Assembly: GCA_015039315.1 (NCBI GenBank)
Contig: WIDE01000054.1
Location: forward strand, 154,505 to 218,504
Source of the DNA: Clavulina sp. PMI_390
Lineage: Eukaryota > Basidiomycota > Agaricomycetes > Cantharellales > Hydnaceae
Direction of reading: 5' to 3'
DNA: 64,000 nucleotides
Part shown: positions 1 through 64,000 of the stretch, in pieces
Position numbering within the stretch: the stretch's first letter is position 1
Layout of the letters: every line of letters starts with the position of its first letter
Notes under the pieces: generated by a model
Databases searched by the model: none
Seen by the model: only the letters and a program-made list of their open reading frames with translations
Told to the model about the DNA's origin: nothing
Position numbers and translations under genes: made by a program

Positions 1-3000
1 GTAGTATAGTTGTGGAAAAGCTAGGGAGGCCCGTGCATTCAGATCTTGGTCAAACGCTGATAGGATGGGGTGAGTGCATGTTCGATTCATGGTGATGACC
101 TTGCTTACCTCCTAGAGCGATGACAGGTAATGACGTGAACACGACATTATAGAGGAGGACAAATGTGACTTGATACAGATACGTTGCATCGAAACTACGC
201 GGAAATTAGCTTTACTAGTTGATGATGGTCATGACGAACGGGACACACTTGCTATAGATGCCAAACCAGAACATGGCGAGGGTCCAGATAACATTCTGAG
301 AGGTGGATGAGTACTAAGATCTAGACCAAGAGAACAAAGTGAATCACAAACTTTGTAGAAAAAGTTGGCATGCATATCGCTGACACGTTGGTAGCTCCAG
401 CGGCCATGCACGATAAGGAGTTTCGCCAGGAAGCGGAATTGTCCAAAAGCATAATCGGCCGACATTGCAGCTTGGGAACCTTCCAGACCCAGCAGACCAC
501 AGCCTACATTGGCTTCTTGAATCATAGCCACATCATTTGCACCTGTGACGAGCATGAGTATTGGTGCAGCAGGAAAAATGCCGAAAAACGAACCATCGCC
601 TATTGACAAGGTCATCGCATTCCTCCCTTCCTTGACCAACTTGACAGTGAGAGCCTTCTGAGCTGGCGAAACACGACAGCAGACGACGGTGTCACATTGG
701 GTCCCTAAGTTCAGGAACATCGCTTTCAACGCTGGGTCAAGCGCATAACGCAGTGTCTCGCCGTCAATAACGACAGCGAAACCACCGAGATGGCGTTTAC
801 GCGTAGGATCAGCGCTAGAGGGCCCAGCAGTCATGGAAGCGATCTTGTTTAGGCCAGCTTCGATTTGCATTCTAGCGCTCTCGGGTGAATTGGCGGATAG
901 AATCATCATTTCCATCTCTGGTTTTAGAAGATTGCAACTGAAACCTGAAGAAAGGGGTTCTGTCAGCTGAGTGGCAAATTATTGCAGCAATGAACGCCCG
1001 TCTTACCAATCTCGATTGCTGTCTGCAGTTTGTCGCCTGTGTAAAGAGTGGGTGAGTACGAGTAAGACTCGTCAGGGTACTAACTAACCAGTCAAGATCC
1101 AAAGTTTTATGCCTGCGCGATGTAAGATCTCGATTGTCTCAGGGACGCCGACTTGCAGCTTGTCCTCCAAAGCCGTAGCACCAAGGAGAGTAAAGTTGTT
1201 CTCTATGAGGTCACAAGCTTTCTCAATCTCCTCCTCGCGATCTTGCATTGATGCAGCGGCAGCATCGTAAGCTCGTGACCATTCCAGGTATTCGTGTTCG
1301 TCAAGCATCCTGTATGCAACGCATAATGTGCGCAATCCACCATTGGCAAATGTCTCCAAATGTGCTGAGGTTGAAGCCTTGAGATCTGCATCATGGTTCG
1401 GAGCAAGACGGGCGTAGATGACACTGTCCGCGCCTTTAGTGTAGAGGATGATCCTTCCCTCTGGGCTGCGAACGATGATGCTCATCCGCTTCCTTGTGCT
1501 GTTGAACTCGAGAACCTTGAGCGGCGCGTAACGTTCCACTTGACCCATCACCTCGATCTCCAGCGCGCTATTAGAGCGAGCGAGAAAAGGGAACCCAACG
1601 TCACGAGCAACCGCCGCAAGCGCAGCCTCATCCGGAGATTCAGCTTTGTACTCGAGCTCGAAGGGGCGCTCGACCGGATCATTCTTCTCCGCGATGACAG
1701 TATGGCATAAACTGATCGCTCGGAAGAAGGAAATGATGTGGGCTCTTTGTGAGGAGTCTCGAGATGTCAGGTCGGATGCAAATCTAGGAGATATCAGTGT
1801 CAGGGCGTCGGGTTGCTCGTAGCGGTTCTTGAAGGCCCGATGCATTGTCTGCAGCATCTCGTCCTTGAAGCGTCGTAGTTGCTCGTCCTGTTCCTCAGGC
1901 GAAAGCATATCTGATCTCCCTTGTCGGAGTGCTGCTCCCCTCATTGCTTCGGTCACGCCTTCACCGTAAGAGACTCCATTGATGCTGCACCGCTGGAACT
2001 CCATGATGTTTTGCGTAAGGGTACCTGCCAACGATATGAGATTGGTTCTTGTGCCTTTTGGAGTAAGTCAAATCATACCAGTCTTGTCCGAAAAGATATA
2101 CTCTATTTGTCCTAAATCATCAGAGATATTCCAAGTCTTAGGAACGCATGCAGCATCAAGTGGCTCATAATACATGTCCACATCTTGCGAGATGAAATAC
2201 GCCTGGATGGTCTTGACAATCTCGATAGAGATGTACAAAGAAATTGGGACAATATTTTGGAAAGCGATTAGACACGATCTGCCAGGAAGGTATGAGCATT
2301 TTAGGCACGAAGACTGAGAGCAAGTAAGAGCATACGCTAGTGTAACAATGCCATTGATGGCTGAGATGGTGGAAGGCGCAGCCGCATCCTCGTAGAAAAA
2401 GTCACCACTGGTGTTATTTTGAGCATAGTAGAATGCGTTCGCGATACCGGCGATGAGACATAATGCTGCAAGCGCAAAGAAGTTCATCATGACATTGAAG
2501 TTGGTTTCTTTTTCGATCTTGCTACGCTTCGACGGGGTATCACCACCGTTGAGCATGATCTTCGTGTCAGCGCCGGTGAACACAACAAGACCGATAATCC
2601 ATTTTGTGTTGCGGACTGCACAACCACGGAGGAGAAGCTCGTTGATTGTGACAGGCTCCAATTTTTCGGCGGCAGACTGAGATGACGGGTCAACCCCTGA
2701 TGGGGCAGATCTGAACTTGAGTGCGCCGTTAAAGGAATACAGATTGGGGTGTGGAGGCTCGGCGTCCAGAATGAATGAAGAGTGTTCCAAATCTTCTTCT
2801 GAGAGAATGGACGACGTGGCTCTGAGGGCCCGTCGAGGCTTTAGGTTTGTTTCGCCATCAAGATTCTTGGTCTCGACGTAACACAGGCCGTTAGCGTCCG
2901 ACGTCGATAACACCACAATATCCGCCGGGACCTGGTCGTTCTCGGTTAAAAGAACACAATCTCCAACCTCAAGCTTTTTCCAAAGTGTCCGTTCCCAGTG

Positions 3001-4204
3001 AGCGGTACCAGATGTTTGCCGGTCATAGTTAACCACACCATTGGACCGTGCTGAACGGGTTGACATGGCGTACTGGGACGTGTTAGGGAGGAATGATGAG
3101 ACCGATTGGTTCCCAACCTCCTGCATAGGGGGGTAGGAGTAATCCCCGCCTGAAGACGGATCACCTGGTGTGTTCGTCGCAGTGGTGACACTAGCTTCGG
3201 ACTGATTGCGTTGATGGCTGGAATTCTCTTCGCGAGTCAATTGGTAGTTATTCATGCTCGACGCCTCTCGTTCACGGAGCTTGCGAACGCCTCGCGTGAC
3301 CTTCCCTGGCGTGGCGCCAAGCCCAAAAAGCCGTTGGAATGTCGTTCTGGGATCGGTCGGTTGGTTAACGTTTCTCCAATCGCCGAGTTTTGTAGCAGCG
3401 GAAGTGTTGACTTCATCATCCAAGGATGCTCGGCGATAGTCTTCGATGCCGTCCTTGAGTGCCGTGACACTGATGATGAATACGAGAGGCACCATCGATA
3501 GTTGGGGAGTGGTGGCACCAAACATGGGGAAAATGGACACTAGAACGACGAGAATCAGAGGAAATAGGAGTGAGAAGTAGGAATATCTTACGAATCACGG
3601 TAGCGAGGAAGAATATGTTCGCCACCCTAAGACATCATAAATTGGGTCAACCTTGACACGCTCTTGTGTGAAAAGTAGTGACAGACCTTCGAAACTGCTC
3701 GTAGAGGTTTTTGGGTAGGAAGGTGATTGGGGTGTATTCTGCAGCAAAAAAAGAAGACGTTAATGCTCGACTTGTGTCTTGAATGCGGCGGTGTGGCATA
3801 CTGCTCGTCCGAACTTTGTTCCGTGCATATCTGGCGGCAACATTGAGAAGCTAATGCGAGGCTTGGACACCGAGCCGAATGACATACCTGACGATAGGCT
3901 CGCCTCTAGAGTCCAACTGAGATTGGGGAAGGGGAATGTTGAAATGAATATCACGACGTTTCCCCACGGGTATGGGTGTTCCGTTCGCGGTACTTGTAGG
4001 TTTGTCGCGGGGATCCGCCTCGGTAGTGCCAGAGGTCTCTTTATTCCGACGAAAAAAGCTGCTTTTGCCAGAGGTGTTTTTACGTGAGACGGTCGTTTGC
4101 CTTCGTCTCCGCCACAGCTGACGTCTGGTTTCCGCTCTGTCTGCCTCAGCAATCGTAGATGCGGCAGTCCGGACAGTCCGCAGGCGGAGTTCAGGATCAA
4201 TCAT
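1..4204 (-). CDS. DNF1: Dnf-type phospholipid flippase (P4-ATPase), 3' end beyond the window
   Basis: The gene encodes a P4-type ATPase that moves phospholipids from the outer to the cytosolic leaflet of plasma, Golgi or endosomal membranes. It starts at the ATG at 4202-4204, with an in-frame stop just upstream. In order I see an N-terminal basic tail, the family segment TFLPKNLYEQFRR, the actuator motif DGETNLKPR (near 2850), the phosphorylation site IFSDKTG joined over a short intron (2032-2070) to TLTQN, nucleotide-binding domain residues, DKLQTAIEIG, and the hinge motif GDG/ANDV. The serine-rich insert between the first membrane segments and the actuator domain (3000-3300) and the N-terminal IPLP motif point to fungal Dnf1/2 rather than Drs2 or Neo1. 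At least eight introns are needed. The reading continues to base 1 (ARASLAFPQLYY), so the last membrane helices lie outside. Family assignment is sure; Dnf1 versus Dnf2 is not resolvable. Confidence 0.93.
543..593 (-). other. In-frame 51-nt intron inside the P4-ATPase hinge motif
   Basis: The conserved hinge motif GDGANDV is interrupted by 51 bases that begin GTTCG and end CACAG on the minus strand. They are a multiple of three and contain no stop, so an unspliced message would still be read through and would gain 17 residues between GDG and ANDV. Conservation of the motif across P-type ATPases makes an intron the right reading. Confidence 0.85.
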
Positions 4205-6077
4205 CGTCGGGTCCTCCGAAAAGTCCTCTCCATCGTCCTTAAACGGTCATGATACCCAGTCAGTCTACGCACAATTTAGGGAGCTTAAATTGTGACATAC
4301 ATTGTTCAGATGCGGTGGTGTTGCCACGGACATGGCACTTGAGACGCGGGGGGATCCGTCAAGGGTTCAAGAGTGAAACAGGTGGTGCAGAAAGTGCAAG
4401 ACACCAAGGTCGGTGGGGCGCCCGGGCTCGGTCAAGGCGCAGTCCTTGGGACAAAGGTTGGTACGTGGATGCGAGTGCTGATCCTATCGGCACTGGCGAG
4501 TGACAGTGAGAAGCGGGAGTCGTTCGAGAGCTAGCACTAGCGCAAAATGAGAGAACCAGAGGAGGAGGAGGAATGCGACCCAGCGAGAGAGGAGAGGAAG
4601 GATGGGAGTGACTGTGTAACAGTGGCCGTGGCCGTGGCTGTGCGGGACCGGGCGCCGTTCAAGTGTCCCATCTCCATCAAGATGAATCATTGGCCATGTG
4701 TTTGCGCCTGATGGACGAGCCAGGACAAGACTTGTCCCCTTTATCATTATCATCCCAGAACTGGCTTCAAATCATTTCTTAGATCATGATCTACAGATTA
4801 CAAAACTACACAAACGCGCATACTTTTCCTAGCTGCGATCCGCCATAGCTAGCGATGGTTCACCATATGAGTCTCATATACTTGTTAATACCCTCTCATT
4901 CATTCTGCCACGCATGATGGACATCTATCCGGGTGCATGGATGATCCCGAAATTGGAGACGGCATAGATTCGGGCTCACCCTACCAACGACTTCCACGTA
5001 GTGCGGTGGTAGACGACCAACCACAAACTCTTTCAGGCGCTCAAACCGTGTCAGCGCTAATGCGATGAGTACAACATGGAGCTCCAGCTCCTATACATTC
5101 AGGCTGGTATCCATGCCGCTGTTGGTGCCGGCAAGCCGCCGAACTGCGCAAGGATAGAAGAGACTTGGCGACCAGGGTAATCAGCTCGGCGTCAGCCCGC
5201 TGCACATGCAACGTCAGCCTATCCGTCCCGGCGCCCGATGCGGAGCAGATGACGATAGGTAGATTTACGGCAGGTTTGTGACGTGGTACATCTGCGTCTG
5301 AATTTAGGAAGCAATTTATGACTCATTGTGCCAGCTGTTCATTGAGGAACCAGACTAACACAGCGAGTGCTACCCTCGATGGCCTTGAGGGCAGGGAGTA
5401 ATCCTACTTGGGGGGATGCAGGCATTGCAAATGATAGGCAGTATGACCTTCGCAGTATGACCTTCGGGAACTCCAGATAAAGGATATCATGACAGGAATA
5501 ACCAAGTGAACAGCTTGTCTAGGTTATGGTGAAGATCAAGCAACCAGGTATTCTCGGACAAGCCTAGAAGATGAGGCCCAATAGGCATCGCCAGGACGCT
5601 AAAAGCCAAGGTCCACATGACACCTCTTGGGGTCGATCTGGCTAGCTGAAAGTATAAACTGCGTCTGATGTGGGTTATGTTCAATCCTGTCGATTTTTAC
5701 AATTAGCCCTTCTTTCCGCGCCTCTGAGAAGCGGACTTCGTGAGGTAGATAACATAGAGAATGAGTTTGAGAGGGAGCCTGGCCTATAGCCCCCTGTGTG
5801 AATGTACGATCCAGCTGTAGGCATACACATGCCACTTCTGTTGCGTTGTGAGTAGTCCTTGTGAAAGAGAGGCTGAGCACAGCTTCGCACAGCGTCAACA
5901 AAAAAGAGAAAGTTGAGCAGTACTCAAGTGCCTTGAAGTATCGACCCAAATCCTGGGTCCGCATGCACATTAGTGATTGGATAAGAAAACAACGATAAGG
6001 ATAGCTTGTTCATCGAGTAGCATGCATAGAAGAATACTGGAAGGACAGAAGGGAGCATATTCATACGTCGAAGTAGT
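4205..6077. other. Gene-poor 1.9 kb between flippase and eL8
   Basis: The left part (4205-4800) is the presumed promoter and 5' leader region of the flippase. The right part (about 5700-6077) should be the 3' region of eL8. Open frames here, for example 5599-5970 on the minus strand, have no recognisable domain. A direct repeat GCAGTATGACCTTCG occurs twice in a row near 5440-5465. Only 4920-5300 looks remotely coding (see separate entry). Confidence 0.5.
4920..5300 (-). pseudogene. Possible relic of an F-box/LRR-like gene
   Basis: On the minus strand two neighbouring stretches read like protein but in different frames: one containing DRLTLHVQRADAELITLVAK (around 5200) and one containing LTRFERLKEFVVGRLPPH followed by VSPNLCRLQF (around 5000). 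The spacing of leucines and the phrase SPNLCRL resemble the loose leucine-rich part of Agaricomycete F-box proteins. No start, no complete frame and no F-box are visible. This could equally be chance, so it is offered only as a weak call. Confidence 0.2.
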
Positions 6078-7481
6078 CTACAGAGCTTTGGCAGCATCAG
6101 CAGAGATCGCCTTGCCAGCGGCCTTTGCACGAGCACGCAGTTTCGCCGCAGACTTATTACCACGAAGACCACCACCCCAGTGCTTACGAGCGTCTTCGTA
6201 TTTATCAGTACTAGGGAAGGATATTTACCGTTAGTGAGTGAGTATTGTGCGAAGAGGTCTCGATCACTCACAAATTAGCCTTGGCAGCTGAGACGAGGGT
6301 GGCAAGCTCTTTTTGATCCTCGCTCTTAACATCTTGCACAGCCAGAACAGCAGCCGTCTTCTTGTGCACCACGGTCCCCAAGCGCGCCTTGGACTTGACA
6401 ATCACATAGGGAACTCCCATCTTACGGCAGAGAGCAGGAAGGAAGATGACCAACTCGATAGGGTCAACATCGTCAGCAATGACAACAAGGTTGGCCTTCT
6501 TTGCTTCAACAAGAGCAACGATGTGGTTCAGGCCATACTTCACGAACAGAGGCTTTTTGGTCTCCTACCAAAACATGGTTGAGCGGATAGAAGATAATTG
6601 AGAGCATTTCGTCACATACCTTGTCCTTGGCCGCCTTGTCGGCAGCGGTAGCAGCAGCAACAGCATCAAGACGGGCCTTCTTCTCTTGTTTGGTTTCGGG
6701 GCGGTACCTGAAGGAGAGGTGTTATCAAAAGCTGGATTAGAAATCACAACTGAGAAGACGCACTTGTTAAGGAGCTTGAAGAGTTGAGTAGCGGTGTTCT
6801 TGTCAAGAGTGTGGCTGAACTGAGCGATGGCAGGAGGGACCTTCAGGCGCTGGTTGAGAATAACCTTCTGGCGCTGGAGGCGAACATATTCAGGCCACTT
6901 GACGAAACGGGTGAGGTCGGTGGTGGGTTGAATATCTTGGCCTGGAGGAGCCCAGCAGAGGATGAGTAATCCATAAAGGGGTGAGTGGAACGAGGTGACT
7001 TGCCAATGCCAAAGTTGCGGGGCCGGGCCTCGAAGAGAGGGTTTTTGACGACCTTGCCAGACTTGACACCAGCCGCAGCTGGGGCGCGAGCAGGGGTTTT
7101 GGCGGTCTTTTTGGCCTATTGAGGAGAGTGAATGGGATCATTGAGTCGAGGCGTTTAAGGTCGCATGTTTTGAGAGGAAGTGAAGCGTGAGCACGGATGC
7201 TCACGCCCACTCCCGCACGACCCAAACGGTGGCTCGGAGCTCTATTCGCCCGCTGCCTCTGGCGGAAACAGCGGGCGCCCAGTATTCCCGGCTTCATCAT
7301 CACACCACGCAGGGCAGCGCAACTCAGCCATCAGCAGCGATCTGACAAGAGGATGATGATTTCGATCATCCAGCCAGTAAACCAGCACTCTTCACACTGC
7401 ACGTATAACTGTATTATGAGCAGCGAGGGACCGCTGGGTCGCCGTCGTGGTAGTCGTAGACACTCTTCTCTCACTTACCAT
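6078..7481 (-). CDS. RPL8: 60S ribosomal protein eL8 (yeast Rpl8, human L7a)
   Basis: This is a large-subunit ribosomal protein of the L7Ae/L30e RNA-binding fold, acting in the nucleolus during 60S assembly and then in cytosolic ribosomes. The spliced product contains the family landmarks [95 protein letters not shown] and the tail [14 protein letters not shown]. It has roughly the usual length of about 260 residues. Six exons are needed. The first exon holds only the ATG (7479-7481), because GTAAGT follows it directly. The intron after GIG (near 7003) uses a GC donor, GCAAGT. The start is set by this first exon and by the protein's short basic N-terminus. Stop TAG at 6078-6080. Confidence 0.95.
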
Positions 7482-7678
7482 TGGGGCTGAGGATGCTGAA
7501 GCAGGGGCGAAGAAAGAAGACGATCAGTCAGGAGGAACCAGGATTGCAGTTTTACTTAGCGCGCTCGGAGCCGATGACTAGGCGCCGAGCACATGAGCCA
7601 AACATTTGATCCGCCAAAAATGGCAATCGCAAAACGAACAATAAATGCTATATAACTATACTGCTAATATGCGCAAGA

Positions 7679-9899
7679 CTAAGAGTTGGGGGTTATTCTC
7701 TCGAGCTGTGATTTCCAGCCCACCAAACGAGCAAACAAATCATCTCGCCGAGCTACCCAAGTGAACGTAACCTCATCCTCCTCCTCCCCACATCGGATGC
7801 TCAAACCACGCAAGAGTCCAGTTTTACGAACGGAGGTGATATTGGATAACGGGAAAGTTTGAATCCCTCCGGAACGCCCGGCGGGAATAAACTTCAGCTC
7901 CAACGGCGTCAAGGACAGCGAACCAGGCGCGGTTCCTTGTTGGCACAAATAGCTGGTATACTGGGTGGCTACGCTTATCGATGGCTGGAAATTTGTCTAT
8001 ATTTAATGCCACTCTGTCTCAGAATAGTTTGGCTCGCGATGAATGTTTTGAAGAGCGTACCTGACTTCGGGATGAAGCGTTTGATAACCGTACCCCATGA
8101 ACCAGTAGCTGCTCCACTCTCTCTATTTTTGAGAGCGGCCGCGAGGGAGTCCCGGTCTCAAGGGGTGAAGTTCCTGCAGCGCTATAGGTTGTGCTAATGC
8201 GATTGCTATGAGCACCTTCGGACGCCAGAGGTGAGCGTGAACGTTGGCCGCCTTTCCTCCGCTGAGGAACGACAGGGAGCCCTTTCGCGGTTCGGTCGAC
8301 AATCATCGCGATAGCGTGATCAGTATCAGTTGCGACATCTCCAAATGGCGCGGGGATTCTAGATGACGATACTCTAAGGCAAGGGGTCTGTCTTGAATCG
8401 AAATCAAATACTCACTTGCGTCGTTCTTCCGCGGTCATCGCAGCGATAACAGGGAGAACGAACCAAAATAAAACTCCAAAATTAAACAGTATGAGTTTGA
8501 ATATGATATATTGTGGGATGATAGCCACAATAAACAAGACAAGTATACTGATCTTCGGAAGTGGTTAGTATCAAGATGAACCTGCACAAGATTCTCTGCC
8601 TCACCACGAGATACCGGTGTGAAGCTGAAGGATTTCGCCACAAAAATATGTTACGCAGCCTCTCGTGAAGGTCTGCTAGATATTCCAAGATGACCACGGC
8701 CAGCCTTTTCCAATCATCGTCAAGTGCCTGCTTTTCGCGATCTTGCCGAGCCTTTTTGACGGCATCCTCAAATGTGGCAGGGGTGGAGGGACTAATGGGT
8801 CCATCAGAGGACGAAACAGCTTGAGCGACGGCTGCAAGATCCTTTGCCTTTCTGGCCATGGATATTTGTCGGAAGGATTGCCATGCGTCCCATATAGAAA
8901 AGTCCCCTTGTATAATATCGTAAACCGTGTTTGAGGTCCATGTTAGCGGTAAAATGCTCATGGTGTCCCCCAAAGCCTCGACTTCTAAGGCACGCTGTCT
9001 ACGTTGGCGTAGGTCTTCGCGGGTAGGGTAAGGGTCGAAGTATCGCTGGAGAAGGCCATAGGCAATTCGTGCAACGAATGCTAGGACAAGCCCGTCATAG
9101 AACAATAGCGTGAAGTACATGGAGCACATGATTGCGCTATTAACCGGATCCTGCCATGTGCTCCAGCTGTAGAGCTGCCTTATCCGCGGCACATATATGG
9201 GATAGCCCGCTAGGTAAAGTCGTTGAGAGGCAACAGTTACCTGACTGAGGGAAAAAGGTTTAATTGGCGTTGAACCTTCCTGGGGTAAATATGATAGAAG
9301 AGCCTACAAGGTGCTCCGATGTTATCAGGTTCTGGGTAAGGAAGCATACAAATACTTACTATTGCCGCCAGTCGAAACACTGAAGGCTCTAGCTCCTGAG
9401 AAGGAGGGTCACCCAAGCCTTCGATGGGACCGCTTTGCGCCGCTTCATGTGGCGATGGGCTCGCGGGTGAAGATGAAGCTTGTTCACCTTGGCTGGGGGG
9501 TTCCCCAGCTTTCCTCACAACGCCAGGTAGCTCGCTGCCATCGGGCGCCAACGGATCTGGGGGCAGGGCGGGTGGTAGCTCCTTTGATGGCAACTGAAAC
9601 TCTGTAACATGCTGTGCGGATGAGATTGTATGTTATGGTCACTGTCAAGGAGGGCTCGATGACGTGTTACTTACCGATGAGAATAGCTTCAGAAAGCGTT
9701 CTAATTCATCTTCTTCGAATATTCGTCTTATTTCTTCATCTGACGCATCCTCGTTGATATCGTCAGGATCCGCTAGGAGCGAATCCGGTGCAGAGTCCGC
9801 ATGAAGGGCATTGGACCTGGAGTCGCCAATCAGCCCCTCGAAGAACGCCCCAGGGAGATGTTGAGGACGTAAATGAGCACCTAAGTTTGAAGTTTCCAT
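7679..9899 (-). CDS. Membrane protein with C-terminal GRAM domain (GRAMD4-like fungal family)
   Basis: The spliced product begins METSNLGAHL, has an acidic and proline-rich N-terminal third, then a conserved block (RIRQLYSWSTWQDPVNS, a hydrophobic helix YFTLLFYDGLVLAFVARIAY, then YFDPYPTREDLRQRRQRA). A coiled or helical part and a strongly hydrophobic pair of segments around 8430-8540 follow. The protein ends with a GRAM domain (SYLCQQGTAPGSLSLTPL ... VAR-RDDLFARLVGW). GRAM domains bind phosphoinositides or other lipids, and this family is found in many fungi with membrane helices before the GRAM domain. About seven introns are required. The start is the first ATG of the conserved reading; an open frame upstream (to 10234) can be spliced on in frame but overlaps the promoter of the divergent Ies6 gene, so I left it out. 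The precise role is unknown. Confidence 0.7.
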
Positions 9900-10255
9900 G
9901 ATGAGCCCGAATACTATGTGAGCGTTTCCCCAGGCCTAAAGCTATAGGGGACGAAGTGCAGGTTACCTGCATGCAGATGTGACGAGCCGTGCGAATTGTA
10001 CGCGCCATATTGCACCGTGGTCACCAGTTTCTCTGCTTCCACAACCTTGAACAAGGTCGAGGTAGTTTCACGGAAATCATGTGAGACCCCCTTCCCGCAA
10101 AAAGGCTCAGATGCTAAACTTCCTCCGCTTAGGCCTCCGAAAGGGAGCCGGAAAGCTGCTACTGATGATTTGGAACCTGTGCGTAATACGTCGCTGAGAA
10201 GAGCGTGCAGTACAAGCCTAATAGTGCTGTTCATGGAGGCAGGGATTTATTGAAG

Positions 10256-10818
10256 CGGTTTCCTTCCTCAATCATCCAAAACCTTTCAAAAATCCAAACT
10301 ACACTCGATCTGGAACCAAGCGGAACCGTACTGTTAAGCAAATTCTTCAAGCTGATCGCGAACGCGAAAGGAATTACCGCGAACAGGTCCAGCGAGATAC
10401 GCGCGAAGCAAATCAATTACCCAATGAAGATACTCGGCCCGAAAATCTGAATATCTTTTGTGAGCTTTCCCGTTAGGTATAAGAGATTGATGCTAAAGCG
10501 GATGGTAGACTCAAATATTGAATCACCACCATCAGTCATGCCACCAACGAAATACTGCGATATCACTGGTCTAGCTGTGAGGACCGATCCGCCCAGGTCC
10601 TCTATCTCTCTGGAGCACTAACCTTCACCTCCCAGGGGCCCTACACTCACCCGATCAGCCAGTTGCGGTATCATGATCACACGATATACGAAGTAGTGAA
10701 ATCTTTGGTAAGGGTCAATAATCGAGTTCATAAAAACAACTTCTATTTATATCTGTCAAAGAATCCTTCCGCCCAACAGGCATACCTGTCCGCCCGTGGA
10801 CTGAATAGTGTTGTCTGA
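10256..10818 (+). CDS. IES6: INO80 chromatin-remodelling complex subunit Ies6 (YL1 C-terminal family)
   Basis: The gene is small and split, and can be recognised only after splicing. The product reads KPFKNPNYTRSGTKRN, then VKQILQADRERNYREQ, then IESPPSVMPPTKYCDITGLA, GPYTHPISQLRYHD, IYEVVKSL and AYLSARGLNSVV before the TGA at 10816-10818. These are the signatures of Ies6/INO80C: a PFKNPN motif, the KQIL helix and the YL1-C domain that begins KYCDITG. Ies6 works with Arp5 in the INO80 nucleosome remodeller in the nucleus. Introns lie at 10460-10508 (49 nt), after ITGLA, and after VVKSL. The first exon is uncertain. A frame-compatible candidate is 10111-10178 (MLNFLRL...), spliced to 10256. 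The stop is only 11 bases from the stop of the convergent CorA gene. Confidence 0.85.
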
Positions 10819-10829
10819 GAAAGTTGTGC

Positions 10830-13185
10830 TCAAGCCTTAAGAGGGCTCCGCGCATAGTTCTTTTTTGCCTGGGTCCACCAATACCTAGAAATCCGTTTAG
10901 CACGAAGCGACGCGCAAAACACCTTGTCAACATACCATACAGTGCATATAAAACAAGCTATTACCGTGGCGTTGATAGCAATTACAGCTCCAAACCACCG
11001 GAAGTGGCCAATGGGCAATTCTGGGGGATCTGTGGGCCTTCTGTTTTGGGGTATGTGGACATTCATGGAGAACAATCCTGGGAGATATCATCAAAATGAG
11101 TATCTGATGGCTTGACCGACAAGCATGGAGGCAGGTGCAGCTTACCAATTGTGAATTGGATGCAAACAACTCCGATTGATATGATACTCATCCAAAGAAC
11201 TGCTCGATCAGAACCAGCCCTTGCCTGCGACAGTGAGACGCTGAGAAAACTCAAGTATGCTGGATGGGCATGAGCCAGTACCCGTTCATAATACGCCAGT
11301 GAATGCTGCATAGTGAGGATATGATCTGAGATTGCCAGAAAAAAGCAGAATGGTTAGCACAGATAAGACTTATCAACCTGTAGGAGACCGACCCTGTACA
11401 TCACTTAGCTGAGCAGCAACTTCTCCAACAGCAAATCGTTTCCGCAGATGTCCCAAAATCTCGCTCTTGGAGCCCAGTAAACGAGTGAGGACAACCACCA
11501 TCCGTCGAGTATGGGAAAGCTTCAGTAATGTTTGCATTCTAGTGGACACTTTTCGCCTTTTTTGAAGCTTAAGAATCCTTACAATAAGTCGAAGAAGTCG
11601 GAGGATTTGATGGCGGAAATGCGGGATGGCTCGGCGGGCTGGAACAGCAGGGTGATCTATTTCGCGTTTTGGCTCGGATACTGATATGGTACCCTTTTCG
11701 TTGAAGGCAATGTCTCTATCAGGCCAATCTGTCCATTTAGCTGTTAGATCCACAAGCCAGGTCGGGTCAGTTACTGTCACAACGTCCGCGTCCACAAGCC
11801 CATAGGATTGTTGTATGTTGGCAGTTGTTCCTGACACAAGATCATCGACGCTTTCCACTTCAGCCTCGATCGAATCCATCAAAGGCATGAAGGCATCCAC
11901 AATCGAATCCATTAACGCGTGGGCAATGAGATCTACATGGGGACTGTCAAATAGTGCAAGTTGATAGGTTAATATGAAAAACAAACCAGACGTCATGTCA
12001 CCGGCTTTACGGTCTTGGTCTAGGACTCTTGCTCTTACACGGTTTGAGTGGTCCGATATGTCGGCAAAGTGAAACTGAATTCAACGAGGTTAGTGGAGCA
12101 AACCTCCATCCAGCTAGATCAACGTACAGAGCATATCCCTTCGCTGAACACAGTCAAGTATACGTTTGTCACCCGCAAGTTTGGCTGTGTAGAGCTATAA
12201 TCTGCCCCAGAACCTCTATCAAGGGCTCGGAAGACAATAAAATAATATCCCAGCCGGGGAAACAGTTCCACTTTCTCGCGTGGGTCTTGCTGTACAATGT
12301 CTTCGAGGGTAAGAGGATGGAGATGAAGTAACTTTAGGCGTTGGTTAGCAGAGCAATCACTATAAATTCCAACCGCCTCACCGTCCCAAGGGTGCGCATG
12401 TCCTCCCACGTCGGAGAGGCAACATCCAGCCACCAAGCTCGTTGGCCAAGGGAAAATCCTCCTGCGGGCTTCACGGACAGACCAAAACTAGGCCGAACAA
12501 GCGTCTTCAATTGCTTCTGCCGGCGACGTAGATCCAGACGGGTATCAGCATTATTTTGTGTAGGGATTTCGGGTTTTGGAAATCTTGATGGAGGAGATAA
12601 GAGGGTCTCCACGTCTGCGGGGAGTTGGGGGCCAGGATGTCTCCCGCTCTCGGGTTTGTCGCGTCGAAGGCGTGCTCCTACTTTGAAGCTAGCCTGTAGC
12701 GTGGATAAAATGAGAGGAAGAGAGGTAGTCTCCAGAGCTTGAAGGGAGCGACGCCCGGAAAGCAGTTCAGGGACTATGAGAGAAAATCCTCTCGGGACCC
12801 TGCGAGCACGCTCGATTGCTTCTCGCGTACGAGCTATATTCTCTGGATCCACAGCGAGAGTGGAGACACTTCCCCTACGTGACCTTCGCTGTGGTCTTCT
12901 CCGACGCACTTGGACGGATGAGGCGGAAGAAGAGCTCTCGCTGGAAGAGCCAGAACGCGCCCATCTTGATATGGCGAGTTCAACGACCGCGGCTAAGGCA
13001 CGCTGGACTAAGGCAGTCGAGGCGGAAGAAGATGAGGTGGTGGTGGAAGAGCTGGCTCTCGAAGGCGACTCTCGACCATGAGGAGGCAGATCAGAAAGAT
13101 GAATGGTGGGTCCCCGATAGATATCGTCACTATGTGTCCTCTGCAGAGCCTGAGACTGGATGAGAGAAGGCTGAGTCTCGTCCAT
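10830..13185 (-). CDS. CorA-type magnesium transporter with SMN signature
   Basis: The protein has a long basic, serine-rich cytosolic N-terminus (MDETQPSLIQ..., with runs of Ser/Arg near 12950-13080). The CorA core follows: WWLDVASPTWEDM, LHLHPLTLEDIVQQD, FPRLGYYFIVFRAL, a long helical part (MDSIEAEVESVDDL) and two C-terminal membrane helices. Between the first and second helix CorA, Mrs2, Alr1 and Mnr2 proteins carry Gly-Met-Asn. Here the spliced reading is GGLFSMNVHIPQN, so the glycine is serine. The family forms homopentameric Mg2+ channels in plasma, vacuolar or mitochondrial membranes. The N-terminal shape and the helical insert resemble fungal Mnr2/Alr-type proteins more than mitochondrial Mrs2. 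Five or so introns are present. Start ATG at 13183-13185. Stop TGA at 10830-10832, facing IES6. Confidence 0.88.
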
Positions 13186-13413
13186 AGAGAGCGTGCGACA
13201 GAGGGAAGAAATTATCCCTGGAAGCAGATGAGGGAGAGTTTGGCAATATGGGTGGGCCCGTTAACCATCAATTGAGGTGTTGAATATAAAGCAAGTCTTG
13301 AACAAGGCGAGAGCAGCATAAGTGCTGTGACGCACGAGGGAGCAAGCAGGGTGCAACAAAGAACAGTCACTCCCAGTCATCCTCCACAATACAACCAGCT
13401 GAGGGTTTTTGAC

Positions 13414-14574
13414 ATGGCTGCGCCCCTTCCCCGAAGTGTTATTGACAAGATACACCCAGACCTTCATCAAATTAACTTTGGTTCGTCTCGTGCATGCTGT
13501 GGATTATGGGTTGATGTGATGCTTACTAGGGTAGAGTAGACCTAGAGAGTTTCATCAAGCATGACCTACGTATTAAACTTGACAAAGGTCTGCACAAAAC
13601 TCTCTGAACCCGTCATGCATTGTCTAATTAAGATTCTAGATGACCAGATATGCCGAGACAACCTTTCGCCTGAGGGCTGCCCTCTAGGTCCCCAGAACTG
13701 TCCTCTGCGACATACAACTGCGTCTCCTATGAACTTTCAGCCTCCTCCAGCCCAATCATTTGGATTCCGCGATCGTGATCGACAATCTACAGTACGCTTT
13801 ACTTTGTTTGCATGTTGTCAATCTGGCTCTTATACCTTCCCAGGTGTGTAAGCACTGGCTTCGAGGGTTGTGCAAGAAAGGTGATAACTGCGAGTTCCTT
13901 CATGAGTACAATCTCCGACGCATGCCTGAGTGCTGGTGGTTCGCAAAGTATGGGTATTGTGCTTCAGGTGATGAATGCTTATACATTCATCCCAAAGAGC
14001 GTAAGGCTGAGTGCCCGGATTACAAGCGAGGGTTCTGTAAACTAGGTGAGCTCGACGAAATCCCTTTTCTGTTATGATGGCCAAGGAACTAATATTCTCC
14101 TTTAGGCCCCAATTGTCCGCGAAAACATATTCGGCGTGTTGCTTGCCAGAATTACCTATCTGGTTTCTGCCCACTTGGGCCAGAATGCCCAAATCCCCAG
14201 TAAGGTGCCTTGCCCCTAGACATGAACCCTAGCTAATCAATCACTTCACAGTCCCAAAATGACATTACCGACCCCAGAGGACTATCGACCCCCGTCACCT
14301 CCACAGCAGCGAGACCTGGGACCTCCGCCACCTGGCCACGGTCGTTTTACCGAATACGGGCGCGGCGGAGCACCCCGAGGCGATGGACCCACGAGACGAA
14401 ATCTCGACGATGTGTTATGTTTTAAGGTTCGTGCATGTCTTCATGGTCAGAACTGCAGATAATTGAGAAGTTTCTACATAGTGTGGCATGAAAGGTCACT
14501 ATGCCAATGCGTGCAAGAATAAAAATGTACCAGGGAATCGAGGGACAGGTACGGACCGAAGAAACTATGATTAG
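13414..14574 (+). CDS. YTH1: mRNA 3'-end processing factor Yth1 / CPSF30
   Basis: This is the zinc-finger subunit of the cleavage and polyadenylation factor, which contacts the AAUAAA signal in the nucleus. The product starts [17 protein letters not shown] and contains five CCCH fingers in order: [82 protein letters not shown] and [21 protein letters not shown] proline-rich linker and a C-terminal CCHC knuckle ([15 protein letters not shown]) follow. The knuckle is present in human CPSF30 and missing in yeast Yth1, so the fungus has the longer form. Introns split after finger 4, finger 5 and inside the knuckle. Start by the first in-frame ATG; stop TAG at 14572-14574. Confidence 0.93.
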
Positions 14575-14821
14575 TTCGGACAACAATTAGTATCATAGTG
14601 TGCTGGTGATATTGTATATCGTCTATGGATCCTTACTTCACACATGTGAATCTGATGAATAATAATGCTCCTTTATATTTGCTCCTCGCTCTACACATGC
14701 ACGCTGCCCAGATTCTATTATCAATTGTGGCCCTCCCAGGCGCGCATGGTGTATTGATACCTATTTGGGGGATCATAAACACAAACAAGTGCGCTCTTTG
14801 TTGGTTGGAAAGTGAGGGACG

Positions 14822-17800
14822 ATGGCACAAAATCCCCCTCAAACCCGTACGAAAACGCGTGGCTTGATGAGGCCCCCAAGCGCAACAAACCTCTCCTCAG
14901 CTGAGATCATCTCGACACGTCCGAGCCGACCTACGACCTCTGACATCCCCACTCGCGAGACTCGGACAGTTTCTTCTTCTTCATCGGTCACTGCTGTCTC
15001 AGTCACCGATCGAACCGTATCCGCTACCCGACCACGCTCGCCTTCCAGGTCGACCAAGGAACAAAACAATAATATCAGGGTGGTTGTTCGTTGCCGGTGA
15101 GGCGAGCATCTCAGCCTGGAAAGAACACACTCGTCTGACCACAACTCTCAGGGGTCTCTCGAGATCAGAAATTGCCCAGAAATCGCGTATCGCCGTTACT
15201 ACGGATGGCCCGAGAGCCGAGGAAATCACAATTCCGGCCCTAAACAGGAATTACGAGTTTGACCAAGTACTTGGGGCGGACGCGGATCAGTCTGTTATTT
15301 ACCAAGATGTCGTTGTTCCTATGCTAGACCAAGTATTTGAGGGCTACAACGCAACGTTATGCGCATATGGTCAGACTGGCGCAGGCAAAACGTCAGTACG
15401 CCTTGATGCATGCCTTCCACTTATGTTGTTGACCCTCATCCCATATGCAGGTACACCATGCACGGCGAGCTGGATGTCAAGGAGTCGGGAGGGCTATCTT
15501 CTCATGCCGGCGTCGTCCCTCGGGTTATCACCCGTATATTTCGTCGCCTCGAGAAGGACTATAATGACTTCTCCGTGTGCATCTCCTATATGGAGCTCTA
15601 TAACGAGGAGCTCCGAGATCTTCTGGCGTCCCCGACTTCAAATGTTCCCCTCAAGTTATTCGAAGAGTCTCCTAAGAAGACTCTAATCCAAGGTCTCCTC
15701 GAGATCAGAGTGAAGGATGTCGGATCCGCACTCAGCCTCCTACGTTCGGGGAACAAGCAGCGCCAGACTGCTATGACGAACCTCAATGAACGCTCCAGTC
15801 GCTCCCATTCAATTTTCAGCATTTCAGTCACTACCGCCGCGGGTTCAAAGGAATCGAAAGATATGTTTCAGATTGGCAAGTTGAATCTCGTGGATCTTGC
15901 TGGTTCCGAGGATATCGGCCGATCGGGAGCGGAGAATTTACGTGCTAAAGAAGCTGGGAACATCAACAAAAGTCTCCTATCCCTTGGTCGCGTGATTAAC
16001 GCACTCGTCGAGAATCCTACTGGGCACATTCCTTATCGGTACGCTTCAACTATCCACGACACTAATGAGACGGCTAACCTTAGCTACCAGGGAGTCTGTT
16101 TTGACCCGCGTCTTGCAAGATTCGCTGGGAGGTCATACCAAAACCTGCATTATCGCAACAGTGTCTCCAGCCCAGTCTAATCTTGAGGAAACAATATCGA
16201 CTCTCGATTACGCCACCAAAGCGCGTTCTATCAAAAACAGACCGGACGCTGGGCGTCGCGTGGCGAAACATACCCTCCTGAAGGAGATGGTCGCTGAGAT
16301 GGATCGCCTCCGAGCAGATCTCAATGCTACACGCGAGAAGAATGGCCGGTATTTCGATGAAGCGCGCTGGGCTGAGATCGAAGCCGAGCAGGGACAGCTT
16401 GCGCGAGAACGCGCTGAGGCGAGAAAGGCTCGTGAGGTCACGGCTGCGCAGCTTGCGACGCTGCAGGAGGATTTCGAAGACCATACGGAGCTTCTCAAAC
16501 GCCAGACTTCGGAGCTGTTGAAAGCAAAAGAGGAGCTCGCGCGCACAACCCTCTCCTTGGAGCAGCGTACTCACGACCTGGCCTTGACTACGAGAGGTTT
16601 GGAAGAGGAGATTGCAGCACGCAAAATATTTGAACAGAGCGAAGCTCACCTAGATACTGTGGCGTCTGGCTTGAGTTCGGCGGCCAGACAAGGCATCTCT
16701 GATTTAGACGCGTTGTTCCGTAAAATAGGTAAGTGGCCAGGGTTATTTCTAGTCAATAACGCACCTTCTGACGAATGCCCAACAGACCGCAAGGAGAAAG
16801 TGCTCGGCGGGAATATCACTCATATTCGACAGCTTGAGCGTGATCTGTCAGCCTCTACCGAAGCCGTAGCAACGTTGATCGCACAACATCGTCAGCAGCA
16901 GTCCTCTCTCTTGGAAGAAACTACGAATCAAGCCCGGGGTTTTCTTCAGTCACAATCGGAGGTGGGCTTACCGACATTTCTCCTGCGCTAGTTCTACATA
17001 CTGAAGCCACTTGCGTTTTGCCGCAGATCTTGACTCAGAGCGCGGCCGAGGTGGTCAACCAGTTCGCCAGTCTCTCAGATGCCGTGACTGGGTTGCTCAA
17101 GAAAGAAGATGCTTCAGCCACCCTTTCTTCAGCCTTACACCACATCATTTCAGACACTAGTAACACTTTGAGGACCAATTTGGCCGCTTGGCAGCAGGAC
17201 GTCGTACAGAACCAGAGTATCTTACTAGGCGAGCTGCGGACTTCGTGGGACGAGCAAACCTCTGAGGTGAGTAGAAATCCCTAACACCTGTATCTTGACC
17301 AAGGAAATAATGGGAGCCATTCAGGTTTCGAAATCCATTCACGGAATTTCGGGGATTCTTGAAATACTCAACCGTGACTTGAAAGACCACGTAGAACAAG
17401 AGCGAAAATCTTTCGCCTCCCTGAACCTTCAAACTGAGACTATGCTAACGGCAGAGGTGAGTACTGCATAACATCTTGGCTGAGTAGCTACAAATGCTGA
17501 TCTTGGCGAGAATGTAGATCACTCGCTTGCAAAACCATAATGATGACTTGGAGAAGCTGCTTCGCTCCGAAAAAGCCTCAGCGGATTCCTTGCGCAGCGA
17601 AGTCATTCAGCAAGTGACAAAGATCATGACCAAGCATACAGACAGTCGGGATGCCTCTCTTCGCGAGGTCGCAGCGAGATTTTCTGCTCAGACAACTGAG
17701 GGACTACAAGGATTAGAGACGTTCAGGAAACACCACGGGGCTTCAGTCAATGCTATTGTAAGCGATCAAAAGGAGCTAGTCGCAAGAGTAGACGTAAAGG

Positions 17801-18878
17801 GCAAGGAGACTCGTCGCGTCCGCGATGCCGCCTCGAGAGCGTTGACAAAGCTGACTGCGAGCCTGGAGGATGGGATTGAGCAGTTCGCTATTCAATCCAA
17901 GAGCGAAGTGGTCAGTCTCTCTGCGATGCTTGGGCAGGACTTGGACGGTTTGGACGAGGCAACGGCGGGAAGTTTCCAGCGTTTGGAGACAGGCCGACAA
18001 GCACGTATGGAAGAATTGAATTCGATGCATAGCCGGACTCGGCGCGCACATGAGCTATTGGAGACTCAGCTGGAGACCGCAGCTAGCTCACTCTCAAGTC
18101 GGATGACGGGGATCATTGAAGCGGTAAGCCTAATTACGATATGGATTGTACTATTCCATGTCTCATTCCATCTGCCTGGTGCTAGGGTACTGCTGCGCGT
18201 GATGGTCTTGCTACATTTGGGCAGGCTACCGGCGGCGAGATCTCCTCACTCGGGGAAATGTCTCGACTGTTGACCCGACGAGGTGCGCGAGACGATATCC
18301 CTACTGGTACCACTCCGCATAAGCGGAAGTGGGAGTTCGAAGATGACTGGGAGGTGGTTAGGGACCGAGCTGGGGCGTTGAGACGCTTCCACGAGCAGCA
18401 GCAGCAACGAGAGAGCTTTGGGGCCGCTGATGTGCAACTCCAATCGCCGATTGTGGTGCCACCCCCGCTCCATCATGAAGAGTTAGGAGACGAGCCACTG
18501 ATTGGTGATAGTCAAGGGCCAGAAGGCGTGGTAATGGTCGATGAACCCATGGGTCCGCCAGAGCCAACGACAGCACCGTCTACATTGCCATCTACCTCTA
18601 CTAGTACCACAGCTCCTCCCCCAGTCCAAGCACTCGGCTCTGCGCTTACAGCGTCCGCTCCCGTGAGGGCGGCATCAAGTAGCATGAATGGCCATGTTCG
18701 GCCGCGAGGTCTAAGCACTACGGGTCGACCGTCTCAGGCTGCAGGAAGCAAAAACTCCGGGACTGCACGGGTGGCGAAACGGCCTGCAAGTGTCGCCGGC
18801 GGTGCTGTGCATGGACGAGGCGCTGGCGCGCTGGTAGAAAGGCAGAACGCGACAACAAAGCGGAGGGATAGGATCTGA
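14822..18878 (+). CDS. Kinesin-5 (BimC/Eg5/Cin8-type) mitotic motor
   Basis: Kinesin-5 is a bipolar tetrameric plus-end motor that slides antiparallel spindle microtubules. After a basic Ser/Thr-rich N-terminus comes the motor domain: [11 protein letters not shown], the P-loop [13 protein letters not shown] (split by an intron inside GKT), switch [12 protein letters not shown], switch [17 protein letters not shown] and [16 protein letters not shown]. The end of the motor is [13 protein letters not shown]. Long coiled coils follow (16290-18120). The tail carries the BimC box [16 protein letters not shown] (18300-18345), whose Thr-Pro (ACT at 18312) is the Cdk1 phosphorylation site needed for spindle loading in this family. 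Introns occur in the motor at 15095, 15391 and 16039, and at five places in the stalk. The last third is low complexity (Pro/Ser/Thr, then basic). Start [11 protein letters not shown]; stop TGA at 18876-18878. Confidence 0.94.
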
Positions 18879-19386
18879 AATAACAGCTTGCACACGACGG
18901 CAATCCATAATTTTATCATATCTCTAATTATTTTCCTCGAGAGTAGCGTCCTTGATTTATATTCCTTGTAGTTCATTTGTAAAATATGATTGATTGTCCA
19001 TTTTTTCTCATCTTTCTGTACCTGGGAGGGTGTTGGGTCAGAATTAATATTGTGTACTTCGGAGGGGCGTTTGGAGTGTTCGTATTGAGTGCGATTGAGA
19101 AACGAGTTTGTCACTTTTGTGTATTTCTCTCCCTTCGTCTTTTTGGCGGTGCATGTTGCCGTAGTATTAGCCACCAGCCCTGCACCCAGTCCACGTGCTC
19201 AAGAGCCATTTCCATTCGGGCACCGACCGATCGAGTGCATCCAGCACAACGGCACACACACAAAACATTGACACCGCGGCGCTCATCCCCTCCTGTTCTC
19301 TCACCACCAGCACTCCCTCCATCACCCCTCCATCACCCGTCCCCTCCGTCTCCGCCCTCCTTCGTCGTCGACGGTCGTTGCTCTAA
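18879..19386. promoter_or_regulatory. Intergenic region with pyrimidine-rich leader before the Itc1-like gene
   Basis: No gene is visible in these 500 bases. From about 19270 to 19380 the plus strand is very rich in C and T (repeated CCCTCC and CATCACC words), a common feature just upstream of start codons of highly transcribed fungal genes. The left part is AT-rich and should carry the kinesin terminator. Confidence 0.5.
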
Positions 19387-22300
19387 ATGCCCCTCGTCCG
19401 CCGCAAAAAGGTCGTGCTTCATGATGTCCCCGAGTTTGTCGCCTCTGAACCGGCCACCGCTGCGTCTGCGCGCGACGTGTTCTACATCGCCCAGACCGGC
19501 GAGATCTTCCCGGACTACGAAGCCTTTTCTACCCGCATGTCCTTCTACAACATGAAGATATTCCAATGCGAGCTCACTGGCAAAAGTGGTCTTGACTACT
19601 GGCAAGCCCTCGAAAGCGAGCGCTCAGAGGCACAGACCCTCCACTCTCGTTTCCCAGCCGAACTCAAGGCCCCTATCCTCGCGGCCGTCCAGTGGCGTGC
19701 GTCTCTTCTCTAAACTTTCGCTCCTATTTAAGCCCTCAACATAGCCGCCTGCTGATGGTCTCCACCCTCTTTACTCTCCCAGAAATCATGGGCCGTCTGG
19801 ATCACCTTGTTGACATGGTGTACGACCGCTTCGTCAATCGTTATTATGCAGGAGAAAGTAAGTTTCCGCTATCATGTCTGATGTTCAGCAACTACATCTG
19901 ACCCACAAATCCTCTCGACTAGAGGTTTTCGTGGATGTTGATGGCGAGAAGTACTTTGGACGAATCACCAAAGTCTTCCCTCCTAAAAACCTCACCAATG
20001 GCACTTCCCAACCCTCTAATACCCCTTTGGATCCTCATGTTATTGGTGTGGACCTGCGCATTCCAGCCGAGGATGCTCTAGCTCGCGACGACCCTATGGC
20101 TTACTTCTACGCTGTGCAACTTGTCGAAGACTCTACAGCTCTCTCTGTTGACTCGAAACCCCCAGGTACCAACACGTCAGAATCTGAAAAGTGGTCCAGC
20201 AGCGAAATGGAGACCAAAGCGAGCTCTCTCAGGTACGTTGAACTCTTTTACTTTTCACCCGCTACGTTCATCAGCTCACACCAGTACCCCACTTTATCCG
20301 TACACCCCGAAAATTGTTCAGTCGTGACCGCCTATCTTTCAGCAAGTCGATTCTACGTCGCTTCATTCGAGACTGTGTCGAGCGTGACGCCGCGGTTGCA
20401 TCTCCGTGGACTGTGAAGCGTATCATTGCGGAACAACATGGTGTCGCAACTGAGATGCCAGATGATATCCGCCGCGCTATTGATGGTGCCAAGGCAGGCG
20501 AAAAAGAGAAACGGAAGAAAGTCTGGGAAGACAAGTTCGAGGCAGAGGGTATTCCTTCTAAACGTCGAAAGAAGGAAGAGCCAGGCAAGCTGTTCTCCAG
20601 CCTTCAGGATCCGCATCTCATTCTTACCTTGGCCGTCTATGATTAGTGGCGGATTCTGAAGCTAACACCCCAGCCCCCGCCGCTTCAGATGTAAAACCCA
20701 AACCGAAAGGACCCATCAAGTATCCTATCGAAGATCTCGATGTCACTATCACCGATAGGGAAAAAAAGGCCGGACGCAAGGTGATGCGGCCTCCAATAAG
20801 CCGCGAGGTCCCGTTTGGAGAGGCCTTCGAGCGTTTCCTGATGTCTTGGGCCTTCTTTCAATCGTTCGGGTACGTTGCCTAAGAACTCTGCCCCCATTAT
20901 CAACCTAAAGCTCCTTATAGTGCTGTTCTGAAAATATCCACTTTCACTCTCGATGAGTTTGAGAGCGCGATACGGCACACTAATCCAGATATTCCCTGCA
21001 CTCTGCTTGCGGAAACTCATTCTTGCCTTCTCACGGTGGCAAAAGAGAGGACAGGAGTGCGGTACACAGCAATTGAGTCACTGGAGGCCGAGGAGATGGA
21101 CCTTGATGATAGCGCACATGGTGTTTCTTTGGCCGATATCGCCCATGAAGCCAAGGGCCTTGGCTACAAGAGCCAGTTAGCCACTGGCTCTTCCTCGAAA
21201 GATTCAACACGATCCACATGGGAAGATACCCTGGCGATTTATCTGCGTGACGTGAGTCGCAGTCAATGTGCACCATCTTGATATATCAGTGTCGCTCAAC
21301 CTCTTCTCCCCAGCATGCGACACCACAAGCAGTCCCAAACTTGCGAAGGATCATGCAAGGGCTTATGTTCGAGCCCTCCCTATCTTCTTCGACCTCCAAA
21401 CGAAAGTTTGCCCCATCGACACCTGCTGAGCGGTACCCATATCTCCTCTCAGAAGACAAGATTGCCATATTTTCATTTCTTTGCGAGATTTGTATCGCTT
21501 CCAGGGTAGTTCGTGCCCATATTGACTGGGGGGATGCTTCTTTGACGGAATTACGCAAAGAGAAGATTGAAGTCAATCGTGAAAAGCGTCGTTTGTGAGT
21601 ATGACTTTCCCGCGCCACCGAGCTCTTATTACTGACAACTTCTCAGAACCGATGAAATTGCACAAATTGACGCGAAGATCGATCCCGAGGGCGAGGGCTC
21701 GAAAGTAGACGCTGGGCAGAACAAAGAAACTGTCTCCGAGAAACCAGCCTCCACTGTTGACATGTCCTCCCCTGCTCCTGGGCCGCTCAGCGAAGAAGAC
21801 GAGCTCGAGTCCAAGCAAAATGGCAATCTATCTGACGCTACTGATGACGTGCCGGCCTCAGGCCGGAGAAAACGCCCCTCCGTTCTCCGACGAGTCTCCA
21901 GCAAGCTATCCATCGACTCGCCTAACAACAAAGTCGCTTCCCATACAAAAGATCGTGCACAAGCAAGGATCAAGGCTGCGGAGCTCAAGTCTGCCATTGC
22001 GGAGAGACGAAAACTTGATGAGGAGCTGAATAAAGTTGAGCGCCGTCTAGAGGCCATCGAGCGTGAGTTTCGGCAGCTGTTCGGTGTAGGACGTACGCGT
22101 CACATGGGGAGAGACCGATTTTTCAACCGCTATTGGTGGTTAGACGGCATGGGCATTGGCCAGCTCATCACATCCAACGGTTCAGCCTCATATGGCACAG
22201 GTCGTATCTTTGTTCAAGGGCCGAGTGTCTTCGATCTCGAAGTGATCTCCGCTCGTGGGGAGGGAGTTGTCGAGGCCAGGCAACGCGAAGAGGATGGCCC

Positions 22301-22646
22301 TGATGGTTCCCTCGCCCCTGGTGCATGGGGAATGTATTCCGAGCCACAAGAGATTGAGGAACTTCTCACTTGGTTCAATGGCAAGGGCATTCGCGAGAAC
22401 CAACTCAAGAATTTTATCACCAAATGGCTTGACCATTTGATGGCTGGCGTGAAAAGGCGTCAAGCGCTCTGTGCCGCCGCTTTAGAGAGCTCAGCTTCGG
22501 CTGCTCAAATCTCTGAACCAGAGGCCGCAAGTCGACCTGAACGACGCAGCACTCGTGGTAAAGGCACCAGCACCTCGGTTTATGACTCGTCGAGAGAGCC
22601 ATACCTGGCTTGGACGAACCGCCACCAACAGCAGAACGGACGTTAA
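19387..22646 (+). CDS. ITC1: ISWI-complex subunit Itc1/Acf1-like (WAC-DDT-WHIM protein)
   Basis: The product is a large non-catalytic partner of the ISWI remodelling ATPase and positions nucleosomes in the nucleus. The N-terminus (MPLVRRKKVVLHDVP ... DVFYIAQTGEIFPDYEAF ... MKIFQCELTGKSGLDYWQAL) is the WAC domain. A DDT domain follows around 20810-21000 (FGEAFERFLMSWAFFQSFG, then STFTLDEFESAI). WHIM motifs come next: LTELRKEKIEVNREKRRL near 21560 and GRDRFFNRYWWLDGMG near 22110. This domain order is that of yeast Itc1 and animal Acf1/WSTF; no PHD finger or bromodomain is present, as in yeast. Seven or so introns are visible, for example after FQSFG and after REKRRL. Start at the ATG at 19387; stop TAA at 22644-22646. 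Confidence 0.9.
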
Positions 22647-22908
22647 CCCCCACTGCCATCTTTTCACGCACCTCTCACTACATTATTCGCAATTTGCTTC
22701 TAACACCCCATATCTGCTAATTTCTTCCCGCACTCGCTATTCCAACCAACATCCGTGGTCAATAATTATCTTCGTATCCCTCTTCTTCCCGTTCTTTCAT
22801 ACTTGTAGATGTCAGAGCACTCAAACTCATTTATATGAAGTTGGTTACTTGTAGTTGTTTACATCGTACTAATAGCGCCTCGGTGCCCATATATTCTTTC
22901 ATTGTTCA

Positions 22909-25900
22909 ATGAGCCCGATCAAACAACCTCCTCACAGTGCTGGCCGACGGTTGGTCGGGCTGAGGACTGCCATTGACCCTAACCAAATTCCATCCGTTCC
23001 AGAGGTCTCGTTGGAGGATCAATTCGTCTGGTCATCACAGCCGTTCTATACCTGTGACACCCAGCACACTATCCCTCTGTCTACTTCAGTCTACAACACC
23101 GTTGATCAAGGTAGCGAGCGAGCGGCTTTCTGTTGGCTACGAGCTGCTTACTGAGAGCGAATCAATAGGCAATTCCTCCCCACGTTTCATTCGCGCTACC
23201 ACCTACGCATTTCCACACTCAAGTGACCTCGCCTCCACCTGCGAATTGCCTCTGGCTGCTATCGTCCAGCCATTCTCGCGCCAGAGGGCGGAGGAATCAG
23301 CGATCCCTGTCGTCGATCCTGGTCCTGATGGGCCTCTACGATGCTCTGAGTGCCGGGGCTACGTGAATCCTTGGACAGTTTGGACTTTGTCTGGCAATCA
23401 TTGGGTCTGTAATTTGTGTGGCACAGAATCTATGGGTGGGTGAAAGTCATGGCTGTGTGAATCATCGCATTCTGATGAAGCATTCGTGTAGTTCCCCAAA
23501 ATTACTTTTCTCCACTAGACCCTAACGGAAGGAGAGTGGACCTGCAGAATCGCCCGGAGCTGCGACATGGGACCGTTGATTTTATTGTCCCCAAAGAATA
23601 TTGGGCCCCGAAACCCGCACCAAATATGGATGACTCCTTCATACAATCGATCCCACCATCTGCTGAACGTAGGAAACCAGACTGCCTAAGAACTTTATTT
23701 GTCATCGATGTGAGCATGCCGTCAGTAGCGTGCGGCGCCGTCGGTGATATCTGCGATTCGCTAAGATCTTTGCTCTGCTCTGACGAGCCGACGAGGGCTG
23801 GCTGGCGAGTCGGGTTTTTAACTTTCTCATCATCCCTGCATTTTTACGAGTTTTCGGTGCGGCCCTTTTCTACTATATGGCCCAATCAACTCCCCTCACT
23901 AAACCATGGCTTCAGTCAGACAAAACTCAGCCGTCTATCCTAGTTGTATCTGATCTCGACGATGTGTTCTGTCCAGTACAAGCAGATCACGCATACGTCG
24001 AACCCCGCTCACACAGGTCAGCCCACTTTGCCTGTGATACTGTCCTATTTCTGATCTCATAAGCTTAGGACTGAAATTGAGGCCACATTATCTCTAATAA
24101 AGAATCAATTTGCGGATGCCTATGACGACCGACGAGCCACCTTTTCTGCATTCTCAGGCGCTCTGGCTAGTCTTGTGAGACGTTTTATCCGCGTTCCATA
24201 CTACTGGCAAGGTCCTGAAGCCTTTATGTCAGGCTGAATCTGGCGGGCAAGTCATTGCCTTTACCTCTGAGCTGGCGAACTACGGGCCGCAACCACTTCC
24301 TCGTCGGGATGAAGTTTCCATCGTAGGCACGGACAAGGAGCGCCACCTGTTTACATCCCAGAACGAAGCATGGTCCATGCTTGGAACGGAGTTTGCAGAG
24401 CGAGGCATTGGCGTAACCCTGTTTGCATTGCCCAACCAACCATGTGATCTCTCCACCCTGGGTGCGTTGGCTCCAAGCATCCTTGTGATTTCCAGTGAAC
24501 ATTAGGCAATAGGTACCCTGAGCTCGGTAACGGGAGGCGATATCTTCTATCATCCGCGATATCAGCCCCCACGAGATGCACCAACCTTATTATCTCAATT
24601 GCAGCAACTGTTTGGCCGAGACACCTTATACGACATTAGAATTCATACCCGGGTATCCTCTGGTATTACTCCAATTAAAATTCATCTCGAGAATATTACT
24701 GATGCCTACTTCCCAGGACTTCGCGTGACAGGGTGCTATGGAAGCTTTGTAGAATCTGTAACAGAAGATCTGGTCATTGGGTCCATGGACTCAGAGAAAT
24801 CCATTTGCATTAACCTGGCACATGACAAGCAATTAGATGCCCGAAAGGATGTTTATCTGCAATGCGCTGTGCTCTACACGTCTTCTATTGGGCAGAGGCG
24901 GGTACGATTGCTGAACCTTGCGCTCGGTACCGCCAGCCTTGCGCACAATGTGTATCGGTTTGGGGACGTGCATGCCGTCGTCACTTATTTTGCAAAGATG
25001 GGTGCGTTCCGAGCGTTCATGATCAAACTTGCAGGGTGCATATAACTCCGTTTAGCTGTACACTCCACGCCATCCAAGGGTCTCATGCCCATCAAGGAAG
25101 CATTTACCGATCGATGTGCCTCTCTTCTACTTGCCTACCGCCGTCAATGTGCAGCATCCACGCTCCCAACTCAAGTATGCGGTTTGAGAACCTGTGCTTA
25201 TTGGCCCAACTAATAATGTTTGATATTCCAGTTGATTCTCCCTGAGTCGCTCAAGCTGCTACCAATCTATGGGCTCGGCATTCTCAAAGATCTATCTTTG
25301 CGAGGTGCGGTGCTTATCTTGAGGCAAAGTTACGTCGTGGCCTGATTTAAAACTTTTTATGAGGTGGATCCATATCCTACGATGTTCGCACTTGCGCAGC
25401 ACAAAAACTCCGGACTATGGGTGTGGCATCCACTGCAGAGCATTTATACCCTTCGATGTTTGCCATCCATGCACTCGATCAAGATGATGCAAGAAAACAC
25501 CCTAGCACTGGTTGGATTCCTCTTCCGATCCCGACCCGCCCGTCTTACCTATTTATGGAGTCCAGTGGCGTTTATCTAATTGGCAAGTGCTTTCATTGTC
25601 CAAATCATGCTCTCTTTGTTGAAAGGGTACACTACTCAGACAATAATATTATCTCAATACTGTGGGTGGGCTCTGCGGTCACACCAGAGTTGTTGCAAGA
25701 CCTCTTTGGAACCACGTCGATAGAAGCAATATCTCCGACGGTGCGATTTATACAGTCCACTCAAGATTTGGAGCTTATCTTACTATGTTTACCCTCCAGT
25801 CACCGCTACAGCCTGGCTCGTTGGTAGGCTCGCAGGTCGAGAATATTCTCGCCGTACTAGAAAATAGACGTGGGGGTCTGAAGATCCCTCTCCGCATTGC

Positions 25901-26191
25901 CCGTCAAGATCGTGACGCGATAGAAATCGAGTTTAGCAACATGCTTGTGGAGGACCAGAACAATGACGCAATGTCATCTACCGATTGTGAGTCCATATAT
26001 AGCAGTGTTTGTTCGTGGCACTGAGACTGGTAGCCGGCTCACATAGACATCTGCCATGTCCACAAACTTATCAACACCGCCGTAAGGAATCTCTTCGTTT
26101 ATTTCACTTGCACAACTTCACAATGTTTGCCTCCCAATAGCTGAATTCAAACACCTCCATCGGAGGTTACAATTTTTGGACCGGATGGTAG
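22909..26191 (+). CDS. SFB3: COPII coat subunit of the Sec24C/D type (Sfb3/Lst1)
   Basis: Sec24-family proteins pair with Sec23 and select cargo into COPII vesicles at the endoplasmic reticulum. The start is [15 protein letters not shown], soon followed by [20 protein letters not shown], a Sec24C/D landmark. The zinc finger is [17 protein letters not shown] ... [10 protein letters not shown] (23330-23440). The trunk reads [16 protein letters not shown] and [11 protein letters not shown]. Later parts include [37 protein letters not shown] and the gelsolin-like segment [31 protein letters not shown]. These match human SEC24C/D and yeast Sfb3 better than canonical Sec24. The Pro/Gln-rich N-terminal extension usual in this family is almost absent. 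More than ten introns break the gene, and my C-terminus (a final intron 26083-26143, ending ...WTGW) is the least certain part. It is probably the paralogue for special cargo. Confidence 0.85.
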
Positions 26192-26586
26192 CATTGTTTT
26201 CTAATGATTTCTAACATATCATGTTCCCCAATGGAGACGCTGTTCATTATGACCGCTTCAATGAAATGGCTCACGTGACTGAACCGCTTTGTGTACACCC
26301 GTTTGCCCCGCTAACATTTCGCGAAACGCGTTGCTGTTGGCTCGGCCAACCGCGACAGTAGCTCCTCATACATTCTTGAGCCGGGTGGGCTTATCCAGAA
26401 ACTCAATTGCGCCCGGCTTGCGTGTCCGTTCATCTGTAAGTTGTTCCTCGCTTTACCTGCTCAACATGCGTAGTGTTTGTGATTCCCCCTAGCTGACCCG
26501 ACGCGTTGCGCCGGATAGATCTCTCCCGCACGCTCATTACACACAATTAGCTTATCTGACGGGTACCTTCTCTACTCGTCGGCAGC
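26192..26586 (+). promoter_or_regulatory. Upstream region of the Num1/Mcp5-like gene with an E-box palindrome
   Basis: No gene is supported here. The palindrome TCACGTGA (an E-box of the CACGTG class bound by bHLH factors) lies at 26271-26278, 309 bases before the start codon. CT-rich stretches follow at 26430-26570. A short open frame at 26289-26492 has no recognisable content. Confidence 0.4.
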
Positions 26587-29500
26587 ATGCCTGCGCTCTT
26601 CCCCGAGCATAATGGGGCGCAGGTCGCTGACTACAACACTACCAATGGCTCAAGCTCGGAAACATTCCATGAACATCTCAGGACCCTTATCGAGGACAAG
26701 GAAAAACAGCTTGTTCTAGTTGGTACTCTGGGTCAACGGTTTCTCTCCCAACAGGTTGAACTGGAGGAGCGCATGAGGCAGTTAGATGAAATTGCAGCTA
26801 GCGACGGCCACCAACTCGAGAATCAATCCGCAGATCTTGCTGGTCAAATCAGGGCCTGGGAGGATGAGAACCAACAAATGTGGGCGGCGGCGTTGACTAT
26901 CAGTTCACAAGTGAGTTCATGCTCCCCTACCCTTAGCTCCTTTCAGGTGCTAACTCAACTCGTAGATGACAGCAGGTGGAGGAGACACTAATCGGTCTAT
27001 GTCCTTCAGCTTTGATCATTCCTCCCAAGTGGCAAGCTCATTCGATGAAGATGACTTCAACCCTCCACGCGAAACTGGGCCGTCAGCAGCGCAGTCGTCT
27101 CGGCGAGCGAAGAATGCAGGGATCAATCGGCCGAATTCAGTTGGTGAGTTAGATTGGTACGAAGATGTGAGTACCTCCACTGCTATGGAACTCATGACTG
27201 TCATCTGAGGTAGAGTTCGCCACGGAGATCGGAAACCAGTTAACTCGAGAGATTCGTCGGGTCCAGGCTCTGTTGAGCGAGCGTGACAAAGCACTACAAG
27301 ATCTCAAAGAGGAACGTGATGATCTCCAACGTCTCGTTGAATCTCTTGAGGCGGCTTTAAAAGAGCGTCAGGATGCTGCAGGTTTGTCGCCCACTTTTAG
27401 TATGCCGTTCGCAGACAGCCCATACAATCCAATTCTACAGAAAAGTTCAAGGATGAGAATTGGAATCTTGAGTACCAAGTCCAAGAGCTAACGTCAAAGC
27501 TCGCCGAATCGACGGCGGACAGACAACGTGCTGAGTCCGAAGCGAAGCGCCTCACAAAACAGCTGACCACGGTTAGAGAGACTGTTGACAACCAGAAGGC
27601 CGACTTGGAACGGTTGCAGATGTCGCACGACGACCTCAAGTCCAAGCATGAAACCGATGTGGCTCAAATGCGGAAGACTAACGCTGGTCTCCAACGCGAA
27701 AAGAGCGACCTACAGACGGTTGCCGATACCTTGAGGGCGGAGATCGCTCAGAAAGCCCGCGCACTCCCCAACCGTTTTGGCTCGCCTGTCACACCTTCCG
27801 ATTCGCACATGGATCAAGATGATGTATTCACAGGCGGTGGTTCTCGCCGAAAACACGACGTCAGCGCTTTCAAGTCCCCTGACGTTGATGAGTTCGACGC
27901 TTCCCCAGATCCATCTCCTTCCAAACCATCCCTTGGGCTCAACACTCAATCTAATGAAGTTGATGCCCTCAAGCAATCACTTGCCCATGCTCATCGTCAA
28001 ATGCAGAGTCTCAAGAACTCCGTGCAGCGTGAAAAAGAGCTCAAACTAGATGCGCGGCGTCGTCTCGCTTTGGAAACAGGGTCTCCGGGCGAATGGGAAG
28101 ATGAAGAAGATGGGCTTGATGGGTCACCTAACCTATCCCGCTCACGCAATGGCCTCGCGCGCAGCCAACGTCGTACTCCGCGTGGCAGAGGACCTAGTCA
28201 ATTCAGTGTCGCTCGACAGCTGGCCATGGCGCAAGCTGAACGTGCTCTCGAGGAAGCAGGTTCTCCGGACCGTTCGGTTTCACACCACAACATCGTCGCT
28301 GACGAGGAACACTCCCCTTTCTTCGAACCTTCCAGCCGACCAACCAGTGTTGATGGTATGGACCCCGCATTTGCGAATATTCTCAGGTCGGCGCCTTCTG
28401 TCGAGTCAGTCGGAGCCGAGGCTCCAAGTCTACCCCCGAATCCTCGCCGTCGTGGTGGCGGCGCATTTGTGGCAGAGCCGAGGCCCTCGTCTTTGGTGAA
28501 CGAGCCACCATCTGCTCTTGCTTCAGAACTCAGCGCCTTATCTGGTGATCTTCCTGACGTCACTGATGACTTCCTGGACAATACAACGTATGGCTACTAC
28601 TCAAAACCAGCTACTGCTGATATTAGTATCCAGTGCGATCCTCCCGAGGAGTTTGTTCCCGTCTCTCCGCCAGCCACCACAGCAGTTGCTGTCCAATGCG
28701 ACTTGATTGAGGCTCAGCCAATGAAGGAAACCGGAGAGATCTCGGTTCAAGCGTCCGCAGTCCTCCCCAGCCTCGCCTCCATCGCCACGCAAACGTCCCC
28801 CGATCCCATACCGATGCAGCCCGAGCTGCGCGTCGCTTCAGTTGGAACTGACGCGGAAATTATTGTTGAACGTTCTCAAGTCTCTGTTTCTACTATCCCA
28901 TTGGAGGTTTTGAATTGTGCAGTTCAGACCGATGTGGCTGAAATGGAGGTGCAAACTGTCTCCATTGATACGTCAGATCGTCTGGAAACCATTCAACCAG
29001 TCCCTTCAAACAATCAGCTACTTCCACTGTCCTCGGATGTTGCTGTCCCTCGTGCGTCCTTCTACGGCCGACCAGCAGCAGCTTCAGGTCGGCCTGTGGC
29101 CATGTTGTTTGATGACGAGTCCGAAGCCGATACGGAGACTGAAACTGAGGGTGAATACGTGGATGCTCGAGAAACCGAGCAGACCCCGTCCAGCTCGGTT
29201 CAAGACTTCCATTCGGTTGAGTCACCCAGCGAGGAAAGCGAAGCAGATAGCATTCACACCAGTGTTGCGCCATTCCCGGGACGGCTAATGGGAATGAGGT
29301 CTCGGCATGATTCGTATGCCACCACCAGGGCGGCGATCACACCAAGCACGAAACCAGCTACCAAGGATATATCGATGCAGACTGACCCTTGGACTCCAGT
29401 GGTCACTCCGCCTGTGCTACCTACGACAATTGCGTTCCAGCGCGCCGGATCCTCTCAACCCTTCCAGTTCATACCGCCGTCTCCGGCGAAATCCACCCCG

Positions 29501-31369
29501 TCATCGCTGGCCATTGCCGCAAACATTGTTAAATCCCCAATGCAGCAGAGCGGTAGTTTTGGATCTCGCGCCCACGCATCATCAACAGCTAGCTCAGAAG
29601 CAAAGGCTGACAATGATGACACTACAACGACGTCCTTGCTATCCTTCGCATCGATCGACAAGACCCGCCCTCCCACAATGTCTTTACCCCCTCCTCCAAA
29701 TATGCCTCCTCCCACCACCATCCCTCTCAAGAAGTCATCCGTTCCCCCTCCACGGCCCACGTCACCCCCGCCACCTGAACTCATCCAGCGGGCCACAACG
29801 CCAACTTTTGGCCGCCAAAGTTCCTTACACGTCCCTGGAGTGCGAGCTCCCCGCACCAGCCTTGGCAGCCAACCACTTCCAGACCTACGGCAACCTCCAT
29901 CAATGTCTAGCTTCCGTTCCAGTAATAACATTGTCCCAAGAGCCATTACTCGATCTGGCCCTCCGCCACCGACCTTTGTGGACCCTCTGGGGGATCGTGG
30001 ACAAATATCTCAAATGTCACTTGTATCAGGGTACACTGGCCCACGTTCACGAAGGGCATCAATAGCTTCTTCGAGATCTAGCGAGAGAGGCATTGATATG
30101 ACTCCTTCTCAGCCCACAGCAGTCCCCATGGCCTCCTCGACCGATCCCGCGGTCATCCATGCCATCACGCAAACCATGATCGGCGAATTCCTTTTCAAAT
30201 ACACACGCCGAGTTGTGGGCAAGGGTCATGGTGAAAAGCGGCATAAACGATTCTTTTGGGTCCACCCATATACAAGAACGCTCTATTGGAGTTCTGCTGA
30301 CCCAGGGGCTTCTCATGTGGGCGAATCGAATGCGAAAAGTGGTCAGTATCCCATTCTCAAACAGTCATTCCTATTCTCACACGCTATACCACAGCCTACA
30401 TTGACGGTGTAAAGCAAGTTATTGATCCCAACCCACTACCACCAGGGTTGCATCAGTACAGCATCATTGTTTACACACCCCAACGTGAAATGAAGTTCAC
30501 CGCTCCAACCAAAGAACGGCATGAGATTTGGTTCAAGGTGAGCGAGAGGACTTCGTGGATGACAATAGCTAATTTCTTTGTAGGCCTTGACTTATTTACT
30601 CGACAAACCGGCCTCGTCCTTGATCAGCACCCCTGCAGGCGCAATGTCTTCCTCGCCTATGGTAACGCGAACCAGATCAAGTACGACCGGAATGGTCAGT
30701 GAAGACGGCGTTCTTCGTGGCCGTAATGCAGTGATGGCTAGTCCTGCGAGTGTACGGACAGCTCTCTCGAATGAATCAGCCGATTCTTGGAATATCACCC
30801 CACGTGTTCGCGGCGGCATGTCCCACCTGTCTCCTCCATCAGTCGGTCGGCGTGCGGGGACCCCCGCAGCTGAGTACATGCGCACATACACTGACCAGGC
30901 CCATCGTCCCACGTTCCCCGACACATATAGTCCTACAAAGACTACGAGGTCGCTTCAGCAGCGTTTTGAAGATGCGTTGGACAACCATGAAGATGATGAC
31001 TACGAAAATGTCGACCCAAATATGGGGCCTGGTGATTTCCAGCTCCACTCAGACCCTGGTTTTGAGGGACTCCCCAATGTTCGTGCATGCTGTGAGGGCG
31101 AGCATGATCTAGGGGACTTGATGGGGAAAGGCCATCATCATCATCACCACCACCACCACCATCAACCAAATTATGGCTCCATACGGCCTTCTTCCCGCCT
31201 ATCCAATCGTTCGCGAAACGAGCATTTTTCGCCGAGTTCACGCCCAGTGTCTCCATCTGCCTTCAGTGGTCGTTCTCGTAGTGGTTCGCAGCGATCTGAC
31301 GGTGCAAGCCTGTTCAACCTTCGTTTTGGTTCCAAGCGATCTACCAAATCTTCAGCTCCACCATTTTAG
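26587..31369 (+). CDS. Num1/Mcp5-type cortical anchor with PH domain
   Basis: The N-terminal quarter is coiled coil (LEERMRQLDEIAAS, LTREIRRVQALLSERDKALQ, LAESTADRQRAESEAKRL). The centre is a very long low-complexity region rich in Ser, Pro and acidic residues with several repeats of an ISIQCDP/ISMQTDP/VAVQCDL type (28620-29400). The C-terminal PH domain starts IHAITQTMIGEFLFKYTRR (30150) and includes KRHKRFFWVHPYTRTLYW and REMKFTAPTKERHEIWFKAL. This matches the Mcp5/Num1 PH family, which binds PI(4,5)P2 at the plasma membrane and anchors dynein and mitochondria to the cell cortex. Near the end, ten histidines in a row (31135-31164) precede a Ser/Arg-rich tail ending SAPPF. Introns are visible near 26910, 27165, 27382, 30340 and 30538. 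Start ATG at 26587, stop TAG at 31367-31369. Confidence 0.88.
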
Positions 31370-31472
31370 TTTCAACCTAAACTGTCATTCACTCGATTTT
31401 TTTTTATCTACCAAATCTTCAGCTCCACCATTTTAGTTTCAACCTAAACTGTCATTCACTCGATTTTTTTTT
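31339..31472 (+). repeat. 67-bp tandem duplication spanning the stop codon of the Num1-like gene
   Basis: Two copies, 31339-31405 and 31406-31472, begin ATCTACCAAATCTTCAGC and end in a run of T (nine, then ten). Apart from the length of the T run they look identical. The first copy encodes the last ten residues and the stop codon. The second copy is therefore untranslated, although it still spells the same peptide and stop. Confidence 0.95.
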
Positions 31473-31794
31473 TCTTGCTCTGGCTCTTATTTGAATCGTC
31501 TTTACTCTCGTTGTATCTTTCGTCTAGTCGTCGCGTTTGATACCCCTGGATCAATCTTTAAACGTAATCGCAATATCACTCATTAGTCTTGGAATTCCAT
31601 GTGCAACAAGATTGTCTAAAATGAAGCACATCATCATATTATGGTAATGAGAAAGAGGTATGTAGGTCGTTATCATGAAGAAGAGACTGAGGGGTATTTG
31701 GACAGGTGATAGCAGTCAAAGTGAGCGTAGACAACTGCAGCCGCTACAAGGATTCAGAGAGCTATCAATTGACAGGGCCGTGGTGCTTAGAAAG

Positions 31795-34616
31795 CTAAAC
31801 CTTCGGTATTCCTCCGAGCAGTATGACCTTTTCCTTCAATACTGTTGGGTAGCTGTTCATCAAGTGTGAGAGTGCTCGGAGATCTTCCGTATCAAGCAAG
31901 GTGACGGTGAGTTTGGGCTAAGCAAGAGAATGTCAACGGGCAAAGAATACACAATTAGATTTGGCTTGCTCACCGCTCCCTTCACACCAAAAGCCCTAAC
32001 AACTTTGAACCTGGAAATAGAGAAGGAACATCAGCCTCTATTAAACGTTGGTAACTAGCACACCGACGCACAGTTTCTCGCCCAGCTGCTGCTTTTGCTG
32101 AGGAACTGGTTTGTTCAAGAGACTATCTACGAAGTCATCTGTGCTGCGCATGACGAGAGGGTCTGCTTTGGGTAACGGCAACCCGCGGATTTCTTGGGAA
32201 TTGGCGAGCCGCACTATTTCCTTGGCTGGGAGGGCGGCAAGTGACTTGAGAGTGTACGGGGGTGGTGTGGTGCCTTGGCTTGCTGCTGGCTTAGACGTAG
32301 CATCGGCTGATGCTTCAAAGCTATTTGCGACCGAAGGAACAGCTGGAGCGGATGAGGCTTTAAGGCTGTCGTCTATCGGAGAGGGGGTGGGACGTCCAGC
32401 CGCAGGGGGGGCGCTCTGATTTGAAGAGGGAGGTTCGTCGTCAGCTTGGAGTACAGCCTGCGCTTCAGATACTTTGCTACGAAGGTGTTCTTGGTTGAAC
32501 AGGCATAAAGCGCGTTCCTTCTTTGGCAACGTGAGCAGCAGCTCCACAATGGATGAGGTGGATTCGGAGTCAATGCCGAGCCCTGAAACAGCCGATACTA
32601 GTCGCTCCTTCTCGGGCTTCGGCGATGCAGCACTACCAATGGAGGAGAGTGCCGATGATGGCGTTCCGTGTACACTCGGTTGGGGTGACGATAGTGTTAA
32701 GGCAGAAAGCCCGACGACAGGATCTCCTGGGATCTGGGTTGCCTTCTCTTTCTCCACGCTTTCAATGGCAGACTTCACCTGGACCTCAAAGACCTCACGC
32801 TCATGAAGGGCTTGGACGATTTCGGAGAGTGGCGAGCCAGCGAGTTTGTCAACTACAGCATCCAGGTGGATCATTGGAACAGACTGCAGGGCCTCAGCTT
32901 GGCGACGGATTTCGCCTTTCAGAATATCGTTCCGAAGCACAGGTGACAAAGACTGGAGGTCATCCACATTCCAAGACATATTCAGGCTCCCTGTGAGAGC
33001 AGCCTGTTCGGGGTGTAAAGTGATGAGAAACACAGCGCTTAATGACACGTAAGAGGCCATTGTACACACATTGTAGTAACTCCCAGAGCTTCTGCGGGGT
33101 CGATCAGAATTGATAGCGTGCTCCCCACCATCGCTGATAGCTGGGCTGGAGGGACCGCTGTTCCTCCTTGCGGCGCCAGGTGTATCAGAAAAGCGCTGCG
33201 CGAGTTTCTCCTGGCGCAACTGCTTTGGTTCATGGAATCGGACCTGGATGGTCTTTCCCCGAACCTGCTTCCCATTCATAGCGTTTAGAGCTGCACTAGC
33301 TTGCTCAGGTTGTTGATATGATACGAAACCAAAGCCACGACTCTGCCCATTGTCGCCTCGCATAACTCGCGCACTGACTATTTGACCAAACTAATCCACA
33401 ACGAAGTTAGGGAACACAGGTACTTCAAAAGTCGAAACACTTACCGTTCGAAAGAAGTTGAATAGATCGTTTGAGTCGATGCTGAGATCCAGATTCTATT
33501 CGGACAAATTTACATGAGCTGGTAGAAACCAAGAACCAAGGACTGCGTACCTTGCAAAACAAATTGCAAGGGTCAACCAGACCGCTGTGACTTGGATAGC
33601 CTGCTGGAGCATATTGGACTTGTTGACCAGGACCTAAGAAAAAGATGGCTTAACCGGGGAAACCTAGGACATCACGCCAATGCCGTACCATGGTGAAAAA
33701 GAGTTGGCTCTGTTGGTACTGGTGATGCAGGATAGCCATACTGTAATTCCAAATGTTGCATTACTATTTGAAGAGGAGCATCGATTTTTGAGAGTAAACA
33801 AGCCAGAGTTACTCACTTGATTGGGGTAGAGAACACCGGGACTTTGTGGTACTGGGGAGTAGTTCAGGGGGGCTCCTGAGGGTATGAATGGCGCAGCCTG
33901 AACATTAAGGTCTGTGCGATGGATGCCTGTGGCTTTTCGTGGCTGGTAAGCCTGAATAGTGATATTGACGCCCCCGATGTCGGCGTATTGTAGCTCGAGT
34001 TCGGCAGTCTTGGCGTCGTCCTCTTCCCAATATTCTACCACTCCAATATCGTCGCCGAAGGTAGAGCGAGCACTGATCGATGCGATCGGGCCGTAAGAGC
34101 GAAAGAGGTCAAAGAGGTATGCATCCGAAACATCCGGAGGGAGCTGTTTTATGAGACGCAGTTGAGCGCGTGCTGGTGGTAGAGATTGATTCTGATCGGG
34201 GGAAAATGGTGAGAGACGAATGAGACAGTAGGGTGACGGGGGTTGCAAATTTCGCCCTTGTAGCGTGGCTAGGGCTTTCTCGGCTGGATGAGACGGAACG
34301 GTATGTTGACCTCAGTATTGGAGAAATAAATATAAATTGTGAAAACAGACCAGACGCCAGAAATTTAAAATCAATCTCGCCTTTGAAACATTCGATCAGA
34401 ACGCGTTGGAAGTAAGTTAGATGGTAGTGGAGTCTTACCGTGCTTTTGGTTAGTGGTTTGGTCCAAACGAATTTGTGGTCTGAGGGGAACACATGCTTCA
34501 AAAGCACGCGCGAGATCGGCGTCAGTCACGTCGGGCGCGAGGCCGGCGATGTAGAGACGCGGCTGAGAGAGAAAAGGGTGCGGCGCTTGAGATGTAGAGG
34601 CGGAATACCCCTCCAT
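31795..34616 (-). CDS. RRM4: Rrm4-type RNA-binding protein: three RRMs and three MLLE domains
   Basis: The product starts MEGYSASTSQAPHPF. RRM1 begins PRLYIAGLAPDVTDADLARA (34570), RRM2 begins AQLRLIKQLPPDVSDAYLFD (34175), and after a spacer RRM3 begins CNLFCKNLDLSIDSNDLFNF (33570) and contains the RNP1 motif SRGFGFVSY. The C-terminal half carries three MLLE (PABC-like) domains: DAVVDKLAGSPLSEIVQALH (about 32830), SIVELLLTLPKKERAL (about 32550), and a split last one, PQQKQQLGEKL joined over introns to TVTLLDTEDLRALSHLMNSY (31870). Poly(A)-binding proteins have four RRMs and one MLLE. Three plus three is the layout of Ustilago maydis Rrm4, which binds endosomes through its last MLLE and carries mRNA along microtubules. 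Seven or more introns. Stop TAG at 31795-31797; the final two exons extend about 250 bases beyond the longest open frame. Confidence 0.75.
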
Positions 34617-35157
34617 TTGAGACCACAAAAGGGAAAACTTGGGACGACCTTTTCAGTGGCCAAGCGACAAATAGATACCAATAGCTTGAGAGGGGCACGT
34701 GACCCACGATGCCGTGCTCTCCCTGTGCATCCTAACCTCATGACAATAGTACAGAGTGTAACAATAGCGCGATCACTGAGTATTCCACACCATGAGCCAC
34801 AAAGACAGAACATATGGAACTTGGCAGCCATAACATTTTCATTTCAGGTATCCTCAAGCCTTGAACAGTGAGGAAAATAAACTGTCGGATAGTGGGCTCT
34901 CGTCCGGCTACTGTTAACGCTCGGCAGCATCGTCATATGTGCCCTTGGTCTCGTTCGAGCGACAAAATATTACGGTCCCGAGGGAGGAGGCACCCAACAT
35001 CCCAAAAAGGAAGTTGAGTGGATGAGCGGCCCGTGTTTGGCTCGGAGACAATACGCCAAACAGTAGCGACCATTATCACTCTGTTTCGCCCAACAAGGTT
35101 GGATCATCAGAGCAATCGCTCAAGTCGGCGACCGCGTGCGACGGCGACAACGCCACA
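34617..35157. promoter_or_regulatory. Shared divergent promoter region of the Rrm4 and Zn2Cys6 genes
   Basis: These 541 bases separate two genes that are transcribed away from each other. A CACGTG E-box lies at 34696-34701, 80 bases before the Rrm4 start. No conserved coding content is seen, although short frames run through it. Confidence 0.5.
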
Positions 35158-37835
35158 ATGTCCGAGTCCGCGTCTCTCAAACGCAAGCGCTCTCAATCAC
35201 AGTCGTCCGAGCAAGAGACATCGCCCTCCAAGACCGCTAACAGCGCTGGCATCGTCGTCAAAGATAAGGTTTGTGAAATATACCATCTGTTGTCCTGGCG
35301 TTCACCCAACACATTCCACAAAACAGAAGCAAAAAGCCTGTCTAAACTGCAGGCGTTCCAAGGTGGGCATTCCCCGCGATCTCCGGTGGGCGCCCGCTTG
35401 CTGACTCCTTCCCCTCCCCTACAGCTCAAGTGCGTTGTCAGCACCGAGGGTGCCGCCTGCGTTCGCTGCGCTACTCGCAAAGAGGAGTGCCGCTTCAAAA
35501 CACGCGCCCATGTATGTCGGTTCGCTTTGCTCCAGATACTTGCTGCTTCTGTGCTGATCTTTGCCTCCTTTTTGGAACATCCTGCTAGGACGACGAGTGG
35601 CAAGAGGCAACATCTAACCGCATAGATGATCTATCGCGCTCCGTGAGCTCCACTGCCTCCGTCCTGACCCTTCCATCGCTCTAATGACGCTCGCACAGGT
35701 TGAACAACTCAGCCAGTCCATGTCCCTTGTACTCCGTCACCTCAACCTTCCAGCCGACACTGCTCGTCCACCCCCCTCAGCTGCCAATAATTCATCTGCT
35801 CCCCATCACTCATCCCCATGGCTATCCCCTCCCCCCTCCTCTGCGGATCCGGCAGTCACCGCGACAGCATCCATGGCTTTCTCCCTCGATCATTCCAACG
35901 TGGATGGCGCGGAGGCCCTACTTGCTCAAACAGAGACTTCTGATGACTACTACCCCGTTGCATCTTCGTCTGCTCATCCTCAGGGCAATTCCCCTCCTGC
36001 TGCTGGTACTGGTCTCTACCACCTCCTAGACGACCTCATCAATACTGCTCCAATCAATCCATCCTCCACCGCCGCCGCCAAACATGGCGAAGGTCTTGGC
36101 GAGAGCGATCCCCGACCAGACATAATCAAAGCGGGAGTGGTGAACCTGACTGATGCCAACGTTCTGGTTGACCAGTAAGTGGTTCAGTTATTTAGCGGAG
36201 CTTCGCACCCTCACACAAATATTCAGCTTTCATGCACACCTTGCGCATCACTTGTTCGGGTTTCCCCTCCAAGTTGGTGCTTGGCCCTACCTTCCTGAAG
36301 GCAAGCCAACAATCACACCACTTATCTTGGGAGTCGCCTGTCTCGTTCCCGCCGAACGACTGCCCCATTACCATCACGTGTTCGATCTGCTGATGACTGA
36401 GCTTAATGAACCAATATTCAACGCTACCCCTGGTTACTCCAACTCGAACCGCCCGCCCACGACTACTGATCCTGACGCGGAGGCCGCCACTCTTGATGCA
36501 CCAGACCTTGATCTTGAACTAGGGATTGGTCCAGAGGAGATTACTGCTCTCTGTGTTGCGGCCACGTTCACATGTTCAGACAAATCTGACGCCATGGCGC
36601 GGACGGTGTTCGAGTGGACCCGGGGATACCTTAAGGTACGCTCCACCGCGTGATCTCCCGGGGCAATTAGGCGAATACGCCTTTGATTATTTTTCCTACC
36701 AGACTTTTAAGAACCCGCCACCTCATCCCTTGACTCTAGGCGAAGTTTGTGGGCTTCTGCCGCCGCGTCGGAATCTCACGTTCGAGAATTGGCTCCGGCT
36801 TTGGCTTTTCGCTTACGTCGGTCCTAGATATATATTGTCGTCCTGGAACTACTTCGCTAACTCGAACTTCTTTCGGCCAGATTGTCTATGCTCAACAGGC
36901 TCTACACCGCAACAGACGAGCCGCCGTATTTGATCCGCGGCCGTTTTGTTCTCTCCTATTTGACAACTTACAGTCAATCTCTCCTAGCGAGCAGTCTCGA
37001 GACCTTCAGCTCATCGGTCATGCCCGACTCTGCGCCATTTTCCAACGAGTTCAACATGCTCAAGGCGTGGCCGCATGGCGATACGGCACAACAGAAAGCG
37101 TACGCCCAAAATCTTATTGACACTTCCTCAAGTGACCCTGAAAGCTGCTTCCAATAGGTAATAGCAGCCTTTGATGGCTGGAATGCTGAGGTTAGCCAGT
37201 GGAAATCTGAACTGGATCGGTTCGAACTTCCTGGGCATGCAAAAATGCTGTTGACATGCTTTGGGCTGTTCGCAAGGGTTTACATTAACCAGGGTGGGCT
37301 GGAGGACCCTGCACTTGTTGATCACCCTCGACGATGGGGTAGGTTCAAGACTTCCTGATGGTGACCTTCCCGCTTAGTCCTCTGTTTTCATTAGTGTACG
37401 GTACAGCGGCTGCTCAGGCTGCTCATGACATGCTAGAGGTTGCCCAGCTTGAACCCATACGTTCCGAGCTGCCTTTAGGGCCGCCGATCATGATTCAGGT
37501 GAATTATTTGGCGGACTATACGCCATGTGGTATTGTGGTGTTGACTGAGCCGGCATCATAGATGGTGACGCTATCCGCTGCAGTCCTATTGAAGTCTTTA
37601 CGCCACTCGGTGCATATCGTCATGCCGACATTTCATGCAAGAAGTCAGTTTCGTTATCCTGGTAGCCGTCCCTTCACTAACGTCATGGCGTCGCATTGTA
37701 GTTTGTGACATGGTGGAGCGCGTTGCCGACCTCCTCAAGACAGATGCGGTTCCCCCTACCCATGTCTCTCGGTCTGCGAGCATTGCCCTACGGCAAGCAG
37801 TTGCTCGCGTGAAAAACATTCCCGTTACGTCCTGA
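35158..37835 (+). CDS. Zn2Cys6 (fungal binuclear cluster) transcription factor
   Basis: The start MSESASLKRKRSQSQ leads into a basic stretch and the Zn2Cys6 cluster, which is split by an intron: KACLNCRRSK then LKCVVSTEGAACVRC and ATRKEECRF. The six cysteines have normal spacing (C-X2-C-X6-C, then C-X2-C-X6-C with an extended middle loop). A leucine-rich helix follows the linker (VEQLSQSMSLVLRHL), the usual dimerisation element. After a Ser/Pro-rich linker comes a conserved-looking helical region with HLFGFPLQVGAWPYLPEGKP, LVPAERLPHYHHVFDLL, RLYTATDEPPYLIRGRF and RFELPGHAKMLLTCFG. It occupies the place of the usual fungal regulatory domain, but I cannot assign it to a named regulator. At least nine introns; the last exon ends VKNIPVTS. 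Target genes are unknown; its neighbour is L-fuconate dehydratase. Confidence 0.82.
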
Positions 37836-37872
37836 TCTCATGGTTGGTGACCAGTTCGGAATGTATAAGTAT

Positions 37873-37887
37873 GTATGCAGTGCATAC
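37873..37887. repeat. 15-bp palindrome 3' of the Zn2Cys6 gene
   Basis: GTATGCA-G-TGCATAC is a perfect inverted repeat around one base, 38 bases after the stop codon. It is flanked by further GTATGT/ACATAC words. It could form a small hairpin in the 3' untranslated region or serve as a protein site; nothing in the sequence decides. Confidence 0.4.
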
Positions 37888-38149
37888 CTGCGTACATACT
37901 GGCGGATTCGTTGTATTCTATCTGCGTCGTTTCTCCTTAGCACAGCATGTGTATCAATATCTCCTCTCTGTATGGCTATTTTTGGTAATACGAAGCTCTT
38001 TGTTTGGCAATCATCCTCAGCCATACACACCGCTGTTCAGCGGATTATTCAAACCGTATTTCTCCGTAAAAGTACCGGCCTGGCATGAGTGCCCAAACGT
38101 CCCGGGGAGCGAAGGCAACAAATCGGCCCTTCAGCGGCAGCAGGCGGGC

Positions 38150-38171
38150 GGCGGGCCGGCAACGGCCCGCC
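38150..38171. promoter_or_regulatory. GC-rich palindrome with CCG-N4-CGG core upstream of L-fuconate dehydratase
   Basis: The arms GGCGGGCCG and CGGCCCGCC are perfect 9-base complements around GCAA. The core reads CCG-GCAA-CGG, an everted CCG pair spaced by four bases, which is the arrangement bound by yeast Leu3, a Zn2Cys6 factor. It lies about 90 bases before the start codon of the dehydratase gene and 315 bases after a Zn2Cys6 gene. In RNA it would form a stable hairpin with a GNRA loop. Regulatory function is inference. Confidence 0.45.
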
Positions 38172-38259
38172 AAACTTGGGTTCGTGGAGGTGGCCATAAA
38201 AGCAGAAACAAGCAACAGCGACATGGTTTCCGTCATCAGCCTCAGCTTTCCTCTCCTTT

Positions 38260-40453
38260 ATGGCGACGGTCACTCGATACGAAATCCATGGTTCGCCTTT
38301 CATACTGGTTACCTTTCTACAGGGTCTCAGATGCTCATCTGTGTGATCAGATGTCCGTTTCCCCACATCGCTCTCGGGCGATGGTACGGATGCAATGTAT
38401 TCATCCCTCTTCTGAGACTGAAGGAGCGCCTGCTAATGCATATCTAGGAATACCGAATGTGACTATTCGTCGGCATATGTCTCCATTTTTACTGAGGACG
38501 AATCATTGGTCGGATATGGACAGGTATATTGGCCCTGGTTTCCTCCAATACTCTGACACTAATAGATAACTTCTTCCATTTAGACATTCACTATTGGACG
38601 CGGGAACGACATTGTACGCGCTCGATTACAAACTCCTGATGCCATATTGACGCAGCATTTCCATAGGTCTGCTCAGCTATTGCTCAGGTAGTTGACCGTA
38701 TTGTTGGCAAGAAGCTAGAGGATATGTTTCAAGATATGGGGAAGCTATGGAGCTACTTGACTGCTGATCCACAGCTGCGATGGATCGGACCTGAAAAGGG
38801 TGTGATCCATATCGCCACTGGAGCGGTCAACAATGCTGTGTGGGATCTCTATGCCAAGTCTCGGAGGAAACCTTTGTGGAAGCTCATCGTTGACTTCACC
38901 CCGGAAGAGCTTGTTCGCTCTGTCGCCTTCCGGTATATCTCCGATGCCATCACTCCTGAGGAGGCCCTGGTCATGCTCAAGTCCAAAGAAGCCGGGAAAG
39001 CCCAACGAGAGGCGAATGTACGCGAGGATGGATACCCGGCATATGTAACATCTGCTGGGTGGATGGGTAAGTGATCATAACCTCCTCACTAATTCTGCAC
39101 AGATGAGAGAGGAGCGCTCTTTGGACATAGGTTACTCCGACGAAAAAGTAGCGCGACTAACTAAGGAGGCCGTGCAACAGGGCTTCAACCACTTCAAGAT
39201 GAAGGTTGGCGCCGACAAAGACTCGGATCTCCGCCGCGGCAAAATCATTCGGTCCGTGCATTATGATTTTTTTTTGATAATAATATATAACTGAATGATC
39301 GCTGCCTTAGCTCTATCATTGATGATCCTCAGTACCTTCCACCAAACCACATCCCGCCCGAACCTCAGACTTTAGTAGGAAAAAACGCTGGCCCAACTGG
39401 AAGTGTGTTTATGATCGATGCCAACCAGGTGTGAAATCGAGTCATATATATAGCGGAGGAGCTGCAGCTAATATCGTTCGCAGGTATGGGATGTGCCCCA
39501 AGCTATCGAATACGTCAAGGGTCTTGCAGAGCTTAAACCTTGGTGAGTTCTAACGTCTACTCACGGTGTCGACTTGTAGTCAATAACATGAATCCCAAGG
39601 TTCATTGAAGAACCTACGGCGCCCGACGACGTCTTAGGACACGCCGCGATCCGCAAAGCATTGAAACCATACGGCATCGGTGTCGCTACCGGAGAGCATT
39701 GCGCGAATCGCATTCTCTTCAAGCAGCTACTCCAGGCGGGTAAGAGAGTTCAATCACGCCTCAGGGTACAGTTTAACAGACACAAATCATAGAGGGTATC
39801 GACGTTGTCCAGATCGATTCGTGTCGGTTGGCTGGAGTGAGCGAAGTGCTTGCTGTACTCCTCATGGCGGCCAAGTGAGAGGCTACAGAGTATATGTTAC
39901 GATGCATACTTACCACCATTTTAGGTTCGGTGTTCCTGTGTGTCCCCATGCTGGTGGAGTCGGCCTCTGCGAAGTAAGTCAAGGTCTTCTTTCCATTTCG
40001 CACCCTGCGTTGAGACTTATTTTCTTGGGCAGTATGTGATCCACTTGAGGTATTAAATTCAGTTTTTTCTATTCTTGAAATATCGTTAAGCTAATCAAAT
40101 CTACTAGCCTGATTGATTATATCGCAATCTCTGGCACGAAAGAGACAAACGTGTTGGGTGAGCAACCCACGTTCATCTTCATGCCATTATGCCATCGCTT
40201 ATAAGCCATTTCCAGAGTATGTGGATCACCTCCATGAGCACTTTGTGTTCCCGTGCTCTATCAACTCTAAGGGACATTACAATGTTCCAGCAAACGCAAA
40301 TGAGGGTTACAGGTACGAGTTTATCTTTTCGATGGGGCCCAGAGAGATTGCTTATGACCCTAATATAGTATCGAGATGCACCCTTCGAGTATCGCGGAAT
40401 ACAAATTCCCTGACGGAACCTATTGGCAGAGTGTAAAGGCTCCAATGAAGTGA
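38260..40453 (+). CDS. L-fuconate dehydratase (enolase superfamily, ENOSF1-like)
   Basis: The enzyme removes water from L-fuconate to give 2-keto-3-deoxy-L-fuconate in sugar-acid catabolism. The spliced N-terminus is [20 protein letters not shown] followed by [27 protein letters not shown] and [11 protein letters not shown], as in the family. [23 protein letters not shown] and [20 protein letters not shown] are diagnostic of L-fuconate dehydratase. Catalytic parts are visible: the K-x-K pair in [10 protein letters not shown], metal ligands in [20 protein letters not shown] and [11 protein letters not shown], and the base histidine in [13 protein letters not shown]. Nine or so introns; the ATG at 38260 is required for the DVRFPTS exon to be in frame. 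Stop TGA at 40451-40453. No targeting peptide is seen, so a cytosolic site is likely. Confidence 0.92.
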
Positions 40454-40736
40454 ATGGAACTTGATGCGGAGGCGATGCATGTACCTAATGTCTCTTGCAA
40501 CCGATCCGTCCTGTTTCATATGCATATGTATATAAACTTGATGACCACGACGTAATGGTATGTATCATATGTAAGGAATTATGTGAACAATGGTGACAAG
40601 GGGACGTTTATGTGTGTTGCTGTTGTGATATTGGATTGCATATAAACAAGCACCGCAGGAATAGCTGAACACCCGCTCCTCCCAAACGCGTCTTCACCCC
40701 ACCAACTCTTCCGTATCCAAGCCGAATTACGAAGTC

Positions 40737-43257
<2,521 letters not shown>

Positions 43258-43382
43258 TCGTGTATTTTTACACAGTACACGATACCTCCACCCAGCAAAC
43301 GCTGTTGGTTCACAATTCATATGTACAGCCGTGACATCACATCTGTTTCACTTTGTTTTGTAATCGATTCCAAATACCTGCT

Positions 43383-45231
43383 ATGGATATCATTGATACT
43401 CAAGCTATGAACGAGATCATTCCCAACCTGTGGATCGGTGATATGTCTGCGGCAGTCGCCCAAGATATGCTCAATGCACATAGCATCAAATTCATCTTAT
43501 CTGCGATGAGGGGTCGGGTCAGGATCAATCCTGTATTGCTCTCTCATTCACGGTTTGCTTTAGTTTGGGATCCCTGACATACTAGTATTTGAGCAACCAG
43601 ATGATCAAAAAGCATCAAATCCCTCTGGATGACGTCCCAGAAGCAGATGTCCTAGAGCACATTGATGCATGCAATGCTCTGATTGAGGCGGCACTTCGCC
43701 GAGGCGAGGGCGTCCTTGTGCATTGCCAAGCAGGACAAAGTAAGGGGTTTTACTAAGTTTTAGCTACACGGAACTCACACTGGATAGCATAGGCCGTAGC
43801 GTCACTATCGTAGCGGCGTTTTTGATGCATTCAAGGAATCTAAGCCGTGATGAAGCACTCGATTTGATCCGTCAAGCTCGTCCTTCCATTGGGTCTGTGA
43901 TCCAGTGCATTTGAGTACCATTCTAGCGGCTGACTTCTCCTCCTTTTTGCACAGTCCAAACGAGGGGTTCATGCGCCAGCTCGACATTTATCACAAATCT
44001 AAATTCACGATCAGCAAGAAAGACAAGCACATTCGCGAATTCTATATGGAAAAAGCTGTGCAGGAAGTCTTGAGTGAGCGAGTTTCTACATCTTTCGGCT
44101 ACATCAAAGCTCACCCCATAATTGAAATCCAGATGGGGATGGTTCTGAGCTCAGCACTGAAATGTTCGCCAAGTTTCCCCAGACTCCTGGCTCTTCAACT
44201 CCAAACACCCCAGGGACCCTCCATCGCCGAATAAGATGCAAAATGTGTCGGTACGCTCATTTCGCTCTCTGAGCTGCACCCAAGTTCATCGAGCCTTCAG
44301 GAGGGATCTGGCAGCAAGGGAGCACATGATGGATCACGGTCAACTTTCTCCTCCGACGCCGGCTTCTCTTTCTCGGTCTTCATCCCTCGGAGAATCAGGA
44401 CTAGGCAGCAAAAGCAGCGTTCTAGCTGGTTTGAAGATGAGTAAGCTTGAGACCGATGGGGGTGAGGTAGAGGCTGCCTCGCCTCGCAGACTTTCACTGT
44501 CTGGTAACATATCGGGGACTCTAAGAATGACTACAATAAGCCCTGAGGGTTCTTCCGGCTCCAAGAATAACTCTCGTCACCCCTCTGTATCTGCTGATGT
44601 CGGTGGTCATACCAATATTCTGATCAAAGATCACAACCCAGCCGATGACTCAGCTATTGCGGACTCTGATGACGACAGCCCCGATCTAGCCAGATCTATC
44701 ACAGCATCGGAAACCCAAAGGGTCTCCACAGAACCTCTCCCTCCAACCCCCATCCTGCTTTCACCGAGCGAAATATCAGCCCAGCTCCCAACATCTTTGG
44801 CTGACCTTCGGCGCTCATCTCTTGTAGCAGCTTTGAGAGCTTCTGAAGGCCAATCCTTCCGTCGCACAAATTCCCAGACTAGAGCCCACCCACAGCCTCT
44901 TTTGCTTAATCCAGCGTGTTCAGGCTATTTCCTGGAGCCCGTAAGAACAATCTCTTTTGAGCTTGATATTATACAAGCTCTGATATTGCTTTGGCCGTAC
45001 TAGATGAGTTGGATGGACAGTTTTTTACAAAACGGGGAGATGTCTGGGAAAATCATATGCCCAAATGATCGGTGTCGTTCCAAACTGGGGAACTTTGATT
45101 GGGCCGGAGTAGCCTGCGGCTGTAAAGAATGGGTTACACCAGTGAGTTCGGGCTTTGACCTTAGAGTCCAATAGTAACCCCCATTTTAGGGATTCTGCAT
45201 CGCGCGAGCCAAAGTTGATGAAACAATCTAA
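43383..45231 (+). CDS. YVH1: Dual-specificity phosphatase Yvh1 (60S maturation factor)
   Basis: Yvh1 releases Mrt4 from pre-60S ribosomes through its C-terminal zinc domain and also has phosphatase activity. The start is MDIIDTQAMNEIIPNLWIGD. The active site is VHCQAGQSRS after removal of an intron, a complete HCxxGxxRS motif. The first half of the zinc domain reads IRCKMCRRDLAAREHMMDHG (44225-44340). The second half, NPACSGYFLEPMSWMDSF, CPNDRCRSKLGNFDWAGVAC and GCKEWVTPGFCIARAKVDE, ends at TAA 45229-45231. Between the halves lie about 190 serine-rich residues, far more than the roughly 30 in yeast Yvh1. Introns fall in the phosphatase domain (four), within CKMCR/RDLAA, after FLEP and after KEWVTP. 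Confidence 0.9.
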
Positions 45232-45691
45232 ACCGCTGACTTCGTTGTGGGCCCTATTCGGTGCTTCTTGACGTTCTAGCTGGACGTAGAACCTGGTTAG
45301 ACTTTTATTGCAGCGTTTGCTAGAACAAGCTGATAGGGCGAAACGCAGGGAGCGCATGCATCCCTCCAGAACGATGCGTCTCGAGCACCCGAACCATGTG
45401 ACTCAGTCAAAGGTGGGCAGTAAGACAGCCGACAGTACCCCCCTTCCATTGACTTGCAAAGAGGTTTCATTGTAATTGGCGCCTTCGTATGTTCTCTTGC
45501 AATCAGTAATGATAGAATCGCTCCCCTTGATGCGGACGCTTTGTGAGATTTATGGCCACTGAATGTTTTGAACAAGGAACGGACAACAAGAAAGGATAAA
45601 GGAGGTTCACATTTCATCAGAACCGGGCAGAATGGACATCTAAATCGAGGTGCGAACACGCACTATGCCGTGGAGGCCTAGCACTGGATGA
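45232..45691. other. Convergent intergenic region of YVH1 and BUD13
   Basis: The 460 bases between two stop codons should hold both terminators. An open minus-strand frame here (45297-45659) shows no known domain. Confidence 0.5.
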
Positions 45692-46782
45692 TTACATGTC
45701 TTCTGAACGCCATTGATAGCCTTCTAGGTCAGACCGGGATCGCTCATTAGACCGCTGGAACAACTTGCTCTCAAACCCATTGCTACGATCTATTCACGAA
45801 GGGGATTAAGTAAGTTCGTTGGGCATGAGGATTCTTGCCAACTCACCTACACCATCCCAGCGATAACCCGGTTTGATTCCATATCTATTTGGCGGCGGAG
45901 GAGGTCCTGAATATTCAGGTTTACGAGGAGTTTTTGTTTTCGGATTCTTGCAATATTACATTTTGTTGAAGAATAAGAACGGCAATGAATTACGCTGATA
46001 TTTCGCACTTACAGAAAGAAATGATGCAGCTGGGTCGTTCCATCGCGACTCCTGTTTCTGGATGCTGTTGAGCTCCACGTCATCGGCGTACCTTCAAATA
46101 TTATTTAGAATAGTTCGAATGGAAAGGGAGAGAGTTGAGAGGACCTTGCGACATCTCGAGTCTTCTCAAGTTCGAGTTCACGAAGACGATGCTGTTGCTC
46201 CTGTCTTTGCACGAGGCCTTTACCCCACTCCATTTTCTGGGCCTCACGCTCTTCTTCTAAGCGTTTTTCGCGCGCAGCTGCAGCCTTTTCAGCCTTGGTG
46301 TCGATCTTTCGTCCGGATGAATCGCGATAGACCGTTTCCTCCTGTTTCGTGTCACTTGGTCTGCTTTGGTTCACTGGGCCACGCATCCTAGCAAGATCTT
46401 CTTTCCCTAGAATGCCACCCTTTGGTTGGTCGCTTTGGTTAACAACTAAAGGTTGCTCATCTGCAGGCGGTGTTGGCTGCCGAACGGTAGCCCATCCACT
46501 ACCATCATGGGGGTCTTGCCGCTTTTTGAAGCTTCGATCGGAAGCAACAACAACAGCACCATTCATTACTACAGTGTCTTCGTCTTCCTCGTTATTTTCA
46601 AGTGCAGGGCCAGACCAAGAAGGGTCGTCGTCACGTAATAGGAGAGCGGAAGCGGAGGCAGAAGAAGGCTTGGTCTTCGACTTTGACTTCTTTTTAGGAG
46701 GATGCAGTGTCGATTTGGCAAGGATCGCGTCCGCCTTCGGCCCAGACATGTATTTGGCAGCAAGATACTGTTGATGCGCCAT
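45692..46782 (-). CDS. BUD13: Pre-mRNA-splicing factor Bud13 (Cwc26), RES complex
   Basis: Bud13 forms the RES complex with Snu17 and Pml1, helps splicing and retains unspliced RNA in the nucleus. The start ATG at 46780-46782 gives [21 protein letters not shown], which matches the usual Bud13 N-terminus ([14 protein letters not shown]), so a longer upstream frame is not used. The protein continues with a lysine-rich part, [10 protein letters not shown] and [14 protein letters not shown]. The conserved C-terminal block is [54 protein letters not shown] and [20 protein letters not shown]. The tail is [20 protein letters not shown] ending RSEDM. Three introns cut the C-terminal block. It shares a 118-base divergent promoter with the sulfurtransferase gene. 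Confidence 0.93.
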
Positions 46783-46900
46783 TGCAAGCCGCTGTATTAT
46801 AGAGGTGTTGAAGCAGGAGGATGAGGTGTGACTGGAACTTGTCACGTCGTCCTCCCACGGCTTCCTCCAGCTTCTGTCAATGTTTCCCTCTGCCCGAGCT
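46783..46900. promoter_or_regulatory. 118-bp bidirectional promoter of BUD13 and the sulfurtransferase gene
   Basis: Two head-to-head start codons are only 118 bases apart, so both promoters must share this interval. It contains GTGACTGGAACTTGTCACGTCG-like sequence with a TCACG word, but I can assign no factor. Confidence 0.6.
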
Positions 46901-48278
46901 ATGACAGCCAAGGTCCCGCTTGTCCTGGAATTGAATCAATATGCCCGACTTCAAAGCTCAACTGTGGTGCCTATCGATGTGTCCTGGCACATGCCCGCCG
47001 CAAATCGAGCACCACTGAAGGACTACTATGCTGCTCGACTCCCAAGGGCACGATTCTTAGATCTGGATGAAATGGCGAATCACGAGCACCCTCTCGCACT
47101 TCCTCACATGCTACCTAGCCCCAATGTTTTTGCTCAAACATGTCGTAGGCCGGCTCTTTCCAGCTTGCAGCCTACCATGTCCTTATCCTTTCTTTTTAGA
47201 AAAACTTGGTATCACGAGGGAATCACATGTGGTATTGTACGTTGCGATGCTGGCGATGATACTATATTCCATACGTGCTAACTCCATAGTCCCCAGCTAC
47301 GATTCGGTTGGCGTATTCTCTGCACCACGGGCTTTGTTCACATTCAAGGTTTGTTTTTGATATATGCAGGTTCTGAAGATTTTCTGATCACAACTCAATG
47401 CTATAGGTATGTTCCGATCAGGCCGCTGTGCTGGTGAAGGGCTAACGAAAATACAGGCGTTTGGACATGAGCGAGCTTCTATCTTAAACGGCGGTCTTCC
47501 TGCATGGCAGCTTGCTGGCTATCCGATCGAGGAGGGTGAATCCTCCGTATCTGCAATCATTCCAGTGAGCCTCATAGACTCTCAAGATATACTGTCGCTG
47601 CACTAACATCATTCTGACAAGCAGACGGACTATCTCGTCCCCGGTGATCTCACCAGCCAAAGTATGGTGCGGAGTAAGTTGTCTCCGCTCGTTCCTCCTG
47701 CCGTACCCTTTATGTTTTGTGATAGCGTATGAGGAAATTGCCGAGAACGCAAAATCCTCTCCGTTCGATAATGACGAGACTGCTCTGGTGCTTGATGCTA
47801 GAGCACCTGGAAGGTCAGCCTATCAAGCTAGAAAGGGTTCTCAACACAGTTTGAGCATGCTATATCGTGTAGGTTTAATGGAACTTCACCGGAGCCACGA
47901 CCAGGCCTTCCTTCGGGGCACATCCCTCACTCGTACTCTGTTCCGTTCAACACGCTTCTCACCGACCATCAATATCCATCTGCAAGTTTCACGACCCTCA
48001 AAGATTCGGAACAACTGCGTGAAATACTCGGAACCGCGCTATTAGCCAATGGAAGGCTTAATGACCCGTTCGCGCGCAAGATAGTCACAACCTGTGGCTC
48101 GGGAATGACGGCCGCAATCATATGGCTTGCTTTACAACAAATTGGCGTAGAATCCGCGCTTTATGACGAAGTAAGCAATATCAGTATCTACGGCAGAGAT
48201 TGACTCTGATATACTAGCTTTTAGTCCTGGATGGGTTACGCTGCTCGCTCATCATCCATTATTGAACGTGATGAATGA
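46901..48278 (+). CDS. TUM1: Two-domain sulfurtransferase (thiosulfate/3-mercaptopyruvate type, Tum1-like)
   Basis: The product has two rhodanese domains. The first (MTAKVPLVLELNQYARL ... VVPIDVSWHMP ... ARLPRARFLDLDEMANHEHP ... LGITRESHVVLYDSVGVFSAPR) is the inactive one. The second ends with the catalytic loop TTCGSGMTAAIIWLAL, with the cysteine that carries the persulfide. CGSG is typical of mercaptopyruvate sulfurtransferases, whereas thiosulfate rhodaneses have CRKG. In yeast Tum1 feeds sulfur into tRNA thiolation via Uba4. The final exon is SWMGYAARSSSIIERDE, with stop TGA at 48276-48278. Six or so introns break the gene. Convergent eIF4E starts its own 3' end 64 bases further on. Confidence 0.9.
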
Positions 48279-48342
48279 TAAAAAAACTGTGATACAAAAT
48301 TACATGCTGTGACATCCATACGAGTTTGTACCTCAATTAGAA

Positions 48343-49461
48343 TCAGAGGGTCCACTTTTTACCAGCTTTCGGCTTCCGCTCGCTGTCTTTGTGGCTGATA
48401 AACTCTACATCAGTCGACATTGGACCAGCCAGTCGAGCGTTCTCAGCAAAACCCAGAACAAATGTTTTGAAGTGCCTCCCAATTGCTTCAATTCGTTTCA
48501 TGAGCACCTCCCCTTGTTCGCTAGGAGGAGCATCGGCGGAGGGTTCCGGGATCGAGTTTGGCGAGGCAGCCAACCGCGTCCATATCGACAAACGGTAAAA
48601 TGTGGGTCTTGCGGAGACAATTACTCCGGTGATAATGGACTGAGGCGGTATTTGGCCTGCCTGTGTAGCTTCAGAAAGGGCGGGATCGTACGTCTCGCCT
48701 ATCGCGGCGAGCATCTGAAACACTTGTTAGGGAGAAGGTTAAAACAACAAAGGACAAGCTTACTGTATGGAGCCACATCTGGTTGATCTTATCTCTGGTT
48801 TTATCTCGAGGCAGTTGAATGCTCCATTTTCCGCCATCCTTATTGGCAGCATCCTCCCAAGCTGGGATGATACCTTCCTATATACGAACATTAGCTGCTG
48901 AGACTAACCTATCGAGTAGATAGCTAACCTTAAAAAGATAGTAATTAGCCTTTTGGCCAAGGTTTGACGGTGGCAGAATATTATTGTGAACGCTGACAGA
49001 GGGCGAGTGAGTATTGATTCGGAGTTGGCAGAGACCCGCTCACCCCCAAAATTCTTCGACACTATCCAACGTCACCACTTTCTTGATATCGTCCATCCAG
49101 CCTTGTGCTGCTGTGGACGGTGTGGCGGGTACGGCTGTGCTCGGTGTGGATGGCGCTCCTGACGACTTGCCTTTCGTGCTCGGAGAGTCGAACCAGAGTG
49201 TCCACGAGGAATACAACGGGTGCTGAGGAGGAATCTCTCAGATCATATGCTGCAGTGTATATTTTGAGATCATCTCACTTTGACGTTGAAGGATTTTGGA
49301 TCGTCGAAGACCGTCCGGTCTACGTCTCCAGGCGGAGGGGAAGTAAGCTCGAGAACTTGTTCCTCGTCATCTCCATTTTCAACCTGCTCGGTGGGGCGGA
49401 GATCGGTCGTATCCGTGGTCTGATTGTCTGATTGATCCTTTGGAGGTGTAGTGCCCGACAT
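48343..49461 (-). CDS. CDC33: Translation initiation factor eIF4E (cap-binding protein)
   Basis: eIF4E binds the m7G cap of mRNA and recruits eIF4G. The start is MSGTTPPKDQSDNQTTD with an acidic N-terminal tail. The core has HPLYSSWTLWFDSP, WMDDIKKVVTLDSVEEFWG, NNILPPSNLGQKANYYLFKEG, PAWEDAANKDGGKWSIQLP and RDKINQMWLHTMLAAIGE. The two tryptophans that sandwich the cap are therefore the W of GWMDD and the W of AWED. Between WFD and GWMDD there is a low-complexity stretch of about 25 residues rich in Ser, Thr, Pro and Ala that yeast and human eIF4E lack. The C-terminal part is longer than usual as well (PSADAPPSEQGEVLMKRIEA). Introns are visible after FNVK, after EEFWG, after FKEG and after WLHT. 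Stop TGA at 48343-48345. Confidence 0.92.
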
Positions 49462-49718
49462 GAGAGGGATCAAAAATCTTTGCGTGACAGTGTAAAACCA
49501 AGGCAGTTAGGGAATGCGTGACGTCGGAGGGTCACATTCGGCAACGCATCGGGATTGTGTCATTCCTTCCTTCCTTTTTTTCACTCACCAAATCGCTGAG
49601 ACCGTGGTACTTTGGAAGTTTCTGCCATCTGCGGAACTTGTGCACCGGCAGCTCCCCTCTGTTCACTGGGAGGCTTGCCAGTATATCTGCTTTCCGTCTT
49701 CTCTTCTTCCCAGCGCAC

Positions 49719-50955
49719 ATGTCGCAGAAGCTTGATTCGACCCATGCGTGGTACGCAAAACCAGCCGCCGCGTCTGTCGGCGCGACTATAACAGCTCTTA
49801 CCAGTATGCTTATTGACTATTCTTCATGTCAGTGTATCCAATTGAATGGTTCTCTCTCAGTGACTCCCTTCGATGTAATCAAGACCCGACTGCAAACACA
49901 GCCTGTACCCCCCAGCCCACTACCACGCCTTCGTCCGACTTCTTCCCCACTCCTTTTCCCCAGAATATCCGAGCCTGTATGCTGCCAACCTTCGCCCGAT
50001 GACTGCGTCCGCCGCCTTCATACCTTCTCTCTCCGACCCTCCAAACAATCTCACCGCTGGTACCAAACGGCTGTCCAATCTCAAATAATATGCCTATGGG
50101 ACGGGAATACGTATCAGAACCGCCCTGTACGTGGCTTCCGTGATGCTGCTTGGCAGATTTGGCGGATAGAAGGCTCCAGAGGGCTTTGGAAAGGGCTAGG
50201 GCCAACACTGTGAGCCTTGTTTTTGCTCAAATTCATGCGAATCACATTAAAACCTGGCCTAGAGCAATTGCTGTCCCGTCGCAAACGTTTTACATGGTAC
50301 TCTACGACGGCCTGTTAAATACTTTTATGCCGCACCATCCCGCCGCACCCCTGATAGCTGGCATCACAGCGAGAACCGTTATCACTACGGCAATGTCACC
50401 ATTGGAGCTGCTGAGGACAAGGCTCCAGGCTACTCCTGCGGAGCCTGGACACCCTAGAACTCTCACCAATACGTTGCGGGATATACATTCTATGGTGCGC
50501 GTTGAAGGCTTGCGCGCGTTATGGCGTGGCCTTTCGACCACTTTATGGCGTGATGTTCCCTTTAGTGGCATCTACTGGATGATATATGAAAGTTCAAAAC
50601 CTTATCTTCGCCACGAGGGTCACGGCGGACCCTTTGTTGCGTTTGCTGGTGGGGCCGTTAGCGGAATTTGCGCCGCAATCATCACTTCTCCTTTCGACGT
50701 GCTGAAAACTCGTCGACAAGTCACCGGCGGAACGAGCTCATCCACACTACGGGCGTTCTCTCAACTTATTCACGACGAAGGTTATCGTTCACTTTTCACG
50801 GGTTTGACCCCTCGATTAGCAAAGATTGCTCCAGCATGCGGAATTATGATAGCTTGCTATGAGGTAAGGCCACGTATTATCTCCCATCATTCACGTTTAT
50901 GTTATCTTCTCATACCTTCTCCCGATAGGGCCTTTCCACTTGGCTCTCCCATTAA
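49719..50955 (+). CDS. MTM1: Mitochondrial carrier of the Mtm1 / SLC25A39-40 type
   Basis: The product is a six-helix carrier of the mitochondrial inner membrane. SLC25A39/40 proteins import glutathione into mitochondria; the yeast relative Mtm1 affects manganese and iron handling. Carrier signatures are visible: VTPFDVIKTRLQTQ, MSPLELLRTRLQAT and TSPFDVLKTRRQVTGG, each followed by a G-x-L-W or S-LF-G segment (GLWKGLGPTL, ALWRGLSTTLWRD, SLFTGLTPRL). The loop after the first signature is long and holds cysteines in CCQPSPDDC and ICLWD; this cysteine-rich loop is a mark of the Mtm1/SLC25A39 group and is linked to iron-sulfur sensing in the human protein. Introns follow ITALT, a site near 50205, and ACYE. 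The last exon gives GLSTWLSH and TAA at 50953-50955. Start MSQKLDSTHAWY. Confidence 0.85.
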
Positions 50956-51036
50956 TTGTACAGCGCTCTCCCTAGTGACGAATATAGATTACTTTATCAA
51001 GTTGTTTACAATTGTTTGCTCGTTCATCCCACCGCC

Positions 51037-51852
51037 ATGGATAAAGATCTGGAAACTTACAATGCTCAGGTACACCTTGTAGCACTCACCAAGTCTGAGT
51101 GCGTATCTAATTAGACCCCTAGCTATCCCAAGTTGAACTGGCTCTCGCCTCTGATCCTGACAATGCAGAGTTACAGTCCTTGCAAACGGAGCTGAAGGAG
51201 CTCATCACTCTTACGGAACAAACCATCAAGGAATCCGAAAAGAGAGCGTCCTCCTCGAAAACACCTGCACCTTCGTCCTCGAAATCCTCTCCGTCCGTAG
51301 CTTCGTTCCTTCCAGGCGACGATATCTTGGCCAAATACTCTGGCGATAATTCCTGGTACCCGGCTCGAATAACATCTGTTGGTGGTTCGGAGGATCGTCG
51401 TGTTTATAGCGTTGTGTTCAAGGGCTATAATTCTACCGAACTTGTCCAGGCGGGTTCTGTCAAGCCTCTTCCACCAGGTTATCAACCGTCGTCCGCCACC
51501 CAGAGCGGTTCAAAGCGTAAAGCAGAAGAAGAAGCAGAAAAGGAACGCAAGAAAAAGAAGAATGAGAAGAAGGCAGAAGTACGAGCTGAAAAGGCAAAAG
51601 ATCAGCTCAATAAACAGGCTTCCTGGATGAGATTTGCTAAGAAAGCCGAAAAGAAAGGCGCCCCCATTGCTGGTTTGGCTGGAACAAGTATATTCAAGAC
51701 TCCGGATAATCCGCATGGTCGAGGTCAAGACTTCCGTACTCCCCTTGCTTTTCTATGCGACTGACTTCTTCTCTATAGTCGGTGTTACTGGTAGTGGAAA
51801 TGGGATGACAGAAACGGTGCAGCGACAAAGGCACAAGTATAGCGAGGAGTAA
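51037..51852 (+). CDS. SPF30: Tudor-domain splicing factor SPF30 (SMNDC1)
   Basis: SPF30 binds symmetrically dimethylated arginines of Sm proteins with its Tudor domain and helps assemble the tri-snRNP. Start MDKDLETYNAQ in an ideal context (ACCGCCATGG), then LSQVELALASDPDNAELQ after an intron. The Tudor domain is DDILAKYSGDNSWYPARITS to YNSTELVQAGSVKPLP (51320-51480). A lysine/glutamate-rich nuclear segment follows (KRKAEEEAEKERKKKKNEK), then NKQASWMRFAKKAEKKG, IFKTPDNPHGR and VGVTGSGNGMT, all typical of the family. The final residues are HKYSEE, with stop TAA at 51850-51852. The start is 82 bases after the stop of MTM1 on the same strand. Confidence 0.93.
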
Positions 51853-52163
51853 GCAGGTAAGCAAGCCTGGGCGTTTTTCTGGCTGCTGTGAGAGGACCCA
51901 ATTAACTTGCCGTATAGATATTGCCTTGTTTCGCAGTTCCCATCGTGTGTTACTGCTGACTGTGATCCTATCTACTACTTCATTTTCGGACCTATGAGTC
52001 TTGAATTTTTTTTTTGACTCGGCTCCTGTTTCCTACGATCGGTTTCTCCACGCTTCCATCCTCGTGTCAACAGATGTACACAGCACGATCGTATTTCATT
52101 GGACCTTTCCTTCACAGCATTCCTCATTGTCCTGTCAGATTACCATAGTCCTACCCATCTACC

Positions 52164-53041
52164 ATGTCAAATGAACCTCGGTCTGGCTTCGAGTTCCTCA
52201 TCGCGATCTTCCTACACTGACCTTGACTTAGTCACGCCTTTTTTGAAACTGATGACCATGTTGAGATCAATGTGTTCTTGAAGGACGTCCAAGAATCAGA
52301 TCTTACTGTTCAAATAGATCCACGAAAGGTTTCACTCGCTCTCTTCAGTCTTTATAGCAAAGGGTGATTGACTGCCTTTGTGAAATAAGGTGACTTTCAG
52401 GTATCCAAACCACGAGCTCATTCTGGACCCCCTGCGCGCGGAGATCGACGCAGAAAAAAGTGGATTTAAGATCGGTAAAGTCAAGGTGGAGATCAAACTT
52501 GTGAAGATCGTCCCAGCTCGTTGGGGAGGACTCGTTGGCGACGCCCCTGCAGGTGAAGTGCAGTCACGTCCTATCTTCATGATCAGTTGGCCTAATCCTG
52601 CAACAGTCGCCACGATTCCTCCTGTCTCATCCTCAACCCCATCCTCTACCTTCAAGAAAAACTGGGATACCCTTGCTAGTGATGCTTTGAATAGTGGACC
52701 CAAGGATAAAACGACGACCGAGGATCCAAATGTGGGCGGGGATGCGGCAGTCAACTCATTCTTCCAACAACTATACTCTGGTGCTGACGAGGACACGCGT
52801 CGAGCAATGTTGAAGAGTTATACTGAGTCTGGAGGGACAGCATTGAGCACCGATTGGAAAGAGGTAAGCAGTTTTATCATTTCACACCCAATGGCTTCTG
52901 AAGAACTATGTTGTCCCACAGGTTTCGAAAGGGAAAGTATGTATTCGGCGCTTTGATCATGGTATCGAATTGATCGCGTTCTTTGCAGGTTGAAGTGAAA
53001 CCTCCTAGTGGTTCTGAGGAGCGCAAATGGGGACAGTGATG
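52164..53041 (+). CDS. SGT1: SGT1-like HSP90 co-chaperone without TPR part (CS and SGS domains)
   Basis: SGT1 links HSP90 to Skp1/SCF ligases, kinetochore assembly and adenylate cyclase. The first short exon gives MSNEPR, spliced to HAFFETDDHVEINVFLKDVQ. The CS domain continues VTFRYPNHELILDPLRAEID and VKVEIKLVKIVPARWGGLVG. A linker rich in Ser/Pro follows, then the SGS domain: NSFFQQLYSGADEDTRRAML, YTESGGTALSTDWKEVS, KGKVEVKPPSGSEERKWGQ and TGA at 53039-53041. Budding yeast and plant SGT1 have a TPR domain in front; here the protein starts directly at the CS domain, as reported for several other lineages. Introns after EPR, after IDPRK, after WKEVS and after GK. SGT1 and the minus-strand DNAJC17 gene converge with 106 bases between stops. 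Confidence 0.88.
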
Positions 53042-53147
53042 AACCCAATGTTTCAGAGTGTCTCAACGACGCAAAAAAGTTGTACTGTTCGCTACTTCAT
53101 CTAATTACAAATCACCTCACAGCCGGTCACGATGAGCGACCAAGTGG

Positions 53148-54250
53148 TCATGACTCTGTTTCGGCAAGCCGGATGGCAGCTTCCAGTCTCTCGCGTTCAA
53201 TCTGTCGGAGCCGGAGAAGGGTCTCTGACTCGACATCAGACGAGGGCGCCGCGGACTATGGGAATGACTTAGTAGAACCCTGGCAAAGAGATGTAAATTG
53301 AGGACATACAGATGTGGATGGTGACTGAAGAGTTTGGGGCTCTACCTCCACCCAAGAGACGTCCATGCCTTGAAAATCAGATAAGTGAGATTTGGCTCTG
53401 AATATGGCGGCATCCTCAAGACTGGTAAATTGAACGAGGGCAGTCACAGCTTTGCGAGGCTTTGATGGATTAGACTTAGAACTCTTGGCGGAAACAATAA
53501 GTGCTTCGCGATCAAACCCTTTGATACCCAAACCTTCCAAGAAGTCGGTGATAGATGCCCGGGAATGTAGTGTTGGGAAGAGACTCAAAGGATATTTCAG
53601 GCGGGCAGTCGCACTGAGGGTTTCACCTGTCGAGTATTCAATTGGCGAACACCAGTCAGGGCAGAGATCACACGAACTTTTTTTGCTCGGCTGAGGGATT
53701 TCAGCTTCTTGCAGTATAGTCTCTGTGCGTCCTTCTCTCAGTCGTTTGCTTTCCTCCTTAATCCGGTTGAGAACCGAATCTTCATTCTGTGGTGTCTGGC
53801 CTGCTGTAGCCCGTTGACGCTTATGAGCACGCTCATTTTCTTCGAGTTCGTCGACGAGAGCCTTTCGTTTGGAGTCTAAAGCCGCGTGTCGCTCTTTAGC
53901 ATGAGCTTTCGCTTTGATTTTGGCATCCAATGATTGTCGTCGCTGAGGATCTTGAAGCAGTTCATACGCAACCTTCAGCCTATGGAATTCTTCACCTAGA
54001 TTGTTTCGGAAGGCGCTTTAGTTTCAAGTTTTCTGAGTGCTCTGAACACTCCATACCGGCTGAAGCATCGTTGGGACGCTATAATATTAAGATGAGCGAG
54101 GCCCTCAGGAGTACCGGTCATGGAGGCGCAGCGTACGTGATCGGGATGAACTTTCCGCGCTTGTAGGCGGTACGCTTTACGTATATCTGCATCAGACGCA
54201 CCACTCGAGATACCTAACACGGTGTAAGCGTCCAACTCTTCATCAGCCAT
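53148..54250 (-). CDS. DNAJC17: DNAJC17-like (Cwf23) splicing-associated J-domain protein with RRM
   Basis: The product begins MADEELDAYTVLGISSGASD and ADIRKAYRLQARKVHPDH, a J domain with intact HPD motif. The next exon is only 22 bases long (54057-54078) and encodes RPNDASAG, joined to EEFHRLKVAYELLQDPQRR. A basic coiled region follows (KAKAHAKERHAALDSKRKAL, VLNRIKEESKRLREGRTETI), then an RRM-like domain (SATARLKYPLSLFPTLHSRA to FRAKSHLSDFQGMDVSWVEV). The C-terminal helix is SDVESETLLRLRQIERERLE ending AETES with TGA at 53148-53150. This is the DNAJC17/Cwf23 layout, a J protein of the spliceosome. An alternative end at 53256 would come from reading into the last intron and lacks the family's C-terminal helix. 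Confidence 0.9.
54057..54078 (-). other. 22-nt microexon of the DNAJC17-like gene
   Basis: The exon lies between an acceptor ...TATAG and a donor GTATGG on the minus strand. It encodes R-P-N-D-A-S-A and the first base of G, exactly filling the gap between HPDH and EEFHRL where the J domain needs its fourth helix to start. Confidence 0.8.
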
Positions 54251-54450
54251 GGGTGCAAGGAATGGAGAGAGTAAGTCACGCGTGACTCTGACTTGGAAGC
54301 CTGATAATACTCGCTGTAACTGATAATTCCAAAACGAATTATGTCTATATTATACTGGAGATAATATGATGGGGTCATTGCATGGTAGAATAGTAATTTT
54401 GTGTGCTCAATCAATCTTTTTGCGACAATGATACGTAGAGCGAAGGAGTA

Positions 54451-54747
54451 ATGGCGCTGCTGGGTATACTGGAAGAGGGAGTGGCGAGAGAGCGAGGATC
54501 AACGCCGGTGTGTACATATGGTCGAAGCTATAATTGATGAGAAAATAACCAAGTTGTGAGTCGCTCGCAGGTGCATGCTGAAACCTATGCGGCCTACCCT
54601 CGTGTGCTGGATCTCTTGTATAGGAGGGCTAACGAAATATCGCACACGATTGTCAAAGAGTCGATACTTCCCGGATCCCTGAATGATGTGGCTGCCAGGG
54701 GCTCCAGTGCGGTGGCCACCAGGAACAAAAGCAGCACCCGTTCCTGA
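54451..54747 (+). CDS. Candidate small two-exon gene, unknown product (77 residues)
   Basis: An ATG at 54451 opens MALLGILEEGVARERGSTP. A GTGTGT donor at 54508 and a CAG acceptor ending at 54570 remove 63 bases in phase 0. The second exon is VHAETYAAYPRVLDLLYRRA, then NEISHTIVKESILPGSLNDV and a short basic end, with stop TGA at 54745-54747. The protein would be mostly helical with no signal or membrane segment. I do not recognise it. The interval is otherwise unexplained space between DNAJC17 (divergent, 200 bases away) and NOC4 (170 bases after). It might instead be part of the NOC4 5' leader. Confidence 0.4.
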
Positions 54748-54917
54748 AGCAAAGAATTGAGTAAAGCCCAGGAATGGATTGAGCCCCTTAACCTTTGTAA
54801 AAGTCTTTGTTCCCCATTTTTGGAGTTAGAGCCAGCCTGGAAGCCTTGCTCCAAAGAGTCTGTGTTTTCTGCATGTTGGTTGTCGGTGGCAAACAAATGA
54901 CAATAGTGTTCGTTCCA

Positions 54918-56878
54918 ATGGCTAAGATCGCTGAGTTGGAGGCTCAACTCACCGCGGCATTTACAAACTTGCCTGACAAAACTTCATTAAAATCTCTTCC
55001 TGCCCTTCTGTCGCTCGCTTCTAGTGTCGATACCCAAATTGCGTATCGAGCTATCTTTGCGTTCTATCGTGTTGGTGCTGTGGCTCTTGCATCCCCTTTG
55101 TACAACACCACGCAAAATGCACAGGTAGCCAAGATCACCAAATGGCTGGATCAGATTGTGGACCAATTTTCCGCTTCTCTCATTAAAAACTTCCAACATC
55201 ATGATGTAGACCTTAGGGTAAGTTGATATTCGCAAATTGGGCAGGGCTTTCTTACCTATATCACCTAGCTCGGGGCTTTAGATATATCTATGGCACTCTT
55301 CAAGAACCGCTGCGAGAACCTACATCGTCGCCATCTACCTCCTTTCCACCACAAACATCTACGGCTGATAGTGGACGCTTTTTTAACTACCACTCCAATC
55401 CCAGATATGTTGCAGCAGTTCTCTATGAAGTGGGTGAACGCATATCAGGATATTCGGTGGCTCGTAATGAAACAAGCCAAGTGCATTGGGTCTATCTTCG
55501 ATCGTGGAGGAAGTGACTGATGCAAAATCGTAGTTCCGTCCTCCAGGACAGCTCCCTAGATCGCGATCAGGTTGCTCGCTCAGTGCTAGCCCTATTGTCC
55601 CTCATCAAACCAATGCCATCACCGCCAATTTTCTGGTTGGCCTCGATATTCAATGCAAATAACTTGGATGAGGCGATTTCACCCAAGGACCTCCCCGCTG
55701 ATGACTGGAAAACATTCTTTGACGAAAGGGCAGAGACCGGAATGCATACATCAAATATCCGTCTCGGCAGGAAGATGACAGTGGGTCTAGCGGGGGTAGT
55801 ATCGTCTGCGTCTCTTGCAGACCAGCTTGCTACCACATGGACCCTCCTGGTCCCTTCTTTGGCAGCCTCTTCAGAGCTCTCGGCGCAGGGTCTGGAGGTA
55901 CTATCTACCTCGATGGAACTTAATAAGAAACTAGTTCTCAAACTCATGGACTGGATTTCGGGAAGCGTAGCCTATGGTAATGCATTTGTTATTTCTTGCC
56001 TCTATCAGCGCCTTCATGCACACTTAATGTAATAGGTGGTTCGGTTGGTATCCTTGCACTGAGGTTGATGTACAAATTACTTGTGCTCTTCAACTTGTGA
56101 GTTGAAGAATCAAGGCTATCTCCGTTTATTGCTTATCCTGTCCGACAGAGACTATCCAGATTTCTACACGCGGCTTTACGGCTATCTAGACTCCAACTGT
56201 TTTCACTCCAAGCATTCCTCACAGTTTCTGCGTTTACTAGCAGAATTTCTTCAATCGACGTATGTCAATCCAGCACCCACTCCCTCGTAGCATGCTGATT
56301 CCTATTGCTATTTAGTCACATTCCGACCAATCTCCTTGCTTCATTTGTCAAGAGATTGTCAAGAATGTCATTAACTGCCCCTCCATCAGTATTGGTTGTC
56401 ATTATACCGCTTGTGTACAACACGCTCCACCTCCATCCACAATTAATGGCTCTGATTCACAACCCTGCTAATATGATCACAGGTGAGCGGGTTATTTGCA
56501 AAGCAATGGTGTTTTTACTAAAGAGCAAGTTGTACAGATCCGTTTGATCCAGAAGAGGTATCACCATATACCACAAATGCCCTGAGCTCTTCGCTTTGGG
56601 AGCTGGTATCACTATGCAACCACCAAAATGGTGTTGTGGCCAGCCTAGCACAGATTTTTTCTGGCACATTTTCAAGACAGCCATTTGTGTTGAATGATTT
56701 CCTTGACCAATCATACAATACAGTGAGCTGATTACAACCTCTCATCAATATGCACACTAACACATGTTTCTAAATGCAGCTTTTCCGCTCAGAGCATAAG
56801 AAGATTTTCAGAATAGATCCCATAATATCCCCATCAATAGGTTCCCTCAGTTATTTCCAATGGGCTGATTTCAATTGA
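54918..56878 (+). CDS. NOC4: Nucleolar complex protein Noc4 (40S assembly)
   Basis: Noc4 works with Nop14 in the nucleolus for 40S ribosome maturation. The start MAKIAELEAQLTAAFTNLPD leads a helical-repeat N-terminal half (LPALLSLASSVDTQIAYRAI; FLTTTPIPDMLQQFSMKWVN). The conserved CBF/Mak21-type domain follows: KNQGYLRLLLILSDRDYPDF, FHSKHSSQFLRLLAEFLQST, IPTNLLASFVKRLSRMSLTA and PSVLVVIIPLVYNTLHLHPQ. Then come DPFDPEEVSPYTTNALSSSL, WELVSLCNHQNGVVASLAQI and FVLNDFLDQSYNTLFRSEHK. The gene ends RIDPIISPSIG and a short tail, TGA at 56876-56878. Some exon borders around 55230-55520 and 55990-56110 are unclear. The CpG-poor repeat region starts shortly after the stop, and the last residues are poorly conserved, so the very end could have been altered by nearby insertions. 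Confidence 0.88.
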
Positions 56879-58744
56879 TAGAAAGTTGTTGGTATATGCT
56901 TTTGTTGTCCCATATGTTAGATTCTAAGTGCCCAGACTCTGTCTCTGGGCAAATTCTCTGCCCTATATTGGATGGAAATTGGAAACAGTGCAAATGAGAA
57001 ATGGTTGATTATTGGTCATGAGTAGGCAAATTAAATGTCTGCCTCTACTATTGATTTATGTACTAGCTTGTGTTGGACAAACTATATTGTACTGGTCCTA
57101 CCTGAATTCTGCGGTAGGTTTCACAATGTTGTGAGCTGGAGGAGTCCAGCCTGGTGACCTTTTGATACTTGTATATGCTGGCCAAGGGCTTGGCATTTCT
57201 GAGGCATCATATCACAGTGGCTGTTCAGGCTTGCAATACCATATATAGGTTATCCCAGAGTTCAATAGATATACTCACATTATATGATTATATAGTTTGT
57301 AGATTGCCTAGCAAAAATTACAAAAAAATTGATATAGCCATTTAGTGGCTAATTACAACCAAGGATTTCATGATTTCTAAATCACAGCATTACTGGATAG
57401 TGCGTTGATTTGGGTAATTATAACTGGAATTGTAACTCTTCAGATAATCCAAGCTAAATAAAACATGACACTGCAGTAATTTCATGCATGAATTGCTTCA
57501 CTAGAGCATTTTTCACCAGTTAATCACCAAAAGCAGTACCTCAATTATACAAATTCCAAACCAATCAAGGACACAGGGTGTTGTGTCTATGGGGTGCTGA
57601 TGGATTTTGCTTGGGAGAGTGAGTGGAGCAAGCCTATAATGCCTCACAAGAGCCAATAGGCTAGGGGGTGTTGTGATGTGGTTGGTTCTGACTGTACCCT
57701 CCAATAATGCAACCAGGGCCTTTCTCAATATGGCAGGGTTCCTGGGCTCTGGCATGCCCAGAGACACACTGTCCAATATAGCATGTAACCACCACATTCT
57801 CCCATACAGTCATCTACCACTCAAGGAAATAACTTATTATGTTTGAACTGCTGAAGGTTTTTGCTTGAAGCTACATTTGTAGGCAAGATGCATAAGTAGC
57901 CCTTATATGCTTCATAAGGGCCAAAAAACTGGGAGTTGGGGTTAGAGGCAGCAGTGATTGGAGTGGATGGGTTGATGATCCAAATTTGCCCTCAATGAGA
58001 GGGTGACAATCTATGTTACACCAATATTGCCCAACCCACCAAGGCATTGGAAGTTTTCAGCACACTTAGTTTGGTGCAATATATGGCTATACTTGATATG
58101 CTTGTGGCTTTTGTTAGGCATAAATGTGCAGATACTGCTTTGTAAACACTACAAGAAGAGGTGCTACTGCTGTCCACTTCCCCCCAATTTTCTGGGATTC
58201 ATGCATATATTGAGCTTAGTTGGCTAGATGTCATAACAAGATTGATGGTATATACATTCCCACAGAGCTCAGATCATGCAATTCCAGCTAGAGCAAGGGG
58301 AACAATGAGAATGATATGCATTGGTCTCTCACACTCAAGAAAATCTGCTTCCCACATGCCATATCAAGATTAAACAAAGTAGAGGTATCTGGAAAGCTCA
58401 TAAGTTGCTTGGTCAAATTATAGAAGCCTCTTAGTAAAGGCACTTCCAGAGCCTTGAGATACATTTAGAGTTACCCAGAGGGCAATGCCAAATGGGTGTA
58501 AACACACCTAAAAACTCTTCACAGCCTTTATTTTCTTATTGATTTCCTTGAAACTTTGCAAAAAAGTGCATTATTGCCATTGCAGCTATAATGATTTTCA
58601 TGATTTTTTTAGATTCAAAGAACTGGTAATGGGACCATTTTTCTCAATGAGGGTGACATTCTCAAAGAGTGGTAGATGACTGTACCTGAAGCCATGTAGC
58701 TTACAAGGTGCCCAAGATCTCATGGGAATCCCAGGTTTGATTGA
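56879..58744. other. CpG-free, AT-rich decayed region without intact gene
   Basis: From about 57060 on, CG dinucleotides nearly vanish (two up to 58744 by my reading) while TG and CA are common. No open frame shows a domain; the longest (minus, 57513-57797) has no recognisable match. The region adjoins copia-type LTR fragments and is probably older transposon material that has decayed beyond recognition. Confidence 0.6.
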
Positions 58745-58930
58745 ATCTATGGGAAGTGTCATGTGATTGCATATTGTATTTATATTGTTTGTTCCAGAGC
58801 AGACTTGCCTCAACCCTTCATCTAGTTGTGGTTAAGTCCCCAGTGTGATCTCCACTGTCTGTTAGGTGCCTTTGCTAGGAGCTGGTCTTGTTCTGTCAAG
58901 ACTTTGTCCCAACACCAGTTCACTGCCACA
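58745..58930 (+). repeat. Copia-type LTR, copy a (decayed)
   Basis: The sequence from TATGGGAAGTGTCATGTG to GTTCACTGCCACA matches the other LTRs of this cluster and stops exactly before the primer site. The 5' TG is damaged. CG positions of copy c appear here as TG or CA. Confidence 0.75.
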
Positions 58931-58942
58931 GGTTATGGGCCC
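58931..58942 (+). other. Primer-binding site of copy a (GGTTATGGGCCC)
   Basis: These 12 bases follow the LTR end directly. They are complementary to an internal, anticodon-stem part of initiator tRNA-Met, the half-tRNA type of primer known from Drosophila copia. Confidence 0.65.
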
Positions 58943-59574
58943 ATTGCCCTAGCTGCTTGCCTACATATAACACCTAGTGCTCTATTGTGCCAGAGTTCCA
59001 GACAATTTGGTGGAGAACTCAGCTTTTTTCAGCCACTTCTTCATATCTGAGGTCAACAGGCCTCAGCCACTCTCTGTTGGTTCAACATCGCTCTATTGCT
59101 CTGCCTCTCTGCTTCTTTGTTGCACTCTGGTGCTCCCATTGTTTTTCACTTTGTTTCTGGCTCTCACTCCTCTCACCCTAAGCTCAACCTGACCTGTCAA
59201 ATTACACTCTGGCTCAGAGAAGCACAGTGAGTTCTACAGAGGCTTGAGAGCTGCTTTCTTTAGTTTTAAGGCCACCAGGCCTTCCTACATCAAGGACTTT
59301 GCCAATGAGATCCTCATGTCCTTGATCCTCACCAATTGCCCTGAACTCATCTCTGCTGTCCTTGCAAGCAACCACATGTGTAAGATGTCAACAAGCAGTT
59401 CAGCTAGAATGAGGGTCTCAGAGACACTTCTGCTGCAGCTATGCAATCCTTGGCCTCTGGCACTTCTCCATTTTTGTCTGATACCTGCTCTGATGCCAAT
59501 CACTCTACCAAGGCTTGCTACAAGCTTGCCATCATGGTTGAAATGCTGTCAAAAGTGCTACCAAGGGCAAGTGG
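58943..59574 (+). mobile_element. Broken copia-like gag fragment, copy a
   Basis: The leader resembles that of copy c. The first part of gag is deleted; readable pieces are FKATRPSYIKDFANEILMSL, NCPELISAVLASN and a knuckle remnant NHSTKACYKLA. Frames shift and stops interrupt. The fragment ends where a minus-strand LTR begins. Confidence 0.7.
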
Positions 59575-59739
59575 TGTAGCAGTGGAGCTGGATGAAGTCT
59601 TGGCCAAGACGAGCAAGGGCACCCAGTCAAGATCACACTGGAGAGTTAGCCACAACTAGATGAAGAGTTGAGGTGAGTCCACTCCAGAACAAACAATTAT
59701 AAACACACCACATGCAAAACTCACCTGACACTTCCCACA
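59575..59739 (-). repeat. Copia-type LTR, copy d (inverted, decayed)
   Basis: Read on the minus strand it starts TGTGGGAAGTGTCAGGTGAG and ends CTCCACTGCTACA, parallel to copies b and c. It follows the end of the minus-strand pol relic and is therefore that element's 3' LTR. Confidence 0.75.
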
Positions 59740-60333
59740 TTCCTGCTTCACAAAATCTCTTGAGACACAAGTCCAAGCAGAGAAATTCCACATTGATGAC
59801 TAGTTGTCTCAGGTGACTTGGTGAGAATATCAGAATGCATGAGAGTGGAGATGTATTCCAACCTGACATAACCACATGTACTTGGTGTGGAGATGGCACA
59901 TCTTGCTGAAGTATTCAGGATTGTTGCCAACACAAATAGCAGACTGATCCATGAGAGTGGCAGACTGAGGATATCCAAGTTCTTGACTGAACAGCCTATA
60001 CCAAACTGCATCAGACCCACCATCAACAGCTATAATAAGCTCAGTCTCTGAGGATTTGGCCACAACATCTTGGCATTTGCTGTGCCAATTCACCAAATTC
60101 CCAAAAGGTGGAGTAACCAGTGGCAGAGTCCACAGCACCTGCATAGTCTGCAGAGTATACTGACACAGTCAGACCTGCAGAGCTAGGACCATAACAGAGC
60201 ATCAAGTCCTTGGTACCATTAAGGTACTGAAAAACATGCTGGACAGCTTTCCAGTGCACCATGCCTGGATTAGCATTAAAGCACCTGAGAGAACTTACAG
60301 CATGAGCTAAGTCTGGCTGAGTACCTGAGCCAG
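59740..60333 (-). pseudogene. Copia-type pol relic (end of reverse transcriptase and RNase H)
   Basis: Minus-strand reading gives PDLAHAVSSLRCFNANPGMV, HWKAVQHVFQYLNGTKDLML and VSVYSADYAGAVDSATGYST, the typical copia tail of reverse transcriptase leading into RNase H. After frameshifts, LVNWHSKCQDVVAKSS and IIAVDGGSDAVWYRLF follow. Everything upstream (protease, integrase, polymerase palm) is missing. Stops and shifts rule out function. Confidence 0.8.
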
Positions 60334-60531
60334 TGTTGTGGGAAGTGTCACATGTGATTTTTTGCATAGTGTATTTATATTTGTCTGTTCTGGAGTGGAC
60401 TTGCCTCAACTCTTCATCTAGTTGTGGCTAAGTCCCCTCTAGTGTGATCTCCACTGTCTGTTAGGTGCCTTTGCTAGGAGCTGGTCTTGGTCTGCCAAGA
60501 CTTCATCCCAATACCAGCTCACTGTGCTACA
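60334..60531 (+). repeat. Copia-type LTR, copy b (198 bp)
   Basis: It begins TGTTGTGGGAAGTGTCACAT and ends CACTGTGCTACA. It has one copy of the 53-base unit that is repeated in copy c and lacks CG dinucleotides. No primer site follows, so it is a solo or 3' LTR. Confidence 0.8.
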
Positions 60532-60690
60532 CTTGCCCCTGAGATGGCTTTCATGGACAAAGAGCCTTGGTTTTACACTTTCAGTGGGAGCTGACAGAGT
60601 TGCTAGGCTCAGTGGGAGCACTGTGCTTCAATCTGCAACCTCTGCATTGACTTCTCAGTCTCCTCAGCCTCTCCAAGGAGAGACTCTAGC
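60532..60690 (+). mobile_element. Short internal copia pol fragment between LTRs b and c
   Basis: The sequence encodes GADRVARLSGSTVLQSATSA and has the ...MAF...DKEP phrase that recurs in copy c at about 62400. It appears to be pol N-terminal material cut by insertion of element c. Confidence 0.45.
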
Positions 60691-60995
60691 TGTTGTTGGG
60701 AAGTGTCACGTGATTTTCGCGTAGTGTATTTATATTTGTTTGTTCCGGAGCGGACTTGCCTCAACTCTTCATCTAGTTGTGGCTAAGTCCCCTCCAGGTT
60801 AGTTAGCATCAATAAAACTCTTCATCTAGTTGTGGCTAAGTCCCCTCCAGGTTAGTTAGCATCAATAGAACTCTTCATCTAGTTGTGGCTAAGTCCCCTC
60901 CAGTGTGATCTCCACTGTCTGTTAGGTGCCTTTGCAGCTAGGAGCTGGTCTTGGTCTGTCAAGACTCCATCCCAACACCAGCTCACTGTGCTACA
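60691..60995 (+). repeat. 5' LTR of copia-like element c (305 bp) with triple tandem unit
   Basis: It begins TGTTGTTGGGAAGTGTCACG and ends CTGTGCTACA, with the primer site next to it. A 53-base unit beginning AACTCTTCATCTAGTTGTGG is present at 60763 and 60816, with a third partial copy at 60869. Two extra units account for its length against copy b. It holds TCACGTGA (60706-60713) and a TATTTATATTTG TATA-like stretch. Confidence 0.85.
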
Positions 60996-61007
60996 GGTTA
61001 TGGGCCC
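60996..61007 (+). other. Primer-binding site of element c (GGTTATGGGCCC)
   Basis: Identical to the sites after LTRs a and e, directly next to the LTR end CTACA. See the finding on half-tRNA priming. Confidence 0.7.
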
Positions 61008-61303
61008 ATCGCCCTAGCTGCTTGCCTAGATACATCACCTAGTGCTCTATTGTCTGCCAGAGTTCCAGACAATTTGGTGGAGAACTCAGCTTTTTTCAGG
61101 CACTTCTTCAAATCTGAGGTCAACAGGCCTCCATCACTCTCTCTTTTGCTTCAGCACACTCTCTGTTGCTTCAGCAATCTCTCTATCGCTCTAGGAGCCT
61201 CTCTGCTGCTCCACCACACTCTCTATCTCTCCAGCACTCCCTCTGGTGCTCCCTCCATCGTTTTTCGCCTCGTTTTTAGCCTCCACACTCCTCTCTGTCC
61301 ACC

Positions 61304-62436
61304 ATGTCCATCCCCAAGCTCACCTGGTCGAATTATGCCCTCTGGAGGCCTCTAATTGACATAGAGGTGGACAAGGGTGGAAAATCCTACTGGTTTGATG
61401 TTGCTGAGCCCACCTCTACCTCTGATGCCAAGGAGAGGCAATTCTGGCACACTGCTCGTCTAGATGCCTCTGCCACCATCAAGGAGCATCTCTCTCCTGA
61501 AATCCTGCCCCAATATCTTGATTCCAAGTACAGGCTTAACCCTAGGCTCCTTCTAGACGAATTGGCTTCGTCTTATGGCTGGGAGCTTTGCTGGGCGTCA
61601 TGTGGGGCTCATGGACATGCTCAACACTTGCCAGGGCTCAGAGGAGAAGCACAGTGACTTCTACAGTCGCTTGGGAGGCACTTTCCTTCGTTTTAAGGCC
61701 TCCAGGCCTTCCTCCACCAAGGACTTTGACAATGAGATCCTCATGTCCTTGATCCTATCCAACACAAATCGCCCAGAACTGATCTCTGCTGTCCTTGCAA
61801 GCAACCCCACATCTGTGGAGGATGTCAACAAGCAGTTCAGCCAGAATGAGGGCCTCAGAGACGCTTCTGCCTCTGTGGCTGCTGCTGCTATGTGATCCTC
61901 TGGCGCCTCTGGTGCTTCCCCATTGTCATCTGATGCCTGCTTGCTCTGTGATGGCAATCACTCAACCAAGGCCTGCTACAAGCTTGCCATAGGTTGAAAT
62001 GCTATCAAAAGCGCTGCTAAGGGCACAGGTCGCCCAGGCAGCTCAGGCAGTCCCCCAGCCTATCAAGAAGGCAGGAGCGGCAAGTCTTGCTTCCAATCCA
62101 CCCTCAAATTGCTCATCTGACTCCTGGAATGCTGATACAGGGCTACGGCAAGCATGAGCCCTCACAGGGCCTGCTTTAAGACCTATGGTCTGTCTAGCAC
62201 TCTTGTGGTGGCCAATGGCCAGGTAGTCAGAGCTGAGGGTGTAGGGACTGTGGAGTTTCACCCAGTCAATTTGGAAGGTCATAGCTTGCCCCCTGTTGAG
62301 TTTACAGGCGTTTTACATATACCCACTCTTAATCAAAACCTCTTGTCTGTTCTGACACTGAGAACCGCAATTTCAGCATTCTGATTGAGAAGGGGTCTAT
62401 GGCCTTCATCAGGGACAAAGAGCCTGTTGTAGAACT
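61304..62436 (+). pseudogene. Copia-like gag and protease region of element c, frameshifted
   Basis: Gag starts MSIPKLTWSNYALWRPLIDI, continues WHTARLDASATIKEHLSPEI and LLLDELASSYG. It then shifts frame near 61577, where two bases seem lost compared with element e, and goes on GRHVGLMDMLNTCQGSEEKH and FDNEILMSLILSNTNRPELI. A stop follows AAAAM (61892). The zinc knuckle CLLCDGNHSTKACYK sits at 61938. The protease region begins with DTG but is shifted, and is followed by SPHRACFKTYGLSSTLVVAN. The element is cut at about 62436 by LTR e. Confidence 0.8.
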
Positions 62437-62646
62437 TGTTCGCTTGTTCGGTATTTTGTAGATAGATGTTTGTGCCGGAGGGTCTTTTCCTTAACTCTTC
62501 TTCCGAGTTAAGGCTAAGTCCCCTCCAAGGTTAGCTAGCTTGACAATTAACTCTTCTTCCATCCAAGTGCTATCTAGTGGCCTTAGCAGCTGAGTCTCCC
62601 CTGAGTCCATTCAGACTCTATCCCAAAACCGGTCTACTCTGCTACA
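62437..62646 (+). repeat. 5' LTR of copia-like element e (about 210 bp)
   Basis: It begins near TGTTCGCTTGTTCGG and ends CTACTCTGCTACA before the primer site. It is clearly related to copies a-d (shared GGCTAAGTCCCCTCCA) but diverged, and still contains several CG dinucleotides. The exact left end is uncertain by a few bases. Confidence 0.7.
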
Positions 62647-62658
62647 GGTTATGGGCCC
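62647..62658 (+). other. Primer-binding site of element e (GGTTATGGGCCC)
   Basis: Third identical occurrence of the 12-base site, again directly after an LTR end. Confidence 0.7.
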
Positions 62659-62854
62659 ATCGCCCTAGCCGCTTGCCTACACATCAATCTAGTGCTCTAT
62701 CGCCTGTCCGAGTTCCAGGCGATTTGGAGCAGAACTCAGCTTTTTACAGCTCATTCTTTGTCTGTGGCACTACTGCCACCTCACACACTCTCTCGCTTCC
62801 AACCACTCATTTCTCTCTCGTCTTCCGCCCTATCTCCTCGATTCAACGCCCTCT

Positions 62855-64000
62855 ATGTCCTTTGACAAGCTCACTGCCTCAAACCATGCTCAGTGGCGTG
62901 AAAATATCGATTTGGAGCTCTCTGCTGATGGGAAGAACTACTACTTCACTGTCTCGCCTCCAGATGCCACTACACAGACGCCAAGGGAGCCAGGGAATGG
63001 GCTATTGCACGCCTAGCTGGAGTCTCTACCATCAAACGAGCTCTCAGCCCTGAGATTAGGTCTGCTTTTGCTGACTCTAAGTATGACCAGGACTGCAAGG
63101 CTCTCCTGGACGCAATCAAGGCCACCTATGGCGCTGGGGACTTCACTGGACGCCATATAGCCATCATGGGCCTGCTCCAGATCCACCAGGCGCCTGAGGA
63201 GCGTCACCACACCTTCAGTGGCGGGAGATGCCCTGCTTCGTCTCAAGGCCTCCTGGGGCTCCAGCTACACTCTGGACGATTTCCTGAAGGAGATCCACAT
63301 GTCCATTCTCCTCTCCAACACCAGATCCTCCCATCTCGTCCCAGCAGTGCTGGCTAGCAGCCCCAAGACTGTGGATGATGTCAACAGGCAGTTTGCTCAG
63401 AATGAGGGCCTCTCTGACGTCTCTGCTGGCGCTGCTGCGGCTGCTGCTGCTGCGGCCTCCCTGGCTCACCGGGAGGCCTCGGTGAGCTCTACTGGTGCCG
63501 CAAATGCCTCCGCTAATGCTACCGCTTCATCTCCGGGCTCTGGGAGCTCTCCAGCCGGCAATCAAGCCGCCAACCCGGTTTCCTTCCTCTGGTGATGGTT
63601 CCCATGCCACAGAGCGGTGCTACCGGCTCTCTGTGGGCCGGGAGGCTGTCAAGAACGCTCCCAGGCCCTCCAAGGGCAAGGGGAAGCCCAGGCGAGGCAA
63701 TGCTGCCCAGGAGCAAGACCTGGAGTCAGCCCAGGCTGTCCAGAAGGCAGGAGCGGCAAGTCTTGATCCCAGACCCTCACAAACTCGCTCAGCTGACACC
63801 TGGAACGCTGATACAGGCGCTAGTGCCCATATGAGCCCTCACAGAAGCTGCTTTCGGTCCTATGGGCCTTCTAGCACGCTTGTTGAGGTTGCCAATGGCC
63901 AGGTAGTCAAGGCTGCAGGAGTTGGGTCTGTGGAGTTCCATCCAGTCGATTTGGATGGCAAGAAACTAGCTCCTGTACTTATTACTGGCGTCTTACACAT
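62855..64000 (+). pseudogene. Copia-like gag-pol of element e, frameshifted and cut by the window edge
   Basis: Gag starts MSFDKLTASNHAQWRENIDL. The frame is lost near 62970, resumes with DAKGAREWAIARLAGVSTIK and ALLDAIKATYGAGDFTGRHI, shifts again near 63215, and continues DFLKEIHMSILLSNTRSSHL and NRQFAQNEGLSDVSAG with an alanine run. The knuckle region reads SGDGSHATERCYR, but the first two cysteines are lost in this frame. The protease motif WNADTGASAHMSPH is intact near 63800, followed by SSTLVEVANGQVVKAAGVGS. The polymerase part lies outside the window. Three shifts make it non-autonomous. Confidence 0.8.

Follow-up and report, generated by a model that had tools for sequence, protein, structure and literature searches.

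Architecture of the locus

The window (the whole stretch of 64 kb analysed here) ends on the right at the end of its contig in the 39.4 Mb genome of Clavulina sp. PMI_390. There a host gene is followed by an almost CG-free tract, the desert, which is a heap of broken copia-type relics together with a single-copy flank. The features are as follows (o/e, observed over expected CpG).

54830-56876, plus strand: NOC4-like host gene (CBF/Mak21 family, Pfam CBF), several exons; start approximate
56877-58756, no strand: almost CG-free intergenic or unrecognisable relic DNA; 2 CG in 1880 bp; single-copy except for weak matches
58757-59600, plus strand: LTR a, then a gag-position relic; repeat families D1-D3, D5-D8 and D11; 1 CG; bounds approximate
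59601-59745, minus strand: inverted LTR fragment; inverted repeats I1-I4; 1 CG; bounds approximate
59746-60335, minus strand: putative RNase H end of copia pol, relic; ORF 60041-60427 (minus); 0 CG
60336-60530, plus strand: LTR b; 93% identity with LTR c over 84 nt (D2); 0 CG; bounds approximate
60701-60994, plus strand: LTR c; 5 CG, all within the first 52 bp; right border of the near-complete desert
60995-62450, plus strand: copia-type copy, internal part (gag position and Pol beta-barrel domain); 23 CG, o/e 0.24
62451-64000, plus strand: LTR d, then the beginning of the following copy; mildest depletion, with o/e 0.30 for the LTR and 0.47 past it; truncated by the contig end

The host gene is recognised by Pfam CBF (E = 5.8e-13), and its final exons, joined by hand, match the Noc4 of 6rxt (E = 9.7e-43, residues 2-172 of 187). 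Pfam also identifies the Pol beta-barrel domain (Pol_BBD, PF22936) at 62136-62384 (E = 2.4e-12). The ORF at 59193-59579 matches no Pfam family and is named gag by position only; the minus-strand tract 59746-60335 is presumably the RNase H end of copia pol, a reading from a motif, and Pfam gave no retroelement family for ORF 60041-60427. With a primer site in mind, a scan for tRNA genes at bacterial settings found none in the 64-kb window. The first-pass annotation had the desert coincide with transposon relics, which holds from 58757 onward, whereas 56877-58756 is single-copy apart from two weak matches to its own genome, at 57668-57805 and 58750-58798 (73% and 85% over roughly 140 and 50 bp, respectively).

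CpG loss against the genome baseline

Between 57060 and 60700, where reading by eye had given about four CG, the exact count is four (at 57112, 57403, 59089 and 59610) against 176 predicted by base composition, an o/e of 0.023 (Poisson P about 5e-63 with the genome o/e of 0.91 as rate). The abundance of TG and CA claimed alongside is borne out by o/e values of 1.47 and 1.52, GC stands at 1.15 and TA is not raised (0.70 against a baseline of 0.67); CG is depleted, TG and CA are enriched and other C is retained. The sites that remain (ACG 1, CCG 0, GCG 2, TCG 1) indicate loss across all four contexts. Classical CpA-directed RIP as in Neurospora, which would produce C-to-T change in gene-adjacent repeats, is contradicted by these dinucleotide counts, as CA is raised instead of lost and TA stays near its baseline; between the related copies described below, CpA-to-T change reaches 6.7% against 29% for CpG, and we give this reading practically no credence.

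The limits of the desert are less sharp than first drawn. The core at 57060-60700 is nearly CG-free as claimed, but strong loss begins already at about 56500, inside the NOC4-like gene, whose last exons (56500-56876) retain 3 CG at an o/e of 0.20. Near-complete loss does end within LTR c, but partial loss continues rightward up to the contig end, with o/e 0.24 in 60995-62450 and 0.47 in 62646-64000.

Baseline CpG o/e has a mean of 0.91, an SD of 0.15 and a minimum of 0.43 in 272 windows of 500 bp, drawn from positions 1-55000, eight other contig-internal stretches and the start of the same contig, windows containing N being removed. Fifteen scattered 1.5-kb stretches (20 were drawn, five of them on contigs too short) gave 0.72-0.97. 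In these 272 windows and 15 stretches the remaining genome is undepleted, and the loss is limited to repeats and their flanks. Seven other contigs with related copies were retrieved; on six the copies lie in CpG-poor tracts, and the seventh is mostly N. Some transposons are unaffected, six RVT_1 stretches having o/e 0.57-1.09. We dropped the use of such intact young transposons as evidence against RIP, because a search of the genome with two of the six stretches yielded no second copy above 73% identity, so that they could escape RIP too.

With a GC of 0.44 the desert leans towards AT, and it lies near a contig end, as do most of the related copies; an accident of composition, selection against CG where DNA is rich in AT, or faulty assembly at contig ends might on these grounds be suspected. 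AT-richness is no explanation, because the eight of 272 baseline windows with GC below 0.45 hold o/e 0.69-1.12 (none has GC below 0.42), and the earlier proviso that AT-rich DNA of the same genome might be equally CpG-low thus failed in 500-bp windows. One related CpG-poor tract is internal to its contig (C173), the loss runs into coding exons of NOC4, and the change of CG to TG or CA is directly visible in aligned copies; accident or artefact is accordingly extremely improbable.

Fate of CG sites in related copies

Ten segments, three from the window and seven from other loci, were aligned with one another, discarding alignments of fewer than 80 columns and excluding gap-adjacent columns. Opposite 526 aligned CG, counted over pairs that are not independent, the partner shows CG 164 times, TG 162 times, CA 131 times and some other dinucleotide 69 times; of 2691 sites of the control dinucleotide GC, 2197 are retained. 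Within 58700-60700 CG is kept at none of 29 scored sites, 14 now being TG and 15 CA, so that change is seen for both strands. Single RIP cycles are strand-biased; here TG and CA form no strand runs, either in this tract (z 0.57) or in any of the ten segments (z -1.31 to 1.47), leaving out sites in a state other than CG, TG or CA. TCG was lost at 81 of 90 sites and other CG at 216 of 257 (Fisher P 0.22; the counts come from 113 alignments and are not independent).

For divergence bins, and for the pair set used to compare rates, alignments under 100 columns or under 80 usable columns were discarded. CpG sharing declines with non-CpG divergence in the closer copies, from 16/22 at 0.9% and 15/27 at 1.8% to 0/69 in the 5-10% bin, and goes up once more in the two bins of highest divergence (0.11 of 47; 0.28 of 40). 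CpG change exceeds other change about 32-fold (bootstrap 22.8-51.3) in a small sample of 23 CpG sites and 17 pairs, after removal of pairs below 90% non-CpG identity and of pairs overlapping accepted ones, and with TG/CA double changes subtracted from non-CpG differences. One copy pair has no non-CpG difference in 98 columns, yet shares only one of five CG.

These figures bring into play a CpG-directed RIP-like process, which would detect repeats during the sexual cycle and mutate the CG in them in bursts leaking to the flanks, long-lived methylation being unneeded. A roughly 30-fold excess of CpG change, heavy CG differences between otherwise identical copies and leakage-like loss in the single-copy flank and NOC4 are what it would give, and in excerpts of PMC4457147 (Ganoderma) and PMC4014442 (Rhizoctonia) such a signature is named RIP or RIP-like. 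Against it, the loss is graded and not all-or-none (o/e 0.02, 0.24 and 0.47 in successive pieces), TG and CA alternate randomly along every segment, and RID is absent from the three basidiomycetes covered in the relevant part of PMC4352252. We consider the process unlikely, though deserving of some weight.

Methyltransferase and related genes

A genome devoid of DNA methyltransferase genes, which the first-pass annotation held would sink its claim, is not what we find. A genome search with PF00145 gave six matches at four loci. They include a DNMT5 relative (matches to 7r76, a Cryptococcus structure, at E = 1.2e-73 and 2.3e-97), a DNMT1 with RFD (DNMT1-RFD domain E = 1.7e-8, DNMT1 match E = 3.9e-6) and an additional DNMT1-like gene (E = 2.2e-5), with the unclassified L016 as the fourth methyltransferase gene; an SRA domain protein is also present (E = 1.5e-11). 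Compared with solved structures, the RFD piece of L017 has a weak methyltransferase match (E = 0.017) and one exon of L018 has none. The set fits the basidiomycete type, and an association of DNMT1-RFD and DNMT5 with basidiomycete CpG methylation is described in excerpts of PMC7862722 and PMC13297926. Searches for the TET/JBP, MBD and copia reverse transcriptase (RVT_2) families gave no match in the genome and were silent in control genomes too. Among repair genes there is a single weak UDG-family match, with no clear glycosylase by eye at that locus.

Origin of the desert

The loss of CG alone, the excess of TG and CA, a TA level that has not risen, and the conversion of CG into TG or CA on either strand are as expected if methylated CpG was deaminated, and are not as expected under CpA-directed RIP; they support the earlier attribution to methylation-deamination or a CpG-directed RIP-like process. 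The graded loss and the lack of strand runs incline us towards the former. We therefore favour, with a probability of roughly three in four on the sequence evidence, an origin of the desert in CpG methylation of transposons and their flanks, followed by deamination. The copia-type pieces and LTRs, now dead, would probably be held in CpG-methylated silent chromatin, where DNMT1 with RFD and DNMT5, methyltransferases typical of basidiomycetes, could maintain 5-methylcytosine at CG on both strands. Its spontaneous deamination to T would yield TG, or CA via the opposite strand, until CG was almost gone, leaving presumed older pieces nearly CG-free and presumed younger ones partly eroded. The same erosion would extend into the single-copy flank and the last NOC4 exons, and the tail of NOC4 suggests that a neighbouring core gene pays part of the cost.

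Two results sit less easily with passive decay, namely the rise in sharing in the diverged bins and the pair that shares one CG in five with no other difference, as a burst would give. In mammals CpG change exceeds other change roughly 10-15-fold, and the higher excess of about 32-fold here could reflect poor repair or an active mutator. In its strongest form, which we think rather improbable, an active CpG-directed mutator, or failed T:G repair in silent chromatin, would destroy CG in repeats at a rate no less than 30 times that of other change, and would erode the tail of NOC4, a core ribosome-biogenesis gene, the protein remaining alignable. According to an excerpt of PMC4014442, methylation-deamination neither targets repeats nor leaks into flanks, unlike RIP; the flank loss seen here therefore requires, under the methylation-deamination reading, that methylation has spread, presumably from the elements.

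An open question in basidiomycetes is whether transposons lose CpG passively, as methylated sites decay, or under a RIP-like attack, and the desert is a clean, readable case of it. Its copies, which differ in age and whose CpG sharing declines with divergence where they are close, could serve as a clock to test decay against attack.

Comparison with known systems

RIP of Pezizomycotina, as set out in parts of PMC4352252 and PMC4014442, has C-to-T change in repeats in common with the desert, but its CpA target and RID enzyme make a different pattern. The TpCpG-directed mutation of Microbotryum and other Pucciniomycotina, cited in the same two sources, likewise strikes CG in transposons, but a clear TCG preference is missing here. 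The hypermutation of Rhizoctonia solani AG8 resembles our case in its CpG-to-TpG bias, commoner near repeats and leakage-like, whereas in the account excerpted from PMC4014442 it is a polymorphism between nuclei that affects genes and repeats alike; here the loss is fixed in repeat-bearing tracts and the sampled scattered stretches are undepleted. An earlier report, noted in an excerpt of PMC6980582, finds no RIP in Agaricomycotina, which leaves deamination untouched. Closest in kind is the CpG-biased C-to-T mutation of transposons reported for Basidiomycota with Masc2/DNMT1-type enzymes in the pertinent parts of PMC4352252, PMC4457147 (Ganoderma, where almost all affected elements are methylated) and PMC6980582 (Tricholoma). 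Those genomes and this one share a CpG signature in repeats and CpG-type methyltransferases, and differ in that the present desert, known from its sequence, is locally near-complete (o/e 0.02), graded by piece and reaches into NOC4. The process is thus one already described in related fungi, of which this desert is a clear example.

CpG depletion and its extent

The desert at 57060-60700 contains exactly four CG where 176 are expected from base composition (observed/expected, o/e, 0.023), so the near-absence of CG described in the first-pass annotation is borne out, as is the abundance of TG and CA (o/e 1.47 and 1.52, against 1.11 and 1.11 in the baseline, window positions 1-54000). For the dinucleotide GC the desert o/e is 1.15, with baseline GC at 1.02 and CG at 0.90. 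RIP directed at CpA, already disfavoured by that annotation, is excluded by these dinucleotide values, as CA is high at 1.52 and TA, at 0.70, is close to its baseline of 0.67. Across 272 baseline windows of 500 bp from a wider sample (window 1-55000, eight further stretches within contigs and the start of this contig; any with N left out) CG o/e has a mean of 0.91 and a minimum of 0.43, and scattered stretches of the genome give 0.72-0.97 (15 of 20 chosen; five contigs were too short). In the comparison with AT-rich DNA of the same genome, the eight baseline windows with GC below 0.45 keep 0.69-1.12; the desert is therefore real and no by-product of AT-richness.

Contig C252, one of 301 in a genome of 39.4 Mb, ends with the window (contig positions 154505-218504). 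Its features here are (gene and LTR limits approximate):

54830-56876, plus strand: NOC4-like gene
58757 onwards: LTRs, one of them inverted, with internal pieces of elements (repeat comparison)
within 58757-59600: LTR a
60336-60530: LTR b
60701-60994: LTR c
62136-62384: Pol beta-barrel domain (Pfam)

Strong CG loss begins within the NOC4-like gene, identified by a Pfam CBF match and by its last exons, which when joined by hand match Noc4 (E 9.7e-43, residues 2-172 of 187). CG o/e is 0.72 at 54830-56250, upstream of the strong loss, and 0.20 at 56500-56876 (3 CG; Poisson P 6e-4 vs baseline). CpG erosion extends into the 3' exons of a core gene, whose CpG-poor last exons still encode a protein alignable to Noc4. 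The adjoining 1.9 kb (56877-58756) has 2 CG and is single-copy apart from two weak matches. The proposed coincidence of the desert with transposon relics holds from 58757; this largely single-copy tract is not recognisable as transposon and may be intergenic or relic DNA. Nor does the loss end cleanly in LTR c: CG o/e is 0.02 at 58757-59600 and 0 in LTR b, and partial loss persists beyond LTR c at 60995-62450 (0.24) and 62646-64000 (0.47).

A 53-bp LTR unit occurs once each in LTR a and LTR b and is repeated head to tail in LTR c (60763-60921; starts 60763, 60816, 60869). Directly inside LTRs, at 58931, 60996 and 62647, lies GGTTATGGGCCC, which we take to be complementary to the initiator tRNA anticodon region, as for copia-type primer sites; a tRNA search (bacterial settings) found no tRNA gene in the window for comparison. 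Open frames at the gag and RNase H positions gave no Pfam match to such families, and the labels copia-type, gag, RNase H and primer site lean partly on general features of such elements.

Changes between copies

Ten segments were aligned mutually, giving 526 aligned CG, in pairs that are not independent, at which the partner has CG in 164, TG in 162, CA in 131 and another state in 69; the GC control in the same alignments is kept at 2197 of 2691. C-to-T change between copies reaches 29% at CpG, against 6.7% at CpA, 5.2% at CpC and 3.9% at CpT. Each segment was also scored at sites where the partner is CG and the segment itself reads CG, TG or CA, any other state being left out. On this score none of 29 sites is kept in 58700-60700 (14 TG, 15 CA), and the ten segments pooled keep 116 of 278 (76 TG, 86 CA), with TG and CA runs along the segments at chance level (z -1.31 to 1.47). 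Where 60701-62470 and 58700-60700 are set side by side, 17 CG have turned into TG (9), CA (5), GG (2) and AG (1); a minority of losses thus yield neither TG nor CA. There is no clear TCG preference (81/90 TCG lost, 216/257 other CG; Fisher P 0.22).

Closer copies share fewer CpG the more their other sites have diverged. In single pairs 16/22 are shared at 0.9% non-CpG divergence and 15/27 at 1.8%; by bin, sharing goes from 31% (n=186) below 5% to 0/69 at 5-10% and 2% (n=61) at 10-15%. It climbs again in the two most diverged bins, to 11% (n=47) and 28% (n=40), which disfavours a simple clock.

Seven other contigs match the desert and were sampled in one stretch each (a match on contig C235 was left out). 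On six the copies sit in tracts where most 500-bp windows have CG o/e of 0-0.4, and on five of those six, windows farther from the copies are back at about 0.7-1.2; stretch L020 is low (0-0.61) over its whole readable length. Stretch L021 has N at 7830 of 9900 bases, the remainder being mixed. Other reverse-transcriptase (RVT_1) elements or genes of this genome have extended open frames, the longest of 2881 aa, and six sampled stretches give CpG o/e of 0.78-1.09 in five and 0.57 in the sixth.

Mechanism of CpG loss

We judge it probable, at about 0.77, that CG in the transposons was methylated and then lost by deamination, both the methylation and the mutating agent being inferred from sequence; loss in the flank would require methylation to have spread. 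Methylation and deamination would account for the CG target, for TG as well as CA as products, for change on either strand, for loss that differs in degree between pieces and for the set of enzymes encoded.

The genome has six matches to PF00145 at four loci, supplying the DNA methyltransferase gene whose presence the first-pass annotation had left to be checked, and an SRA domain. Locus L015 is a DNMT5 relative: its methylase part (E 1.2e-73, common motif GTSCVDYS) and SNF2 part (E 2.3e-97) both match 7r76. In L017 Pfam recognises a DNMT1-RFD domain (E 1.7e-8), whose match to solved DNMT1 is weak (E 0.017); the locus also has a GPPCQG motif and a DNMT1 match (E 3.9e-6). One exon of L018 is DNMT1-like (E 2.2e-5), with Pfam methylase pieces in other exons; another matched no methyltransferase among solved structures, and the gene's cysteine codon seems to be split by a GC-AG intron. 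The fourth gene, L016 (G000:C248:76500-86400, minus strand 4245-9047), is cytosine-methyltransferase-like, its class unassigned, with SPPF in place of the catalytic PPC, where the cysteine is expected; it is possibly an inactive or divergent methyltransferase. A 205-aa upstream piece, for which two protein relatives only were found, has a weak likeness, below cut-off, to a sacsin-type ATP-binding domain. In Basidiomycota, passages of a review tie CG methylation to DNMT1-RFD plus DNMT5 (PMC7862722).

The real rival, which we consider unlikely, is a RIP-like burst directed at CpG. In its favour the ratio of CpG to other change is high. Over 17 non-overlapping pairs, a small sample, the difference is 0.83 at CpG (23 sites) and 0.026 elsewhere, which puts the ratio at 32 (bootstrap 22.8-51.3); corrected for saturation it is 38 and 37 in the largest two of the close pairs, and 94 in the pooled set. 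Certain copies, though nearly identical, no longer share most of their CG. Leakage is assigned to RIP, not deamination, in PMC4014442, which shifts the balance slightly toward such a burst.

Comparison with known cases

The open-access literature, as far as searched and with NOC4 not a search term, yielded no report of a graded CpG-loss series beside a NOC4 gene. Parts of earlier papers describe CpG-biased transposon mutation in basidiomycetes (PMC4352252, PMC4457147, PMC6980582) and CpG-to-TpG polymorphism, genes included (PMC4014442, PMC5870257). The Clavulina desert is one more, unusually complete, case of CpG-biased transposon mutation in basidiomycetes.
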